From positions 1-54,487 of the forward strand of contig JASGMC010000003.1 in the NCBI GenBank assembly GCA_030156625.1: DNA of 54,487 bases. The letters run 5' to 3'. Source of the DNA: Methanoculleus sp. GTDB taxonomy: Archaea > Halobacteriota > Methanomicrobia > Methanomicrobiales > Methanoculleaceae. The notes under the pieces are model-generated. The model had not been told where the DNA came from. It saw only the letters and a list, made by a program, of their open reading frames with translations, and made no database searches. The position numbers were made by a program, and so were the translations under genes. Shown here in pieces: positions 1 to 54,487 of this stretch (position 1 is the stretch's first letter; the number at the start of each line of letters is the position of its first letter).

Positions 1-83
1 CTCGAACTCCTTTCCCTGCAGGAAAGTCGTTGCTCGAAAACGCTTCGCGTTTTCTCGAACTCCTTTCCCTGCAGGAAAGTCGT
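1..83. repeat. Two copies of a 30-base direct repeat with a hairpin between
   Basis: Bases 1-30 and 54-83 are identical 30-mers, so the period is 53 bases and the array may continue left of the window. Each copy holds TTTCC-CTGCA-GGAAA, a small hairpin. The 23-base spacer holds GAAAACGC-TTC-GCGTTTTC, a perfect 8-base stem. The right copy ends at the stop codon of the cis-prenyltransferase-like gene, so it lies at that gene's 3' end and could act as a processing or termination structure. A weaker relative, with the same TCGAAA...TTTCTCGAACTCC order, is at about 13301-13335. It is not CRISPR-like because the spacer is itself palindromic. Confidence 0.75.
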
Positions 84-674
84 TTACCGCCCGAACCGCC
101 GCGCCCTGGACTGGAAGTCCCGGAGTGCCCGGAGAAAGTCCACTTTTCTGAGCAGCGCCCAGTTGACGTCGAGGAAGAAGAGTTCGGAGTAGACCGACTG
201 CCAGATGAGGAAGTCGGTCAGGAGGTCGCCGCCCGTCTTGATGACGAGATCCGGCTCGTAGTTGAAGGTAAGGTACGACTCCAGCAGGTCTTCGTCGACG
301 GAGCCCGGGTCCACCCCGTCCTCGGCCATCCTTCTCACGCAGCCGGCGATCTCCTCACGGCCGCTCTTCCCGATAGCCACCGTCACGTCCATGCCTTCCC
401 CGCTGACCTCCTTTTCGTCCCGGTAGTGCAGGGTCAGGCGTGCGATCGAGGAGACCGTGCGGATCATCGGGAGGCACCGTTCCAGCCGGGTGGGGTCGGC
501 GGTGCTGATGTGGAACATGGCGCTTCCTATCCCGAGTTCGCGGCACCACTGGGCGGCAAGGTAGAGGTTGCCCGGGGCGTCGAGCATGTCCTGCTCGGTG
601 ATCATGAAGCAGATCTGTTTCGGGAGCGTGTGGAGATCCCGGAGGAGTATCTTTTCGTAGAGCCGGTAGATCAC
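84..674 (-). CDS. Cis-prenyltransferase (UppS)-like protein with eroded active site
   Basis: The 196-residue product matches the undecaprenyl diphosphate synthase fold family. The C-terminal part has the family block: TGGD, then FLIWQSVYSELFF and DVNW, then a RALRDFQSRARRFG tail. True members make long-chain cis-polyprenyl diphosphates. The N-terminal MDGNxRWA motif with the catalytic Asp is not visible; the equivalent stretch reads CFMITEQDML. The RTGGExRLSNF block is changed to KTGGDLLTDF, losing Arg and Ser ligands. Enzyme activity is therefore doubtful. The GTG start at 674 is chosen because it overlaps the TGA of the upstream PolX-like gene as GTGA, with GGAG eight bases before it; longer in-frame starts would lie deep inside that gene. 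The two genes should be translationally coupled. Confidence 0.75.
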   Translation of the reverse strand: MIYRLYEKILLRDLHTLPKQICFMITEQDMLDAPGNLYLAAQWCRELGIGSAMFHISTADPTRLERCLPMIRTVSSIARLTLHYRDEKEVSGEGMDVTVAIGKSGREEIAGCVRRMAEDGVDPGSVDEDLLESYLTFNYEPDLVIKTGGDLLTDFLIWQSVYSELFFLDVNWALLRKVDFLRALRDFQSRARRFGR

Positions 675-2350
675 GACACCCACTCCAGCAACCCGGCTAG
701 CGAGAGGGTATTTACGATGTCGTCCGGGGCGCACCAGCCCCGGCGTGCCAGCATAATACCGTAGCGCATATTCGAAAATTCGCCGGTTCTATGGGCATCG
801 GTTCCTGCAGCCAGCATCACTCCTTCCTTCTTTGCATGCCTGATATAAATATCCTCAAGATCGAGACGGTGGGGCGACGCGTTGATCTCGAGGGCGGTCC
901 GCGTCTCCGCCGCATGCGCCGTCACCCGCCCGAGATCGATCGCATATGGCGGCCGCCGGCCGAGCAGGCGTCCGGTGGGATGGCCGATGATGTCGACGTG
1001 CTCGTTCTCCATAGCGGTGAGGACGCGCCGGGTCAGGACGTCCTGGTCCTGGGCAAACCCCGAGTGGACCGAGGCGATAACCACGTCGAGGTCGGCAAGG
1101 ACCCTGTTTTCGTACCCGAGCGTGCCGTCGCTTTTGATATCCACCTCGGTCCCGGAGAGGAGCTGGCAGGCGTGCCGCCGGTTGGTCCGCTCGATCTCGG
1201 CCTGCTGCTTTGCAAGGGCCCCGGGGCTCACCCGCGAGGAGTGGTCGGTGACCACGATGTACTCGTAGCCCCGGGCATCCCCCGCCTCCGCCACGTCATC
1301 GAGCGACTGGTGCCCGTCGCTCCAGGTGGTATGGGCGTGGAGGTCTCCCCGCACCCCATGGAGGTCGACCAGATCGGGGAGGGCGTGCCGGAGGGCGAGT
1401 TCGATCTCGCCCCGGTCCTCGCGCAACTCCGGCGGGACGGCCGCCATCCCGAGGAACGAAAAGACCTCCTCCTCGCTCTCGAACGTATTCAGCCGGCCGT
1501 CCGAAGAGTCCAGGAGGCCGTCCCGGCCGAGCCGGTAACCCCGTGCGAGCGCCACCTCGGCGAGCCTGTCCAGAAACCCACGGGAACCGGTGGCGCAGAG
1601 GAGCGCGGTGCCGCATCGGCCGGGTTCGGTGAACCGGACGTTCACTCCGGCACCGGCAAGCGAGATCGAGACCTCGCCGCCGCTCTCGCCGGCGACCGCT
1701 TCGGCGGGTATGCGGTTCACGAGAGTTTTGCGGTCCCCGGTGGCGACGATCTCGATCCTCCCTACGGTGCTCGATCCGCGCCGGTAACTCCCTGCAACCA
1801 CGTAATCCCCGTCCATCAAGAGCGCTGCAACGCTTTCGAGGACGGCGTCGACCTGCGGGCGTGTCATCCGGTCCGATCTCCTGCGGAACTGCCTGATTCC
1901 TTTTTTGATCGCCTCCTCCTTCTTCGCGCCGAACCCCGGAAGCGCCCTGAGCCGGTGGCCTTTTGCCGCCTGCTCCAGGTCGTCGAGGGACTGGATACCG
2001 AGCCTCTTGTAGAGGGTGTGCAGGGTCCGGGGCCCCACCCCGGCAACGCCGAGCAGTTCGACGAGCGATCCGGGGATGGTTGCCTGCAGGTCTTTTAGTT
2101 CCTGGAATGTCCCGGTGGCGGCGATCTCCCGGATCTGTCCGGCAACCCTGTCTCCTATCCCCGGGATGCGGGTGAGCTCTTCCTCGTCGAGCCCGGCGAC
2201 CGGGAAGGAGAGCCGCTCGACCTGCCGCGCCGCCCGCTCGTAGGCCGCGATCCGGTGCCGGTTCTCTCCTGTGATCTCAAGCAGACGGGCCATGAACGCG
2301 AGCCGTTCGGCAACATCCCTGTTCGTGACCTGCCTCTCCGGGCCTCCCAT
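671..2350 (-). CDS. PolX/PHP family protein with degenerate polymerase site
   Basis: The product (about 559 residues) has the family X polymerase layout: N-terminal 8-kDa-like helix-hairpin-helix region (IPGIGDRVA, VAGVGPRTL), nucleotidyltransferase palm, and C-terminal PHP phosphoesterase. In the palm the GDVDIL of active enzymes reads GRIEIV, so both metal-binding Asp residues are lost (D to R, D to E); the third-Asp position reads GVNVRF instead of QVDLR. The PHP metal ligands are all present: DLHAHTTWSD, VTDHSS, SGTEVDI, ASVHSGF, IIGHPTG and GTDAH. The protein likely keeps the phosphatase/nuclease activity and DNA binding but not synthesis (inference). An intact paralogue is at 23962-25695. 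The start at 2350 matches the paralogue's N-terminal spacing; ATG 2356 is possible. The frame stays open upstream into the SnoaL-like remnant. Confidence 0.85.
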   Translation of the reverse strand: MGGPERQVTNRDVAERLAFMARLLEITGENRHRIAAYERAARQVERLSFPVAGLDEEELTRIPGIGDRVAGQIREIAATGTFQELKDLQATIPGSLVELLGVAGVGPRTLHTLYKRLGIQSLDDLEQAAKGHRLRALPGFGAKKEEAIKKGIRQFRRRSDRMTRPQVDAVLESVAALLMDGDYVVAGSYRRGSSTVGRIEIVATGDRKTLVNRIPAEAVAGESGGEVSISLAGAGVNVRFTEPGRCGTALLCATGSRGFLDRLAEVALARGYRLGRDGLLDSSDGRLNTFESEEEVFSFLGMAAVPPELREDRGEIELALRHALPDLVDLHGVRGDLHAHTTWSDGHQSLDDVAEAGDARGYEYIVVTDHSSRVSPGALAKQQAEIERTNRRHACQLLSGTEVDIKSDGTLGYENRVLADLDVVIASVHSGFAQDQDVLTRRVLTAMENEHVDIIGHPTGRLLGRRPPYAIDLGRVTAHAAETRTALEINASPHRLDLEDIYIRHAKKEGVMLAAGTDAHRTGEFSNMRYGIMLARRGWCAPDDIVNTLSLAGLLEWVS

Positions 2351-2737
2351 GATCATCGATCGGCCGCGAAACCATATAGCCGTTGATGCCCGCCGGGAAG
2401 GTTCGTCTCGGGGGAGATGGGGACGCTTTCCTCCCCGGCAGGGGGACCGGGGAATGCCCGCGGCCCCGGTGAAGGCCCCGGCAGGGAACATGCCCGTAGC
2501 TTTGACACAAACCCACACCCTGTCCCCTTCGGCAATGATATCGCCGATACGCTCATGTCAGTCGGGGAAAGCGTCGAAAGCCAGCGGAAAGAGTTGTTTG
2601 AAACTCTCCCTGCCCTGTTGGTGATGGATGTGGCCAACGTAATCCGGCGCCACCAGTTCGTCGAACAGATCCAGGTTTCGGCTGTTATAGGCTTCAATAA
2701 ACCTGCGAACAATTGCCTTATTTTCTTCCACCAACAT
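2351..2737 (-). pseudogene. SnoaL-like (NTF2-fold) protein remnant, nonsense mutated
   Basis: Reading from ATG 2737, the frame gives MLVEENKAIVRRFIEAYNS, then LFDELVAPDYVGH and LFPLAFDAFPD, a typical SnoaL-like polyketide-cyclase/NTF2 start. A TGA at 2560-2558 stands where Trp or Tyr is expected, and the same frame resumes with HERIGDIIAEGDRVWV, the family's second half. After KATGMFPAG the similarity fades and the frame runs without a stop into the PolX-like gene. Known members act on small hydrophobic substrates; the substrate here is unknown. Selenocysteine readthrough is unlikely because no SECIS-like structure or selenoprotein context is seen. The change is a substitution, not a homopolymer indel. 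Confidence 0.7.
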
Positions 2738-2972
2738 GGAGCATCCCTACCCCTTGAATCCGTCCCTGGCACTTAACGGTTGTTCTCGTCGTGTGGGCAT
2801 CCGTTGCCAACACCCGGGATTCCGAACTGGATAACTTATAGCCCGCCGTTCTTACGGCCGGCCGGGATTTCGACCTCTGTCATGAAGTGGCGCGGATCCG
2901 CTCCTCATCGCACTCTGATTCCGATGGTAGGACCCAAATCCATAAACTTGTGGAAGTGAAAGGAATTGTAGC

Positions 2973-3611
2973 ATGCTTCCTTCCACGTTTGAGGATTATC
3001 TCGAAGCAATCCTCACGATCACGGAAAATGGCGGGCGATCGGCGACGCTCGCAGAGATAGCGGCAGCCCTCGATACCGGGAAGGAGACCGCCGGGACGAC
3101 CATCGCCGCTCTGGTCGAGGAAGGCTACCTGGAGCGGGCAACCGGCGACGCCGTCAGGCTGACCGAGAAGGGATCGTCGGTGGCGTCAGTGGTGGCGCGG
3201 AAACACCGCGTCCTCCAGTGCTTTTTGACGGAGATGCTCGGCGTCGATGCGGACGCGGCGAGCAAGGAGGCCTGCACACTCGAGCACGGGATCTCCGACG
3301 GGACCATCGACCGGCTCTCTTCCTATATGAACGCCGCCCAACCCCCGCCGGGGCGCATGGGACGCGGCCGGGGGCGGGAGGCCTCTACGTTGCTGCTCGA
3401 CTGCAAGGAAGGGGATACCGTCCGGGTGGCGATGATGCGGGGGCCCCGGCGGCACCGGAGGCTGCTCGACCTCGGCATCTTCCCCGGCGAGACGGTGCAG
3501 ATCCGGCGAAAACTCCCGAACAAGTCGGTCGTCGTCAGGGTGAAAGGGTGCGATATCGCCATCAGCCCCGAGATCGCGGCATCGATCATCGTGGAGTCGT
3601 GTCCACCATGA
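2973..3611 (+). CDS. DtxR/MntR-type metal regulator fused to a FeoA domain
   Basis: This 212-residue protein starts with a winged helix-turn-helix (residues about 1-65: FEDYLEAILTI, LAEIAAAL, AGTTIAALVEEGYLE), continues with the DtxR dimerisation and metal-binding part (RKHRVLQCFL, DAASKEACTLEHGIS), and ends in an SH3-like FeoA domain from about residue 140 (LLDLGIFPGETVQIRRK). It should sense Fe(II) or Mn(II) and control the iron transporter next door. Its TGA overlaps the feoB ATG as ATGA, so regulator and transporter are translated together. The 200 bases upstream hold no gene; a weak TATA-like CCATAAAC lies about 30 bases before the start. FeoA domains elsewhere contact FeoB, so the protein might also act on the transporter directly (inference). 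Confidence 0.88.
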   Translation: MLPSTFEDYLEAILTITENGGRSATLAEIAAALDTGKETAGTTIAALVEEGYLERATGDAVRLTEKGSSVASVVARKHRVLQCFLTEMLGVDADAASKEACTLEHGISDGTIDRLSSYMNAAQPPPGRMGRGRGREASTLLLDCKEGDTVRVAMMRGPRRHRRLLDLGIFPGETVQIRRKLPNKSVVVRVKGCDIAISPEIAASIIVESCPP

Positions 3612-5458
3612 GGTTTGCGCTGATCGGCAACCCCAGCGTGGGCAAATCCCTGATCTTCAACCAGCTCACCGGCCTCGGGGTGGAGGTGAGCAACTATCCC
3701 GGGACCACCGTCGAGCTGCAGCGGGGCAACACCTGTTTCCAGCGCGAGATGGTCGAACTCGTGGACCTGCCCGGCGTCTACTCGCTGGAAGGAGATTCTG
3801 ACGAGGAAGACCTGGTCCGCCGGTTCCTGGAGCGGCAGGATACCGATGCGATCATTGTGGTGGTGAACGTCACACGCCTGGAGCGCAACCTCTACCTTCT
3901 CCTCCAGGTGGCGGAGTACGGCCTCCCTATGGTCGTCGTGCTGAACATGGCCGACGAAGCCGCAAAACGGGGGATTGAGATCGACCCCGGCCCGATCCGC
4001 GACCTCCTCGGCGTCGAGGTGGTCCAGACGGCGGCGTCGCAGGGAAAGAATATCGACCGGATCATCCCGGCGGCTCTTGCCGCTTCCAGCCCGTCGATGG
4101 TCGAGATCCCGTACGACCATCACGTAGAGGCAGCCGTCCGGAGCCTCGGAAAGATGTTCGATGCCGACCGGAAGGAGAGCATCCGGGCGCTTCTCGGGTT
4201 CGGCGACAACCCGGAACTGCTTGAGGCGGCACGGACGATCGCCGACGAGATCGAGTCCCGGCACCGGATGACGGTCGCCCAGATCATCGCGGCCAACCGG
4301 CACAACTTCGCTCACCGGATCGCCGACCTCACCGTAAAGGAAGAGGCGCTCCTCCGCCAGACCGACCCGGACAGCATCCTGACACGGATGATCCCCGGAA
4401 TGCCGATCCTTCTTTCCATCCTCATCGGGATGCTCCTCTTTGTATTCATCGCGGGATCGTTCCTCGAGGGGCTGATCGTGGAGTTTTTCGAAGTCTTTGC
4501 GATGCAGCCGTTCCTCGAGCTCGGGCTGCCTCCGCTCGCCGAAGAACTGGGGAGATCCGTCCTGCTTGCGCTCCAGGCGGGCCTCGGGATAGCGTTCCCG
4601 TACGTCCTCCTCTTCTACATCATCATCTCCGTTCTCGAAGACTCAGGATACATGACCCGGGCGGCCTTCCTCGCCGACAATGCGATGCACAGGGTCGGGA
4701 TGCACGGCGGGGCGGTCATCCCCTTCACCCTGGCGTTCGGGTGCAACGTGCCGGCCATCATGAGCATACGGTTCCTGCACTCCCGGCGTGAGCGGATCAT
4801 CGCCTCGTTCCTGATCACGATGGTCCCCTGCTCGGCCCGGACCGTCATCATCGCCGGGATTGTGGCGAGTTTCGTTGGTATCGGGGCGGCATTCAGCGTA
4901 TACGCCATCGTCTTTGTCCTGATCCTCGCGACAGGGCTCGTCCTCTCCCGCGTGGCGCCAGGAGAGCGGTTCGGCATGATCATGGAGATGGTGCCGCTCC
5001 GCTGGCCGGACCCGAAACTGGTGATGAAGAAGGCATGGTCGCGCCTCTCCGAATTCCTCTTCATCGCGATGCCGCTCCTCCTTGCAGGGAGCGTTGTCCT
5101 CGGGCTGCTCGAGTTCTTCGGCATCATGGCGCTCTTTGAGGCAATAGTGGAGCCCTACACCATGGCGCTCCTCGGCCTTCCCGGGTACTCGGCGACGGCG
5201 CTCACCTTCGGGATCTTGAGGAAGGAGATGGCGTTCGAGACCCTCGCCATCCTCGCGGGCACCGCCGACCTCGGAGCGGTGCTCTCGTCCCTCCAGCTCT
5301 ACATCTTTGCGGTCGTGACCGTCCTCTTCGTCCCCTGCCTCGCGACGATCACGGTCCTCCTGCGCGAGGTCGGCTCTAAGATCACGCTCGCGATCACGGT
5401 ATACACGGTCGCCCTCGGACTCCTGATCGGAACCCTGCTGTTCCATCTTCTGGGATAG
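3608..5458 (+). CDS. feoB: Ferrous iron transport protein B
   Basis: The 616-residue product has an N-terminal G domain with GNPSVGKS (G1), YPGTTVE (G2), DLPGVYSL (G3) and LNMADE (G4), a helical spacer, then a membrane part with two Gate-type repeats. The permease signatures [10 protein letters not shown] and [10 protein letters not shown] are present; their cysteines are implicated in Fe(II) passage in FeoB proteins. It imports Fe(II) across the cytoplasmic membrane. ATG 3608 is chosen because it overlaps the regulator's stop and directly precedes the G1 motif; the long upstream extension of the frame is a shadow of the regulator. No separate feoA or feoC follows, and the FeoA domain is carried by the upstream regulator. 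Confidence 0.95.
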
Positions 5459-5621
5459 GGGTGCCCGGGGAGGGAGAGGCGGCTCCCCCGATCCGTTACC
5501 TCTACGACGATGGAACACCGACAGAGATAATGATGAAATTTCTGCGACTGTATCCCGGCAGCGCCGTACCCCCGGTGCCGTGCCTCTCCACCCTCGAGTT
5601 TGCCCGGGGAGTGAGCCGGCT

Positions 5622-6374
5622 ATGCTGACGTTCGTGGGACTCGGGCTCTACGACCTCGGGGATATATCGGTGAAAGGCCTTGAATGCGTCCGTAATGCCG
5701 ATGCCGTCTTTCTTGAAGCGTATACGTCGCGGCTGATGGGGACGGACGTCTCCGGCATGGAGGCGTTCTTTGAGAAGGAGGTCCGGGTGCTCACGCGGGA
5801 GGATGTCGAAGGGGACCCCCGCGAGATCCTCGATTGTGCCGCGAGGGGCCGGGTGGCGTTCCTGACCGGGGGAGACCCCATGGTATCGACGACGCACACC
5901 GATCTCCGGATGCGGGCCGCCGCCGCCGGGATCGAGACGTGCATCATCCACGCCTCATCCATATCGAGCGCGGTCTCGGGCCTCTCGGGCCTGCAGAACT
6001 ACCGGTTCGGGAAGTCCTGTTCGGTGCCGTTCCCCGCGAAGGGATGGTTCCCGACGGCCCCCGTCGAGACGGTTGCGGCAAACCTCGCGCTCTCCCTGCA
6101 TACGCTCGTCTACCTGGATATCCAGAAGGACCGCTACATGCGCATCCCGGAGGCGATCGCCATCCTCGAGGAGATGGCGGAGAAGCGCGGCATCGAGCCG
6201 CCCGCCCTCTACGTCGGCATCGCCCGGGCGGGGTCGGAGCACCCGGTGGTTGCCGCCGGAGCCGGCGCGAAGCTCAAAGAGACGGAGTTCGGGCCCCCGC
6301 TCCATATCCTCGCCGTGCCGGCGGAGCTTCACCCCATGGAGCGCGAGTACCTGGAGATGTTTGCTGGCCTATGA
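5622..6374 (+). CDS. dphB: Diphthine synthase
   Basis: The 250-residue product is an SAM-dependent methyltransferase of the diphthine synthase (Dph5) family, which trimethylates the modified histidine of elongation factor 2 in diphthamide synthesis. Signatures seen are the N-terminal [18 protein letters not shown]-site [40 protein letters not shown] and the late GIARAGS. Length fits the family. ATG 5622 matches the family's conserved N-terminus and is preceded by GGAGTGAG. Its stop overlaps the next gene's start as ATGA, so the DUF357 protein is co-translated. Diphthamide is confined to archaea and eukaryotes, so this gene supports an archaeal origin. Confidence 0.95.
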
Positions 6375-6940
6375 TCCTCGAAGAGTACGGTGCCCTCTTT
6401 GGCGAGTCTCTCTCCCGGACCCGGATCGCCGTCCCGGAGGGGACCCTCCTTTACCGGGTGGCCGGCGAGGTGGTCGAGATGGCTGCGGCGTACCACAGCG
6501 ACGGGACGGTATTTCTCCGGACGGGCGACCCGGTGAACGCGCTCGCCTCCTTTGCCTACGGGCTCGGCTGGCTTGATGCAGGCTCGCGCCTCGGGCTGTT
6601 CGAGCCGTTAGCCGCCCACCCTCCTGGCCGGGTGGACGCGTGCATACCGGACTCGCAGAGCGGCCATCTCGACGAGAAGACCCACCGCTACCGGCGGATG
6701 CTCGATTCTGCCCTCGCAATGGTCGAGACAGGCCCGGACGTGGCGAGCCCGCTCTATGCGGGGGCGGAGGCGCTTCGTTCGGCGGCGCATTCCTGGTACG
6801 CGGAAGGCGCAGAATACCTTGATGCGGGCGACCGTGCCGGCGCCCTCGCCCGGTTCAGCTACGGGTATGCCTGGATCGATGCCGGTGTCCGGGCGGGCCT
6901 GTTCAGGATAACCGGCGAACGGGGTCTCTTCACCGTGTAG
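6371..6940 (+). CDS. DUF357 family protein with two repeats
   Basis: The 189-residue product contains two copies of the archaeal DUF357 pattern: [20 protein letters not shown] followed by AGSRLGLF at about residues 45-75, and [20 protein letters not shown] followed by DAGVRAGLF at about 145-175. Each is a short helical pair, so the gene looks like an internal duplication. The function of DUF357 is not known. It follows dphB with an ATGA overlap, so the two are one operon, but nothing in the sequence ties it to diphthamide synthesis. The middle part ([13 protein letters not shown]) is helical and charged. No membrane segments or signal peptide are seen. Confidence 0.75.
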
Positions 6941-7173
6941 GGATCTGCGCGGAAGCACGTCGCGGCCCCGCCGGCCGTTTATCCAGCGGAGCACGGGTCC
7001 TACTGATCTACGATAAAATCATCGTTAAATAGTAGCTGCACGATATCTTATTAGACCAATTTCGGGTATTTTTTCGTGAGATTGCCCGAAAATCCGCAAA
7101 AGATCTGCGGATACCGATCTGGAGCGGGAGGGCCGGGTCTGCGAAGTCCGGCCCAGGCCCGGGAGCGTAGAGC

Positions 7174-8214
7174 ATGAAGAGGTCTCAGTGGAAGTGGCTG
7201 CTCGTCTCGATCAGTTTTAGCGCTCTCGTTATGGCCGGTGTCCTGTACTTCACCGTCGATGAGATGACGATCGAGTATCTCAGCCGCGTAAACCCGTTCT
7301 ACCTGGCCCTTGCTGTTCTCCTCCACATCGTCTCGCTCGGGTTCTGGGCGTTCCGTATCCAGAAGATGTCGGGGTCGCTCGGGTACCGGGTTCGTTTCAG
7401 GCATTGCCTGAACCTGGTGCTGGCGAACATGCTCGTTGCGGCGGTCACCCCGTCGCAGGCCGGCGGCGAGCCGGTCCGGGTCCACGAACTTTACCGGGCG
7501 GGCGTCCCGGTCGGGGACGCCACCGCCGTCGTCGTCATGGAGCGGATCCTCGACGGGATCGTTCTCGGGGCCTCGGGCGCCTTCGCCATACTCTTCCTCG
7601 GCAGTTACTGGAGCAGTCTCACCTCGGGGATCAGCGGGGTGGGCCTGGTTATGTACGCCGCCTGGATCTTCATCACCCTCTTCGTGCTGGTCTTCATCTA
7701 CTCGGTGAAGAACCCGGACCACCTCAAGCGGGCCCTCAAAGGACTGTCGCGGTGGATCGACCGGCACTGGCGTTTGAAGCGGCTCGAACACCTGCTGGAG
7801 ACGATCGACTGTGAGGTGGACAACTTCAACAAGGGTCTCGTCAAGTTCGTGAACCACGGCAAGAGCGGTCTCGTGTGGGGTTTTCTCTTCACGGCCCTCT
7901 TCTGGCTCTCGGAATTTGCAATCGCATCGCTGCTTCTTGTGGGTCTCGGACAGCCGCCGTACTTCATCGAGTCGTTCGTCGTCCAGCTCATCATCGCCAT
8001 CGTCATGATGATCCCGCTCACGCCCGGAGGCTCGGGCGTTGCCGAACTCGGTGCCACATCCCTCTACAGCCTCTTCGTCCCGTCGTCGATCGTAGGCGTC
8101 TTCGTCCTCCTCTGGCGGCTGATCCTCTACTATCTCAACATCCTCCTCGGCCTGCTCTCGAGTCTTGTCATCGTCCGGCGCGAGTATCTCGCCCGCGCCA
8201 GAAAACAGCGGTGA
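7174..8214 (+). CDS. Flippase-like integral membrane protein (UPF0104/AglD type)
   Basis: The 346-residue protein has about eight hydrophobic helices and the hallmarks of the lysylphosphatidylglycerol synthetase transmembrane/AglD-like family: NLVLANMLVAAVTPSQAGGE followed by PVRVHELYRAG near residues 80-110, VVMERILDG, and late PLTPGGSGVAELG. Members are linked to lipid or lipid-linked sugar translocation; the substrate here cannot be told. There is no soluble synthetase domain. The start is supported by GGGAG eight bases upstream. The 230-base upstream gap has AT-rich promoter-like sequence (CGTTAAATAG around 7022) and an inverted repeat (GGGCCGG/CCGGCCC) just before the gene. Confidence 0.8.
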   Translation: MKRSQWKWLLVSISFSALVMAGVLYFTVDEMTIEYLSRVNPFYLALAVLLHIVSLGFWAFRIQKMSGSLGYRVRFRHCLNLVLANMLVAAVTPSQAGGEPVRVHELYRAGVPVGDATAVVVMERILDGIVLGASGAFAILFLGSYWSSLTSGISGVGLVMYAAWIFITLFVLVFIYSVKNPDHLKRALKGLSRWIDRHWRLKRLEHLLETIDCEVDNFNKGLVKFVNHGKSGLVWGFLFTALFWLSEFAIASLLLVGLGQPPYFIESFVVQLIIAIVMMIPLTPGGSGVAELGATSLYSLFVPSSIVGVFVLLWRLILYYLNILLGLLSSLVIVRREYLARARKQR

Positions 8215-8226
8215 TTGACCCCAAGG

Positions 8227-8232
8227 TTTAAA
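8227..8232 (+). promoter_or_regulatory. TATA box of the DUF151 gene
   Basis: TTTAAA preceded by a purine-rich AAGG (BRE-like) sits 29-34 bases before ATG 8261. Transcription would start near 8255, just at the AGGTGATC ribosome-binding region. This favours ATG 8261 over the in-frame ATG at 8246, which would be upstream of the predicted transcript. Confidence 0.5.
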
Positions 8233-8260
8233 CGCCAGAAGACTCATGTCAGGTGATCAC

Positions 8261-8707
8261 ATGACGGCTCAAAGTTGCAGGGTGCAGGGCGTATTCATGT
8301 CGGTGAGCGAGATGGGAGCGGCGCCGACCGTCGTCCTCGATGCCGGGGGTGACAGCACGATACCGATATACGTCGGGCTCTGGGAAGCGATCTCGATCAG
8401 CAACGCGCTCAACAGCGAGATGCTCCCCCGCCCCATCACCCACGACCTCATCGTCGAACTCTTTCGGAATTTTGAGATCGTTCTCGATGCCCTGCACATC
8501 GATTCCCTGGAGGAGGGAGTTTTTTACGCCAAACTCCTTCTGCGGCAGGGGCCGCGCACCGAGATCATGGACTGCCGCCCGAGCGACGGCATAGCCATCG
8601 CTCTGCGCTACCGGGCTCCCATTATGATCGAGGATACGGTCGTCGAGACCGCAGCCGTAAAGAAGGACGACCTCCCGAGGATGGTGGACCTGAAAGAGTA
8701 TCTTTGA
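8261..8707 (+). CDS. Bifunctional nuclease family protein (DUF151)
   Basis: The 148-residue product matches the BFN/DUF151 family. It has the pattern VLDAGGDSTIPIYVGLWEA, then HDLIVELFRNF, LEEGVFYAKLLL and MDCRPSDGIAIALRYRAPI. The SRPSDAIALALR-like block is the family signature. Plant and bacterial homologues have been reported with RNase and DNase activity; the role in archaea is unknown. ATG 8261 is chosen because GGTGA lies four bases before it and a TATA box is correctly spaced; ATG 8246 would add five residues without support. It is monocistronic and converges on hisE, leaving 33 bases between stops. Confidence 0.85.
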   Translation: MTAQSCRVQGVFMSVSEMGAAPTVVLDAGGDSTIPIYVGLWEAISISNALNSEMLPRPITHDLIVELFRNFEIVLDALHIDSLEEGVFYAKLLLRQGPRTEIMDCRPSDGIAIALRYRAPIMIEDTVVETAAVKKDDLPRMVDLKEYL

Positions 8708-8740
8708 GCGGTCCTCGAGAAGATCCGATACAAAAGAATG

Positions 8741-9034
8741 TTACTTCCGGCGTGCAGCAAGCTCGTCGAGCACGTCCGTCACGTCGATGCCCGATGCCTG
8801 GAGCGCCACCAGGAGGTGGAAGAGGAGGTCGGCCGCTTCGGAGGCCGTCCGCTCAGGAACCTGGTTCTTGGCGGCCAGGATGAACTCGACCGCCTCTTCA
8901 CCGACCTTTTCAAGGGATTTGTCGACTCCCTTCCGGTGTGTCAGGACGGAGCTGACGTAACTCTCGGCCGACGGGTGCTCCGCCCGGTCCTGAATGACCT
9001 GCCAGACTTCTTCGAGGATCTTCCAGTCACGCAT
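8741..9034 (-). CDS. hisE: Phosphoribosyl-ATP pyrophosphatase
   Basis: The 97-residue product is HisE, which removes pyrophosphate from phosphoribosyl-ATP in the second step of histidine synthesis. The all-alpha NTP-pyrophosphatase fold is visible as LEEVWQVIQ, the ligand block EKVGEEAVEFILAAKN and SEAADLLFHLLVAL, whose Glu/Asp residues bind magnesium. ATG 9034 has GGAG at nine bases; ATG 9040 and TTG 9043 are too close to that site. The start overlaps the end of the NusA-like gene by 8 bases, so the pair is one operon. No other his gene is near, which is usual for scattered archaeal his genes. Confidence 0.92.
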   Translation of the reverse strand: MRDWKILEEVWQVIQDRAEHPSAESYVSSVLTHRKGVDKSLEKVGEEAVEFILAAKNQVPERTASEAADLLFHLLVALQASGIDVTDVLDELAARRK

Positions 9035-9467
9035 GGACATCAACTCCTTCGAGCACCTCGCCGAGTTCCGTATCGAAGTACCGGGAGAGGAGGAGCCGTG
9101 CCTTCTCGATGGTGCATCCGCCTTTCCCTATGGCGATACCGAGATCATTCTTACTGATATACACCGTGAGCCTCCCGTCGTCTCCTTTCCCGACCCCAAG
9201 GACGTCTGCCGGTTTAAACGCGTTTCTCGTGAACGTCTCGATCTCGGGAGAATATTCGACCATCTCGATGCGTTTCCCGAGGACCCGCTGCATCTTCCGG
9301 ATATTGTTTCCCTTCCGACCGATAGCGAGGCCCATATCTCCTTCTTTTATGAGGTATATTATGCGGTCGAAACGCTCGTCGATGATGCAGTCCAGTGCGG
9401 TAGCCCGGGTAAGGATTCTCAACTCTTCGATATATCGTCGCTCTTTAAAGCATATGGTTCGTATCAT
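9027..9467 (-). CDS. NusA-like transcription factor with two KH domains
   Basis: The 146-residue protein corresponds to the archaeal NusA-like family, which consists only of the two KH RNA-binding domains. The GxxG loops are clear: LAIGRKGNNIRKMQ at about residue 50 and IAIGKGGCTIEKA at about 115. It is expected to bind nascent RNA and RNA polymerase and affect termination or pausing. In many archaea this gene sits in the RNA polymerase/ribosomal protein cluster; here it is with hisE. ATG 9467 matches the family N-terminus (MIRTICFKERRYIEE), with GGGGA ten bases before. TATA-like sequence (ATATATAT) lies at about 9517-9526 on the opposite strand notation. Confidence 0.9.
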   Translation of the reverse strand: MIRTICFKERRYIEELRILTRATALDCIIDERFDRIIYLIKEGDMGLAIGRKGNNIRKMQRVLGKRIEMVEYSPEIETFTRNAFKPADVLGVGKGDDGRLTVYISKNDLGIAIGKGGCTIEKARLLLSRYFDTELGEVLEGVDVHA

Positions 9468-9557
9468 TGAAGCAGTCCCCAATGGGAATGATGCGGTATG
9501 ATATAGTCGCTGGGGGGATATATATCTGAGTACTCCGGGCATTCGGGGAGCGCCCGT

Positions 9558-11015
9558 CTAGCACTTCTGCAGGATCACCTTTATTGCCGCCCCTTCCTCC
9601 GGTTTCCCGGGCACCCGGTCCGCCGCCCATACCCGCCCGCCGTACTGGTTTACGAGGGTCTTGACGATGTGAAGCCCAAGCCCCCTGCTCCCGGATGCGG
9701 TTTTGCTTCCCTCATGGCTGAAGCGATCGAAGATGTTTGGCTTTAAGTGATCCGGTATGCCGATTCCGGTATCGGCGACGGTAAGCGTCACGATCTCTGC
9801 GGTTTCCATGACGGATATCTCGATACGGACCTTCATGCCGCCGAACTTGATGCTGTTGCTGATCAGGTTGGATACGATATGTTCAAGGAGGGGGTTTGCC
9901 CAGACCATGTGACTTTCCGGCTCGTACCTGATATCGATGCCTGCATACCGTTGTATCTGGCCGCGGATGATGCTGTCGAGGTCGGTCGGCTCCAGGCGGA
10001 TGCGGTGTTTGTTGAGCGTGGTTAAGAGTTCGACGTTTTTGATGACGTTGATCCCCTGCTCGACCGTGTTCTTGACCCGCTGAGCGAGTTCCGCCTCCTC
10101 GCCGGAGAGCCGTTCCCGGAGCATCTCGATGATCGTTGCCGCGACCATGCTGGTGTTGTAGATGTCGGTGCCGAGCAGGTCGAGGTAGAGGCTGGAGAGC
10201 TGGCTCGTCCGTTCGCAGACAAGATCCCTGGAGATGTCCCGGCCGACCCCGGTGGCGGCCACGATCTTCCCGGCGCTGCTGTGCAGGGGATGCATGGTGA
10301 TCTGGAACGACCGCGCCTCACCGCGCCACGCAAATGTCCGGGTCTCCGATACCGCCTCTCCCGCCTCGATGACCCGGTGCGCAGCCCCGGCCAGGAAGTC
10401 CGCCTCCTCCGCCGGAAACAGGGCGTGGGGTGACTTGCCTGCGATTTCGTCCGGGTCTATGCCCAGGTTCCGGGCGCCGGTCCAGTAGAACTGGGTGAAG
10501 ATGCCATCCCGGTTGAGCGTGAATATCATGTCGGGGAGAGTTTTCGCCAGGATCTGCACCTGCTCGTCCGGCGCCCCGCGAGAATCTTCCGGAGCGTCCC
10601 GGATGGTCTCGACCGCACCGATCTGCTGGCCGGTGGTATCGTAAAGAGGGGCGGCCATACAGACAACCTCCCTGCCGGATGCCGGAGGGATGCACGATCT
10701 GGCGAGCAACTCTTCGCCCTGGCGGGACAGCAGGTGATAATGGTCTTTCCCGGCATCGCTGTGAGTCAGGATGGAGTTCGCCAGTGTGGGGCACATCTCA
10801 CCGAACAATGCCTTCCCATGGATGTAGCCCCCTTTCCCTACTATGTCCTCTGCCGAAACGCCGGTATATCGTTCCATGCTGTCGTTCCAGATGACTACCC
10901 GCCCCTCGCAGTCGAGAACGAGCGCCGGCTGCTGGATGTGATCGAAGATACTCACGGGTATCTGGCTGCGATTCATGGACTCCCTGACTCTTTCCTGATT
11001 CATCTTCACATGCAT
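9558..11015 (-). CDS. PAS-domain sensor kinase lacking the phospho-acceptor His
   Basis: The product (about 485 residues) has two PAS domains (about 15-125, LVLDCEGRVVIWNDSMERYT; and about 150-260, MIFTLNRDGIFTQFYWTG), a dimerisation-like helix pair, and a C-terminal HATPase_c domain with N box HIVSNLISNSIKF, G1 ADTGIGIP and G2 GSRGLGLHIVKTL. Methanomicrobial kinases of this type carry a DLMGHDINN-like acceptor motif; here it reads DLLGTDIYN, with Thr for His. Autophosphorylation at the usual residue is thus not possible. It is soluble, with no membrane helices. The start is uncertain: ATG 11015, 11003 and 10976 are possible. It lies 90 bases upstream of the nusA-like gene on the same strand. 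Confidence 0.82.
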   Translation of the reverse strand: MHVKMNQERVRESMNRSQIPVSIFDHIQQPALVLDCEGRVVIWNDSMERYTGVSAEDIVGKGGYIHGKALFGEMCPTLANSILTHSDAGKDHYHLLSRQGEELLARSCIPPASGREVVCMAAPLYDTTGQQIGAVETIRDAPEDSRGAPDEQVQILAKTLPDMIFTLNRDGIFTQFYWTGARNLGIDPDEIAGKSPHALFPAEEADFLAGAAHRVIEAGEAVSETRTFAWRGEARSFQITMHPLHSSAGKIVAATGVGRDISRDLVCERTSQLSSLYLDLLGTDIYNTSMVAATIIEMLRERLSGEEAELAQRVKNTVEQGINVIKNVELLTTLNKHRIRLEPTDLDSIIRGQIQRYAGIDIRYEPESHMVWANPLLEHIVSNLISNSIKFGGMKVRIEISVMETAEIVTLTVADTGIGIPDHLKPNIFDRFSHEGSKTASGSRGLGLHIVKTLVNQYGGRVWAADRVPGKPEEGAAIKVILQKC

Positions 11016-11399
11016 CCCCCGTGAACAACGCTCGTCCCCACAATACCGCGAGAAAACCCCGCTTCTGGATATCCTGGTTAAATCCTCCGCGCAGGCATGT
11101 ACGGGCCCCCTCACTTATCTCCGCCAGGGACAAACGCGCTGGAGAAGTTTCTGAAATCGTCGCTTAAAAGAGTGTCCATGTATCTTCTGCAAAATATACT
11201 GTCCAATGGATTTATTATTTATACCTTCCCAGGTTGCTCCCACCCGGAACAGCGCGTTTTGTCTCAACAGGTATGTTTTAAGCGGGTATACGGTTAAACA
11301 GTCAATTTAAACGGTTTTTCCGGATTGGATGCGGGAACGCGGAGGCCGGGAGTTGACGCCATTCCCGTAAGTTAATATTTGAGTATTTGCAGATCATAG
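11016..11399. other. Divergent intergenic region, no gene seen
   Basis: This 384-base stretch separates the minus-strand sensor kinase from the plus-strand DUF432 gene. It is richer in A+T than its surroundings around 11200-11300. AT-rich TATA-like candidates are at about 11213-11224 (minus direction, GTATAAATAATA) and 11304-11312. The plus promoter of DUF432 is listed separately. No open frame with family features is visible. Confidence 0.5.
11371..11380 (+). promoter_or_regulatory. TATA box for a leaderless DUF432-mscS transcript
   Basis: GTTAATATTT lies 20-29 bases before ATG 11400. With the usual archaeal spacing transcription would begin at or next to that ATG, and no ribosome binding site is present, so the mRNA is probably leaderless. 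Confidence 0.5.
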
Positions 11400-12107
11400 A
11401 TGATGTTCGGACGTTACAGAGACTCTTTTCGTCGTGAATGCGGCGACATTCTGGTAGAAGCCGAGAGCGTCGACGGTCTTCTGACCTACCGGCGCAGGTG
11501 CGAAGGGCAGACGTTCGAGCGGATCCTGGTCTCGAAGACGGGGGAGGTGGTCATCAATCCGGTGGAGCCGGTCAACCTCCCCCAGGACATCACGGATTTC
11601 CTTCAGATTGAGTTTTCCCCGATGATCATCGAGCCCGGCGCCTCCCGAACGGTTTACCTGAAGTTTCCCATTGAGATCGGCGTGCTCGTGGAGTGTGCAC
11701 GGGATATCGAAGTGGTGGACGTCTTCGCTCCCGGCAGCCAGAAGTACACGCTTTATGGTTCGCCGACGAACGGGGTCATCACCCGATATTACGAGAGTGC
11801 GGTCTACCCGGAGGTCCCCCTGGTCGAGCCCTTCCGCGAGGGGGTGATGGAGTTTTCCATCCAGAACGCATACCGCGAGTGGGTGGAGGTTTCCCGGGTT
11901 GTCTTTGAGAGTACCGATATGAAGATCTACTACGGCGACTTCGTGGCGGCCGCCGCCAAGATGAAGATTCTCACCAAGACCATGGCGGAGACGGACTTCG
12001 TCGACGCGCCGCTCCGGCCCGGTATGGTGAAATCCGTCGAGCTGTATACTGCCCGCAAGATCCCGGCTATCGACCGCGGATACCTGATGGAGTGGGGGCT
12101 CTCATGA
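11400..12107 (+). CDS. DUF432 family protein, partner of MscS
   Basis: The 235-residue soluble protein resembles the archaeal DUF432 family, recognisable by the long beta-rich body (VVINPVEPVNLPQDITDFLQ, RTVYLKFPIEIGV, YTLYGSPTNGVITRYYES) and its position directly before an mscS gene. No function is established for the family. The stop overlaps the mscS ATG as ATGA, so the proteins are made together and may interact; a cytosolic cap or modulator for the channel is an inference. ATG 11400 or 11403 could start translation; a leaderless mRNA from the TATA box at 11371 favours 11400. Confidence 0.7.
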   Translation: MMFGRYRDSFRRECGDILVEAESVDGLLTYRRRCEGQTFERILVSKTGEVVINPVEPVNLPQDITDFLQIEFSPMIIEPGASRTVYLKFPIEIGVLVECARDIEVVDVFAPGSQKYTLYGSPTNGVITRYYESAVYPEVPLVEPFREGVMEFSIQNAYREWVEVSRVVFESTDMKIYYGDFVAAAAKMKILTKTMAETDFVDAPLRPGMVKSVELYTARKIPAIDRGYLMEWGLS

Positions 12108-12955
12108 CATTCAATGCGACCGAGATCCTGGAGATACCCGTCGGCGTCGGCGATATCACCATCGGGAACCTCCTGTATTTCGTCATCATCCTCACGCTCG
12201 GCGTTATCGTCGCAAAAATTGTCTCAATAAATGTCCGGAGAGTTCTTTCGGAGCGGCTGCCCAAAAACGAGCGCGAGTTGCTCACGAAACTGATCTATTA
12301 CGGGATCATAATCTGGGCGTTCGTCATCGCTCTCCCGCAGCTCAACTTCGACCTCTCCGGCCTCCTGGTTGCCGGAGGGATCGCCGGTCTCGTCATCGGG
12401 TTTGCGAGCCAGAGCGTTGTCTCCAACCTGGTCTCCGGCCTCTTCCTCATGTTCGAGCACCCGATCAAGATCGGCGACAACATCAACGTCGCGGACATCA
12501 GCGGGAGTGTCGAGGATATCCGCGTCCTCTCGACCGTCGTCAAGACGTACGACGGGATCTATGTCAGGATCCCGAACGAGACGGTATTCACCTCGAACAT
12601 CACCAACTACGTCCACAACGCAGCCCGGAGGTTCGAATACCAGATCGGCATCCGGTATGAGGACGATGCTGATGCGGCGATCCGGATCGCGAAGGAGGTA
12701 ATCGCGACCCATCCCTTCGCACTGAAGAGCCCGGCACCGTCGGTCTTCGTCGATAACCTCGGTGACAACAGCGTCAACCTGACTGTCTATATCTGGGCGC
12801 CGGCCCGGAACTGGTGGGACGTCAGGACGGACCTCCTCTTAAAGATCAAGCAGGCGCTCGAGGAGAACGGCATCGAGATACCCTTCCCGCAGCGCACCGT
12901 CTGGTTTGCGGACGGGCTCGAGGTGAAGGGCCGGTCTGGCGAGAGGGAAGAATAA
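12104..12955 (+). CDS. Small-conductance mechanosensitive channel (MscS family)
   Basis: The 283-residue protein has three N-terminal transmembrane helices (about residues 20-105) and the MscS pore signature in the third: GGIAGLVIGFASQSVVSNL followed by SGLFLMFEHPIKIGD. The C-terminal cytosolic part has the beta domain (VVKTYDGIYVRIPNE) and the alpha/beta vestibule domain. It should open under membrane tension and release solutes on osmotic downshock. ATG 12104 overlaps the DUF432 stop. A seven-T run begins four bases after the stop and probably ends the transcript. Confidence 0.92.
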   Translation: MTFNATEILEIPVGVGDITIGNLLYFVIILTLGVIVAKIVSINVRRVLSERLPKNERELLTKLIYYGIIIWAFVIALPQLNFDLSGLLVAGGIAGLVIGFASQSVVSNLVSGLFLMFEHPIKIGDNINVADISGSVEDIRVLSTVVKTYDGIYVRIPNETVFTSNITNYVHNAARRFEYQIGIRYEDDADAAIRIAKEVIATHPFALKSPAPSVFVDNLGDNSVNLTVYIWAPARNWWDVRTDLLLKIKQALEENGIEIPFPQRTVWFADGLEVKGRSGEREE

Positions 12956-12958
12956 CTC

Positions 12959-12965
12959 TTTTTTT
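12959..12965 (+). terminator. Oligo-T terminator after mscS
   Basis: Seven consecutive T residues start three bases after the mscS stop codon. Archaeal RNA polymerase terminates at such U-runs without needing a hairpin. Confidence 0.5.
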
Positions 12966-13398
12966 GGCCTTGTTGGAGGCCTTTCCCGGCTTTCTTCAGG
13001 AGGCTGCCCCTTGAACAGGCCCGGCTCTGCAGATCAGGCATTTTCACAATTGCAATGAATCCATAGGCCGATCTCTACAGGGTTTGCGTGATTCGAACCT
13101 GACGGTGCTCACACGTGACTTTTGATTGCGTCCCAGACACGGATTCCGAGGGGATATCGCGTCTGGGGGAGGGGCTGACGGGGAGGGGGGATGCTCCCCC
13201 CTCCCCCAATGGCGATACTCCCACGGTCCACTGCACCGTGATATTTCCTCGCTATGGTCACTCTGTTTGCCACACCTCACACCTTCGATACTCAAACTCC
13301 TGTCTCGAAACCTTTCTGGATTTCTCGAACTCCGGGCAGTCGCAGCCCCCTCAATTACGATCCCGAAGACCCGAACAGGGTTCCAACGCGCCCTTTTT
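12966..13398. other. Non-coding stretch with repeats
   Basis: No gene is seen between mscS and the convergent MBL-fold gene. The stretch holds a perfect 12-base hairpin (13180-13206) followed by a box shared with 19085-19140, a CGAACCTGACGGTGCTCA segment at about 13094 related in inverted layout to 19017-19033, and a relative of the left-edge repeat at about 13301-13335. It appears to be a collection site for small dispersed repeats. Confidence 0.6.
13180..13234. repeat. Dispersed hairpin repeat, copy 1
   Basis: GGGGAGGGGGGA (13180-13191) and its exact reverse complement (13195-13206) form a 12-base stem with a TGC loop. It is followed at 13213 by CGATACTCCCACGGTCCA. The same order, hairpin of G and C runs then CGATATTCCCACGGTCCA, recurs at 19085-19128. 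No T-run follows, so it is not a simple terminator. Confidence 0.7.
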
Positions 13399-14061
13399 TC
13401 AGACCCGGTGCACCTGCCCGACGCCCCCCGGCCGGAAAGACTCCGGATACCGCTCTGCGAGTTCTGCGATCTTGTCGGTACAGTGCGATGCCGAGAGGTA
13501 CGTCACCCCGGCGAGCGCATCGATATCCTCGCCGGTGACGGTGTGCAGCCCCCCGATAACGCCCCATACCCTGCCTTCCCGGGAGACCCGGTCGATGATC
13601 CGGCTGATATGGGGGTGCGCGCACCCGGTGACGACCAGGTAGCCGTCCGGAACGGTTACCGCGAGCGACTGCTCCCGGATGCCGGTCCCGAGCGGGCCGG
13701 TCACGGCGATGCCGTCGGCGATCCCGGTCCACTCGCGGACGATCCGCGGTTTTGTGTACTCCCGGATCAGCCCGAGCGTCTGCACGGAGAAAGCGTCGTG
13801 GACGAAGACTTCTACCGACGGACTCGCATCAAGGACCGCCGTGATGCCGCCGATGTGGTCGTGGTGGTCGTGGGAGAGGACGAGGTACCTGATGGACGCG
13901 GGATCGATGCCGAGCATCCGCATGTTTGCGAGAAGGACGTCGCCGTGTTCTCCGGTATCAAAGAGCAGGCCCGCCTCCTCTATCAGGCAGGAGAACCCCC
14001 AGTCCGTCGTGAGCCCTTCCCGGCAGGGGATGTTGTTGTAGACTTCGGTTATCGTAAGCAT
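13399..14061 (-). CDS. MBL-fold metallo-hydrolase (MptE/7,8-dihydropterin synthase-like)
   Basis: The 220-residue protein has the metallo-beta-lactamase signature SHDHHDHIGG at about residues 63-72, plus GCAHPHI and GGLHT further metal-binding motifs and a late ASHC. This arrangement fits the archaeal subfamily often annotated as 7,8-dihydropterin-6-methyl-4-(ribofuranosyl)aminobenzene-phosphate synthase, related to MJ0301. That reaction belongs to tetrahydromethanopterin synthesis but the annotation of the subfamily is broad, so the substrate is uncertain. The ATG is preceded by GGAG at six bases. It is separated by 130 bases from the SIMPL gene upstream on the same strand. Confidence 0.75.
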   Translation of the reverse strand: MLTITEVYNNIPCREGLTTDWGFSCLIEEAGLLFDTGEHGDVLLANMRMLGIDPASIRYLVLSHDHHDHIGGITAVLDASPSVEVFVHDAFSVQTLGLIREYTKPRIVREWTGIADGIAVTGPLGTGIREQSLAVTVPDGYLVVTGCAHPHISRIIDRVSREGRVWGVIGGLHTVTGEDIDALAGVTYLSASHCTDKIAELAERYPESFRPGGVGQVHRV

Positions 14062-14194
14062 GAGAGACTCCGGTATTCCGGTCTCTCTTCCCCGGAGATT
14101 ATGCTTCCCGATGGGGCAGGCGGGAGTGAGGTGATGGTCCGGGGTTCGGAGCGCCCCGGACCTGCAGACGAAAAAGAGGAGCGGGAGAAGGGAA

Positions 14195-14932
14195 CTACGA
14201 GATGACGTAGGTGATCGAGACGGTGGCGGTCACGTCGATCTCGCCGGCCTCGAGCGGGGTCGGGACAGCCGAGCCCGCCGTCATCTCCATGCCCGAGTAG
14301 CGGCTGTCGTAGGCCAGAGGCACGTAGTTGTTCCCGACGTTGACCTCTTTGACGTCGACGATGGTCTTGCCGATGGCTGCGGCGACCGCGTCGGCGTCGC
14401 CCCGCGCCTGCGTTACCGCGGCGGTCAGCGCCTGCGACCGGAACTCCTGCTGCTTTGCATCGCTCAGGGTGAACGAGAACCGGTTAACCCTGTTTGCGCC
14501 GTTTTCGACCGCGAGATCGACGATCTCCCCGGCACGGCCCACGTCGTTCAGCGTGACCTCGAGGGTGTTGATCACCCGGTAGTATTTGACTCTGGCGGTT
14601 GTCAGGCCCTTGCTGTCGCTCTCGGTTATCGGGATGATGTTATAGGCGGCGGTCCTGATGTCCTTCTCCGGGATGCCGGCATTCTTCAGGGCGTTGACCA
14701 CGGCATCCATTCTCTGGGCGTTCTGCTGCTGTGCTGTCGCAACATCGGTGTTCTCGGTCTCGACCGCGAATACGATGACGGCCTGGTCGGGCGTTGTCGT
14801 CACTTTGCCCGTGCCGGATACGTGGATCAGTTTATCCCTGGATTCCTCCGGCAACTGTGCGGTGACGTTGCCGATCACCGCGGTGCAGAGGACCATCAGG
14901 GCGATCCCCAGAAGTGCTGCTTTTCCTCGCAT
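14195..14932 (-). CDS. Exported SIMPL-domain (DUF541) protein
   Basis: The 245-residue product has an N-terminal signal peptide (RGKAALLGIALMVLCTAVIG) and one SIMPL/DUF541 domain, with the family start HVSGTGKVTTTPDQAVIVF and the NNYVPL and TATVSITYVI end. Bacterial homologues are periplasmic oligomers of unclear role; here it should lie outside the membrane. ATG 14932 is preferred over the in-frame TTG at 14941 because it starts directly at the signal peptide. A TATA-like GATATTTATTTT precedes it by about 30 bases on the minus strand (near 14960-14971). It appears monocistronic. Confidence 0.85.
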   Translation of the reverse strand: MRGKAALLGIALMVLCTAVIGNVTAQLPEESRDKLIHVSGTGKVTTTPDQAVIVFAVETENTDVATAQQQNAQRMDAVVNALKNAGIPEKDIRTAAYNIIPITESDSKGLTTARVKYYRVINTLEVTLNDVGRAGEIVDLAVENGANRVNRFSFTLSDAKQQEFRSQALTAAVTQARGDADAVAAAIGKTIVDVKEVNVGNNYVPLAYDSRYSGMEMTAGSAVPTPLEAGEIDVTATVSITYVIS

Positions 14933-15053
14933 AGGTACCAATCATCTCTTGATTTGGCGAAAATAAATATCTTGCTTTAACAACGAGAATTTTCGTAGTT
15001 TTAACCGGAGGAATCATGAAACCGAGCGTTTTAATCTCGTTTTCCGGCCCCCC

Positions 15054-15734
15054 TCACTCCCGGCCGGTCTTCGGCATCCACCCGGCCGCCGCCACCAGGC
15101 GGGCGATCAGGACGGCGATGTAGAGAGTTCCGCTCACGGTCTCGAGGACGGCGAGCGACCGGGCCTGGTCGGTGACCGGCGTGATGTCGCCGTAGCCGAG
15201 CGTCGCAAGGGTGACGAAACTGTAGTAGATGAACGTGGGAAAGGTGAAGGCGCCGTCTCCCGACTCGGCCGAGAACGACCCGGGATTGACGCTCTCGACG
15301 AGGCCGTAGGCGTTCGCCCAGGTCAGGCCCATGAGGAGGTAGACGGATACCGCCCCGTAGATGGTGTCGGTGGTGATCTGGCGTTCTCCGAGCACCCGCA
15401 GGAGGCCGACGAGCGCGGTGAAAGCGTAGAAGAGGAGCGTGAATATGCTCTCGGCGCTGCTAAAGATGGGGGTTCCGGTGATGACGTGGAGCCAGCCGAA
15501 GCCGAAGGCGGGGATCGCGAGGAGGACGGCGATCACGACCTGCCTCCGCCGATTGCTCACGGCGTAGACCCCGGTGATCAGGACGAAGGACGAGAGCACT
15601 TTCAGGGCGGCCGGGCCGGTCGGCCCTGCACTCACATAGGGGTAGACGGCGAGCAGGAGAATGAGGGATGCGAGCAGGTAGTGGAACTGCATCGCCCTGG
15701 CGCGGGCGAGGTACCGGGCGAGAAGGCCCTTCAC
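15054..15734 (-). CDS. Potassium channel family protein
   Basis: The 226-residue membrane protein has about six hydrophobic segments and, near residue 180, a pore loop with YYSFVTLATLGYGDITP, the K+ selectivity filter (TLGYGD). There is no cytosolic RCK/TrkA domain, so gating must come from elsewhere. The GTG start at 15734 overlaps the kinase stop as GTGA, with GGATGA six bases before, so it is translated together with the Ser/Thr kinase. A kinase-regulated potassium channel is the simplest reading of the operon (inference). The last helix is followed by only a short tail. Confidence 0.88.
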   Translation of the reverse strand: MKGLLARYLARARAMQFHYLLASLILLLAVYPYVSAGPTGPAALKVLSSFVLITGVYAVSNRRRQVVIAVLLAIPAFGFGWLHVITGTPIFSSAESIFTLLFYAFTALVGLLRVLGERQITTDTIYGAVSVYLLMGLTWANAYGLVESVNPGSFSAESGDGAFTFPTFIYYSFVTLATLGYGDITPVTDQARSLAVLETVSGTLYIAVLIARLVAAAGWMPKTGRE

Positions 15735-17059
15735 GATTCTTCATCCCCTGCGCCGCCTGTCACGGCCTTGATTGCATCGAGCACCTCTCCGGCGGACTGG
15801 TAACGGTCGGCAGGATCCTTTGCAAGGCACCGGAGGATGACCCGGTCGAATCCTGCGAATCCCGGATTGATCTCTCCGGGGGGGACCGGCTGCTCGTCGA
15901 GGGTTGCCCCGGCAAATCCGGCGAGGCTCTCGCGGGCGAAGGGAGCCTTCCCCGTCGCCATTTCGTAGAAGACAGCACCGAGCTGGTAGATGTCGGTCCG
16001 AGCATCGGTCCTGCCGAATCGCTCCGGGGCGATCTGCTCCGGGGCCGCATACGCGAGGGTGAACCCGGCGACGCTGGTATCCCGGCTTGCTGTCAGCGTC
16101 GTGCTCATGCCCCAGTCGGTGATCTTCGGCGTCGTCAGGTCGTCGGAGAGAAGGATGTTTCTCGGCTTGATATCCCGGTGGATCACGCCCCTCTCGTGGG
16201 CGTAGGCAAGCCCGGCGGCGATGCCTGCAGCGATGCGGGCGGCGGTCTCCACCGGAAGGGGTTTGTCCAGCTGCTCCAGGGTCCGGGGCAGAAACTCCAT
16301 CTCGACGAACGGTACCGGGAGGATGTTGACCGAGTAAACCGCCACGATATTTTCGTGAACGAGATCTTCCCAGAACCGCATCTCCTTCATGAAGGTCTTT
16401 CCCGTCGCCTCGTCGTAGGTGACCGGGATCTTCACCGCTACGGTTCGACGGTCATCGCGCCTGACCGCCGAGAAGACCTGTCCGAGCCCCCCTCTCCCGA
16501 CGAAGGCGACCCGTTCGTACCGCTCTGCAAGTTCGGGCGGGAACCCGGCAGGGTGGGAGAGCACGGTCCGGTAGGCATCGGGGAAGATGGTCGTGCCCGT
16601 CGGTGCTTCGCCGCCGGTATCCGGTACCCCCAGGTACCGGGTGCTGAGAACGAAGGCGCCGGCGAGCAGGATGAGGGCCAGGGCAGCCCAGGCCCAGGGG
16701 AACGGGTCAGTGACCGTCCGGCTGTTCTCTTCGGGCGCATCACTGCCCGTCCCGGTTTCCGTCGCCTCCGGCGTCGCTTCTGTCTGCTCCCCTTCCGGGG
16801 TATCGGCAGGCGTGACGGTCTCTTCGGGCGAGGGCAGAGGGGTGGGCGTCTCCTCCGGCGTATCCCTGGCCTTGTTCTGGCCGGGAGCGGCGCTTTTATC
16901 GTCGCCCGGGGTCTTTTCTGCAGATTCTATGCCCTGGGGAGAGGCGCTCGAGTGCTCCGGAGGTCCTCCCGCGCCCGAGACGGCGGGGCAGACGGCGGCG
17001 AGGAGCAGGGCAGTGACGAGGATCAGGACGGCCGCCCGTCCGGCCCGTTCAGGCGGCAC
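15731..17059 (-). CDS. Membrane-anchored Ser/Thr protein kinase (Hanks type)
   Basis: The product (about 442 residues) has a signal-like helix near the N-terminus (VLILVTALLLAAVCPAVSG), a Pro/Thr/Glu-rich extracytoplasmic segment of about 90 residues, a transmembrane helix (WAWAALALILLAGAFVL), and a cytosolic kinase domain. Kinase motifs: glycine loop VGRGGLGQVF, TVAVKIPV Lys, VIHRDIKPRNILL catalytic loop, TDWG in place of DFG, and YAAPEQIA. All catalytic residues are present, so it should be active. This layout resembles bacterial PknB-type receptors but with a low-complexity outer part in place of PASTA domains. The GTG at 17059 is chosen as the first start after the upstream FHA gene's main body; it overlaps that gene by 11 bases and has a poor ribosome site. 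Confidence 0.85.
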   Translation of the reverse strand: MPPERAGRAAVLILVTALLLAAVCPAVSGAGGPPEHSSASPQGIESAEKTPGDDKSAAPGQNKARDTPEETPTPLPSPEETVTPADTPEGEQTEATPEATETGTGSDAPEENSRTVTDPFPWAWAALALILLAGAFVLSTRYLGVPDTGGEAPTGTTIFPDAYRTVLSHPAGFPPELAERYERVAFVGRGGLGQVFSAVRRDDRRTVAVKIPVTYDEATGKTFMKEMRFWEDLVHENIVAVYSVNILPVPFVEMEFLPRTLEQLDKPLPVETAARIAAGIAAGLAYAHERGVIHRDIKPRNILLSDDLTTPKITDWGMSTTLTASRDTSVAGFTLAYAAPEQIAPERFGRTDARTDIYQLGAVFYEMATGKAPFARESLAGFAGATLDEQPVPPGEINPGFAGFDRVILRCLAKDPADRYQSAGEVLDAIKAVTGGAGDEES

Positions 17060-17849
17060 CCGGCACCGGCACCCCCCCGGGAACAACGAAGACGAGGGTT
17101 GCTCCCCGCGCGCCCTTCGCGAGTTCGACGAGGTCCCCGTCGTGGAGTTCCCGCCGTGTGCCCCGGTCAAGCGGCGTGCCGTTCACGAATGTGCCGCCGG
17201 TGCTTCCGCAGTCTTCGACGAGCCAGGCACCGTCCCGGCGGCGGGTGAGCCTGGCGTGCGGTCTCGAGACGCGGGTGACCGCCGCGTACTCCTCACCGAG
17301 GACGATCTCCTGCGCGGAACGGTCGGGTGTGTCCGGGTCCGCCCGCCCTATGTCGATGCTGTCGTGCCCGAGCGGGAAGACCCTGCCGTCCTCCGCCCCG
17401 CCGAGGAGGATGACGACCGGAAGTTGCCCGGCGAACTCCCCCGAGAGCGTCTCCCGGACACCGGCGAGTTTCTTCGCGAGCACGGCATCCGTGAGCGTCA
17501 GTTTCAGGTTCGAGAAGAGCCCGAGGCTCCTCGTGATCGCCTCGAGCCCTCCGGGCACGAGCGAGTATTTCCAGACCGGGTGGATCCCTTTTGCGGTCGG
17601 GCGCGAGAGGCCGGCCTCTTTGCGGACGACCCCGATGCTCAGCAGCTTGTCGAGATGCTTCTTTGTGTTCTCGTAACTCGTCTCGATCTCGTACGAGATC
17701 TGCCGGACGTCCTTTGGCCTTCGTTCGATGACCTTCAGGATCTTCAAGCGTGTGCTGCTGCTCAGCACGTCCAGGTATTCGGAGAGTTCCTGCAGATCGT
17801 CGGTGTCTATATCGAGGATCAGCGTCCTTGAGTCATTGTCGTCGGTCAT
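17049..17849 (-). CDS. HTH-FHA protein (putative phospho-dependent transcription regulator)
   Basis: The 266-residue protein begins with an ArsR-like winged helix (about residues 22-100: LSSSTRLKILKVIERRPKDV, YENTKKHLDKLLSIGVV) and ends with an FHA domain (about 170-255: DIGRADPD, VSRPHARLTRR, VEDCGSTGGTFVNGTPL). FHA domains bind phosphothreonine, and the next gene encodes a Ser/Thr kinase, so the regulator is a likely substrate or reader of that kinase. An HTH and FHA on one chain would turn kinase activity into a transcriptional response (inference). The ATG at 17849 gives the natural HTH N-terminus; the frame upstream is a shadow. Confidence 0.85.
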   Translation of the reverse strand: MTDDNDSRTLILDIDTDDLQELSEYLDVLSSSTRLKILKVIERRPKDVRQISYEIETSYENTKKHLDKLLSIGVVRKEAGLSRPTAKGIHPVWKYSLVPGGLEAITRSLGLFSNLKLTLTDAVLAKKLAGVRETLSGEFAGQLPVVILLGGAEDGRVFPLGHDSIDIGRADPDTPDRSAQEIVLGEEYAAVTRVSRPHARLTRRRDGAWLVEDCGSTGGTFVNGTPLDRGTRRELHDGDLVELAKGARGATLVFVVPGGVPVPGAA

Positions 17850-18056
17850 AGGCTTTCGTGCGGGACTTCGTTGCAGTATATTTTCACGACGTCGCTGATG
17901 AAGGTTATGCACCCCGTCCGGCTGGCTCGCCTCGCCACACGACCCTACGGCTGCAATGCCGGGCCGCTGCCCCGGGGCGGCACTGTAGAATATATGGTTG
18001 TTGTCCGGATCCGGTCCCGGATCATGTTTTATACGAGAGGGTTGATCGGGGGTGGC

Positions 18057-18341
18057 ATGCTTGGAGAGATTGAGACCCTGCAGCAGCGGGCTGTGATGGT
18101 GGAGATCGAGGAGCTGATCCAGTCGACGCCCGACTATGCCGATATCAGGGAATCGCTCCGGTCGTTGAACTTCATACCGGAGCAGGACGATGCCGATGCC
18201 GCGATCTGGGTGCATCCCGGCCTCAGGATATTTGTCCTCTTGCAGATGAACCTCGGAGGCGGGTATACGGGGTACAGGGTGGCAACCTACGAGGACCTGG
18301 AACGCCGCGAGGGGGAGTCTGCCATCTACAACGCCCGGTAA
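18057..18341 (+). CDS. Unrecognised 94-residue protein, paralogue 1
   Basis: The small acidic protein is not assigned to a family. It shares its whole plan with the next gene: an N-terminal helix (AVMVEIEELIQSTPDYADI), RESLRSLNF, a Trp in AAIWVHPG, then FVLLQMNLGGGYTGYRVATY and EDLE. The equivalent segments of the paralogue are YDGIRAGLEALGF, LALWESG, FVVVHTD and RDYEVKTFEETE. The ATG at 18057 is preceded by GGGGGTG and by TATA-like TTTTATAC about 30 bases earlier. It is divergent from the HTH-FHA signalling operon, with about 200 bases between. No membrane or metal motif is seen. Confidence 0.75.
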   Translation: MLGEIETLQQRAVMVEIEELIQSTPDYADIRESLRSLNFIPEQDDADAAIWVHPGLRIFVLLQMNLGGGYTGYRVATYEDLERREGESAIYNAR

Positions 18342-18431
18342 CGGCTTTTTCCTCGTAGCCCGCGGCGCCCCCTCTTCTCAACCATCCCTGCCGGGTCAGG
18401 TTTATCTGGGCGGATGCGGTATGGTTCTCGC

Positions 18432-18698
18432 ATGCCCAAACGAGTACAGATTGACCGGGAGGAACAGGAGGCCATGATGGGCCGTGTCCGGGAGATGATC
18501 GCCGCAAACGCCACCTACGACGGGATCCGTGCGGGCCTCGAGGCTCTCGGCTTCCGGGCGAAGGAGGACAGGCCCGCCCTTGCCCTCTGGGAGAGCGGCG
18601 AGCACGAACTCTTTGTCGTGGTCCATACCGATCCGAAGACCGGCAGGGTGCGGGATTACGAGGTGAAGACGTTCGAGGAGACGGAGGGGTTCGAGTAG
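18432..18698 (+). CDS. Unrecognised 88-residue protein, paralogue 2
   Basis: This is the second member of a tandem pair with the gene at 18057. Similarity is clearest in the middle and end (IRAGLEALGF, ALWESG, FVVVHTD, RDYEVKTFEE). A TATA-like GGTTTATC at about 18398-18405 would place transcription near 18425-18432, favouring the ATG at 18432 (MPKRVQIDREEQ) over that at 18414. The gene has its own promoter, so the pair is duplicated but not obviously one operon. Its 3' end overlaps the 3' end of the convergent small membrane-protein gene by about 43 bases. Function unknown. Confidence 0.7.
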   Translation: MPKRVQIDREEQEAMMGRVREMIAANATYDGIRAGLEALGFRAKEDRPALALWESGEHELFVVVHTDPKTGRVRDYEVKTFEETEGFE

Positions 18699-18934
18699 CC
18701 CCTGCTCACGCCCGGCCCGGTGGCGAAGAGGTCCCCGACGAGGAAGACGACCGAGATCTGGATGAGCAGCCCGAGGTTGGCGTTGAGGAACGCGACGATC
18801 TGGAGGAAGATGGGGGTCTGCACGTAGGCGCCGGCCAGGATATTCAGGATCGCGAGCACGATCAGGAAGACGACGAGCCCGATGATTCTCGAAATGAGAA
18901 CTTCGGTGGCCGATTCCTTCCTGTGCTCACCCAT
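18656..18934 (-). CDS. Small membrane protein of unknown function
   Basis: The 92-residue product has a charged N-terminus (GEHRKESATEVLISRI) and two strong hydrophobic helices: IIGLVVFLIVLAILNILAG and a second around FLNANLGLLIQISVVFLVG, followed by a polar tail. It resembles small archaeal two-helix proteins without an assigned role. The ATG at 18934 is preceded by TGAGGG at five bases; further upstream starts have no support. It converges on the paralogue gene with a 43-base overlap of coding ends, so the tail may be less certain than the core. Confidence 0.65.
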   Translation of the reverse strand: MGEHRKESATEVLISRIIGLVVFLIVLAILNILAGAYVQTPIFLQIVAFLNANLGLLIQISVVFLVGDLFATGPGVSRGYSNPSVSSNVFTS

Positions 18935-19084
18935 GCGATCCCTCAACAGAGGGGAAGGCGCTCTATCCGTAAGGAGTTTCCGGCGGGGCAGGCGTCTTGG
19001 CATACCCGTTGCGCTCGAACCTGAGCACCGTCAGGTGCGGAGAAGGCCGGGAGGGGTGGGGCATGGAGTATGAGTCTCCTCTTG

Positions 19085-19140
19085 CCGGAAGGGGGGTGCC
19101 CCCGGTCGCGATATTCCCACGGTCCAGCGTACCGGAATTT
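19085..19140. repeat. Dispersed hairpin repeat, copy 2
   Basis: GGGGGG-TG-CCCCC is followed by CGATATTCCCACGGTCCA, matching 16-17 of 18 bases of the box at 13213. Upstream, at 19017-19033, ACCTGA-GCACCG-TCAGGT is an inverted repeat related to a segment near 13094. The repeat fills most of the 270-base gap between the small membrane protein and the dehydrogenase gene, where no coding sequence is seen. Confidence 0.6.
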
Positions 19141-19207
19141 ACAACTGTTCCGGTTGTTCTGTGTGTTGCGGCTTGCGCCCTTCTGGTTTCGCCCCTGCGA
19201 GAACCTT

Positions 19208-20797
19208 TCACTCCCCGCCCGCCGGCTCCGTCACCCGCGTCTGCGCCTGCTCGCGGACGAACGAGAGGAGGTAGTACGGCCCCCCGGCACCCCTGCCCGT
19301 CGACCCGCTCGCTTTCCAGCCGCCGAAGGGCTGGGCCCCGGGCCAGGCCCCGGTCGTCGCCCCTCCGCGCCGGTTGGCGTACACGACCCCGAACCGGATC
19401 CGGTCGAAGAAGGACCCGATCTCCGCCGGGTCCTCTGCAAATATCCCGGCTGTCAGGCCGTAATCCGTCGCATTCGCGAGAGTGAGGGCCTCGTCCAGGG
19501 TCTCGAAGGTGCCGACGGTGAGGACCGGGACGAAGAGCTCTTCTGTAAAGAGGCGGTGGTCGTGCGCAAGACCGGCGATGACCGTGGGCATGACGTAGGC
19601 GCCCCGGCCGTAGATCCCTTCCTCGAGCACTTCGCCGCCCGCAACGAGCCTGCCGCCGTCCCTGATCGCCTCCTCGACCGCCTTCTGGAAGGTCAGCCGC
19701 GCATCGTCGTCGATCAGGGGCCCGAACGCGACCTCCCGGCGCCGGGGGTCGCCGACCTCCATCCTGTCCGCCCGGTCACGGAGCGCCTGCAGGAACCTGT
19801 CCGCAACCGACGAATGGACATATACCCGGGAAGTGGCGCTGCATTTCTGTCCCGCAAACCCGAAGGCCGCACGGGCCACGCCCTCGGCAGCCTTCTCGAT
19901 ATCGGCGCTCGCGGTGACGATCGTCGGGTTCTTGCTCCCCATCTCCGCCACCAGCGGCTTGTGGTAGGGCTGCGCCGTGGTAATCTGCCGCTGCAGCCAC
20001 GTCCCTACGGCCCGCGACCCGGTGAAGGCGATCCCGGCAACGTCCGGGTGGGCTACCGCGATCTTGCCGAAGGGACCCCCGGGCCCGGTCACCAGGTTGA
20101 TCGCACCGGGCGGGACCCCGCCTTCCACGAAGAGCCGGTAGAGGTTCACCCCGGAGAGCGGTGTCTTGCTCGTCGGTTTGAAGACGACCGTGTTCCCGGT
20201 GAGGAGCGCACCGGTGATCATGCCCGCGGCAAGCGCGACGGGGAAGTTGAACGGGGAGATGACCGCCCAGGCGCCATACGGGCGCATGACGCTCCGGGAC
20301 TCCTCGCCGGGTGCCGGGGAGCGCATGGGAAAGACGTAGCCGTTGTTCTGCTCGTAGACCCTGCAGTAATACCGGAGCATATCGACTGCCTCGCCGACCT
20401 CCGCCAGCGCCTCGTAGCGGGTCTTCCCTGCCTCATAGGTCAGCAGGGCCGCGAGTGCAAAAAGCCGCCCCTCCATTGCGTCGGCCGTCTTCCTGACGAT
20501 CGCGACCCGTTCCCGCCAGTCCCGGCGGCTCCAATCGCGGAAAGCCTCGTTCGCCGCGGCAATACCCTTCCGGGCATGCTCTTCTCGCCCCTCGGGAAAG
20601 ATCCCGAGCAGGATGCCCGGATCGATGGGGGACCTCGCCTCGAACTCCCGGGGAGCGGTGACCTCCCGTCCGCCGATGTACATCGGATGGCGCTCTCCGA
20701 ACTCCTGCTCGATCGCGAGCAGGGCGGCTTCGTACTCGCCGTGAAAACTCTCGTCGGTTTCAAGCGAAACATAGGTGACTTTTCCTGATTCCTGCAT
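19208..20797 (-). CDS. Aldehyde dehydrogenase, probable 1-pyrroline-5-carboxylate dehydrogenase
   Basis: The 529-residue enzyme is of the NAD(P)-dependent aldehyde dehydrogenase superfamily. Motifs are VISPFNFPVALAAGMI, the cofactor-site FTGSRAVG, the catalytic Glu in VAEMGSKNP and the catalytic Cys in FGFAGQKCSATSRVY. The GQKCSA context, the N-terminal extension and the length fit the P5C dehydrogenase (RocA/PutA-like) subgroup, which oxidises glutamate semialdehyde to glutamate. ATG 20797 has GGAG ten bases before. The aminotransferase gene lies 15 bases upstream in the same operon; together they could turn ornithine, or another omega-amino compound, into its acid. Confidence 0.85.
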   Translation of the reverse strand: MQESGKVTYVSLETDESFHGEYEAALLAIEQEFGERHPMYIGGREVTAPREFEARSPIDPGILLGIFPEGREEHARKGIAAANEAFRDWSRRDWRERVAIVRKTADAMEGRLFALAALLTYEAGKTRYEALAEVGEAVDMLRYYCRVYEQNNGYVFPMRSPAPGEESRSVMRPYGAWAVISPFNFPVALAAGMITGALLTGNTVVFKPTSKTPLSGVNLYRLFVEGGVPPGAINLVTGPGGPFGKIAVAHPDVAGIAFTGSRAVGTWLQRQITTAQPYHKPLVAEMGSKNPTIVTASADIEKAAEGVARAAFGFAGQKCSATSRVYVHSSVADRFLQALRDRADRMEVGDPRRREVAFGPLIDDDARLTFQKAVEEAIRDGGRLVAGGEVLEEGIYGRGAYVMPTVIAGLAHDHRLFTEELFVPVLTVGTFETLDEALTLANATDYGLTAGIFAEDPAEIGSFFDRIRFGVVYANRRGGATTGAWPGAQPFGGWKASGSTGRGAGGPYYLLSFVREQAQTRVTEPAGGE

Positions 20798-20812
20798 ATT
20801 ATCAATCTCCTT

Positions 20813-22123
20813 TTAGAACCCCTCCATGACCCTGTCCAGAATGTCGACGCCCGTGTCGATGTCCTCCTCGTCCATGATCAGGGGAGGGCTGAACCGGATC
20901 ACCGACTCCCCCGCGGGGAGGAGGACGAGGCCGCGCTCGAACGCGTGCCGGAGGATTGTCTCACGCTCGGCCCGTGCCGGCTCCTTCGTCGATGGGTCCC
21001 GGACCAGTTCCATCCCGACCATGAGCCCGAGGCCGCGGACGTCGCCGATGATCGGGTGCCGCTCCGCGAGCTCGCGCAGGCGCTGCAGCAGGTAATCGCC
21101 CCTGGTCGTCACCCGGTCCCCGAACCCCTCTTCACGGAGAAGGTCCATCACGGCGAGCGATGCGGCGCAGGCAAGGTTATTGCCGCCGAAAGTGCTCGCG
21201 TGCGACCCGGGCGGCCAGTCCATGACCTCATCGGCGGCGACGGTGACGCCGAACGGCAACCCGCCGCCGATCGCTTTGCCCAGGCAGACAATGTCGGGGG
21301 TGACGCCGGCGTGCGTTGAGGCGAGGAACCGCCCGGTCCGGAAACACCCCGACTGCACCTCGTCCGCAACAAGGAGGATCCCGTGCTCGTCGCAGAGCCG
21401 CCGCAGCCGGGGAAGAAAGCCCGGCGGCGGGACGACGTATCCTCCTTCCCCCAGCACGGGCTCGACGAAGATCGCGGCAACCTCCTCGGGCGCGACCTCG
21501 GTGCGAAAGACTGTCTCCTCGAGGTAGGCCACGATGTCGGCGTCGCAGGTCCCGGGATCGCCACCGAACGGATGGTAGGGGTCCGGGTAGGGCGCGTGGA
21601 CCACCGGCAGGAACGGCCCGAAGGAACGGCGCTGGATCACCTTCCCGGCCGTGAGGCTGAGAGCGCCGTAGGTCCGCCCGTGGAACCCGCGGTGGAACGC
21701 TATGAAGTAGTTCCTGCCCGAATGATGGCGGGCGAGTTTCATCGCCGCTTCGACGCTCTCTGCTCCGGAGTTGGAGAAGTAGACCCGGTCGAGCCCGTCC
21801 GGGAGGAACCCGACCAGTTCTTCGGCGCACTGTACGGGGCGTTCGGAGCAGAAATCCAGGAACGCCCCGTGCGAGAGGTACTTCGCCTGCTCTCTGATCG
21901 CGGAGACGACCTGCGGGTGGTTCCAGCCGACGTTCATCACGGCGATCCCGGCCGTAAAGTCGAGGTAGCGGTTGGCGTCGACGTCCCAGAGGTTTACGCC
22001 GCTCGCCTTCTGCAGCACGAGGGGGTATTCCCGCATGACCGACGGGGAGATGACCGCCGCGTCCCGACGGAGCACCTCGCGGGCTCTCTCGCCCGGAGGT
22101 TCGACCCGTATCAGGGGTTCCAT
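20813..22123 (-). CDS. Class III aminotransferase (ornithine/GABA/acetylornithine type)
   Basis: The 436-residue PLP enzyme has class III landmarks: FSNSGAESVEAAMKLAR (cofactor phosphate), FHRGFHGRT, EPVLGEGGYVVPP, LLVADEVQSG and the PLP lysine in CLGKAIGGGLPFG. It moves an omega-amino group to 2-oxoglutarate. Substrate cannot be fixed from sequence alone; coupling to a P5C-dehydrogenase-like gene favours ornithine, while 4-aminobutyrate with a succinate semialdehyde dehydrogenase is an alternative. The ATG has GGTAGGTG one base before. It starts an operon reading away from the DNA ligase gene, with about 95 bases of shared promoter region. Confidence 0.88.
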   Translation of the reverse strand: MEPLIRVEPPGERAREVLRRDAAVISPSVMREYPLVLQKASGVNLWDVDANRYLDFTAGIAVMNVGWNHPQVVSAIREQAKYLSHGAFLDFCSERPVQCAEELVGFLPDGLDRVYFSNSGAESVEAAMKLARHHSGRNYFIAFHRGFHGRTYGALSLTAGKVIQRRSFGPFLPVVHAPYPDPYHPFGGDPGTCDADIVAYLEETVFRTEVAPEEVAAIFVEPVLGEGGYVVPPPGFLPRLRRLCDEHGILLVADEVQSGCFRTGRFLASTHAGVTPDIVCLGKAIGGGLPFGVTVAADEVMDWPPGSHASTFGGNNLACAASLAVMDLLREEGFGDRVTTRGDYLLQRLRELAERHPIIGDVRGLGLMVGMELVRDPSTKEPARAERETILRHAFERGLVLLPAGESVIRFSPPLIMDEEDIDTGVDILDRVMEGF

Positions 22124-22217
22124 GCACCTACCACATCCCCGCCTCTAATAAAGCCGACGCCGGGGCCGCATACCGCAACGTTCAAGTAGCCCCCGGCAAT
22201 GAACAAATCAGGTAATC

Positions 22218-23957
22218 GTGAAATTTGCAACCCTCGTCTCCTGTTTTGAGAGGCTCGAGGCGACATCGTCCCGGAACGAGATGATCGCGCTTCTTGCCCG
22301 GCTGCTCGCCGCTGCAACGCCGGACGAGATAGGGATCGTCTGCTACTTTGTGCTCGGGGAGATCGGGCCCGGGTACAGCGAGGTGAACCTGGGCATCGGG
22401 GACCGGACTGCAGCGGCAGCGATCGCCCTTGCGGCCGGCACCGACCCCGCGTCGGTCGATGCGGCGGCACGGGAACTCGGCGATTACGGCGACGTCGCCG
22501 CCCGGCTGATCGCGGCCCCGGGCGGAGAGGCGCTCTCGGTCGCCGAGATCCACCGCAGCCTTTCGGAGATCGCCGGTGCATCCGGCCCGGGTTCGGCCGA
22601 CCGGAAGGTGAGCCTCCTCGCGGAACTGCTCGCCGCCGCCACGCCCCCACAGCGGCGCTACATCTTGCGCCTCGCCGCCGGGGAGATGCGGCTCGGCGTC
22701 GGGGACATGACCATACTCGATGCGCTGGCGGAGGCTTTTTTGGGCTCGAAAGCGCAGCGCCCGCCCCTCGAGCACGCCTACAACATATCTTCCGATATCG
22801 GCCGCGTGGCCCGGACGCTCCGGGAGGAGGGCCTTTTCGGGGTGCGGGCGATCACCGTCACCCTTCATAAGCCCATCCGGCCGATGCTCACCCGGCGGGT
22901 CGCCCGGATATCGGAGATCCTCGAGCGGATCGGCTCCCCGGTCATCGCCGTCGAGGAGAAGTACGACGGCGAACGGATCCAGGCGCACAAGGACGGTGAC
23001 GACGTCACCCTCTTCTCGCGGCGGCTGACCGACGTCACCCACCAGTATCCCGATATCGTCCGCCACGTCCGGCAGTACGTCACGGCCGATACGGCGATCC
23101 TCGACGGCGAGGCGGTCGCGTTCGACCACGAGACCGGCACCTACCGGCCCTTCCAGACGCTGATGCGGCGGCGCCGGAAGTACCGGGTCAGCGAGGTCGC
23201 CGGCGAGATCCCCGCAACCTACCGGGCCTTCGACCTCCTCTACGTAGACGGCGAGTCCTGTCTCTACCGCAGTTACCCCGAGCGCCGGGCGAAGCTCGAG
23301 GAGGTCATCGGCCGGGATGAGCACATCTCCCCCGCAGACCGCATCGTAACGGGGGACACCGACGGGATCACGGAGTTCTACCTCGCCTGCATCGAGCGGG
23401 GACTCGAGGGAGTCGTCTGCAAATCGTGCGCGGATGACTCGTTCTACCGGGCGGGGGCGCGGGAGTGGCAGTGGATCAAGTGGAAGAGCGATTACGCTCC
23501 CGGCCTGTCCGATACGCTCGACCTGGTCATCGTCGGCGCCAACGCCGGGCGGGGGAAGCGGGCCGGGACCTACGGTTCGGTCCTCTGCGCCGCCTATAAC
23601 CACGAGGAGGATCTCTTCCAGACGGTCTGCGGCATGGGGGCGGGGTTCTCGGACGTTGACCTCTCGGACCTTCCCCGCCGGCTTGCCGCGGCAAAGGTGG
23701 ACCGGCAGCCGGCGCGGGTGATGGTGAACCCGCAGGCGGCGCCGGATTTCTGGTTCGCGCCGGCCCGGGTCGTCGAGGTTCTCGGGCTCGAGATCACCGA
23801 GAGCCCCGTCCATACCTGCAACTGGGACCCGGAGCGGCGGCGGGGTCTCGCCCTGCGGTTCCCGAGGTTCGTGCGGTGGCGGGACGAGAAGAGCCCCGAG
23901 CAGGCGACGACGGCCGCCGAGATCGCGGCAATGTTTCGCCGGCAGCGGGAGGTGTGA
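22218..23957 (+). CDS. lig: ATP-dependent DNA ligase
   Basis: The 579-residue protein has the archaeal ligase order: alpha-helical N-terminal DNA-binding domain (about 1-210), adenylation domain with the lysine motif VEEKYDGERIQ at about 248-258, further motifs LDGEAVAFD, YRAFDLLYVDG, GLEGVVCKS and WIKWKSDY, then an OB fold ending in ITESPVH. It seals nicks in replication and repair. The GTG start at 22218 has CAGGT four bases before and gives the conserved N-terminus MKFATLVSCFERLE. Five bases after its stop begins the intact PolX gene, with GGAGGTG in the junction, so ligase and gap-filling polymerase are one repair operon. Confidence 0.95.
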   Translation: MKFATLVSCFERLEATSSRNEMIALLARLLAAATPDEIGIVCYFVLGEIGPGYSEVNLGIGDRTAAAAIALAAGTDPASVDAAARELGDYGDVAARLIAAPGGEALSVAEIHRSLSEIAGASGPGSADRKVSLLAELLAAATPPQRRYILRLAAGEMRLGVGDMTILDALAEAFLGSKAQRPPLEHAYNISSDIGRVARTLREEGLFGVRAITVTLHKPIRPMLTRRVARISEILERIGSPVIAVEEKYDGERIQAHKDGDDVTLFSRRLTDVTHQYPDIVRHVRQYVTADTAILDGEAVAFDHETGTYRPFQTLMRRRRKYRVSEVAGEIPATYRAFDLLYVDGESCLYRSYPERRAKLEEVIGRDEHISPADRIVTGDTDGITEFYLACIERGLEGVVCKSCADDSFYRAGAREWQWIKWKSDYAPGLSDTLDLVIVGANAGRGKRAGTYGSVLCAAYNHEEDLFQTVCGMGAGFSDVDLSDLPRRLAAAKVDRQPARVMVNPQAAPDFWFAPARVVEVLGLEITESPVHTCNWDPERRRGLALRFPRFVRWRDEKSPEQATTAAEIAAMFRRQREV

Positions 23958-23961
23958 TGGT

Positions 23962-25695
23962 ATGGAGAGCCTTTCACGGGTGACCAACATGGAGGTCGCG
24001 GCGATCCTCTACGAGGTCGCCGATCTGCTCGAGATCAAAGGTGTCCGGTTCAAGCCGCAGGCGTACCGGCGGGCGGCACAGGCGATCGAGACCCTGCCGG
24101 AGGATATCGCCGACGTCGCACGGGAAGGAGACCTCGACGAGATCCCCGGGGTTGGCAGGGGCATCGCCAAAAAGATCCGGGAGATCGTCGAGACCGGCAG
24201 CCTCGCGCACCTGCTGTCTCTCCGCGAGGAACTCCCGGAGGGCGTACAGTACCTGACCCGGCTGGAGGGGATCGGGCCGAAGAAGGCGATCGCCCTCTCC
24301 CGGGAACTCGGTATCCGGACCATCGACGACCTGGAGGCGGCGGCGTTGGCCGGCAGGATCCGCGACCTCCCCGGCTTTGCAGAGAAGACCGAACAGAACA
24401 TCCTCGCGAGCATCCGGGTGAGCAGGACGGCAAAAGAGCGCCGCCTCCTCGGCTACATCCTGCCCGTCGCCCGGGATATCGAGCGGCGCCTCTCATCGCT
24501 TTCCACCGTCGGGCAGGTGAGCCTCGCCGGATCGATACGCCGGAGAAAAGAGACGATCGGGGATGTGGACATCCTCGCGACCTCCTCGCGCCCGGAGGAG
24601 GTGATGGAGGTCTTTGCCACCCTCCCCGGGGTCGAGCGCGTCCTCGTCCGGGGGACGACGAAGACTTCGGTGGTGCTCGCGACCGGCATCCAGGTCGATC
24701 TCCGGGTGGTGGAGGACGAGCATTTCGGGGCTGCGCTCCAGTACTTCACGGGTTCAAAGGAGCATAACATTGCTCTGCGGAGGCTTGCAATCGCGAGGAA
24801 CTGGCGGTTGAACGAGTACGGGCTCGTGGACCTCGAAAGCGGCCGGACGGTCGCGGGGGAAGACGAGGCCGGAGTCTACCGGGCCCTCGATCTCGCCTGG
24901 ATCGAGCCGGAGCTCCGGGAGAACCGGGGCGAGATCGAGGTCGCCCGGACCGGGAACCTGCCCGACCTCGTCGGCTACGACGCGATCAAAGGCGACCTCC
25001 ACGTCCACACCCGCTGGAGTGAGGGTGTCCATTCCATCGAGGAGATGGCGGAGGCGGCGCGGGCGCTCGGCTACGAGTACATCGCCATCTGTGACCATGC
25101 TGAGACTCTCCACATCGCCCGCGGCCTCTCCCCCGGGCGCCTGGCCGACCAGGTGCGCGAGATCGAGCGGATCAACCGGGAGAGCGACGGCGACTTCACT
25201 CTTCTTGCCGGCACCGAGTGCAACATCGGCATGGACGGCAGGATCGACCTCCCGGACAGCATTCTTGCGGACCTCGACGTGGTGGTGGCGAGCATCCACT
25301 CCGGGTTCAAGATGTCCGAGGAAGAGATGACCGAACGGGTGCTCACGGCGATGCACAACGATCACGTCGACATTATCGGCCACCCGACAGGGCGGATACT
25401 CCTCTCGCGGGAGCCCTACCGGATCGATCTCGGCGCGATCTTCGATGCCGCGGCGGCGCTCGGGGTTCTTATGGAGATCAACGCGTTCCCGGGCAGGCTG
25501 GACCTCTCCGACGTCAACGCCCGCGCGGCCCGTGAGCACAACGTCCGGTTCTCGCTCGCCTCGGACGCGCATAGCCGGGAGAACCTCCGGTACATGGAGT
25601 TCGGCATCGCGACCGCCCGGCGGGGATGGCTGACGGCCGGCGACATCGCCAACACCCGCCGGCTTCCGGAATTTAAAAAGTTACTGAGGTCTTAG
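23962..25695 (+). CDS. polX: DNA polymerase X with PHP domain
   Basis: The 577-residue protein has HhH motifs (IPGVGRGIAKK, LEGIGPKKAI), a pol beta-like palm with SIRRRKETIGDVDIL (both metal Asp present) and QVDLRVV (third Asp), and a C-terminal PHP domain with DLHVHTRWSE, CDHAE, AGTECNI, ASIHSGF, IIGHPTG and SDAH. It should fill short gaps and trim 3' ends during base excision repair. It is the intact paralogue of the protein at 671-2350, in which the palm residues are lost. Strong GGAGGTG lies nine bases before the ATG, in the junction with the ligase gene. Confidence 0.94.
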   Translation: MESLSRVTNMEVAAILYEVADLLEIKGVRFKPQAYRRAAQAIETLPEDIADVAREGDLDEIPGVGRGIAKKIREIVETGSLAHLLSLREELPEGVQYLTRLEGIGPKKAIALSRELGIRTIDDLEAAALAGRIRDLPGFAEKTEQNILASIRVSRTAKERRLLGYILPVARDIERRLSSLSTVGQVSLAGSIRRRKETIGDVDILATSSRPEEVMEVFATLPGVERVLVRGTTKTSVVLATGIQVDLRVVEDEHFGAALQYFTGSKEHNIALRRLAIARNWRLNEYGLVDLESGRTVAGEDEAGVYRALDLAWIEPELRENRGEIEVARTGNLPDLVGYDAIKGDLHVHTRWSEGVHSIEEMAEAARALGYEYIAICDHAETLHIARGLSPGRLADQVREIERINRESDGDFTLLAGTECNIGMDGRIDLPDSILADLDVVVASIHSGFKMSEEEMTERVLTAMHNDHVDIIGHPTGRILLSREPYRIDLGAIFDAAAALGVLMEINAFPGRLDLSDVNARAAREHNVRFSLASDAHSRENLRYMEFGIATARRGWLTAGDIANTRRLPEFKKLLRS

Positions 25696-25699
25696 GGAT

Positions 25700-26155
25700 T
25701 TACCCGGTTGCCTGCTCCTGTGCAGCGCCGACGATGTCCACGAGCCGGATCTCGAACGTCAGGGGTCGTCCGGCCAGCGGGTGGTTCGCGTCCAGCGTCA
25801 CGGTCGATTCCGAGACGTCGCTGACGGTGACGATGGCCGCCCTGCCATCGGGCTGCTGGACCTGGAGTTGCTGGCCGGGTTCGGGTTTGATGTCTTCAGG
25901 GAACTGTCCCCGGTCCACCGTAAGCGTCATGTCCTCACGGTGCGGACCGTATGCCTCTTCGGGCGGGATCGTGGCGGTTTTTGCCTCGCCCGGCTCCATG
26001 CCGACCACGGCCTGTTCGAACCCGGAGATGATCTGCCCGCTGCCGATGGTGAACTCCAGTGGCGATCGTTCTTCTGATGTGTCAAAGACCGTTCCGTCTT
26101 CAAGTTTTCCTGTGTAGTGCACCTTGACGGTGTCGCCTTCTTTTGCCTGTGCCAT
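25700..26155 (-). CDS. FKBP-type peptidyl-prolyl isomerase (SlyD-like)
   Basis: The 151-residue protein has the short FKBP fold with an insert-in-flap chaperone domain. Signatures are KVHYTGKLEDGTVFDTS, SGQIISGFEQAVVGMEPGE and PPEEAYG, then the insert (about residues 70-130) and a return strand LDANHPLAGRPLTFEIRL. The LDANHPLAG segment is typical of SlyD. It catalyses cis-trans proline isomerisation and helps folding in the cytosol. There is no His-rich tail, so a nickel role as in bacterial SlyD is not supported. Only four bases separate its stop from the convergent polX stop. Confidence 0.92.
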   Translation of the reverse strand: MAQAKEGDTVKVHYTGKLEDGTVFDTSEERSPLEFTIGSGQIISGFEQAVVGMEPGEAKTATIPPEEAYGPHREDMTLTVDRGQFPEDIKPEPGQQLQVQQPDGRAAIVTVSDVSESTVTLDANHPLAGRPLTFEIRLVDIVGAAQEQATG

Positions 26156-26288
26156 ACTACTTCACCGCTGGGAGCGTTGTCGCGGGTTCCTATTTATGCT
26201 TGCCGGCCCGGGCAGGGTTGCCGGCATCTGGTGCAATCTCCCGGAATTCCAGGAAATACTGTGAGGAGGGTGATGCGATCCCCGTCTG

Positions 26289-26931
26289 TCATCTGCCGTT
26301 CTTCCGGACGGCGTGCAGGACTCCCATCACGCCCTTCACGTCGTAGCCGGGCTTCCGCTCGATCTCGAAATCGTAGTGTTCCCCGATGTAGTCGAGAAGC
26401 GCCCTGTTCATCGGCCCCCCGATCGGCGGCATGTGGAGTTCCATCTCGATGCGGCGCACGCCGTCGAGGTCTTCGGGCCGGATCGACCACTCCGCCCCTT
26501 CACAATCGCACTTCAGGAAGTCGCATCCTCCGGCCATGGCGGCAAACTCCCCGAGGGTCCGGGTCGCCACGGTACATGTCTTCTCTCCCCAGGTGATCCG
26601 AACACTCTCCCCCGTGCCGAGCGCACCGTCGACAACCATGACACCACCGCCGTTTCTTTCCGATGTTCTCCTGCAGGGCGTCGGTGAGGACGGGTTCGAC
26701 GGCCAGCACGCGCCTTGAGCGCCGGGCGGCACGGATGCAGAAAGCACCCACGTTGGCCCCGAGATCCAGGACGATATCGTCCGGCCGGATGTCGCCGATG
26801 CGGTACTCGCCGACGACGTAGACGGCGTCGGCTCCCGGCGGCATTCTCCTGAAGGTTACGCCGTCGAAGGTGGTGAACAGGGGTGTGCACCCTGGTTCGC
26901 TGCCGGTTTTCCCGGCGTGCTTTCGATACAT
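26289..26931 (-). pseudogene. FkbM-family methyltransferase, one-base frameshift
   Basis: From ATG 26931 the frame gives a SAM methyltransferase start: EYRIGDIRPDDIVLDLGANV and GAFCIRAARRSRRVLAVEP. After LQENIGK it shifts, and the family continues in the next frame (GGGVMVVDGALGTGESVRIT, FLKCDCEGAEWSI, IEMELHMPP). One extra A in a run near 26653-26656 explains the break; with it removed the product would be about 213 residues and complete. FkbM enzymes O-methylate sugars or other hydroxyls. It may be a true pseudogene or a sequencing error. A TATA-like CATATAAACC about 27 bases before the ATG suggests a leaderless promoter. Confidence 0.75.
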
Positions 26932-27252
26932 CGCACCGTATAATGGTAAGATTCCGGTTTATATGGGCGTTTCTCCCCGTGCTTCGGGTGGCGCGTCGCG
27001 CGAACGGAGCCCCCGCGCTCCCCCGGGAAGCGCCATCCAGAAGGCCCGGAATTCTGTCACCTTATTAACCTTTTTCGTCTTGCACGTCATGACTGTATGT
27101 TGTTTGAATTCATATTCGGCACCTATAATCTCTCTTATCGACTAAAATCTTGATTAAAATGATTATTTTTACATCCATATACTTATTAATCCGTGGGTAC
27201 AGATGCTCTGTGTAGTGAGTCAGTAGACTTGTCTCTGAGGGGGAGATATGCG
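26932..27252. other. Divergent promoter region, AT-rich
   Basis: This gap separates the minus-strand methyltransferase from the plus-strand glycosyltransferase. The part from about 27100 to 27190 is very AT-rich, with several TATA-like stretches (for example around 27146-27160 and 27175-27189), and leads to a leader of about 50 bases before the gene at 27253. No coding sequence is seen. Confidence 0.5.
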
Positions 27253-28512
27253 ATGGCCTACATGGATGGAATAACCTGCATCTGCGACAACGGCCGGACA
27301 CTCGAGGACCACCGGCCCATCGTCGGCGACGATGTCATCTCCGGGATCTACCGCAAGGCGGCGGGGCTCCAGGGGAAGCGGGTCCTTCACGTGAACTCGA
27401 CATACCAGAGCGGCGGTGTAGCGGAGATGATACTCTCGCTGGTTCCGCTTATGAACGACGTCGGGATCAGGACGCAGTGGAATATCTTGAACGGCGAGGG
27501 CGACTTCTTCACCATCACCAAGAACTTCCACAACGCGCTCCAGGGACAGGCGATCGTGTTCTCGGACGAGGAAAAGGGCCTTTACCTCCGGACGAACGAA
27601 TGCTTCTCCGGGCAGATGGCGATCGACCACGACCTGGTGGTCATCCACGATCCGCAGCCCCTGCCCCTGATCCGGTTCTACCAGAAGACCCAGCCCTGGG
27701 TCTGGCGGTGCCACGTCGACCTCTCGAACCCGAACACGGACCTCTGGGAGTTCCTCAAGGACTTCGTCCTGGATTACGACCGGATGGTCATCTCGCACGA
27801 GGAGTACCGGCGCAAGGGGATGGCGATGGAGCAGTGGATCTGCCGGCCGGCGATCGACCCGCTCTCGGAGAAGAACCGCGACCTCTCCGAAGCGGAGATT
27901 GATGGACTTCTTACGAAGTACGGCGTGCCGATCGACAAGCCGCTGATCACCCAGATCTCGCGGTTCGACAAGTGGAAGGATCCCGAAGGCGTCGTCGACG
28001 TCTTTGCCCGGGTGCGCGAGCATGTCGACTGCAGGCTGGTGCTCTGCGGGAGCATGGCCCCCGACGACCCTGAAGGCTGGGCCATCTACCGGCGGGTCGA
28101 GGAGAAGGCCCGGGAGTTCATCGACGCCGGCGACGTCATCCTGATCACCGCCGAGGACCACCTGCTGGTCAACGCCCTGCAGCGGGTCTCGTGCGTCATC
28201 CTCCAGAAGTCGCTCCGCGAGGGGTTCGGCCTGACCGTCACCGAAGGGCTCTGGAAGGGGCGGCCGGTCATCGCGTCCCGCGTCGGCGGCATACCGCTCC
28301 AGATCGAGGACGGCGAGACCGGCTTCCTCCTCGAACCGACCGATACGGACGGGTTTGCCTGGAGGATCCGGCAGGTCCTCGAGAACCCGGAGCTCGGGGA
28401 GCGGCTCGGGCGGGCCGGCAAGGAGCACGTCCGGCAGAACTTCCTGATCACCCGCCTCCTCTCCGACTACCTGGACATGCTGAATGCGGAGCTCGTGGTT
28501 CAGAATACCTGA
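27253..28512 (+). CDS. GT4 glycosyltransferase, trehalose glycosyltransferring synthase (TreT)-like
   Basis: The 419-residue GT-B enzyme shows VLHVNSTYQSGGVAEMI with the nucleotide-sugar GGVAE turn, acceptor-side VVIHDPQPLPLI and WRCHVDLSNPN, ISRFDKWKDPEGVV, and donor-site EGFGLTVTEGLWKGRPVIA. This arrangement matches the TreT/trehalose phosphorylase-like group of family GT4, which joins glucose from a nucleotide sugar to glucose to give trehalose. In a methanogen trehalose would serve as osmolyte or stress protectant; activity could also be trehalose phosphorolysis. The ATG at 27253 is set by GGGGGAG seven bases before; the frame upstream is not supported. Confidence 0.82.
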   Translation: MAYMDGITCICDNGRTLEDHRPIVGDDVISGIYRKAAGLQGKRVLHVNSTYQSGGVAEMILSLVPLMNDVGIRTQWNILNGEGDFFTITKNFHNALQGQAIVFSDEEKGLYLRTNECFSGQMAIDHDLVVIHDPQPLPLIRFYQKTQPWVWRCHVDLSNPNTDLWEFLKDFVLDYDRMVISHEEYRRKGMAMEQWICRPAIDPLSEKNRDLSEAEIDGLLTKYGVPIDKPLITQISRFDKWKDPEGVVDVFARVREHVDCRLVLCGSMAPDDPEGWAIYRRVEEKAREFIDAGDVILITAEDHLLVNALQRVSCVILQKSLREGFGLTVTEGLWKGRPVIASRVGGIPLQIEDGETGFLLEPTDTDGFAWRIRQVLENPELGERLGRAGKEHVRQNFLITRLLSDYLDMLNAELVVQNT

Positions 28513-29121
28513 AAAGCAGAAAACGCACCAAAAAAAGAATATATCACCTCAATAACGTCAACAGGCGGCCGTGAGCTCGCGGCCGCCCCCTCCCGGCTGA
28601 ACCGTGCGGAATTCCGGAGGAAGACGCTTCGGGTCGGGTTGCCCCGTCGCGCCCCCTGATGCAGGGCAGGTGGCAGAGATGGCTGGTCAAACCCGGGCAG
28701 GAGTTTTGCAGCACACCTTCTCATGAGTATGTATCGTCAATATGCGGGTTACAGGGCAGATAATTCTCCTTCTTTTCGATGGCGATGAGACTCCGGAAGA
28801 TTCTGAAGATTGCGTTTACACCTATTGACGCCACCACCCCCCGACGGTGAAGAATACACACCAGGGTATATAGTCGTTTCCCCTGGTGGAACTAGGTGCC
28901 GCTACCCGGGAGAATCCCGCCGCACCCCCGGGTTGCCGTGAGGCATTTCCGCCGGTTCGCGTTTGAAACGGTCCCGGTTTCCGGGAAAGCGTTTCGGATG
29001 CGTGACGGTTCTGTTCCGCGGCCCTTCCGGCGCGGCTCGAGTCTTCCGGCGCGTTGCACCGGCCCGGGAAAAAGGAATTCTAGGAAACCGGTTCCGCTCG
29101 ACACCGGTCCGTAATATGCCC
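28513..29121. other. 609-base stretch without a gene, with a TATA-centred palindrome
   Basis: No frame with family features is seen on either strand. The TreT-like gene ends at its left and the helicase gene at its right, so both neighbours converge here and need no promoter. Yet at 28859-28888 there is a TATATA in the middle of an 8-base inverted repeat, which could drive an untranslated RNA to the right. Several GC-rich inverted segments lie between 28890 and 29100. Confidence 0.5.
28859..28888. promoter_or_regulatory. Inverted repeat enclosing a TATA box
   Basis: CACCAGGG (28859-28866) and CCCTGGTG (28881-28888) are exact reverse complements around a 14-base spacer that begins TATATA. A protein bound to the arms would cover the TATA element. 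The palindrome may instead be a hairpin at the end of the TreT transcript, although no T-run follows. Confidence 0.45.
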
Positions 29122-30720
29122 TTACCGGTCGCCCGGCGCCCCGACGATCTCGATCGGCCGGATCAGCCTGACCCTGGCGATGGTCTTTCCTTTCATCCCC
29201 TCGATGACCCGGTCCGCTGCATCGAGGGGCACGTCGACGGTGGAGTAGGTGTCGTAGATATTGATCGCACCGATGGCGCTGCCGGGAATCCCGGTCTCGC
29301 CCGCGAGCGCCCCGACGATATCCTTCGGCCGGATCTGGTGCTCTCTTCCGACCGGGATCCTGAGCAGAGCCCGCCCCTGGGCCGGCCCGATCTCCTGCGG
29401 CAGGCCCTGGCCCCGGTCGGCCGGTCCGGCTCCGCCGAGTTCCAGTTTCAGGAGGGCGGCGGCGACCTCGAGGGAGGTGTAGTCTTCGGATATGATTCGC
29501 TCGACGAGATTCGCGTAATGTTCGAGGCTGCCCTCGTCGATGACCTGCTGCACCCGGTCGATGAGTTTGCGCGTCCGGCTCTCCTCGACGTCTCCCTGTG
29601 TCGGAAGCGGGATGCGGGCGATCTTGATCCTGGTGTAGTTCTGGATCGTCCGGAGTTTGAAGTACTCCTTCGGGCCCACGAACGTGACGGCCCGCCCGGT
29701 GCGTCCGGCCCGTGCCGTGCGGCCGATGCGGTGGATGTAGTATTCGATATCCTGCGGGACGTCGTAGTTGATGACCAGGTCGACGTCTTCGACGTCGATA
29801 CCCCGTGCGGCAACATCTGTCGCGACCAGAATGTCGATGCTCCCTGCACGGAACTTCGCCATCACCCGGTCCCGCAGGGTCTGCTTCATGTCCCCGTGGA
29901 GGCCTTCGGCAAAGTAACCGCGGGCCTGGAGGTGCGTGGTCAGGTCGTCAACACCCCTTTTGGTGTTCGAGAAGATCAGGGTCAGTTCCGGGTCGTACAT
30001 ATCGAGCAGCCGGGTGAGGATCTCGAGCCTGTCCCTGCTGCGCACCTCGAGGTAGAGCTGCTCGATCTGCGGGACGGTCACTTCCTTGCGTGCGACCGAT
30101 ATGAACTCGGGGTTCTTCTGGAACTTCTTCGAGATCTCGAGGATGGGTTTTGGGAGGGTTGCCGAGAAGAGGACCGTCTGGCGGTCCCGCGGGGTATCGT
30201 CGAGGATCTTCTCGATGTCTTCCCGAAAGCCCATATCCAGCATCTGGTCGGCCTCGTCGAGAACGGCCAGTTTCACCCCGGCAAACGAGAGGGTCCCGCG
30301 GTCGAGGTGATCGAGCACCCTCCCCGGCGTCCCGACGACGATCTGGACACCGCGCTGCAGCGCCCGGAACTGCCGGTCTATCGGCTGGCCGCCGTAGATC
30401 GGGAGGATGTTGATGCCCCGGTGGTGTTTCGCCAGGCGGGCGAACTCCTCGGCGGTCTGGATGGCGAGTTCCCGGGTGGGAGAGAGGACGAGGATCTGCG
30501 TCTCCCGGCTGTCGGGGTCGACACGCTCGATCGCCGGAACGCCGAACGCTGCCGTCTTCCCGGTCCCGGTCTGGGCCTGGCCGGTCACGTCGCGTCCGTC
30601 GAGTATCGCCGGTATCGTGCTGACCTGGATGGGCGTGGGCTCTTCAAAGCCCATATCTTCTATTGCCTGGAGCGTCTTTGGCGAGATATTGAATTCCTTA
30701 AAGGTGATATTGTTCTCCAT
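29122..30720 (-). CDS. DEAD-box RNA helicase with C-terminal DbpA-type RNA-binding domain
   Basis: The 532-residue protein has a full DEAD-box core: Q motif FEEPTPIQ, I AQTGTGKT, Ia PTRELA, Ib TPGR, II LDEADQML, III SATLP, IV LIFSNTKRGVD, V DVAARGIDVEDV, VI HRIGRTARAG. After a linker (about 370-440) comes a DbpA/CsdA-like RNA-binding domain with GREHQIRPKDIVGALAGETG and IGAINIYDTYSTVDVP. It unwinds RNA, probably in ribosome assembly or mRNA turnover and in cold response as for bacterial DeaD/CsdA. The ATG has GGTG one base before. It diverges from the UDG-like gene. Confidence 0.92.
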   Translation of the reverse strand: MENNITFKEFNISPKTLQAIEDMGFEEPTPIQVSTIPAILDGRDVTGQAQTGTGKTAAFGVPAIERVDPDSRETQILVLSPTRELAIQTAEEFARLAKHHRGINILPIYGGQPIDRQFRALQRGVQIVVGTPGRVLDHLDRGTLSFAGVKLAVLDEADQMLDMGFREDIEKILDDTPRDRQTVLFSATLPKPILEISKKFQKNPEFISVARKEVTVPQIEQLYLEVRSRDRLEILTRLLDMYDPELTLIFSNTKRGVDDLTTHLQARGYFAEGLHGDMKQTLRDRVMAKFRAGSIDILVATDVAARGIDVEDVDLVINYDVPQDIEYYIHRIGRTARAGRTGRAVTFVGPKEYFKLRTIQNYTRIKIARIPLPTQGDVEESRTRKLIDRVQQVIDEGSLEHYANLVERIISEDYTSLEVAAALLKLELGGAGPADRGQGLPQEIGPAQGRALLRIPVGREHQIRPKDIVGALAGETGIPGSAIGAINIYDTYSTVDVPLDAADRVIEGMKGKTIARVRLIRPIEIVGAPGDR

Positions 30721-30822
30721 TCACCACTTCTTGGCGTTGCTACCTCTTTATATGTCGCATCCCTCGCCGGGATCGGTCCGGCATCCGGCAGCGATATCCA
30801 TGTTGCAGGCGAAGATACAGCG

Positions 30823-31566
30823 ATGGATTTTCGGTATTCTCTGCCGGTGAGCGCCGCTGCGATGCGTGAGGCCTACCTCCGCTACGCGCGCGAACGCCCG
30901 GATCTGTGCGGCATTCTCCTGCCGGATCTCCTGCCCCACGATGCCTGTGGGGCCGCGTCCCGGAGACCCGGTCGCGTGAAGGTGCTCTTCGTCGCCGAGT
31001 CCCCGCCCTGGGCCGTCGGACGGCGCGAGGTCGCGGAACCGGCCGACTGCAGGAGCCCTGGCTACCCCTACTTCTGGAACGACCGCTACGACGCGCCGTG
31101 CCGTCCCGGCGCCCCGCCCCTCTCCCGCGGGCTCGCGGAGAACCTCTTCTCGCTGCTCGGGCTCGACGGAGGGTCGCGCCGGGAGAACCTCGAACTCTTC
31201 GCCGCTAAAGGTTCCTTCCTCGTCGACACGGTCAGGTGCGTCTTTCGGAAGAACAGGAAGCCGGTCATCCCAACCGATCTCGTCAGGATGAGCGCCCGCG
31301 AGACCCTCGCCCCGGAGATCGCCGCCCTTGCACCCGAGTGCGTCGTCGCCCTTGGGAATACGGCGCTTGCCGGCCTCCGTCATATCGAGCCCTACGCGAG
31401 CCCCCTCGCGAACGTCGGAACGATCACCGGGATTCCGGGGCATCTCCGGGAGAGCCTCTTCGAGGAGAGCCGGCTTCTCTGTCTGCCGTATCCGGGGGGG
31501 CGCAACCGGCGTTACCTGGATACGATCGAGTCGGGGTTCGAGATCATCCGGGATCTCACAGGATGA
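30823..31566 (+). CDS. Uracil-DNA glycosylase superfamily-like protein
   Basis: The 247-residue product shows the general UDG-superfamily layout: VKVLFVAESPPW near residue 50 (motif A-like), GSFLVDTVRC in the middle, CVVALGNTALAGLRHI, and LCLPYPGGRNRRYL near the end (motif B-like, where UDGs have HPS). The catalytic residues of known UDG families are not clear, so enzyme activity is uncertain. It might excise damaged bases or be a related DNA-binding protein. ATG 30823 is used; a GTG at 30847 is possible. A TATA-like CTTTATAT at about 30747-30754 lies in the shared region with the helicase gene, giving a leader of about 45 bases. Confidence 0.6.
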   Translation: MDFRYSLPVSAAAMREAYLRYARERPDLCGILLPDLLPHDACGAASRRPGRVKVLFVAESPPWAVGRREVAEPADCRSPGYPYFWNDRYDAPCRPGAPPLSRGLAENLFSLLGLDGGSRRENLELFAAKGSFLVDTVRCVFRKNRKPVIPTDLVRMSARETLAPEIAALAPECVVALGNTALAGLRHIEPYASPLANVGTITGIPGHLRESLFEESRLLCLPYPGGRNRRYLDTIESGFEIIRDLTG

Positions 31567-31583
31567 CGGGCTTTCCGTGCCGC

Positions 31584-32270
31584 CTACCCCGCGAGTTTTC
31601 TCTTTCCCTCCGCGTACAGCTCTTCCTTCTGCCTGCGGAGCCTTGCGGCCGTTTCCTGCTCTTCGGGGGTTCCCCGCTCCTCGAGCTCGATCCCCTTCGC
31701 TTCTTCCATTACGTCGCGGGAACGGAGGTACCCGGACGGCTCCACCTTTTCCCGGGCCTCCCGGTACTCCTTTTCCACCTGCTCTCTCCGCTGCTCCGCG
31801 GCCTGCCCGGCTTCTGCACCCACCGGGATCTCCTTACCGCGGATCTCGACGACCTTCTTCAGCCGCACCTTGAGGACACCGTTCTTGAAGGTGGCGGTCG
31901 CCCCCTCGTCCCTGACATCGGTGGGGAGGGAGACCGTCCGGGAGATCGCACCGATCCTCCGCTCCCGCATGTGATATCCGGCCTGTTCCTCTTCTTTCGC
32001 CTCCTCCCGCCGGGCGGTGATCCGCAGCGTCCTCGGGTCGAGAAGCCGGACGGATATCCCCTCCCTCCCCACCCCCGGGAGGTCGGCAACGACCACGACG
32101 TCCGCATCGTGCTCCAGGACATCGACCATCGCCCCGGCTCCGCCGGGCAGGGGTACCTGCTGTGCGGCTCCCGAGAGGCGCTCCATCACCTCGCCAAACT
32201 GCCTCTGCATATCTCCGAGCATCGTGTCGAATTCGGTCCAGAATTCACGTGCCGGTCTTCTCCATGCCAT
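31584..32270 (-). CDS. Hsp20/alpha-crystallin family chaperone with charged extension
   Basis: The 228-residue protein has an N-terminal helix, an alpha-crystallin domain (about 50-145: VVVVADLPGVGREGISVRL, LRITARREE, RRIGAISRTVSLPTDV, KNGVLKVRLKK) and then a C-terminal extension of about 80 residues that is highly charged and predicted helical (EQRREQVEKEYREAREKVE, RLRRQKEELYAEGKRKL). Typical archaeal Hsp20 proteins are 140-170 residues, so the extension is unusual. The core should hold unfolding proteins. ATG 32270 is preceded by GTGGT; the in-frame upstream sequence lacks support. A TATA-like ACATATATG at about 32334-32342 (minus direction) is placed about 65 bases before. Confidence 0.85.
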   Translation of the reverse strand: MAWRRPAREFWTEFDTMLGDMQRQFGEVMERLSGAAQQVPLPGGAGAMVDVLEHDADVVVVADLPGVGREGISVRLLDPRTLRITARREEAKEEEQAGYHMRERRIGAISRTVSLPTDVRDEGATATFKNGVLKVRLKKVVEIRGKEIPVGAEAGQAAEQRREQVEKEYREAREKVEPSGYLRSRDVMEEAKGIELEERGTPEEQETAARLRRQKEELYAEGKRKLAG

Positions 32271-32578
32271 GGTTACCACTTCCTGCCTCACTCTTCTGTC
32301 AGTATCGGCAGGCTCACAGGGTGCGAACACTTCATATATGTTCCTGTGCTGGGCTCCGCCCCTCCGGAGTGCCGGGGCTTATTCCGCATTTCCGGGTTCC
32401 GGGATGTTCTCGTGAACCACGCCGGCCGGTGCGGCGGCGCCCGGCCGTACTCCGGGGTTCGGGGCTCTCGCGGCGATGGTCGCCTGCGGTATCGGGCTCC
32501 TGCGCCGCGGGGTGAGGCGGGGATGAGGATTGAACCGCTCGCCGGGCTCCTCCTCGTCGTGGCGGAGGTGGCCTGTCG
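32271..32578. other. Divergent region between Hsp20 and lipoprotein genes
   Basis: A self-complementary CATATATG at about 32334-32341 could serve as TATA element in both directions: for Hsp20 to the left and for a transcript of about 215-base leader to the lipoprotein gene. The right half contains the PGF-CTERM-like remnant. Confidence 0.45.
32416..32526 (+). pseudogene. Orphan PGF-CTERM-like sorting tail
   Basis: One frame encodes 36 residues beginning after a stop codon and without a start codon: after a TTPAGAAAPGR spacer comes TPGFGALAAMVACGIGLLRR and a GVRRG end. This is the layout of an archaeal PGF-CTERM surface-sorting signal: PGF, hydrophobic helix, basic cluster. No body of an exported protein precedes it, so it looks like the last piece of a lost surface-protein gene. 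Its stop overlaps an ATG (ATGA) of a 19-codon frame that itself overlaps the start of the lipoprotein gene; that mini-frame is not called a gene. Confidence 0.45.
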
Positions 32579-33676
32579 ATGAAGCATTTAGCAATCGTGC
32601 TCCTCCTCGCCCTCGCCTGCACCGCCGGGTGCCTCGGCACCGCCGCGGACCCGCCGCCGGCGGGTGAGATCGCCGCCCGGTTCATCGCGGCACAGAGGCA
32701 GGCGACGGACTTCTCCGCCACCGTAGCGATAACTGCCGGTTCCGAAAACGTCACCGTCAGGCTGTTTCGGAAAGACCCCGAATGTTACCGGCTGGAGTTC
32801 CTGAAACCCGCGGACCTCGCGGGGACGGTCGTCGTCTCGAACGGCACCCGGAAGTGGCGCTATGATCCGGCAACGCAGACGGCGCTGACGGCCGCCGGGC
32901 CGTATATAACAGCCTCCTTCTCCGGGCCGCCCTACCCCGGCTGGGCGGAGGAAGTCCGGGGGTATACGGAGACGGTCGCCGGATCGCTTGCCGAGCAGAA
33001 CGCTTCGTACCGGGGCACCGAGAACATAGGCGGCCGGACAGCCTATATCCTTGAGGTTGCGGGTGGATCAAAACTCTTTGAAGCGCCCACCCGCTACCGG
33101 GAGGCGGTGCACCGCTGCAGGGCATGGATCGACGCCGAAACCTGGCTCCTCCTCGGCGTGGAGATGTACGGCAACGAGGGGAACCTGATCCTCTCTGCCG
33201 AATATACCGACCCCTCGGCGAACACCGGGCTCCCGGACGACCTCTTCGTCTTCGATCCGCCGGCAGGCGTCGAGGTCCGGCCGATGCCGACGGCTGCGAT
33301 CACGCCGCTCTTCCTCTCGAGCATCGACGACGCCCGGCACTATGGTGCGGACTCCCTGGTGCCGTCCTACCTCCCGGAGGGTTATGCCTTTAAAGAAGGG
33401 ACGCTCCTCCCCGGCGGCTATACGATGCTCCGGTTCACGGACGGCACCGGGGAACTGGAGATCATGGAACGGCTCTACGACCCGTACCGGGAGGAAGCGG
33501 GGCTGCCCGGCACGCCTGAGGCGGTCACCCTCGCCGATGGGCGGGAGGCCGAATACGTCTCCGCCGATGGGAGGGATCAGCTCCGCTGGAGTGCCGGGGG
33601 ATACTCGTACCGGATCACGACCGGCATGCTCGGCCGGGACGAACTGGTGCGGGTGGCGGAATCAGTGGGTGTGTAG
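32579..33676 (+). CDS. Lipoprotein with LolA-like and DUF4367-like domains
   Basis: The 365-residue product has a lipoprotein signal (KHLAIVLLLALACTAGC, lipobox LACTAGC with Cys 18). Residues about 30-240 have a LolA/RseB-like half-barrel pattern (ATDFSATVAIT, YRLEFLKPADLAGTVVVSNG, WRYDPATQTA, RAWIDAETWLLLGVEMY). The last 110 residues resemble DUF4367 (PSYLPEGYAF, and a WSAGGYSYRITTGMLGRDEL then VRVAESV end). Such proteins sit on the outside of the membrane and may carry or sense lipid-like molecules; the exact role is unknown. ATG 32579 directly begins the signal peptide. Confidence 0.8.
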   Translation: MKHLAIVLLLALACTAGCLGTAADPPPAGEIAARFIAAQRQATDFSATVAITAGSENVTVRLFRKDPECYRLEFLKPADLAGTVVVSNGTRKWRYDPATQTALTAAGPYITASFSGPPYPGWAEEVRGYTETVAGSLAEQNASYRGTENIGGRTAYILEVAGGSKLFEAPTRYREAVHRCRAWIDAETWLLLGVEMYGNEGNLILSAEYTDPSANTGLPDDLFVFDPPAGVEVRPMPTAAITPLFLSSIDDARHYGADSLVPSYLPEGYAFKEGTLLPGGYTMLRFTDGTGELEIMERLYDPYREEAGLPGTPEAVTLADGREAEYVSADGRDQLRWSAGGYSYRITTGMLGRDELVRVAESVGV

Positions 33677-33851
33677 GGGCCGCGGGTGGTTCTGGGGACC
33701 TCGTGGAAATACTGGTGGTCTGCGGCACTCTCCGCGAGTGACGAGCCCTTTCCGGGACTCACTTCCCGGCGCGGCCCTCATGATGAGCAGCCGTCCCCTG
33801 GATTTCAGATGAATGGATTTCCCGGGAGATTCAATAATAATAACCCCTTAA

Positions 33852-34802
33852 ATGAGTTCGTCTCCCTCCAGAACGAATGAAAGAAGTAATGTAGGAGTTC
33901 AGAAGAATAATTACCTGACTCCAATGGAAATCTCCTACGGTATCGAACTGTTCCTTCGTTTGTTTCTCGCATATCTGGTGGTGGAGTTTGTTCTCCGGCC
34001 CGCACTTCCGGCAAAGGATCGGTCCGGGAACGGCTGGCGTTCCGTGCACCTGGCGTACCATGCCTTCACGGCCGGATTGCTGACGTTTCTCTTTGCCGGC
34101 CTCTGGAACGTCATATTCGTCCTGAGAGATCCGTCGTCTCTTCCGGGGCTTCTTCCCGGGTTCCAGGACATCCTCCTGTACGCTTTCGTCTTTGTTGCGG
34201 CCGCGCACTTCGTCATCGACGGCGTATTGCCCGGCCTGGTGACGGGCCTGCGAGAGAGGTTGAACCGTGGGGAAGATCCTGTAAAAGAATCCTTCCGGGT
34301 ATTTTTTATTGGTTTCGCGGCTCACCTGGCGATTCTGTTCATCGTCCTGTTGCTGCTCTCGCCGGAGACCCCGGCCCCCTATCCGTTCGGCGGTCCTGTT
34401 GAGATGATCCGAATCTGGATCGTTGTTATCGCATTCCTTCTGGTCCTCCGGCCCGGCGGGATGCTGGTCGGCAGCGTCATCCGGTCCTGGCGAAAGGATA
34501 TGGATTCTTCGGAAGAGGACGGGCTGGATCATGCCGGTCGTTTGATCGGATACGTCGAGCGGGTCCTGATCGTGACGTTCATCCTGGTGAACGAGTACAC
34601 GGCGATCGGATTCCTCATAGCAGCAAAGGGGCTTTTCCGGATCAACGACACGAAGAGATCGGAGTACATCATCGTAGGAACGATGCTGAGCTTCGCAGTT
34701 GCGGTCCTTATCGGAGCGGCCGCCGGTTACCTGGTATGCCAGGGCGGGATTGAGCAGATCATCCGGTATTTGTCGGAGTTCCTTCAACCATCCAGGATGT
34801 GA
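33852..34802 (+). CDS. Membrane protein with N-terminal DUF3307 domain
   Basis: The product (up to 316 residues) has about seven hydrophobic helices. The first third matches DUF3307: LFLAYLVVEFVLRPALPAK, then HLAYHAFTAGLLTFLFAG and FVAAAHFVIDGV. The His-containing helices are typical of that family. DUF3307 genes commonly sit beside satD, as here, and the pair is thought to be functionally linked though the process is unknown. Start is uncertain: ATG 33852, or ATG 33924 giving MEISYGIELFLRLF; neither has a clear ribosome site. The upstream 170 bases contain an AATAATAATAA promoter-like stretch. Confidence 0.72.
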   Translation: MSSSPSRTNERSNVGVQKNNYLTPMEISYGIELFLRLFLAYLVVEFVLRPALPAKDRSGNGWRSVHLAYHAFTAGLLTFLFAGLWNVIFVLRDPSSLPGLLPGFQDILLYAFVFVAAAHFVIDGVLPGLVTGLRERLNRGEDPVKESFRVFFIGFAAHLAILFIVLLLLSPETPAPYPFGGPVEMIRIWIVVIAFLLVLRPGGMLVGSVIRSWRKDMDSSEEDGLDHAGRLIGYVERVLIVTFILVNEYTAIGFLIAAKGLFRINDTKRSEYIIVGTMLSFAVAVLIGAAAGYLVCQGGIEQIIRYLSEFLQPSRM

Positions 34803-34869
34803 ATTGTCGGGTCCAGCCCTGGTCGTGGGGTCGCCGGGCGCGGATGCCCGGAGACGCCTGTGCGCCTCT

Positions 34870-34932
34870 TTATGAGTAAATATCCGTATGAGTTTAGTTT
34901 ATGAGTTATTTAACTCATATCCTTAATATATA
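34870..34932 (+). promoter_or_regulatory. Operator-promoter of the satD gene
   Basis: TATGAGTTA (34900-34908) and TAACTCATA (34911-34919) form a perfect 9-base inverted repeat with a TT centre. Two more half-sites in the same direction, TATGAGTTT (34887-34895) and TATGAGTAA (34870-34878), lie 13 and 30 bases upstream. A strong TATA box, TTAATATATAA, follows at about 34922-34932. Repeated sites next to a TATA box suit binding by a dimeric HTH protein; SatD itself carries an HTH and is the first candidate. Confidence 0.7.
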
Positions 34933-34994
34933 AGGAGGTATGTTCATATAGGATCGCCGACAACGAGCCTTGAAGAGAAGGCGGCGATGGCGCC

Positions 34995-35678
34995 ATGACA
35001 AAGAGAAGAGTTTACGCAGTCCTCACCGGGGATCTGGTCCGCTCCCGCGACATCAAAGATGCATACGGTGACGTGTGCATACGCCGCCTGAAGGATACGC
35101 TGGCAGAGATCGGGAAGGATTACACGGCGCCGTTCTCGATATTCCGCGGAGACAGTTTTCAGGGCGTCTCTTCAAACCCGGAGGAGGCACTCAAGGATGC
35201 GGTCCTCCTGCGCCTCAAGCTCATCGCCGGGTTCGATCGCGACAACCGCGCTCTCCGGCTGGACGCACGAATCGCGGTTGGGATTGGAACCGTTCGCTAC
35301 CTGCCGGCCGACGGTTCGGCCGGGGAGGGGGATGGCGAGGCATTCCGGCTCTCCGGCCTCGAACTGGATGCCATGAAGAAAACCGGGCGCGGTATCATCG
35401 CAACAACCCCCTGGGAGGACTTCAACACGACACTGTCGATCTTCTGCGATGTCCTGGACAGGATGATTGACGGCTATACGAAGAGGCAGGCCGAAGCCGT
35501 GATGCTGACGCTCGAAGGGCTCACGCAGAAGGAGATCGGGGACCGGGTCGGCACCAGCCAGTCTGCGGTATCGTATCGTCTGCGGGGGACGGATTACGAT
35601 ATCATCCAGAAGATCCTCGAATGGTACCGGTTGCGGATCCGGGAACGGGTCGAACTCGCAAAAGAGGCGTACACCTGA
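34995..35678 (+). CDS. SatD family protein with C-terminal HTH
   Basis: The 227-residue protein matches the SatD family: YAVLTGDLVRSRDI at the start, then FSIFRGDSFQGV, ARIAVGIGTV and GEAFRLSGLELDAMKK. The C-terminal 70 residues form a LuxR/sigma-4-like HTH (LTQKEIGDRVGTSQSAVSYR). SatD was named in a Streptococcus acid-tolerance locus; its biochemical role is not known. The 60-base promoter region has a clear palindromic operator, so autoregulation is likely (inference). The DUF3307 membrane gene lies just upstream on the same strand but satD has its own promoter. Confidence 0.82.
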   Translation: MTKRRVYAVLTGDLVRSRDIKDAYGDVCIRRLKDTLAEIGKDYTAPFSIFRGDSFQGVSSNPEEALKDAVLLRLKLIAGFDRDNRALRLDARIAVGIGTVRYLPADGSAGEGDGEAFRLSGLELDAMKKTGRGIIATTPWEDFNTTLSIFCDVLDRMIDGYTKRQAEAVMLTLEGLTQKEIGDRVGTSQSAVSYRLRGTDYDIIQKILEWYRLRIRERVELAKEAYT

Positions 35679-36075
35679 TGTGGGTGCTACAACCTGCAAC
35701 TTTGGACGCGGGAGGTGCGATTGGAGCCCGGCTATCCGGCGTGCCGGGGTACCGAGAACTGACTTCTTCCTCGCACCGGACGACATACGGCCCCAGGTGC
35801 CGGCCGGATCTCAACGGCAGAACCCTGACGGCATTTTAGCGCCTGCGGCCCCGCTCCAGATTCATTTATATTCCTGGAAAACACACAATCCGGTGTGGTG
35901 GACAACCATGACGGATCGTTTTGTACAGCCGCTGTATTGCAGCGGGATGGATTTGTGAACAGTCCGACTCTGTTCCTCTGAAGTGTTCTAACGACAATTT
36001 TGCGGCTCTCTGCACATTCCTGCCTTCCGGCTACGGACGTCTCCGGAACCGTTTCGCCTTCCCCCGGGTGGTCGC
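35679..36075. other. Leader region of ilvB with a 16-codon frame and hairpin
   Basis: After satD there is no gene for about 400 bases. A TATA-like ATTCATTTATATTCC at about 35862-35876 would start a transcript near 35895-35900. This transcript begins with a 16-codon frame (35909-35959, MTDRFVQPLYCSGMDL) containing CCGCTG-TATTG-CAGCGG, a 6-base stem. About 115 further leader bases lead to ilvB. The small frame has one Leu pair and one Val only, so classical branched-chain attenuation is not evident. Confidence 0.45.
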
Positions 36076-37752
36076 ATGATGCGGTCCGGTGCGGGCATCC
36101 TGCTCGACGGACTTCTGGAGCAGGGGGTGACGACACTCTTTGGCTACCCCGGTGCGGCGGTCCTTCCCGTCTACGACGAACTCTACGACTCAGAGATCCG
36201 GCACGTCCTGGTCCGGCACGAGCAGGCGGCGGCACACGCAGCCGACGGCTACGCCCGTGCGAGCGGAAAAACCGGGGTCTGTCTTGCGACGTCCGGTCCG
36301 GGGGCCTGCAACCTCGTCACGGGCATCGCGACCGCGTACATGGACTCGGTGCCCATGGTCGCGCTGACCGGCCAGGTTCCGACGACGTCGCTCGGCAACG
36401 ACGCCTTCCAGGAGGCGGACATCACGGGCATCACCGCTCCCGTCACCAAACAGAACTACCTCGTCAAACGGACACAGGACCTTGCCGGCATCGTGAGAGA
36501 AGCATTCTTTATCAGCCGGACGGGGAGGTGCGGCCCGGTCCTCATCGACCTGCCGCGGGACGTTCTTGAGGCCCGGATAGAGCATGACGGGCGGCACCCG
36601 GAACCGGCCGCACGAAAAGGTTACCACCCGAGCTTTCGGGGACATCGGATGCAGATCGAGAAGGCCGTCGCCGCGCTTGCAGCGGCCGAGCGGCCGGTCA
36701 TCTACGCCGGGGGCGGGGTCGTGGCCTCGGGGGCCGCCGCGGAGGTCGTCGCACTCGCGGAGACCTTGCTCATCCCGGTCACGACGACGCTGATGGGGCT
36801 TGGGCTCATCCCCGGCGACCACCCGCTCAACCTCGGCATGCCCGGGATGCACGGGACCCGGTGCGCGAACACCGCGCTCACGGAGTGCGACCTCCTCTTT
36901 GCGGTCGGCGTGCGGTTCGACGACCGGGTGACGGGGAAGATCGAGACCTTTGCACCCGGTGCCACCGTCGTGCACCTCGACATCGATCCGGCCGAGATCG
37001 GGAAGAACAAGCCGGTCGATATCCCCATCGTCGGCGATGCGAAGGCCGTGCTGGCGGAGATGCTCGGGCTCATGCAGAAGAGGAGGGAGCGTGATGCGTG
37101 GTTTTCGAGGATATCGTGGGTGAAGGCGGAGCATCCCCTTCGCTGCCCGAACGGCGGTCTCCGTCCGCAACGGATCGTCAGAGATCTCTGTTCGCTCCTC
37201 AATGGATCCGGCATCATCGCAAGCGAGGTGGGCCAGAACCAGATGTGGGCGGCGCAGCACTACTGCTTCAGGCGGCCCCGGACGTGGATCTCGTCCGGAG
37301 GGCTCGGGACCATGGGCTACGGCCTTCCTGCGGCGATGGGAGCGCACTTCGCCCGCCCGGACGAACCGGTCTTCCTCATCGCGGGGGACGGCAGCCTCCA
37401 GATGAACATCCAGGAGCTCGGGACGATTGCCCAGTACGCCATTCCCGTCAAGATCCTGGTCCTGAACAACCGGTACCTCGGCATGGTCCGGCAGTGGCAG
37501 GAGCTCTTCTACGACCGCCGGTATGCCTTCACCGACCTTCCCCCGATGGATTTCGTCGGAATTGCCCGGGCCTACGGCATCGAGGGCGAGACGGTCGAGG
37601 CCGGCGAGGACGTGAGGAGCGCGCTCTCGAACGCACTCGAGCATGCCGGCCCATATCTCGTCGATTTCAGGATCGAGCGGGAGGAGAACGTCTTTCCCAT
37701 GGTTCCCCCGGGGGCGGCGATCGATGCGATGATCGATCCCGGTGCGGGGTGA
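36076..37752 (+). CDS. ilvB: Acetolactate synthase, catalytic subunit
   Basis: The 558-residue thiamine diphosphate enzyme has the AHAS order: N-terminal TTLFGYPGAAVLPVYDEL with VRHEQAAAHAADGYARASGK (cofactor Glu), ATSGPGACNLVTGIA, the FAD-site middle domain (RFDDRVTGKIETF), and C-terminal GLGTMGYGLPAAMGA with the ThDP-Mg motif GDGSLQMNIQEL and LNNRYLGMVRQWQ. It makes acetolactate or acetohydroxybutyrate, the first step of valine, leucine and isoleucine synthesis. No ilvN/ilvH regulatory subunit follows, so this copy is either served from elsewhere or unregulated. The start may be ATG 36076 or 36079. Confidence 0.93.
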   Translation: MMRSGAGILLDGLLEQGVTTLFGYPGAAVLPVYDELYDSEIRHVLVRHEQAAAHAADGYARASGKTGVCLATSGPGACNLVTGIATAYMDSVPMVALTGQVPTTSLGNDAFQEADITGITAPVTKQNYLVKRTQDLAGIVREAFFISRTGRCGPVLIDLPRDVLEARIEHDGRHPEPAARKGYHPSFRGHRMQIEKAVAALAAAERPVIYAGGGVVASGAAAEVVALAETLLIPVTTTLMGLGLIPGDHPLNLGMPGMHGTRCANTALTECDLLFAVGVRFDDRVTGKIETFAPGATVVHLDIDPAEIGKNKPVDIPIVGDAKAVLAEMLGLMQKRRERDAWFSRISWVKAEHPLRCPNGGLRPQRIVRDLCSLLNGSGIIASEVGQNQMWAAQHYCFRRPRTWISSGGLGTMGYGLPAAMGAHFARPDEPVFLIAGDGSLQMNIQELGTIAQYAIPVKILVLNNRYLGMVRQWQELFYDRRYAFTDLPPMDFVGIARAYGIEGETVEAGEDVRSALSNALEHAGPYLVDFRIEREENVFPMVPPGAAIDAMIDPGAG

Positions 37753-37957
37753 GGCCACCCAATTCCTTCTTCGGCGGATCGGACAGCTTTCGGATTTCGG
37801 CCCTCGCACGGCCGATGACACCGGGCACCATGAACTGAAGTGTTTACCCGGCCGGCCCGAAGTTAATGCAGACAATACCCTGATTCCTCTTTTGCGGATT
37901 CAACCCGGGAGATTCAGAGCAACACAGTTTTCACCCGGGAGAAAGACAGTTAAAACC

Positions 37958-39169
37958 ATGCGTGGGAAGTTTTTGGCCGTCTGCATCCCGGCCTTTTTCA
38001 GTGCTCTGATCCTGTGTGCAACCCCCGTCTCGGCAGACCCCGGGTGGGTGACAACGACCATCTCCGAAAACACCACCGATGCTCTGGGAGGAACGATCTC
38101 CGGCGACCATATCGTCTACCTCGGGGGGGCGGAAGGGATGGACCGGTCGCAGAACAGAATCTACCTCTATGCACTACAGACCGATGAACGAAAGATCGTC
38201 GGCAGCCCGTCGGCGAACATGACGGTAACCGGGCCCGATATCTCGGGGGAGTACGCAGTATGGTTCGAAACACCTGCTGAGGACTTCGGGGCGAACGAGA
38301 CCGGGACTGCGCCGAATCAGGTCTACCTGTACTCGCTTCCAAACGACTCTCTGGAGGTCATCGATACTCCGGGCACCGCGGAGTGGCCGAAGATCGACGG
38401 CAACCGGGTTCTCTGGTTAAACGAGTCCGGAGATTCGTTCGACGTCGGGATCTTCCTCTACGATATCGGCACGGGGAAGAGCGAACAGGTATGCGAGCTG
38501 CCGATCATCGATCCCGCGGGCGTTCTCTTTGACGGCGACCATATTGCATACCTGGATTCTGCAGGCCTTCACCTGTATTCTCTTAAGACCAGAGCGAACA
38601 CAACGGTGTTTAAGAATGTCTTCGGGAACGAATCCGGCTCCAACATCGGAGATTATGCGCTGGGCGGCGATTACCTGATCTACCTCAAGCACACCGTCAA
38701 CTTCGAGGGTCCCGATAAAGGGATGTTCGATGAACCGTATCTCTACCGCATCTCGACGGGGGAGACGAAACACTTCGATCCGGTGACGGGGGCTTTTTCG
38801 GAGTCTTCCGATACACCGGCCGGGGGCAGGAAGGATCTGACACTCTCTTCGCCGTTTACCGACGGAGAACGAGTCGGATGGGTCTACTCTGAGAATTTAC
38901 CGGGTTCGACAATCCTCCTCTGTGATCCGGAGACCGGAGCGGTCGAAACGGTCCCGGTGGACGGCCAGGCCGACCACCTCTCCCTGGACGGCGATCGAAT
39001 GGTGTGGGTCGAGACGCACTTCCCGTCGTTTGACGGAGACCTCATCTACGCACAGGAGAATGCCGGCAGTACGGAAGCAGTGCCTGCGTCCGGGTTCGGG
39101 ACAGTTATCGGCATAGGCGCCCTTCTGGCTGCAATGGTGCTGCTTGCGGGAAGGAGAAAGGGGCCGTAA
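37958..39169 (+). CDS. Exported TolB-like beta-propeller surface protein
   Basis: The 403-residue protein has a signal peptide (KFLAVCIPAFFSALILCATP), a series of short beta-propeller blades of the pattern ISGDHIVYLGG, ISGEYAVWFE, IDGNRVLWLN, DGDHIAYLDSAGLHLYSL, LDGDRMVWVE, and a C-terminal hydrophobic helix with basic end (SGFGTVIGIGALLAAMVLL, then AGRRKG), which looks like a surface anchor of the PGF-CTERM type with SGF in place of PGF. It is expected on the cell surface. The gene at 42362-43699 carries the same blades in a different architecture. Start ATG 37958 begins the signal peptide. Confidence 0.8.
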   Translation: MRGKFLAVCIPAFFSALILCATPVSADPGWVTTTISENTTDALGGTISGDHIVYLGGAEGMDRSQNRIYLYALQTDERKIVGSPSANMTVTGPDISGEYAVWFETPAEDFGANETGTAPNQVYLYSLPNDSLEVIDTPGTAEWPKIDGNRVLWLNESGDSFDVGIFLYDIGTGKSEQVCELPIIDPAGVLFDGDHIAYLDSAGLHLYSLKTRANTTVFKNVFGNESGSNIGDYALGGDYLIYLKHTVNFEGPDKGMFDEPYLYRISTGETKHFDPVTGAFSESSDTPAGGRKDLTLSSPFTDGERVGWVYSENLPGSTILLCDPETGAVETVPVDGQADHLSLDGDRMVWVETHFPSFDGDLIYAQENAGSTEAVPASGFGTVIGIGALLAAMVLLAGRRKGP

Positions 39170-39278
39170 CACCACTCCCTCATTTTCGGACAGCCGACGA
39201 TCAAAACCCGGAATCTGGAGATCCTTAAAGAATAATTGAAAGAGATTCTTCAGGCTCACCGGGAAGCGCCGCGGGGAT

Positions 39279-40535
39279 TTATCCTGCCGTCTCGCCTGTT
39301 TTAATCCTCTTACGATTACTATCCGCCTTCCCTGAAATGCTCATTATGGCATTGATATCCGGATTTATCAGGCATACCGGGAAATACCCGAATAGCGACC
39401 TGTAATCGATCTTTAGCAGCCGATGCCGGATTATATCGAGGTTGATCTTATTCAGGTCGTTCTTCATCCCGGGAGTCACGCCGTCGCTTAACGATACCGT
39501 TCCGAGGTTTGAAACGGCCGGAAGTACTTCCTCCCGAACCGCCTTGATTTTTGATTGCAAGAAAACTTGTACGAGCGTCCTGCTGTATTTGCCCTGAAGG
39601 TGCCTTACGACTATCATCTGCGTCAGGAAAATGAGGGCAAATGTTCCGGCTCTGATATGAATATCGGCTTCGGCGGATCTAAAACTGTCATAGGTAAACC
39701 CCGGGAGAAGAATTGCCGCGATAACGATTATTCCGGTGACGGTTATCAGCACGACCGCAGTGAGTGCATACTTCAGCCCCTGGCTCCAGGCCTCCTCGTA
39801 TTTTTCTTTGAACCTGGAATGCGCACCAAGCATGCCCGTGAAAAAGCCGCGTGAATACGGCTGCACGTGTACAATCGCCGCATAGAATACGATGATTGCA
39901 ACGGACTGGACTATAACGATCAAGGAGGAGAACAACTCGAATTCACCGTTAATGGCCCACCCTGCAAACGCAAATACCGAGGAAAGGGCGAAAAGCACAA
40001 GAAAACCCGGGGCAAGCGGCTGACAGTTCATAAAGAACAGATTCCACCCGAGTTCGTATAGATATCTCCTCTGCCTTGAGAGTCCTTTGAGCATCTCCGT
40101 TTTGTCGGCAATGTCGCTCATTCTGGAGGTTTCGCCGGACTTAACCTCTTCCTGGCTCTTTCGCTCGCGGTTCTTTAGATCCCTGACGTAGCCAATGTAT
40201 GACTTTAAATCGCCCACATCGGTCGGGAGCATGGTTAGAAATGGGTTTATCATCAGGAATATGAAGGATGCCATAATCCAGTACAGGTAGTACTGCCAGG
40301 TGAATGCGAGCAGAAGCCCCAGATTAATTATTATTGCTGCTGCAAGAATGACGGATGTATATCTAAGGCTCCATTTCATCTCGTTAAGACGCTCTAAATC
40401 ATCTTCTGCCGTGCTGATGATCTTTTCCGCTTCAGCCCGGGATTGGATAACATTCTGGGAAAACTCATCCGGAGAGATTTCCGGGATTTCGTCTTTTTTG
40501 TCCCCTTCGGATTTGTTCCTGTACGGCAGTACCAT
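39279..40535 (-). CDS. Integral membrane protein of unknown function
   Basis: The 418-residue protein is not recognised. It has a hydrophilic, acidic N-terminus with a coiled coil (about 25-55: VIQSRAEAEKIISTAEDDLE), two transmembrane helices (about 60-105), a second charged stretch, then four or so more helices (about 170-300), and a soluble C-terminal domain of about 110 residues. Base composition is lower in GC than most neighbours. It stands alone between converging and diverging genes, with a TATA-like CATAATTAATGG at its start. No enzyme motif is seen. Confidence 0.65.
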   Translation of the reverse strand: MVLPYRNKSEGDKKDEIPEISPDEFSQNVIQSRAEAEKIISTAEDDLERLNEMKWSLRYTSVILAAAIIINLGLLLAFTWQYYLYWIMASFIFLMINPFLTMLPTDVGDLKSYIGYVRDLKNRERKSQEEVKSGETSRMSDIADKTEMLKGLSRQRRYLYELGWNLFFMNCQPLAPGFLVLFALSSVFAFAGWAINGEFELFSSLIVIVQSVAIIVFYAAIVHVQPYSRGFFTGMLGAHSRFKEKYEEAWSQGLKYALTAVVLITVTGIIVIAAILLPGFTYDSFRSAEADIHIRAGTFALIFLTQMIVVRHLQGKYSRTLVQVFLQSKIKAVREEVLPAVSNLGTVSLSDGVTPGMKNDLNKINLDIIRHRLLKIDYRSLFGYFPVCLINPDINAIMSISGKADSNRKRIKTGETAG

Positions 40536-40850
40536 TAATTATGAATTCGTCGCGGCTGCTAATAAAATCCCGTCTTTCGCGCTGGCCGGGGGCCTTTTTC
40601 AGGATTTTCAACCGCAGGGCTGCGCTGCACCGTGGCAGGCGAACGATATCGGTCCCGGGGGAACAGGACCGAATCATCCTCGGTCATGAGTCCCACCGTA
40701 TTTCGTCTCCTCACGTGCCTGCAGGATTCCGGGATAAAGAAGGCTGCTCCGGATCGCGGGAGGCCTAGGGGACAGGGAAAATCCTCTGGATCAAAAAACA
40801 AAGCGAAATTCCCGACATTTATTTATACGGAACCGCAAAAAATTCTATTT
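40536..40850. other. Intergenic region upstream of psiE-like gene
   Basis: This 315-base gap separates the unknown membrane-protein gene (minus) from the PsiE-like gene (plus). Apart from the TATA element at 40816-40827, nothing coding or repeated is seen. Confidence 0.4.
40816..40827 (+). promoter_or_regulatory. TATA box for a leaderless psiE-like transcript
   Basis: CATTTATTTATA is centred 27-28 bases before ATG 40851, and no ribosome binding site lies before that ATG, which points to a leaderless mRNA. Confidence 0.5.
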
Positions 40851-41369
40851 ATGCGCCGTTTTGTTGAGCGGTTTGAGCATTTTACCTATATCGTGCTCAT
40901 TATATTCCTGATTGTGCTGCTGCTCTTTACCCTCGTTGAATTGGGGTGGGTGGTCTTCACAGGGCTGTTCGAGGAGTCCGTCTATCGGCTGGACAGCGAC
41001 GAGTTGTTCAACCTTCTCGGGTACTTCCTGCTGGTTCTCATCGGCCTGGAACTCCTGGAGACGATAAAAGCATACCTGGAAAGGGGAGAGTTCCATGTCG
41101 AAGTCATCCTCCTCGTCGCGATCATCGCCGTTGCAAGGAAAGTCATCCTCCTCAATACGCCGACTGCAGGGGAGCTCATCGGTATCGCGCTGGTCGTCAT
41201 CGCTCTCTGCGGCGGTTACTACCTTATACGCCTGGCAGGAAAGCCGCACTTTTTTTGTCAGGCAACCGCACGCCCCTATCCCGGGGTCCGGAGGAGCCGT
41301 GACCCGACCGTTGCGCATAACGCTTCGGCGTCGCCGCCGGGACGGGAGACTGAGGAGGAGAGAGATTGA
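40851..41369 (+). CDS. PsiE-like (phosphate-starvation-inducible E) membrane protein
   Basis: The 172-residue protein has four hydrophobic helices (about 12-35, 60-75, 83-100, 108-125) in the PsiE arrangement, with YFLLVLIGLELLETIKAYL and VEVILLVAIIAVARKVILL as family blocks. PsiE function is unknown. The last 40 residues are polar and do not look like the family, so the tail may be young sequence or the true gene may end differently. The stop overlaps the TTG start of the next gene (TTGA). Confidence 0.72.
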   Translation: MRRFVERFEHFTYIVLIIFLIVLLLFTLVELGWVVFTGLFEESVYRLDSDELFNLLGYFLLVLIGLELLETIKAYLERGEFHVEVILLVAIIAVARKVILLNTPTAGELIGIALVVIALCGGYYLIRLAGKPHFFCQATARPYPGVRRSRDPTVAHNASASPPGRETEEERD

Positions 41370-42268
41370 GCACGCTTGAGTCGTATCTCGATGCACTGCA
41401 CCAGGGGGTCTTTCAGGTCGTCGTCCCGAAAGCTCTGGTGACCGAGCCGCTCGAACCGGGCTGGAAACGGTCGTCCATCAATGTGCCGAGCCCCGATACC
41501 ATCGCGAGTTACCGGAGGGGCCAGTACCATGCCCACGAGACGGTAGCGGAGTACCGTGTCCACATGGACCGGTACGACCCGGAGAAGAACCCCCTCATGC
41601 ACCTGATCGACGACGCCCCCCTGGTTCTCATGATCCATGAGACCATGGACACCATTCTCGTAACGGCGAAAGATGCAACACGGAAAGACCCTCTGCAGCG
41701 CCTTCAGGATCAGCGCACGAGCTGGAGGCTCCGTATGGGCTTTGGAGCGCTCCTGTGGGCGATAGCCACGGTCCTTCTCATCCTGGCGTTCTCTGATGTT
41801 ACGCCCTTCTTCGCCGTAATCCTGCCCTCCCTTGTTCTTTTTATCGGCCTCCTCACGATCGTCAGGGGCATCCGGCAGAGGAAGAGGCAGGAGCATGCAG
41901 ACAGGGATATCGTCCGGGGGAGCCTCGTGGCGGGTGCAGGGGTCGCTCTGTTTGTCTTCTGGGAACTGTACCTGGTCCTCATTCTGCTCGCCCTCGTGGT
42001 CTGGTTCTTCTCCAGCGCCGTCGTCACGCTGCTCCGGGTGGTTCGGGAGCGAGGGCATTTGCCGAACGGCTTCTGGTATACGCTCGGGCTGGGCGTAAGT
42101 TCGCTGGTTCTCGGGATTCTTGCCGTTACCCTGCCCGAGGGGCTGGTCGATCTCCTCGTCTTCCTGCTCGCCGGGATCGTGCTCATGGCAGGCGCGTTCA
42201 TGGTTCTGGATGCGTGGGGATTGAGGAACGCCGCCCGTCTGATGGAAGCGGGCGGCTTCGCTCGATGA
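41366..42268 (+). CDS. Membrane protein with DUF308 (HdeD)-like C-terminus, TTG start
   Basis: The 300-residue product has a soluble N-terminal part of about 115 residues (YLDALHQGVFQVVVPKALVT, YRRGQYHAHETVAEYRVHMD) and six hydrophobic helices. The last four resemble HdeD/DUF308 pairs (LVLGILAVTLPEGLVDLLVF, LLAGIVLMAGAFMVLDAW). The TTG start at 41366 is decided by a strong AGGAGGAG five bases before and by the TTGA overlap with the psiE-like stop; no suitable ATG exists before residue 50. The soluble part is not recognised. The pair should be cotranslated. Confidence 0.72.
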   Translation: MSTLESYLDALHQGVFQVVVPKALVTEPLEPGWKRSSINVPSPDTIASYRRGQYHAHETVAEYRVHMDRYDPEKNPLMHLIDDAPLVLMIHETMDTILVTAKDATRKDPLQRLQDQRTSWRLRMGFGALLWAIATVLLILAFSDVTPFFAVILPSLVLFIGLLTIVRGIRQRKRQEHADRDIVRGSLVAGAGVALFVFWELYLVLILLALVVWFFSSAVVTLLRVVRERGHLPNGFWYTLGLGVSSLVLGILAVTLPEGLVDLLVFLLAGIVLMAGAFMVLDAWGLRNAARLMEAGGFAR

Positions 42269-42361
42269 CCGTCTCCTCCGGCCGGAGAATCGGCCGGCGC
42301 CCCTCTTCAGCGGCTCAACTTTTGGATGTTAAAGGGGAATGTACGACTGTCCTGCTCCTGA

Positions 42362-43699
42362 TTACCCGCCGGCAGGGAGACGATAGATCTCCCACCGGCC
42401 GGTATTGTTGCCCATCCAGACGATCTCGCCGTTGGAGACGTCCGGGTAGGACTGGTCATACTGATCCTGCGTAACCGGCGTTTCCGTTCCGTTGGTTACG
42501 TTATACATGTAGATGTCGTGGTTGCCGGTCCGCATGTCCGAGTAGACGACGAGGTTGCCGTCGACCGCAACGGCGTCCGGACGTGCCGATTCTCCGGTTA
42601 TCTCTGTCGCGTTGTCCTCCGTCACGTCGTAGAGGTACACGGCGCTCCGGTTCTCGAGGAAGCTGATCCAGGCGACGTACCGGCTGTCACTCGAGACGTC
42701 GGGATAGCGGTCGTCACCGGAATCGCCCAGGAAGGTCCCGTTCGATTCCCCCGGGGACGCCACCACGATGTCGAAGTCTCCGCCCTCGGTCGTGTTATCT
42801 GCCCATGCCGTCGTATTTCCACCGATGGCCGTCTCCATCTGGTAGGAGAGCGGGGAGACCATGGGTGTGATGTTTCCATTTGCAATCTCGTAGAGGTATA
42901 CGTCGCTCGACTCGTTCGTGAGGTTCGTCCAGATGATGTAGTCCTGCGAAACACCCGGATCCAGCTGCATCCCGGGGCCATCCTCCGTCACCTGCTGCAG
43001 CGTGCCCGAAGCGGTGTCGTAGAGGTGGATGTTAGTTCCTCCTGTCTGAGGGTTTAGCCCGGACCAGACGGCATTATTCTCAGCGATGGCAAGCTGGTAC
43101 GGCATCGCGAGAGGAACCGATGTGGCGTTGGAGATGGTCGAGGTATTTTCCGAAGAGATACTGTGGAGTTCCACCGAGAGTGATTCGTTTTGCGAATCGT
43201 TGAGAACCCAGACGATGCTGTCTCCGGATATTGCAGGGTACATCTGGTCCGCCGGGCCGCTCGATACCTGCGTCGCGGGACCGGCCGAGACATTCTGCCG
43301 GGGCTGCGTCGTTGACGGTTGCGGAGGTGCGACTGTCGGCGGTGGTGGTCGTGAGGGTGTTGTCGTTGATGGCTGTGTCTGTGTCGGTGTTGCTGCCGTT
43401 GTAGTTTGTGTCGGTGTGGCTGTCGGCGTTGTCGTCGGCACCTGGGTCTGTGTTGGTGTGGCCGTCGGTGTTTGAGGTGGCGTCAGTGTTGGCGTTGGCG
43501 GAATTTCGACTATCGGCTCATCCGGAGGTGCGGCTACTTGCGGTCGCGTAGGTGTGGGCGTCGGCGGTGGCGGAGGTTCGACTACCGGCGGTTGCTCCGG
43601 CTGTATGGGGGGCGGCATTGCCGAAGTGATTCCCGTTGCACAGATGACGGCGATGACGATAATAGCGATGGCCATCACCCCGAAAGTTACAACTCTCAT
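42362..43699 (-). CDS. Exported TolB-like propeller protein with Pro/Thr-rich stalk
   Basis: The 445-residue protein has an N-terminal membrane anchor or signal (RVVTFGVMAIAIIVIAVICA), a stalk of about 120 residues made almost only of Pro, Thr and Gln (TPTQTQVPTTTPTATPTQ), and a beta-propeller (PAISGDSIVWVLND, VSQDYIIWTN, VSSDSRYVAWISF, VDGNLVVYSDMR, VSNGEIVWMGNN). The stalk is probably O-glycosylated and the blades exposed at the surface. ATG 43699 is chosen because GGAAGGTGA lies five bases before; GTG 43708 is too close to that site. It is related in its blades to the protein at 37958. Confidence 0.8.
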   Translation of the reverse strand: MRVVTFGVMAIAIIVIAVICATGITSAMPPPIQPEQPPVVEPPPPPTPTPTRPQVAAPPDEPIVEIPPTPTLTPPQTPTATPTQTQVPTTTPTATPTQTTTAATPTQTQPSTTTPSRPPPPTVAPPQPSTTQPRQNVSAGPATQVSSGPADQMYPAISGDSIVWVLNDSQNESLSVELHSISSENTSTISNATSVPLAMPYQLAIAENNAVWSGLNPQTGGTNIHLYDTASGTLQQVTEDGPGMQLDPGVSQDYIIWTNLTNESSDVYLYEIANGNITPMVSPLSYQMETAIGGNTTAWADNTTEGGDFDIVVASPGESNGTFLGDSGDDRYPDVSSDSRYVAWISFLENRSAVYLYDVTEDNATEITGESARPDAVAVDGNLVVYSDMRTGNHDIYMYNVTNGTETPVTQDQYDQSYPDVSNGEIVWMGNNTGRWEIYRLPAGG

Positions 43700-44054
43700 A
43701 CGTTTCACCTTCCTCGACTGTTGCCGGCTCTCCGCCTCGTTTCAAGGGCGGAGAACCCTGTGCATGCGATCACGATCCCGCGTGCGCTGCTCTCGTGCAG
43801 ACAGTTGGATGGTGTTGCCACTGTTTTCCGGGTGTCTTGCTGCTCCTGGTGCGCGTATGTCTCGTTGACCTGTCTCAAAAGGGAAGATCTGCCTGCAGGC
43901 GGTGTAGGGTGAAAATGTCCACGGTATCAATGATCCCACGTCGCGGCGGGATAGGGAACGGAGTATATATGGATGTCTGCAGCGGCTGTGGCGGATTTCG
44001 TGGGATTCCCGATCGAGGAACGAACGGCAGAGAGCGGTTCTCCATCGGCCGGGG
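43700..44054. other. Intergenic region at the left border of the island
   Basis: No gene is seen in 355 bases. A TATA-like CATATATACTCC (minus direction) at about 43963-43974 could give a long leader to the propeller gene. The region ends at the tRNA-Glu remnant. Confidence 0.4.
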
Positions 44055-44108
44055 TGCTGTTGAGGGCATTCGAACCCCTGCTATCGTCGGCGTGAAAGGG
44101 CCGCAATC
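44055..44108 (-). repeat. Degenerate 3' half of tRNA-Glu (putative distal attachment site)
   Basis: On the minus strand this segment reads CGGCCC-TTTCACGCCGACGA, then TAG, then CAGGGGTTCGAAT and GCCCTCAACAGCA. It matches the intact tRNA-Glu at 50367-50439 from the anticodon stem through the T arm to the 3' end, with two small insertions (C, and TAG) and three substitutions. The T-loop GTTCGAAT and the anticodon loop with TTC are kept. Its orientation is the same as the intact tRNA and it lies downstream of that gene's 3' end, as expected for the distal attachment site of an element that integrated into tRNA-Glu. Confidence 0.75.
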
Positions 44109-44109
44109 T

Positions 44110-44408
44110 GAAGGATATGGAGGACGCCATGGAAGGGCGGATCCGGCACCCGGGCATCCTGCCGGACGTTTGAGGAGTTCGTGGGCGACCGCATGTGCCT
44201 GCCGTCGTGCTCCGTTTCATCACCATCGGGAGGCGACGAAGCAGATTCCCCCGGGCGTCACCGGCCGGGGACAGAGCGGCGAAAGATTGCCGGGCTCCGG
44301 GACATCAGCGTTCACTCCTGCTATGCGGTGAAGCCGACGATTCTCCGGACCAAACTCGGGCCCCTGGAGGGTGCGGTGGAGACGATGATCCAAGAAGAGG
44401 GGCGGTAG
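44110..44408 (+). pseudogene. HepT/DUF86-like toxin remnant 1
   Basis: Pieces of a HepT-type HEPN protein occur in order in shifting frames: LKDMEDAMEG, FEEFVGDRMCL, VVLRFITIG, EATKQIPPGVT, then RRKIAGLRDISVHSCYAVKP and TILRTKLGPLE to a stop at 44406. The order and the RX4HXY-like RDISVHSCY match DUF86 ribonucleases, which are toxins of MntA/HepT systems. At least three frame breaks make it nonfunctional. No mntA antitoxin directly precedes it. A second remnant of the same family is at 45583-45723. Confidence 0.65.
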
Positions 44409-44449
44409 AGCCGGCTGCTCCGCACCGTACCTGCCCGCACAACAGTGCG

Positions 44450-44879
44450 TTACGATAAGAATCCATCCTCTGTAAGAATTCCCTTTATCGTGTCCACCAG
44501 GGTTCTTGCCATAGTAATTGCACTTTCTGCGTCGGTATGGGTGACGATGGAACTGACATCATACGCGGCCATATGCCGCTTTCTCCGCATCCGGTCGAAG
44601 ACGGCAACCTCATCCTGATTGAGATGATACCCCCAGGAATTCCTTCACGGAAACGTGCCCTTCACCGCCCTTCGGGCGGTAGCCTCCGGCAAACATCAGT
44701 GCTCTGCCTGCCGACAAAACCGCGTTGTAGGCGATGTTGTATGTCCATTCATTGCTGATCGCAAGGTTCATTTCGGCAGCACGAAGGTCTCGTTCGGCGA
44801 TATCGATCGCTTCTCTGACCGTTCTCCGATCGATGGGTATCCTCTCAATCTTTCCTTCCATCTCCAGCCGTTTTACCAT
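44450..44879 (-). pseudogene. HEPN-domain protein, frameshifted
   Basis: From ATG 44879 the frame encodes a HEPN (PF05168-type) protein: AIDIAERDLRAAEMNLAISN, NIAYNAVLSAGRALMFAGGY, HVSVKEFLG. An extra G in a five-G run near 44628-44632 moves the rest to the next frame, which gives the expected end: YHLNQDEVAVFDRMRRKRHM, AAYDV, AITMARTLVDTIKGILTEDG and a stop at 44450. The repaired protein would be about 142 residues. Such proteins pair with the nucleotidyltransferase encoded just upstream; the genes overlap by 35 bases. As a G-run indel, phase variation or sequencing error cannot be excluded. Confidence 0.78.
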
Positions 44880-45441
44880 AGCACCCCTCGCCCTCGATCA
44901 TAATCTTTGGCCCGTTCAGGATATTGGTGATGAACGGGTCCGCCCCGGCGACCCGGTCCCGCAGTTCTTCTTTTGTGACCAGCGTATAATTGATCTCCCT
45001 TTGAAGCGTCCTTTCACTCTCGTTGAGCAGGGGGATCAGCCGGTTTTCGTCGATATCCCCGACGATGAAGAGGTCGATGTCGCTCTTTGCACCTGCGTTT
45101 CCTTTCGCGAACGAGCCGTAGATGAGTATGCAATCGACATCTCCGATGTCGCCGAGCCGCTCCTTCAAGGTCTGAGCGACCCCTTCGGTCTTGAGTACCA
45201 GTCTCTGCAACTCGGGGTAGAGGAAGAAATTCCGGTCGACAGAATAGTATGTCTGGTTCCCCTTCACCTCCGACGTCAATAGTCCGAACGATTCGAGTCT
45301 TGTGAGTTCCTTCCGGACAAGCGCGTAGTTCTTCCCGACAAGCCTCTCGATCTGGCGGATGTAATACTCCTTGCCGGGATTCATAAGGAATAGCGTGAGC
45401 AGTCTCACTCTCGTCTCCGAGGTGATGATGACTTCAAGCAT
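44845..45441 (-). CDS. Winged-helix nucleotidyltransferase (MNT-type), HEPN partner
   Basis: The 198-residue protein has an N-terminal winged helix (TRVRLLTLFLMNPGKEYYIR, LVRKELTRLESFGLL) and a minimal nucleotidyltransferase domain with YGSFAKGNAGAKSDIDLFIV, where GS and DxD bind nucleotide and metal. It matches archaeal MJ0435-like enzymes that pair with HEPN proteins; in studied MNT-HEPN modules the transferase is the antitoxin and modifies the HEPN toxin. The active site is intact although the HEPN gene next to it is frameshifted. A TATA-like CATTTTATACTC lies about 27 bases before ATG 45441, suggesting a leaderless mRNA; the HTH may bind its own promoter. Confidence 0.85.
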   Translation of the reverse strand: MLEVIITSETRVRLLTLFLMNPGKEYYIRQIERLVGKNYALVRKELTRLESFGLLTSEVKGNQTYYSVDRNFFLYPELQRLVLKTEGVAQTLKERLGDIGDVDCILIYGSFAKGNAGAKSDIDLFIVGDIDENRLIPLLNESERTLQREINYTLVTKEELRDRVAGADPFITNILNGPKIMIEGEGCYGKTAGDGRKD

Positions 45442-45582
45442 GTATGAGGATGGGCCTGTTGAGTATAAAATGGTGCGCTTTTGATTGCTAAATATATCTA
45501 ATTGGGTGTTTATTGTAATCAATTGAATGCATTATGTACTCGAGTGGTGGCGTATGGCAATCATATGTGGGGAGGGGTTTTG

Positions 45583-45723
45583 CCGGGCTCCGGGATATCA
45601 GTATCCACTCCTATTATGCGGTGAAACCGACGATTCTCCGGGAAATCATCCGGACCGAACTCGGGCCGCTGGAGGATGGCGGTTGAAGCGATGATCCGGG
45701 AAGAGGAAGAGCGGATACGGTAG
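45583..45723 (+). pseudogene. HepT/DUF86-like toxin remnant 2 (C-terminal part)
   Basis: Only the C-terminal third of a DUF86 protein remains: AGLRDISIHSYYAVKPTILR, EIIRTELGPLED, then after one extra G near 45686 AVEAMIREEEERIR and a stop at 45721. The RX4HXY ribonuclease motif (RDISIHSYY) is intact. At DNA level it is about 85 percent like the end of remnant 1 (44290-44408), so the two are duplicates of one lost gene and they bracket the nucleotidyltransferase/HEPN pair. Confidence 0.65.
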
Positions 45724-45744
45724 AGTTGGCCCCCTCCCCCGCGC

Positions 45745-46170
45745 TCAGCCGAGCATCGTCCGGACCCGATCTACTATCGCACCTGCCGATGCCACCACAT
45801 CACCGGCATCGCTCCCTGAGTAAACGCATCCGTAGTCCGCACCTTCACGCGTGCGCATGGCGAAGCTGAAGTCTTCGAGTACCGATGCCGGGAGAAGGCC
45901 TTCGTCGACTTAGAGAGCCTCGACGGCATACCGGAGGCAGGAGTGGCTCTTCTCGCGGTACCCCCTGGAGAAGACGAGGGCGCGAAGGGCGTGGAACAGT
46001 GCATAGTACCCCTGGATGATCGCCCATTTTGCGTTTCCCTCCGCAAGAGTTCGCTCTGCAGCGACCAGATCCTCCCCTGCCTCACGCAGCTCTTTCGCAA
46101 CCAGCTCGGGGTCGTTAAGGATGCGGACAATCTTTCCCCGCTGCAGGCACTGCTCAAACCGGTATTTCAT
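45745..46170 (-). pseudogene. HEPN-domain protein, in-frame stop
   Basis: From ATG 46170 the frame gives KYRFEQCLQRGKIVRI, LREAGEDLVAAERTLAEGNA, IIQGYYALFHALRALVFSRG, YREKSHSCLRYAVEAL and then TAA at 45912-45910. The same frame continues with VDEGLLPASVLEDFSFAMRT, REGADYGCVYSG and a second stop at 45745, giving a family-length protein of 141 residues. The TAA stands where Tyr or Phe is usual. This is a substitution, so it is not a homopolymer sequencing artefact. ATG 46170 overlaps the stop of the upstream nucleotidyltransferase as ATGA. A truncated 86-residue product could still be made. Confidence 0.78.
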
Positions 46171-46739
46171 TCCGATTCCTCGATCAGAACTTTTCCGGCA
46201 AGAATGCGCTCGTAAAGAGCCGGGTCGGCAGTCTTCAGGGCCCGGAACCCGCCGGGCGTAAGGATGAGCGGCGAGATCTCGCGGTCGAGCCCGGCCCCAA
46301 GTGCGGCGACGCTCTCTGCCGCGGTCCCGGCATCGCTCGTCTCAATGAGGAGGTCGATATCGCTCTCGTGGGTGTCGTCGCCGGTCGCCGAACTCCCGAA
46401 GAGGATCACCCTCGTCGCATCCCCCCGCAGGCGGAGGACCAGCGGGTTGAGTTCGATGAGCGTGGCACAGATCTTCATCTCGCGGAGGAGCGGACTCTCC
46501 ATCGCCGCCCGGTAGATCGCAAGGCGCCCCCGCTCCTCGCGGTGCACCAGACCGGCATCCGCGAGGCTGACAAGCGTCTCACTGACCGAACCCACCCCGA
46601 GCCCGAGCAGCCGGGCGATCTCGCGGACGTAGTATCCGTCGCGATAGTGCCTCCCCAGGAACCGGAGGAGCACGAAAGAGGTCCCGGAGAGACCGTTCGC
46701 CTCATCGAACATATGTTCATTTTTACGAACTATGGCCAT
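46167..46739 (-). CDS. Winged-helix nucleotidyltransferase (MNT-type), second HEPN partner
   Basis: The 190-residue protein has an N-terminal HTH (FVLLRFLGRHYRDGYYVREI, GLGVGSVSETLVSLADAGLV) and a nucleotidyltransferase domain with FGSSATGDDTHESDIDLLIE, keeping the GS and DxD residues, and LDREISPLILTPGGF further on. It is a paralogue of the enzyme at 44845, of the type that acts as antitoxin for HEPN proteins. Its HEPN partner, overlapped by ATGA, has a premature stop. The start is 46739 or 46712 (MFDEANGLSG). The first copy of the 305-base repeat begins about 90 bases upstream. Confidence 0.82.
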   Translation of the reverse strand: MAIVRKNEHMFDEANGLSGTSFVLLRFLGRHYRDGYYVREIARLLGLGVGSVSETLVSLADAGLVHREERGRLAIYRAAMESPLLREMKICATLIELNPLVLRLRGDATRVILFGSSATGDDTHESDIDLLIETSDAGTAAESVAALGAGLDREISPLILTPGGFRALKTADPALYERILAGKVLIEESE

Positions 46740-46829
46740 TTGAAGTTGTTGGTGTGGGCGGGGCGGCAGAGTGGCCGGGTATACCCTCGTATCTGGAGTA
46801 TATGGTTGAGTAGTGCTTTGAGCCCCGGC

Positions 46830-47136
46830 CGCCCCGGGGGTCGCGGGCCGGGGTTGGAGCGGTACCGGCTGCAGGCACAGGGACGAGAAGGGGTACGGAA
46901 ACCAGGGGAAGATGCGTTGGGGCAACCGGAGATAACGACATCGGGAAATGCTGCAGAACCGGGAATACGGTGGAAACACGTAAGGCAACCGAGGATAATA
47001 GCATCGAGGAATGTTTCAAAGGCATGCAGGTCTCGGAAAGCAACGAGAGAGAGATCCGAAACAGGACACCCAGAAGGAACAGAGCAGGGTAATGCATCTA
47101 TGACGGAGGGGAGCGCTGCCCGGCTGGCGGGAGCGG
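46830..47136. repeat. About 305-base island repeat, copy 1
   Basis: This segment is about 80 percent identical to 48665-49027. Both begin at GCCCCGGGGGTCGCG and end at GCTGGCGGGAGCGG or GTTGGCGGGAGCGG. Shared landmarks in order: CGGCTGCAGGCACAGGGACG, GGCAACCGGAGATAACGACA, AGAACCGGGAATACGGTGGA, GGAACAGAGC/GGAATAGAGC, and ATGACGGAGGG. Within the repeat, GGCAACCG-GATAA-CATCG-GGAA recurs at 46921 and 46984, a degenerate 63-base tandem. Neither strand shows a convincing protein. Its right end is fused to a truncated methyltransferase gene. Confidence 0.75.
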
Positions 47137-47594
47137 GAGAGCGAGCAGAGGACAATCATAGCGCTCTCTTCGATCGTTCTCATCGTCGGCTTTGTCATCC
47201 CGGGCCTCGATCACCGGTTCGGATGGTCGGATCTGCCGGTTGCCGTAGTCCTCGCGGCCGACGGAGTGGTTCTCCTCGGGTATCTCATATTCTTCCTGAC
47301 AATCCGGGAGAACAGTTATGCGGCCCGGGTGGTGGAGGTCGATGCGGGGCAGAAGGTGATCGAGACCGGCCCGTACGTCGTCGTCCGCCATCCCATGTAC
47401 CTGGGGACGATCCTGATATTTCTCGCAACACCGCTCGCTCTCGGGTCCTTCTGGGCGTTCTTCGCGTTTCTCCCCGTGCCTGCGCTAATCATTCTCCGGA
47501 TCCGGAACGAGGAGGAGGTTTTAGTGAGGAACTGCCCGGGTACGCGGAGTACCGGCAGAAGACGCGCTACCGGCTGGTGCCCGGGGTGTGGTGA
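47100..47594 (+). pseudogene. Isoprenylcysteine carboxyl methyltransferase (ICMT)-like remnant
   Basis: The recognisable family part starts about 47142 (EQRTIIALSSIVLIVGFVIP, LDHRFGWSDLP) and continues through VIETGPYVVVRHPMYLGTIL to RIRNEEEVL. A missing base near 47524 then shifts the frame, and the expected end ELPGYAEYRQKTRYRLVPGV appears in the next frame to a stop at 47594. The first 80 or so residues of the family are absent, replaced by the end of the 305-base repeat, whose ATG at 47100 is also out of frame. ICMT-like proteins are membrane methyltransferases. Truncation plus frameshift make this a pseudogene. Confidence 0.75.
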
Positions 47595-47632
47595 GGGGGG
47601 TGGCCCCCTCAGATCGTTGCTGGATGGGTTCG

Positions 47633-48211
47633 TTATAGGTCCCACCGTTTTTCAATACACCGATAACAGAAGTTGATCGTCGGTTTGAAGGTAGTATCAA
47701 TTCGCGTATAGTATTCGATATCCCACTCGCACTCTTTTCCGGCAATCAGTCCCTTGCATACGTTTCCGGCGCTCCCTGCGATGCAGTCCATAAGTCCGTT
47801 CTGGACAAGGAGCATGACATCCTGATGGTCCTTTATTCCATGGTCCATGAGTGCGGTGAGTCGTTCCAGTTCCATAGAGACGGACTGTATCAGGTTGGCC
47901 GGTTCGTCATCCCTGGGCATTGCGAGGACGAAGACATGAGCCACACTCCGATCGATCAGTTGTACGCTCAAGCGACGATCATATATGGGGTCCGATGGAT
48001 TTCGCGCTTCTTGAGGTCTATCGTCTAAGTCTTCCGATATGCACGCATTGAGGTAACCATGCTGCCTGAGGGTCTCCCTCAGCCTGAGCAGGTCGTTCTT
48101 TCTCTCCTGGTGAAAAGAGCCGTAAATGCCGATGGGGAGATCTCGCTTCAATCTCTCGAAACGAGTGCGAGATGTATTCTCTCTGTTCGAGCGTCCCCCC
48201 GGAGGAGCCAT
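47633..48211 (-). CDS. Unrecognised 192-residue island protein
   Basis: The protein has an alpha/beta opening (DLPIGIYGSFHQERKNDLLR, LRETLRQHGYLNACISEDL) followed by SVQLIDRSVAHVFVLAMPRD, a pattern seen in nucleoside 2-deoxyribosyltransferase- and TIR-like folds that bind nucleotides, and it ends in a Cys-containing part (CKGLIAGKECEW, INFCYRCIEKRWDL). A similar layout occurs in uncharacterised haloarchaeal proteins (possibly DUF7509). Active-site residues cannot be assigned. A TATA-like element near 48240 about 28 bases before ATG 48211 suggests a leaderless mRNA. It diverges from the winged-helix gene across a region with inverted repeats. A defence role would suit the island but is only inference. 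Confidence 0.65.
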   Translation of the reverse strand: MAPPGGRSNRENTSRTRFERLKRDLPIGIYGSFHQERKNDLLRLRETLRQHGYLNACISEDLDDRPQEARNPSDPIYDRRLSVQLIDRSVAHVFVLAMPRDDEPANLIQSVSMELERLTALMDHGIKDHQDVMLLVQNGLMDCIAGSAGNVCKGLIAGKECEWDIEYYTRIDTTFKPTINFCYRCIEKRWDL

Positions 48212-48244
48212 TAAGAAAGTATTATCATCGCGATATTAGAATTA

Positions 48245-48308
48245 TTAGTTACACAATACTAACCAATATTGGCGATAGGGTTAATATCAGTTAGCCTTAT
48301 GTAACTAA
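48245..48308. promoter_or_regulatory. Shared divergent promoter with inverted repeats
   Basis: TTAGTTAC (48245-48252) and GTAACTAA (48301-48308) are exact reverse complements, and between them TAACC and GGTTA form a second nested pair around AATATT. TATA-like ATTAGAATTATT and GTTAATAT elements face left and right. The downstream gene encodes a winged-helix protein, a plausible ligand for these sites. Confidence 0.45.
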
Positions 48309-48329
48309 TGTCCGTGTTGGGGGTGAGGT

Positions 48330-48974
48330 ATGGAGCAGGCAGTAGTTGAAAAATTCCTGAACGAAGTCCCCTATGAGGCCCGGGCTGCTGTGATGGAACT
48401 GAATAGCGATCTCCGGTGGGCCGTGTACGTTGCCCTGGTGCTCGAGGGCAGGAAGTACTTCAGCGAGATTAAAGAGGAGTTCAAGGCGAACCCGAACACC
48501 ATCGGCCCGGTGCTGAAAGGTCTTGTCGACGGCGGGCTTGTAGCACGAAAGATCGCCAAACTCGAGGATCTTGCCGATAAGCGGAAGGTGTTTTACGAGC
48601 CGACCGATCTGGGGCTGAGGCTGTTTGGGGTGCTGAACGATGTTGTCATTCCCGGGGGGCAGGCGCCCCGGGGGTCGCGTGTCGAGGTAGAGGCGGGATC
48701 GGCTGCAGGCACAGGGACGAGGGTGAGTCCCGGGCTGAGTTCGCCGGGCTGCTCCTGGATCGGCTGCAGGCACAGGGACGAGGGGGGATACGGAGATCAG
48801 AGGGAGATACGCGGGGCAACCGGAGATAACGACATCGGGAAGTGTTGCAGAACCGGGAATACGGTGGAGGCGCATAGGGCGACCAAGGATAACGGCATTG
48901 AGGAATGCTTCGGTGGTGAGCAAACCCCGGGAAGCAACGCGGGGGATCCGGAACAGGACACTCAGGAGGAATAG
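48330..48974 (+). CDS. Winged-helix protein whose frame runs on into the island repeat
   Basis: The first 112 residues form an ArsR/PadR-like winged helix: VMELNSDLRWAVYVALVLEG, YFSEIKEEFKANPNTIGPVL, KGLVDGGLVARKIAKLEDLA, VFYEPTDLGLRLFGVL. From codon 112 (48665) the frame reads the 305-base repeat, giving about 100 Gly/Arg/Thr-rich residues without any resemblance to a family. The repeat probably replaced the original end of the gene. ATG 48330 has a strong GGGTGAGGT directly before. The HTH part may still fold and bind the inverted repeats upstream. Confidence 0.7.
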   Translation: MEQAVVEKFLNEVPYEARAAVMELNSDLRWAVYVALVLEGRKYFSEIKEEFKANPNTIGPVLKGLVDGGLVARKIAKLEDLADKRKVFYEPTDLGLRLFGVLNDVVIPGGQAPRGSRVEVEAGSAAGTGTRVSPGLSSPGCSWIGCRHRDEGGYGDQREIRGATGDNDIGKCCRTGNTVEAHRATKDNGIEECFGGEQTPGSNAGDPEQDTQEE

Positions 48975-49027
48975 AGCCGGGTGATGTAGCTATGACGGAG
49001 GGGGCGCTGCCCGGTTGGCGGGAGCGG
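48665..49027. repeat. About 305-base island repeat, copy 2
   Basis: Second copy of the element at 46830-47136. It carries an internal tandem duplication of 61 bases: GGATCGGCTGCAGGCACAGG begins at about 48697 and again at 48758, which accounts for the greater length. Its left end is fused to the winged-helix gene and its right end (after GGCGGGAGCGG) to sequence unrelated to copy 1, with no ICMT part. The boundaries therefore define the unit independent of its neighbours. Confidence 0.75.
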
Positions 49028-49183
49028 TTCTGGCCAGGTTCGTCGCGGGGCTCATTTGTATGTTGCGCCAACACGGTCCCGTTCGATGAGATTATTGAGC
49101 TTCCGGTATTCGACAACAAATAAAATTCTTTATCTAAACCATAAAGTTTGTTAGATACTTAATCAAAGCAGTCACTGATAGGA

Positions 49184-50251
49184 ATGAATACAGATCAAAA
49201 AGTCTTGGCGCTTTTTATCGACTTTGAAAATATTGAGCGAGGTTTGAAAAGTCAGTATAAAACTGACTTTCAAATTCAACCGATTATCGAAAAGTTATCC
49301 GAAGTGGGAGCGATCCGTGTTCGGAAGGCCTATGCCGATTGGGTTCTGAATAAAAAGTACCGGGAGCCCCTCATGAATTACGGGTTGGAACTTGTTGAAA
49401 AGCCCGCTATATTCAGTAACGGAAAAAATGGCGCAGATATTAAGTTAGCCATTGATTCGGTCGAGACAGCAATAAATAATCCACACATCAATACCTTTGC
49501 AATTGTTTCGGGTGACAGCGATTTTCTTTCTCTCATTCAAAAATTGCGAGAGTTAGGCAAATATATTATTATCATCAGTGGTGCGGCATTTACAAGCAAA
49601 TTGATGATGAAAAATTGTGATGAGTTTATTTCCTATGAACTTATTGCCGATATCAAAGGGAAAGGCCAGAAGGAAGATCTTAGCCTTGAGACCGAGGTTT
49701 CAGAGGCAATTGAATTGTTACGGAATGCTGTCAGAATCTTGGAGGACGAAGGGAAAAAGACTGATTTTGCAAGTATCAAGTTCAAGATATTACAATTGGA
49801 CCCCTCTTTTACAGAGAAGAAAATCGGGTTTTCGAGCTTTGGTAGTTTCATCAAGTCTGTGAGCGAAAATAAACAACTTGATATAGAGATCGATCTCATC
49901 AATGGAATCTGGTATGTGAAATCAAACTTTACTGATGACGACAACGAGGATTATGAAACCCGTACCCCTATCAAGAAGGAATGGAAGATAATTCTAGATA
50001 CTATACAGACATTCTTTGAAGAAGGAAGAGGGAAAAAGACCGAAGGAAATGCATGGATATTGCAGGCATATCTCAATAAAAGGAGAAATTTCGGATTGCT
50101 TCCTCTCTCAAATGATGCCCTTGACGATGCAATTCAAGTGCTCATCAATAAAGGGCTGCTGATACAGCAAGAAGAGGCTAAACATTCCCCCTATTCAGTA
50201 CCGGATGATTTCGAACAAAGGAAAAACGTCTTCCTAGAGGGTATAGAGTGA
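49184..50251 (+). CDS. NYN-domain (PIN-like) protein with OST-HTH/LOTUS-like C-terminus
   Basis: The 355-residue protein begins with a NYN/LabA-like nuclease domain (about 1-150): ALFIDFENIERGLK, YADWVLNK, KNGADIKLAIDSVETA, FAIVSGDSDFLSLIQKLREL. The Asp residues of DFEN, GADIKLAID and SGDSDF form the metal site of PIN-like RNases. The second half has two helical winged modules (AVRILEDEGKKTDFASIKFK, and about 280-340) resembling OST-HTH/LOTUS RNA-binding domains. Codon use is AT-rich, quite unlike the GC-rich neighbours, a sign of recent transfer. It is the gene nearest the intact tRNA-Glu. A role in RNA degradation, perhaps against phage, is inference. Confidence 0.85.
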   Translation: MNTDQKVLALFIDFENIERGLKSQYKTDFQIQPIIEKLSEVGAIRVRKAYADWVLNKKYREPLMNYGLELVEKPAIFSNGKNGADIKLAIDSVETAINNPHINTFAIVSGDSDFLSLIQKLRELGKYIIIISGAAFTSKLMMKNCDEFISYELIADIKGKGQKEDLSLETEVSEAIELLRNAVRILEDEGKKTDFASIKFKILQLDPSFTEKKIGFSSFGSFIKSVSENKQLDIEIDLINGIWYVKSNFTDDDNEDYETRTPIKKEWKIILDTIQTFFEEGRGKKTEGNAWILQAYLNKRRNFGLLPLSNDALDDAIQVLINKGLLIQQEEAKHSPYSVPDDFEQRKNVFLEGIE

Positions 50252-50366
50252 TAATAATGATCTTTTATTAATTTTGCCGATCGCTCCTCTAGCCTGATAA
50301 AGAACTAAACAATACATACAAACGAATGCCTTAACCAGAAGAAATTCTAAGAGAACTGCAAAAGTA

Positions 50367-50439
50367 TGCTGCTAAGGGGATTCGAACCCCTGTCGTCGGC
50401 GTGAAAGGCCGACATGATTGGCCCCTACACTATAGCAGC
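50367..50439 (-). tRNA. tRNA-Glu (TTC)
   Basis: The minus strand gives a complete cloverleaf: acceptor GCTGCTA/TAGCAGC with discriminator A, anticodon stem TCGGC/GCCGA with loop CTTTCAC (anticodon TTC), and T arm AGGGG-TTCGAAT-CCCCT. CCA is not encoded. A TATA-like GTATAG lies about 28 bases upstream (around 50462-50472). The 3' end points left into the accessory island, and a degenerate copy of the 3' half lies at 44055-44108. Confidence 0.95.
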
Positions 50440-50606
50440 GTGTATGATGCGTACACCGAAGTGCTATACAACTTGGGCGTGAGCGGATAAAAAAGTTATG
50501 CCGGCGGAATCCCGGCCTACCCGGCCGGTCCGGTCAATGGCCCGTCTTTCCCCCTTCTCCGGGGCAGCACGCGCCGCCGCCGGCCGGGGCCATGCCGCCG
50601 TCCTCG

Positions 50607-51800
50607 CTACCCGCACCCGCCGCCCCGGCGGGGCTTCTGCTTCTCAAGCGCCGCGATGAGGTGCTCTGCGCCGGCAAACCCGAGCGTCCTCTGGCTGCCG
50701 TGCATCATGTCCAGGTGCTCGATCCCGAGCGACGCGGCGAGGGGCTTCTCGAGCATGCCGCCGAAGACCAGGTCGATCCGGCAGGCCTCGAGCTTCTCCC
50801 GGATCTCCTCCTGTTCGGGCTCGATCAGGATCTCGCATTCCGGGCCGGCCAGGTCCTTCAGCCGCTCCAGGGTGTCCGAGTCGAAGTCCACGACGATGAG
50901 TGACGGCGCAAGGCCGAGATCCGCGAGGAAAAAGGTCATGGAGATCGCCCGCGTCGGCCCGCTGACGATCGCCACCCGCCGGCCGGCGAGGACCTCGCGG
51001 CAGGCGCCGTCGGTGTCGGGGTCCTGCCCCGCGTAGCGGGGAAGCCCGAGGGACTCAGCGATGCGGTCGAGGAACCGGACGGTGGCGGCGTGCCCGACGG
51101 GGATGTCGGCGACGATGAACGGGGTGCCGCAGATCCGCTCGAGCGCCTCGGCGGCCTCCCTTCCGGCCGGTTCGCAGACGACGATGTTGAGCGCCGCAGA
51201 ACCCAGGCGCCTGAGGTCTTCGAGCGTTGCGTCGGCGGTAAGCGCCGCGTTGACCCGGAAGCCGACGAGATCGAGGATCCGCACGAGCTCCCGCAGGTCC
51301 GGCCCGCCCCGGAGAAGGCCTATCAGGTTGACGGACCGCTCTTCGACAACGCAGGGTCCCCGGACGAACTCCTCGACGAGCCGGCGGAGGGTCTCGCTGT
51401 AGCCCGTCCGGAAATCGCCCTCAAAACCCCCGGCTTCAATCCCGACGACCCGTGCGCCGGTCGAGGCGGCATTCACCGCGGCGGCGATATCCTCGCCGAT
51501 GATGCTCGAGACGCAGCAGGAGAGAACCGCGATGAGCTCGGGCCGCAGTTTCGCATCGAGTTCTTCGATGGCCTCCCTGAGTTTCTCCTCGGCGCCGAAG
51601 ACGACGTCGTGCTCGTCAAGGCACGTCGAGTAGATCTCGGACGGACGGTCGCCCCGCATCCCGAGGATGTAGTTGATGTGGTAGACGCAGCCTTTCGGCC
51701 CGTGCACGAGCACGACGCACCGTTTGATGGTCGCGAGCGCCTTTATCGCGCCGAAGAGTTTGCACGTCGCCCGGGGGATCTTCACTGCTCTGGCAGTCAT
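50607..51800 (-). CDS. cfbD: Ni-sirohydrochlorin a,c-diamide reductive cyclase, catalytic subunit
   Basis: The 397-residue protein is a nitrogenase component 1-like (NifD/BchN-type) enzyme. Cys residues in HGPKGCVYH, YSTCLDEHDVVFG and AVLSCCVSSIIGED are placed to hold an iron-sulfur cluster. With the NifH-like CfbC it carries out the six-electron reduction and ring closure giving 15,17-3-seco-F430 in coenzyme F430 synthesis, the cofactor of methyl-coenzyme M reductase. The nearby cfbB supports this over other nitrogenase-like functions. cfbC is not within the window. The C-terminus ends RRGGGCG, a small Gly/Cys tail. Confidence 0.9.
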   Translation of the reverse strand: MTARAVKIPRATCKLFGAIKALATIKRCVVLVHGPKGCVYHINYILGMRGDRPSEIYSTCLDEHDVVFGAEEKLREAIEELDAKLRPELIAVLSCCVSSIIGEDIAAAVNAASTGARVVGIEAGGFEGDFRTGYSETLRRLVEEFVRGPCVVEERSVNLIGLLRGGPDLRELVRILDLVGFRVNAALTADATLEDLRRLGSAALNIVVCEPAGREAAEALERICGTPFIVADIPVGHAATVRFLDRIAESLGLPRYAGQDPDTDGACREVLAGRRVAIVSGPTRAISMTFFLADLGLAPSLIVVDFDSDTLERLKDLAGPECEILIEPEQEEIREKLEACRIDLVFGGMLEKPLAASLGIEHLDMMHGSQRTLGFAGAEHLIAALEKQKPRRGGGCG

Positions 51801-51927
51801 CGTAAGGTATCCCTGGCTCCGGCCTCATACGGGCGGGAGCGATCACCCCGATCTTGCCCTGCATACTACTTATACGTCTGTGAAGGGCCGGAAAATGGTC
51901 GCGAAAAAAGGGAATCTGCCGTTTTTC

Positions 51928-52797
51928 TCACTCGTAGATCGGGCTTCCCTCTTTCTGGGTGACGGTCTTGAAGGCCGCCATCAGCTGCCGGGTGACGGGG
52001 CCGGGCTTGCCGTTCCCGATGATCCTGCCGTCGATCTCGCGGATCGGCGCGACTTCCGCCGCCGTCCCGGTGACGAAGACCTCGTCGGCTGCGTAGAGGT
52101 CGTAGTAGCCGAGGTTCCGCTCGAGGAGGGTGATGCCCATCGACTCCGCGATCTCGAGCACGACCTGGCGTGTGATGCCGCGCAGGTTGTTCAAGGTCGG
52201 CGGGGTGACGATGGCGCCGTTCTTGACGACGAAGATGTTGTCGCCCGACCCTTCGGAGATGTTGCCCTTGATGTCGAAGAAGATCGCTTCGTCCACGCCG
52301 CGGTAGTTCGCCTCGATCTTCGCGAGGATGTTGTTTAAGTAGTTGAGGCTTTTGACGTTCGGCGGCATGGCCTCCGGCGGGGTGCGCCTGACCGAGACGC
52401 AGACCGCCCGGAGGCCCTTCTCGTAGAGGTCGCCGTACATCGCGCCCCAGCTGACGGCGATGACGATGACGGTCGCTTTCTTGCACTTCCGGGGGTCGAG
52501 GCCGAGGTCGCCGACGCCCCTCGTCACGATCGGGCGGATGTAGGCGTCTTTTAGGTTGTTCCGCCGCAGGGTCTCCTTGATTGCCTCGGCAAACTCCTCC
52601 CGCGTGATCGGGACGGCAAGGTCGATCGTCTTCGCCGAGTCGTAGAGCCGCGCGAGATGCTCTTCAAGACGGAAGACCCTGCCGTTGTAGGCGCGTATCC
52701 CCTCGAAAACGCCGTCGCCGTAGAGGAGGCCGTGGTCGAAGACCGAGATCTTCGCCTCCTCTTCCGGGACGTACCTGCCGTCAAGGTAAATGATCAT
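51928..52797 (-). CDS. ilvE: Branched-chain amino acid aminotransferase
   Basis: The 289-residue class IV PLP enzyme has [57 protein letters not shown] with the PLP lysine, and [13 protein letters not shown], then [19 protein letters not shown]. It transfers the amino group to the 2-oxo acids of valine, leucine and isoleucine. ATG 52797 is the natural N-terminus; longer frames reach into the cfbB downstream region. No clear ribosome binding site is seen. It lies between cfbB and cfbD on the same strand but with gaps of about 175 and 127 bases, so it is likely a separate unit. Confidence 0.93.
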
Positions 52798-52972
52798 GTA
52801 GTCAGTGTAGTCCCGGTTTGTTTGTATGTTTTGCGTTTCGTGCGCCGGACGTCCTGCGGGGGGCCGGGACGGCATCGATCTCTGCACCGGTGCGCTCTCG
52901 AAGGTGAGGTTTACAGAATTTCCAGACACGGTCTGGGGATGATATTTCCGCAAAAATGTATTGCCCGGGCTC

Positions 52973-54337
52973 TCAGCCCCGGCAGCAGTCCACGAAGTGC
53001 GCGAGCATCCCTCTGCTCGCCACCGGGTGGAGGTGCGTATAACTCCCGAGTGTCCGGTCCCGCACCGCACCGTCGCACCCGTCCCGGATCCCGTTCCCCC
53101 GGCTCAGCCGGTAGGCGAAGCGGGTTTCCGGGGCGAGGCGGACGCTGCTGTAGTGGAACTCGTGCCCCTTGAACGCCGCCTCGCCCATGGGGCTCCCCGC
53201 CGCGCTCGTCCCCACGACGTAGCCGAGCATCCGGCGGGCCGGCATCCGGGTCTCGCCCGAAAATACCCCGGCGAGTTCGTAGCCCCTCTCCGTATCCGCG
53301 TCCATGAATCCCGGGGCGAGGACCATCCGGTCGGTGAGGTAGATGAGGCCCCCGCACTCCGCGTAGATGGGCGTGCCGTTCCGGGAGACCTCGCGGAGCC
53401 CCTCCCGCATCGCGGTGTTCGCCTCCAGTTCCGCACCGAAGAGCTCCGGGTAGCCGCCGCCGAGGATGTAGCCGTCGGCCTCCGGCAGGGTATCGTGGAT
53501 CGGTGAGAACGGGACCGCCTCCGCACCGCACGACGCGAGCACGTCGAAGAGGTCGGCATAGTAGAAGTTGAACCCCTCATCGAGCGCGACGCCGATCCGG
53601 ACGTCCGGATCGGGAGCCGCATACATGGAACTCTCCGCCGGCGGCTCGAGATCCGCTGCGAGCGCGAGCAGGGCGTCGAGGTCGACGTGCTCCCCTATCT
53701 TCTGCTTGATCACGTCGATCCGTTCCAGGAACTCCCCGTGTTCCTGCCCTTCCCGGTAGGGGACGAGTCCGAGGTGGCGCATCGCAAGCTCCATCTCCGC
53801 CGTCCGGGGGATGGTGCCGACGACCGGGATGCCGCAGTAGTGCTCGATCGCGCGGACCGCCTTCTCCCTGTGGCGGGTCCCGGTGACGTTGTTTAAGATG
53901 ACCCCCCGGATGTCGACGTCCGGGTCGAACGCCTGGAAGCCCTTCACGATCGCCGCCGCGCTCCGGGTGATGCTCCGGGCGTTGACGACCAGAACCACCG
54001 GGAGATTGAGTTGCTTTGCGATAGCGGCGGTGCTCCCGAGGTCGGTGAGCGCCTCCGCGCCCTCGAAGAGCCCCCGCACCCCCTCGACGACGGCGACATC
54101 CGCTCCCCGGCACCCGTGCGCAAAGACCGCCCGGACCTCGCCCGGGCTCATCACGTAGCCGTCCAGGTTCCGGCAGGGCCGGCCCGTCACCCCGGCGAGG
54201 TAGGACGGGTCGATATAGTCCATCCCCACTTTGAAGGTCTGGACGGTTCGGTCGGCCGAGAGGAGGGCCGAGAGCGCGAGGGTGATACTCGTCTTTCCGC
54301 TCCCGGAGCGGTCGCCGGCGACGAGGAAGGACTTCAT
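52973..54337 (-). CDS. cfbB: Ni-sirohydrochlorin a,c-diamide synthase
   Basis: The 454-residue protein has the CobB/CbiA layout: N-terminal P-loop synthetase ([45 protein letters not shown]) and a C-terminal class I glutamine amidotransferase domain ([12 protein letters not shown], the Cys in [11 protein letters not shown], and GHEFHYSS). It amidates the a and c side chains using ATP and glutamine. Homologues work in cobalamin (CbiA) or F430 (CfbB) synthesis; closeness to cfbD in a methanogen favours CfbB. ATG 54337 overlaps the stop of the upstream partial gene as ATGA. Confidence 0.88.
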
Positions 54338-54487
54338 CGCATGCTCCGGAGAACCGCCCCGAACTCGCTTGCGACGATATCCCGGACCCCGAGGGTCTTC
54401 GGGTGCAGGTCGATCTCGACCATGACGTGCCGGTGCCCCATCTCCCGGAGCGGCTCCACCTGCCGGGGGCCGTTCGTGATCGAGAAG
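54334..54487 (-). CDS. 3' end of an unidentified gene upstream of cfbB (partial)
   Basis: The last 50 or so codons of a gene enter from the right edge: [47 protein letters not shown] and TGA. The stop overlaps the cfbB ATG, so it is an operon partner and may belong to the F430 pathway. The fragment is too short to name the family. Confidence 0.6.

Follow-up and report, generated by a model that had tools for sequence, protein, structure and literature searches.

A conserved HTH-FHA regulator and membrane Ser/Thr kinase gene pair points to a phosphothreonine signalling module in methanogens of the order Methanomicrobiales

Methanogens of the order Methanomicrobiales appear to carry a two-gene signalling module, in which a PknB-like membrane Ser/Thr kinase (the writer) is paired with a DNA-binding HTH-FHA protein (the reader). 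We give a probability of roughly 0.6 to a reading in which the kinase would phosphorylate Thr9 of the HTH-FHA protein, the FHA domain would bind the phosphorylated residue and the HTH would respond, with a PP2C phosphatase as the reset and a K+ channel as an add-on. The domains, gene order, pairing, matched duplication, co-loss, invariant threonine and linked PP2C behind this reading all come from sequence comparison, and from them we infer phosphorylation of Thr9, self-binding, an effect on DNA binding and autoregulation.

The window, i.e., the whole stretch of 54,487 nucleotides that was analysed, corresponds to contig C3 in a metagenome-assembled genome of Methanoculleus that has 130 contigs and is 82% complete. 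The operon lies on its minus strand and begins with the gene for the HTH-FHA protein (17049..17849; 266 aa), followed by those for the kinase (15731..17059; 442 aa) and for a six-helix K+ channel (15054..15734; 226 aa). The kinase gene starts with GTG at 17059, inside the 3' end of the HTH-FHA gene and overlapping its stop codon, and its own stop shares a 4-bp GTGA with the start of the channel gene. All three reading frames are backed by related genomes, and the Pfam matches of all three proteins exceed the curated cut-offs. The initial annotation, which had described three overlapping genes for a phosphothreonine reader with a DNA-binding domain, a Hanks-type kinase with a membrane segment and low-complexity outer part, and a K+ channel lacking an RCK domain, was borne out in these respects: the first protein matches FHA (4.1e-15) and the ArsR-type HTH_5 (1.3e-6), the second matches Pkinase (2.1e-39) and has two hydrophobic segments, and the third matches Ion_trans_2 (1.1e-13) and has a TLGYGD filter and a short tail after its last helix. 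Its framing of all three genes as one unit is too wide, and the comparisons below indicate that the actual unit is the HTH-FHA/kinase pair. Divergent from the operon are two tandem 94-aa genes (18057-18341 and 18414-18698) which resemble each other and are conserved in the family only, the second giving no Pfam match. Further along the window, positions 48001-50000 differ from the remainder in that GC falls to 0.48 with a strong GC skew (0.18), possibly marking an acquired segment or RNA genes.

The pair is characteristic of the order. Eighty relatives of the HTH-FHA protein were retained, and the source records of 79 carry the name of a Methanomicrobiales taxon or of unspecified Euryarchaeota. 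One record labelled Thermoplasmata (L029) holds a Methanoregula-like HTH-FHA/kinase pair and is probably mis-binned. In a family search whose scope was the phylum, a profile match to the HTH-FHA protein was found in 162 of the 232 Methanomicrobiales genomes (a few being HTH-only), and no full-length HTH-FHA protein occurred outside the order among the matches listed (393 genomes of the phylum), where there were only short HTH-only matches and two FHA-only fragments in one genome. Of 100 HTH-FHA loci taken from Methanomicrobiales, 8 were cut by contig ends, and among the 92 that could be evaluated 89 have the kinase gene directly after the HTH-FHA gene on the same strand. The three exceptions are a locus with a convergent kinase (L069), one with no kinase within 1.9 kb (L064) and one in which a first HTH-FHA copy is followed by a PP2C gene and a second copy, with its kinase, stands 3 kb further on (L073). 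Many genomes have 2-5 HTH-FHA matches (some HTH-only), and each of 20 separately fetched copies, from genomes mostly holding several, has its own kinase beside it, one of them (L173) appearing to be the identical locus to L038. The identities of the two proteins correlate at r = 0.90 over 86 pairs, a value inflated by relatedness that was reached in 0 of 2000 permutations.

Presence and absence follow the same pattern in the family Methanoculleaceae, where 30 of 40 genomes have an FHA domain, always a single one, and the only Hanks kinase and only FHA protein of a Methanoculleus genome are usually this pair. No Hanks kinase above the Pfam cut-off was found in three well-assembled genomes that lack the HTH-FHA protein and are 90-99% complete (G005, G019 and G033); G024, which also lacks the pair, has another kind of kinase. 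The two genes could be neighbours through shared descent with no joint function, and within Methanoculleus the whole neighbourhood is indeed syntenic. Across genera, however, the pair is retained and its other neighbours differ: beyond Methanoculleaceae the kinase is the sole neighbour left from the window's operon, the other flanking genes tested being gone, bar an isolated SIMPL-like match in L080. Paralogous copies at different loci each retain a kinase, and writer, reader and eraser domains co-localise, which together make descent without joint function very improbable.

The channel has a different history. Its pore matches that of KcsA, and the AlphaFold model is weak in the pore region, so that the protein is called a channel from its Pfam match, its GYGD filter and the match to KcsA. 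The last helix is followed by only some twelve residues, which leaves no room for an RCK domain, and the protein has no charged S4, as helix 97-115 is nearly uncharged; classification as an RCK-gated or an S4 voltage-gated K+ channel was rejected on these two features. The initial annotation had proposed that the kinase controls both this channel and transcription as one signalling unit. In favour of such a three-part unit, the channel gene follows the pair directly in Methanoculleus and the sister genus g3, the 4-bp overlap usual in Methanoculleus makes co-expression with the pair likely there, and no Methanoculleaceae genome carries the channel without the pair. However, synteny inside one family is weak functional evidence, and a full-length channel is linked to the pair in Methanoculleaceae only (genera g1 and g3). 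Several Methanoculleus species keep the pair without the channel; four genomes that are 95-99% complete (G012, G030, G032 and G035) have the pair without a full-length channel, and at two loci (L009 and L015) the channel gene is cleanly missing between the kinase and SIMPL genes. In other families, members of the channel family are encoded at a distance from the pair or on a separate contig (e.g., G084-G090, G123, G149 and G219), or occur in genomes that have no pair (G097-G099 and G214). The conservation of gene order extends across Methanomicrobiales for the pair and stops at Methanoculleaceae for the channel. We consider the three-part unit improbable and kinase control of ion flow unsupported, and the channel looks like a Methanoculleaceae accessory, not a defining part of the module. 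What stands of the proposed unit, and strongly so, is the connection from the kinase to a phosphothreonine-reading transcription factor, for which the evidence is conservation of both genes across the order, together with their matched duplication and joint loss.

The likely point of contact between the two proteins is a single threonine. In the HTH-FHA protein, a winged helix-turn-helix DNA-binding domain (17559..17783, minus strand; approximately residues 23-97) is covered by Pfam HTH_5 (31-77) and HTH_45 (36-90) and modelled by AlphaFold as helices and a wing with high pLDDT, and it is followed by the FHA domain (17121..17354, minus strand). Across 60 non-redundant sequences (<85% identity) the phosphate pocket is kept, with R169 in 60, Ser or Thr at S195 in 59, H198 in 60 and N223 in 59. 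In the same alignment position 9 (codon 17823..17825, minus strand) is T in 60/60, with zero Ser substitutions; the preceding columns are highly variable (2.6 bits at -1) and the following ones are just hydrophobic, in 58, 56 and 47 sequences at +1, +2 and +3, respectively. Thr9 is also found in the diverged paralogues L166 and L170, which had dropped out of the alignment. Residues 1-14 have a pLDDT below 50 and are predicted to form a disordered tail, which in the AlphaFold model, itself modest (mean pLDDT 74, pTM 0.47), is placed outside the FHA groove.

The nearest folds are those of GarA, OdhI, EmbR and DgcB, the last bound to its own phosphorylated tail, and the nearest profile matches of the FHA protein are likewise of the GarA, OdhI or DgcB type. 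DgcB of Bdellovibrio and the actinobacterial regulators GarA and OdhI each supply their FHA domain with a ligand from within, a threonine in the N-terminal tail that has hydrophobic residues at +2/+3 (PMC6733907). The Methanomicrobiales protein resembles these three in its conserved tail threonine with hydrophobic +2/+3, self-binding being a candidate property here, and differs in its output, which is a DNA-binding domain rather than a metabolic enzyme or a GGDEF domain. The invariance of Thr9, the disordered tail, the kept pocket and the self-tail binding of DgcB, GarA and OdhI led us to propose a path from kinase to Thr9, to the FHA domain (in cis or in a dimer) and to the HTH. The membrane kinase, with an outer or membrane-embedded head and a cytoplasmic PknB-like catalytic domain, would respond to a signal and phosphorylate the product of the preceding gene, with Thr9 in the flexible N-terminal tail as the most likely site. 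Phospho-Thr9 would then be bound by the FHA domain, either within one molecule or across a dimer, and the winged HTH would be moved or paired differently as a result. This would alter how the regulator binds DNA at its target promoters, among them probably its own, before a PP2C phosphatase would reset the protein.

Alternatively, the FHA domain may dock on a phosphothreonine of the kinase, in the activation loop or juxtamembrane region, or of a third protein, with Thr9 having a structural part. The FHA domain could indeed bind the phosphothreonine of another protein instead of Thr9, and EmbR and GarA both contact their kinases through their FHA domains, such kinases being known to autophosphorylate (PMC9239209). 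The spacing between Thr9 and the HTH is fixed, so a purely structural role of Thr9 is possible. However, most sequences (49/60) have Ser at the conserved position that precedes APE in the activation loop, and FHA domains bind Ser poorly; there is no conserved juxtamembrane Thr, the other conserved kinase Thr (T356) is outside the activation loop, and Thr9 is invariant, and never Ser, within a variable disordered tail. A threonine of the kinase activation loop or juxtamembrane region, considered separately as the FHA ligand, was ruled out for want of conservation in 60 sequences. Docking on the kinase or on a third protein is accordingly held to be unlikely, and binding of the FHA domain to phospho-Thr9 is preferred.

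From its N-terminus the kinase consists of a hydrophobic segment, a Pro/Glu/Thr-rich outer linker, a second transmembrane segment and a C-terminal catalytic domain (15800..16519, minus strand) with VAVK, HRDIKPRN, DWG and APE motifs. The Hanks-type motifs are kept in the family (VAVK 59/60, HxDxKPxN 60/60, DxG 60/60 and APE 58/60), and the DFG motif reads DWG (16109-16117 in the window), as it does in the family sequences inspected, a substitution uncommon among PknB-like kinases. The solved structure nearest to this domain is PknB, and the nearest model is that of PASTA kinases. Compared with PknB-type transmembrane kinases, the protein has a reversed topology, no PASTA domains, DWG for DFG and a different set of heads. 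In Methanoculleus the outer head is the short low-complexity linker of approximately 90 residues (16703..16978, minus strand), replaced by a NosD-type beta-helix in Methanoregula relatives, by PEGA domains in L060 and L193, and by several apparent transmembrane segments in other relatives, while the catalytic domain is C-terminal in every kinase read. Such swapping of outer heads on a constant C-terminal catalytic domain is the pattern expected of a sensor kinase whose input can be exchanged. Two Methanoculleus genomes also have a second Hanks kinase in a very large frame (1841 aa; G011:C3:301016 and G026:C215:4365), with no extra FHA protein.

A candidate eraser is found next to the pair in several relatives. 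A PP2C gene abuts the kinase gene downstream on the same strand at L059, L171 and L193 (with overlapping genes at L193), abuts the HTH-FHA gene upstream on the same strand at L161, L164, L167, L180, L194 and L195, and stands between the two HTH-FHA copies at L073; L193-L198 were picked for a nearby PP2C and the remaining PP2C loci were not. The sole PP2C found in the window's own genome has its catalytic motifs and is on another contig, unlinked to the pair (L160; G000:C126, 111-1025, minus strand). Within Methanoculleus the co-occurrence of PP2C does not track the pair, since PP2C is also present in pair-less Methanoculleus.

The promoter of the operon offers a possible site for autoregulation. 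A promoter-proximal candidate operator, GCATAACCTTCATCA (17896..17910, minus strand), stands beside a conserved BRE/TATA-like element, GTGAAAATATACT (17875..17887, minus strand), which we infer to be the TATA box. In 13 of 14 Methanoculleus promoters the 15-bp element, GCAYAACCTTCATCA, adjoins the BRE/TATA-like motif at a near-fixed distance, 57-64 bp upstream of the start codon, and it is also kept in L015, where the upstream DNA is otherwise largely unrelated; it was not found in other genera. It may be an operator for autoregulation. A genome search with GCAYAACCTTCATCA returned one perfect copy and 11 copies with two mismatches, approximately the number estimated by chance, so no regulon is drawn from it. 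A different element, resembling an inverted repeat (CCTTATA...TATAGGG), precedes the HTH-FHA start by about 30-70 bp in several Methanoregula promoters (L022-L029) and is possibly a lineage-specific operator.

One of the closest known arrangements is bacterial. In Mycobacterium tuberculosis, the FHA-bearing regulator EmbR is encoded upstream of the membrane Ser/Thr kinase PknH in one operon (PMC9239209). The pair described here is similar in that a DNA-binding protein with a C-terminal FHA domain, for which EmbR is a top fold match, is encoded directly upstream of its kinase in one operon. The kinase domain of PknH is N-terminal, unlike the kinase domain here, which is C-terminal and behind the outer head. 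EmbR, of the SARP family, has an OmpR-type HTH and a BTAD, whereas by Pfam the archaeal protein has an ArsR-type HTH and an FHA domain only; lacking both the OmpR-type HTH and the BTAD, the pair falls outside the EmbR-PknH family. We know of no duplicated EmbR-PknH series comparable to the Methanomicrobiales pairs. Within archaea, the Arn network of Sulfolobales (ArnA/ArnB/ArnC/PP2A) places an FHA protein under a Hanks kinase and a phosphatase (PMC12852372). ArnA, however, has a zinc finger and no HTH, and its phosphorylated partner is the vWA protein ArnB, whereas the Methanomicrobiales protein has its own HTH and candidate site and, by Pfam, no zinc finger, and no vWA partner was noticed among the neighbours examined. 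No description of the HTH-FHA/kinase pair was found in the open-access literature, and on the comparisons made here it is best read as an archaeal writer-reader-eraser signalling module that resembles EmbR-PknH in logic.

Archaeal phospho-signalling is known mainly from Sulfolobales, and to our knowledge dedicated pathways from a Ser/Thr kinase to a transcription factor are rare in prokaryotes. Here, a candidate pair of this kind is widespread in one methanogen order, with matched paralogues and swapped sensor heads. More tentatively, Methanomicrobiales might possess a Ser/Thr counterpart of two-component systems, in which a dedicated sensor kinase with exchangeable heads would act on a cognate HTH-FHA regulator switched by the phosphothreonine of its own tail and reset by PP2C, with several duplicates per genome in some genera. 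Since the pair points to one residue, Thr9, a complete phosphorelay from input to promoter becomes directly testable, and a knockout would be clean in Methanoculleus, where a genome usually has no Hanks kinase and no FHA protein other than those of the pair.
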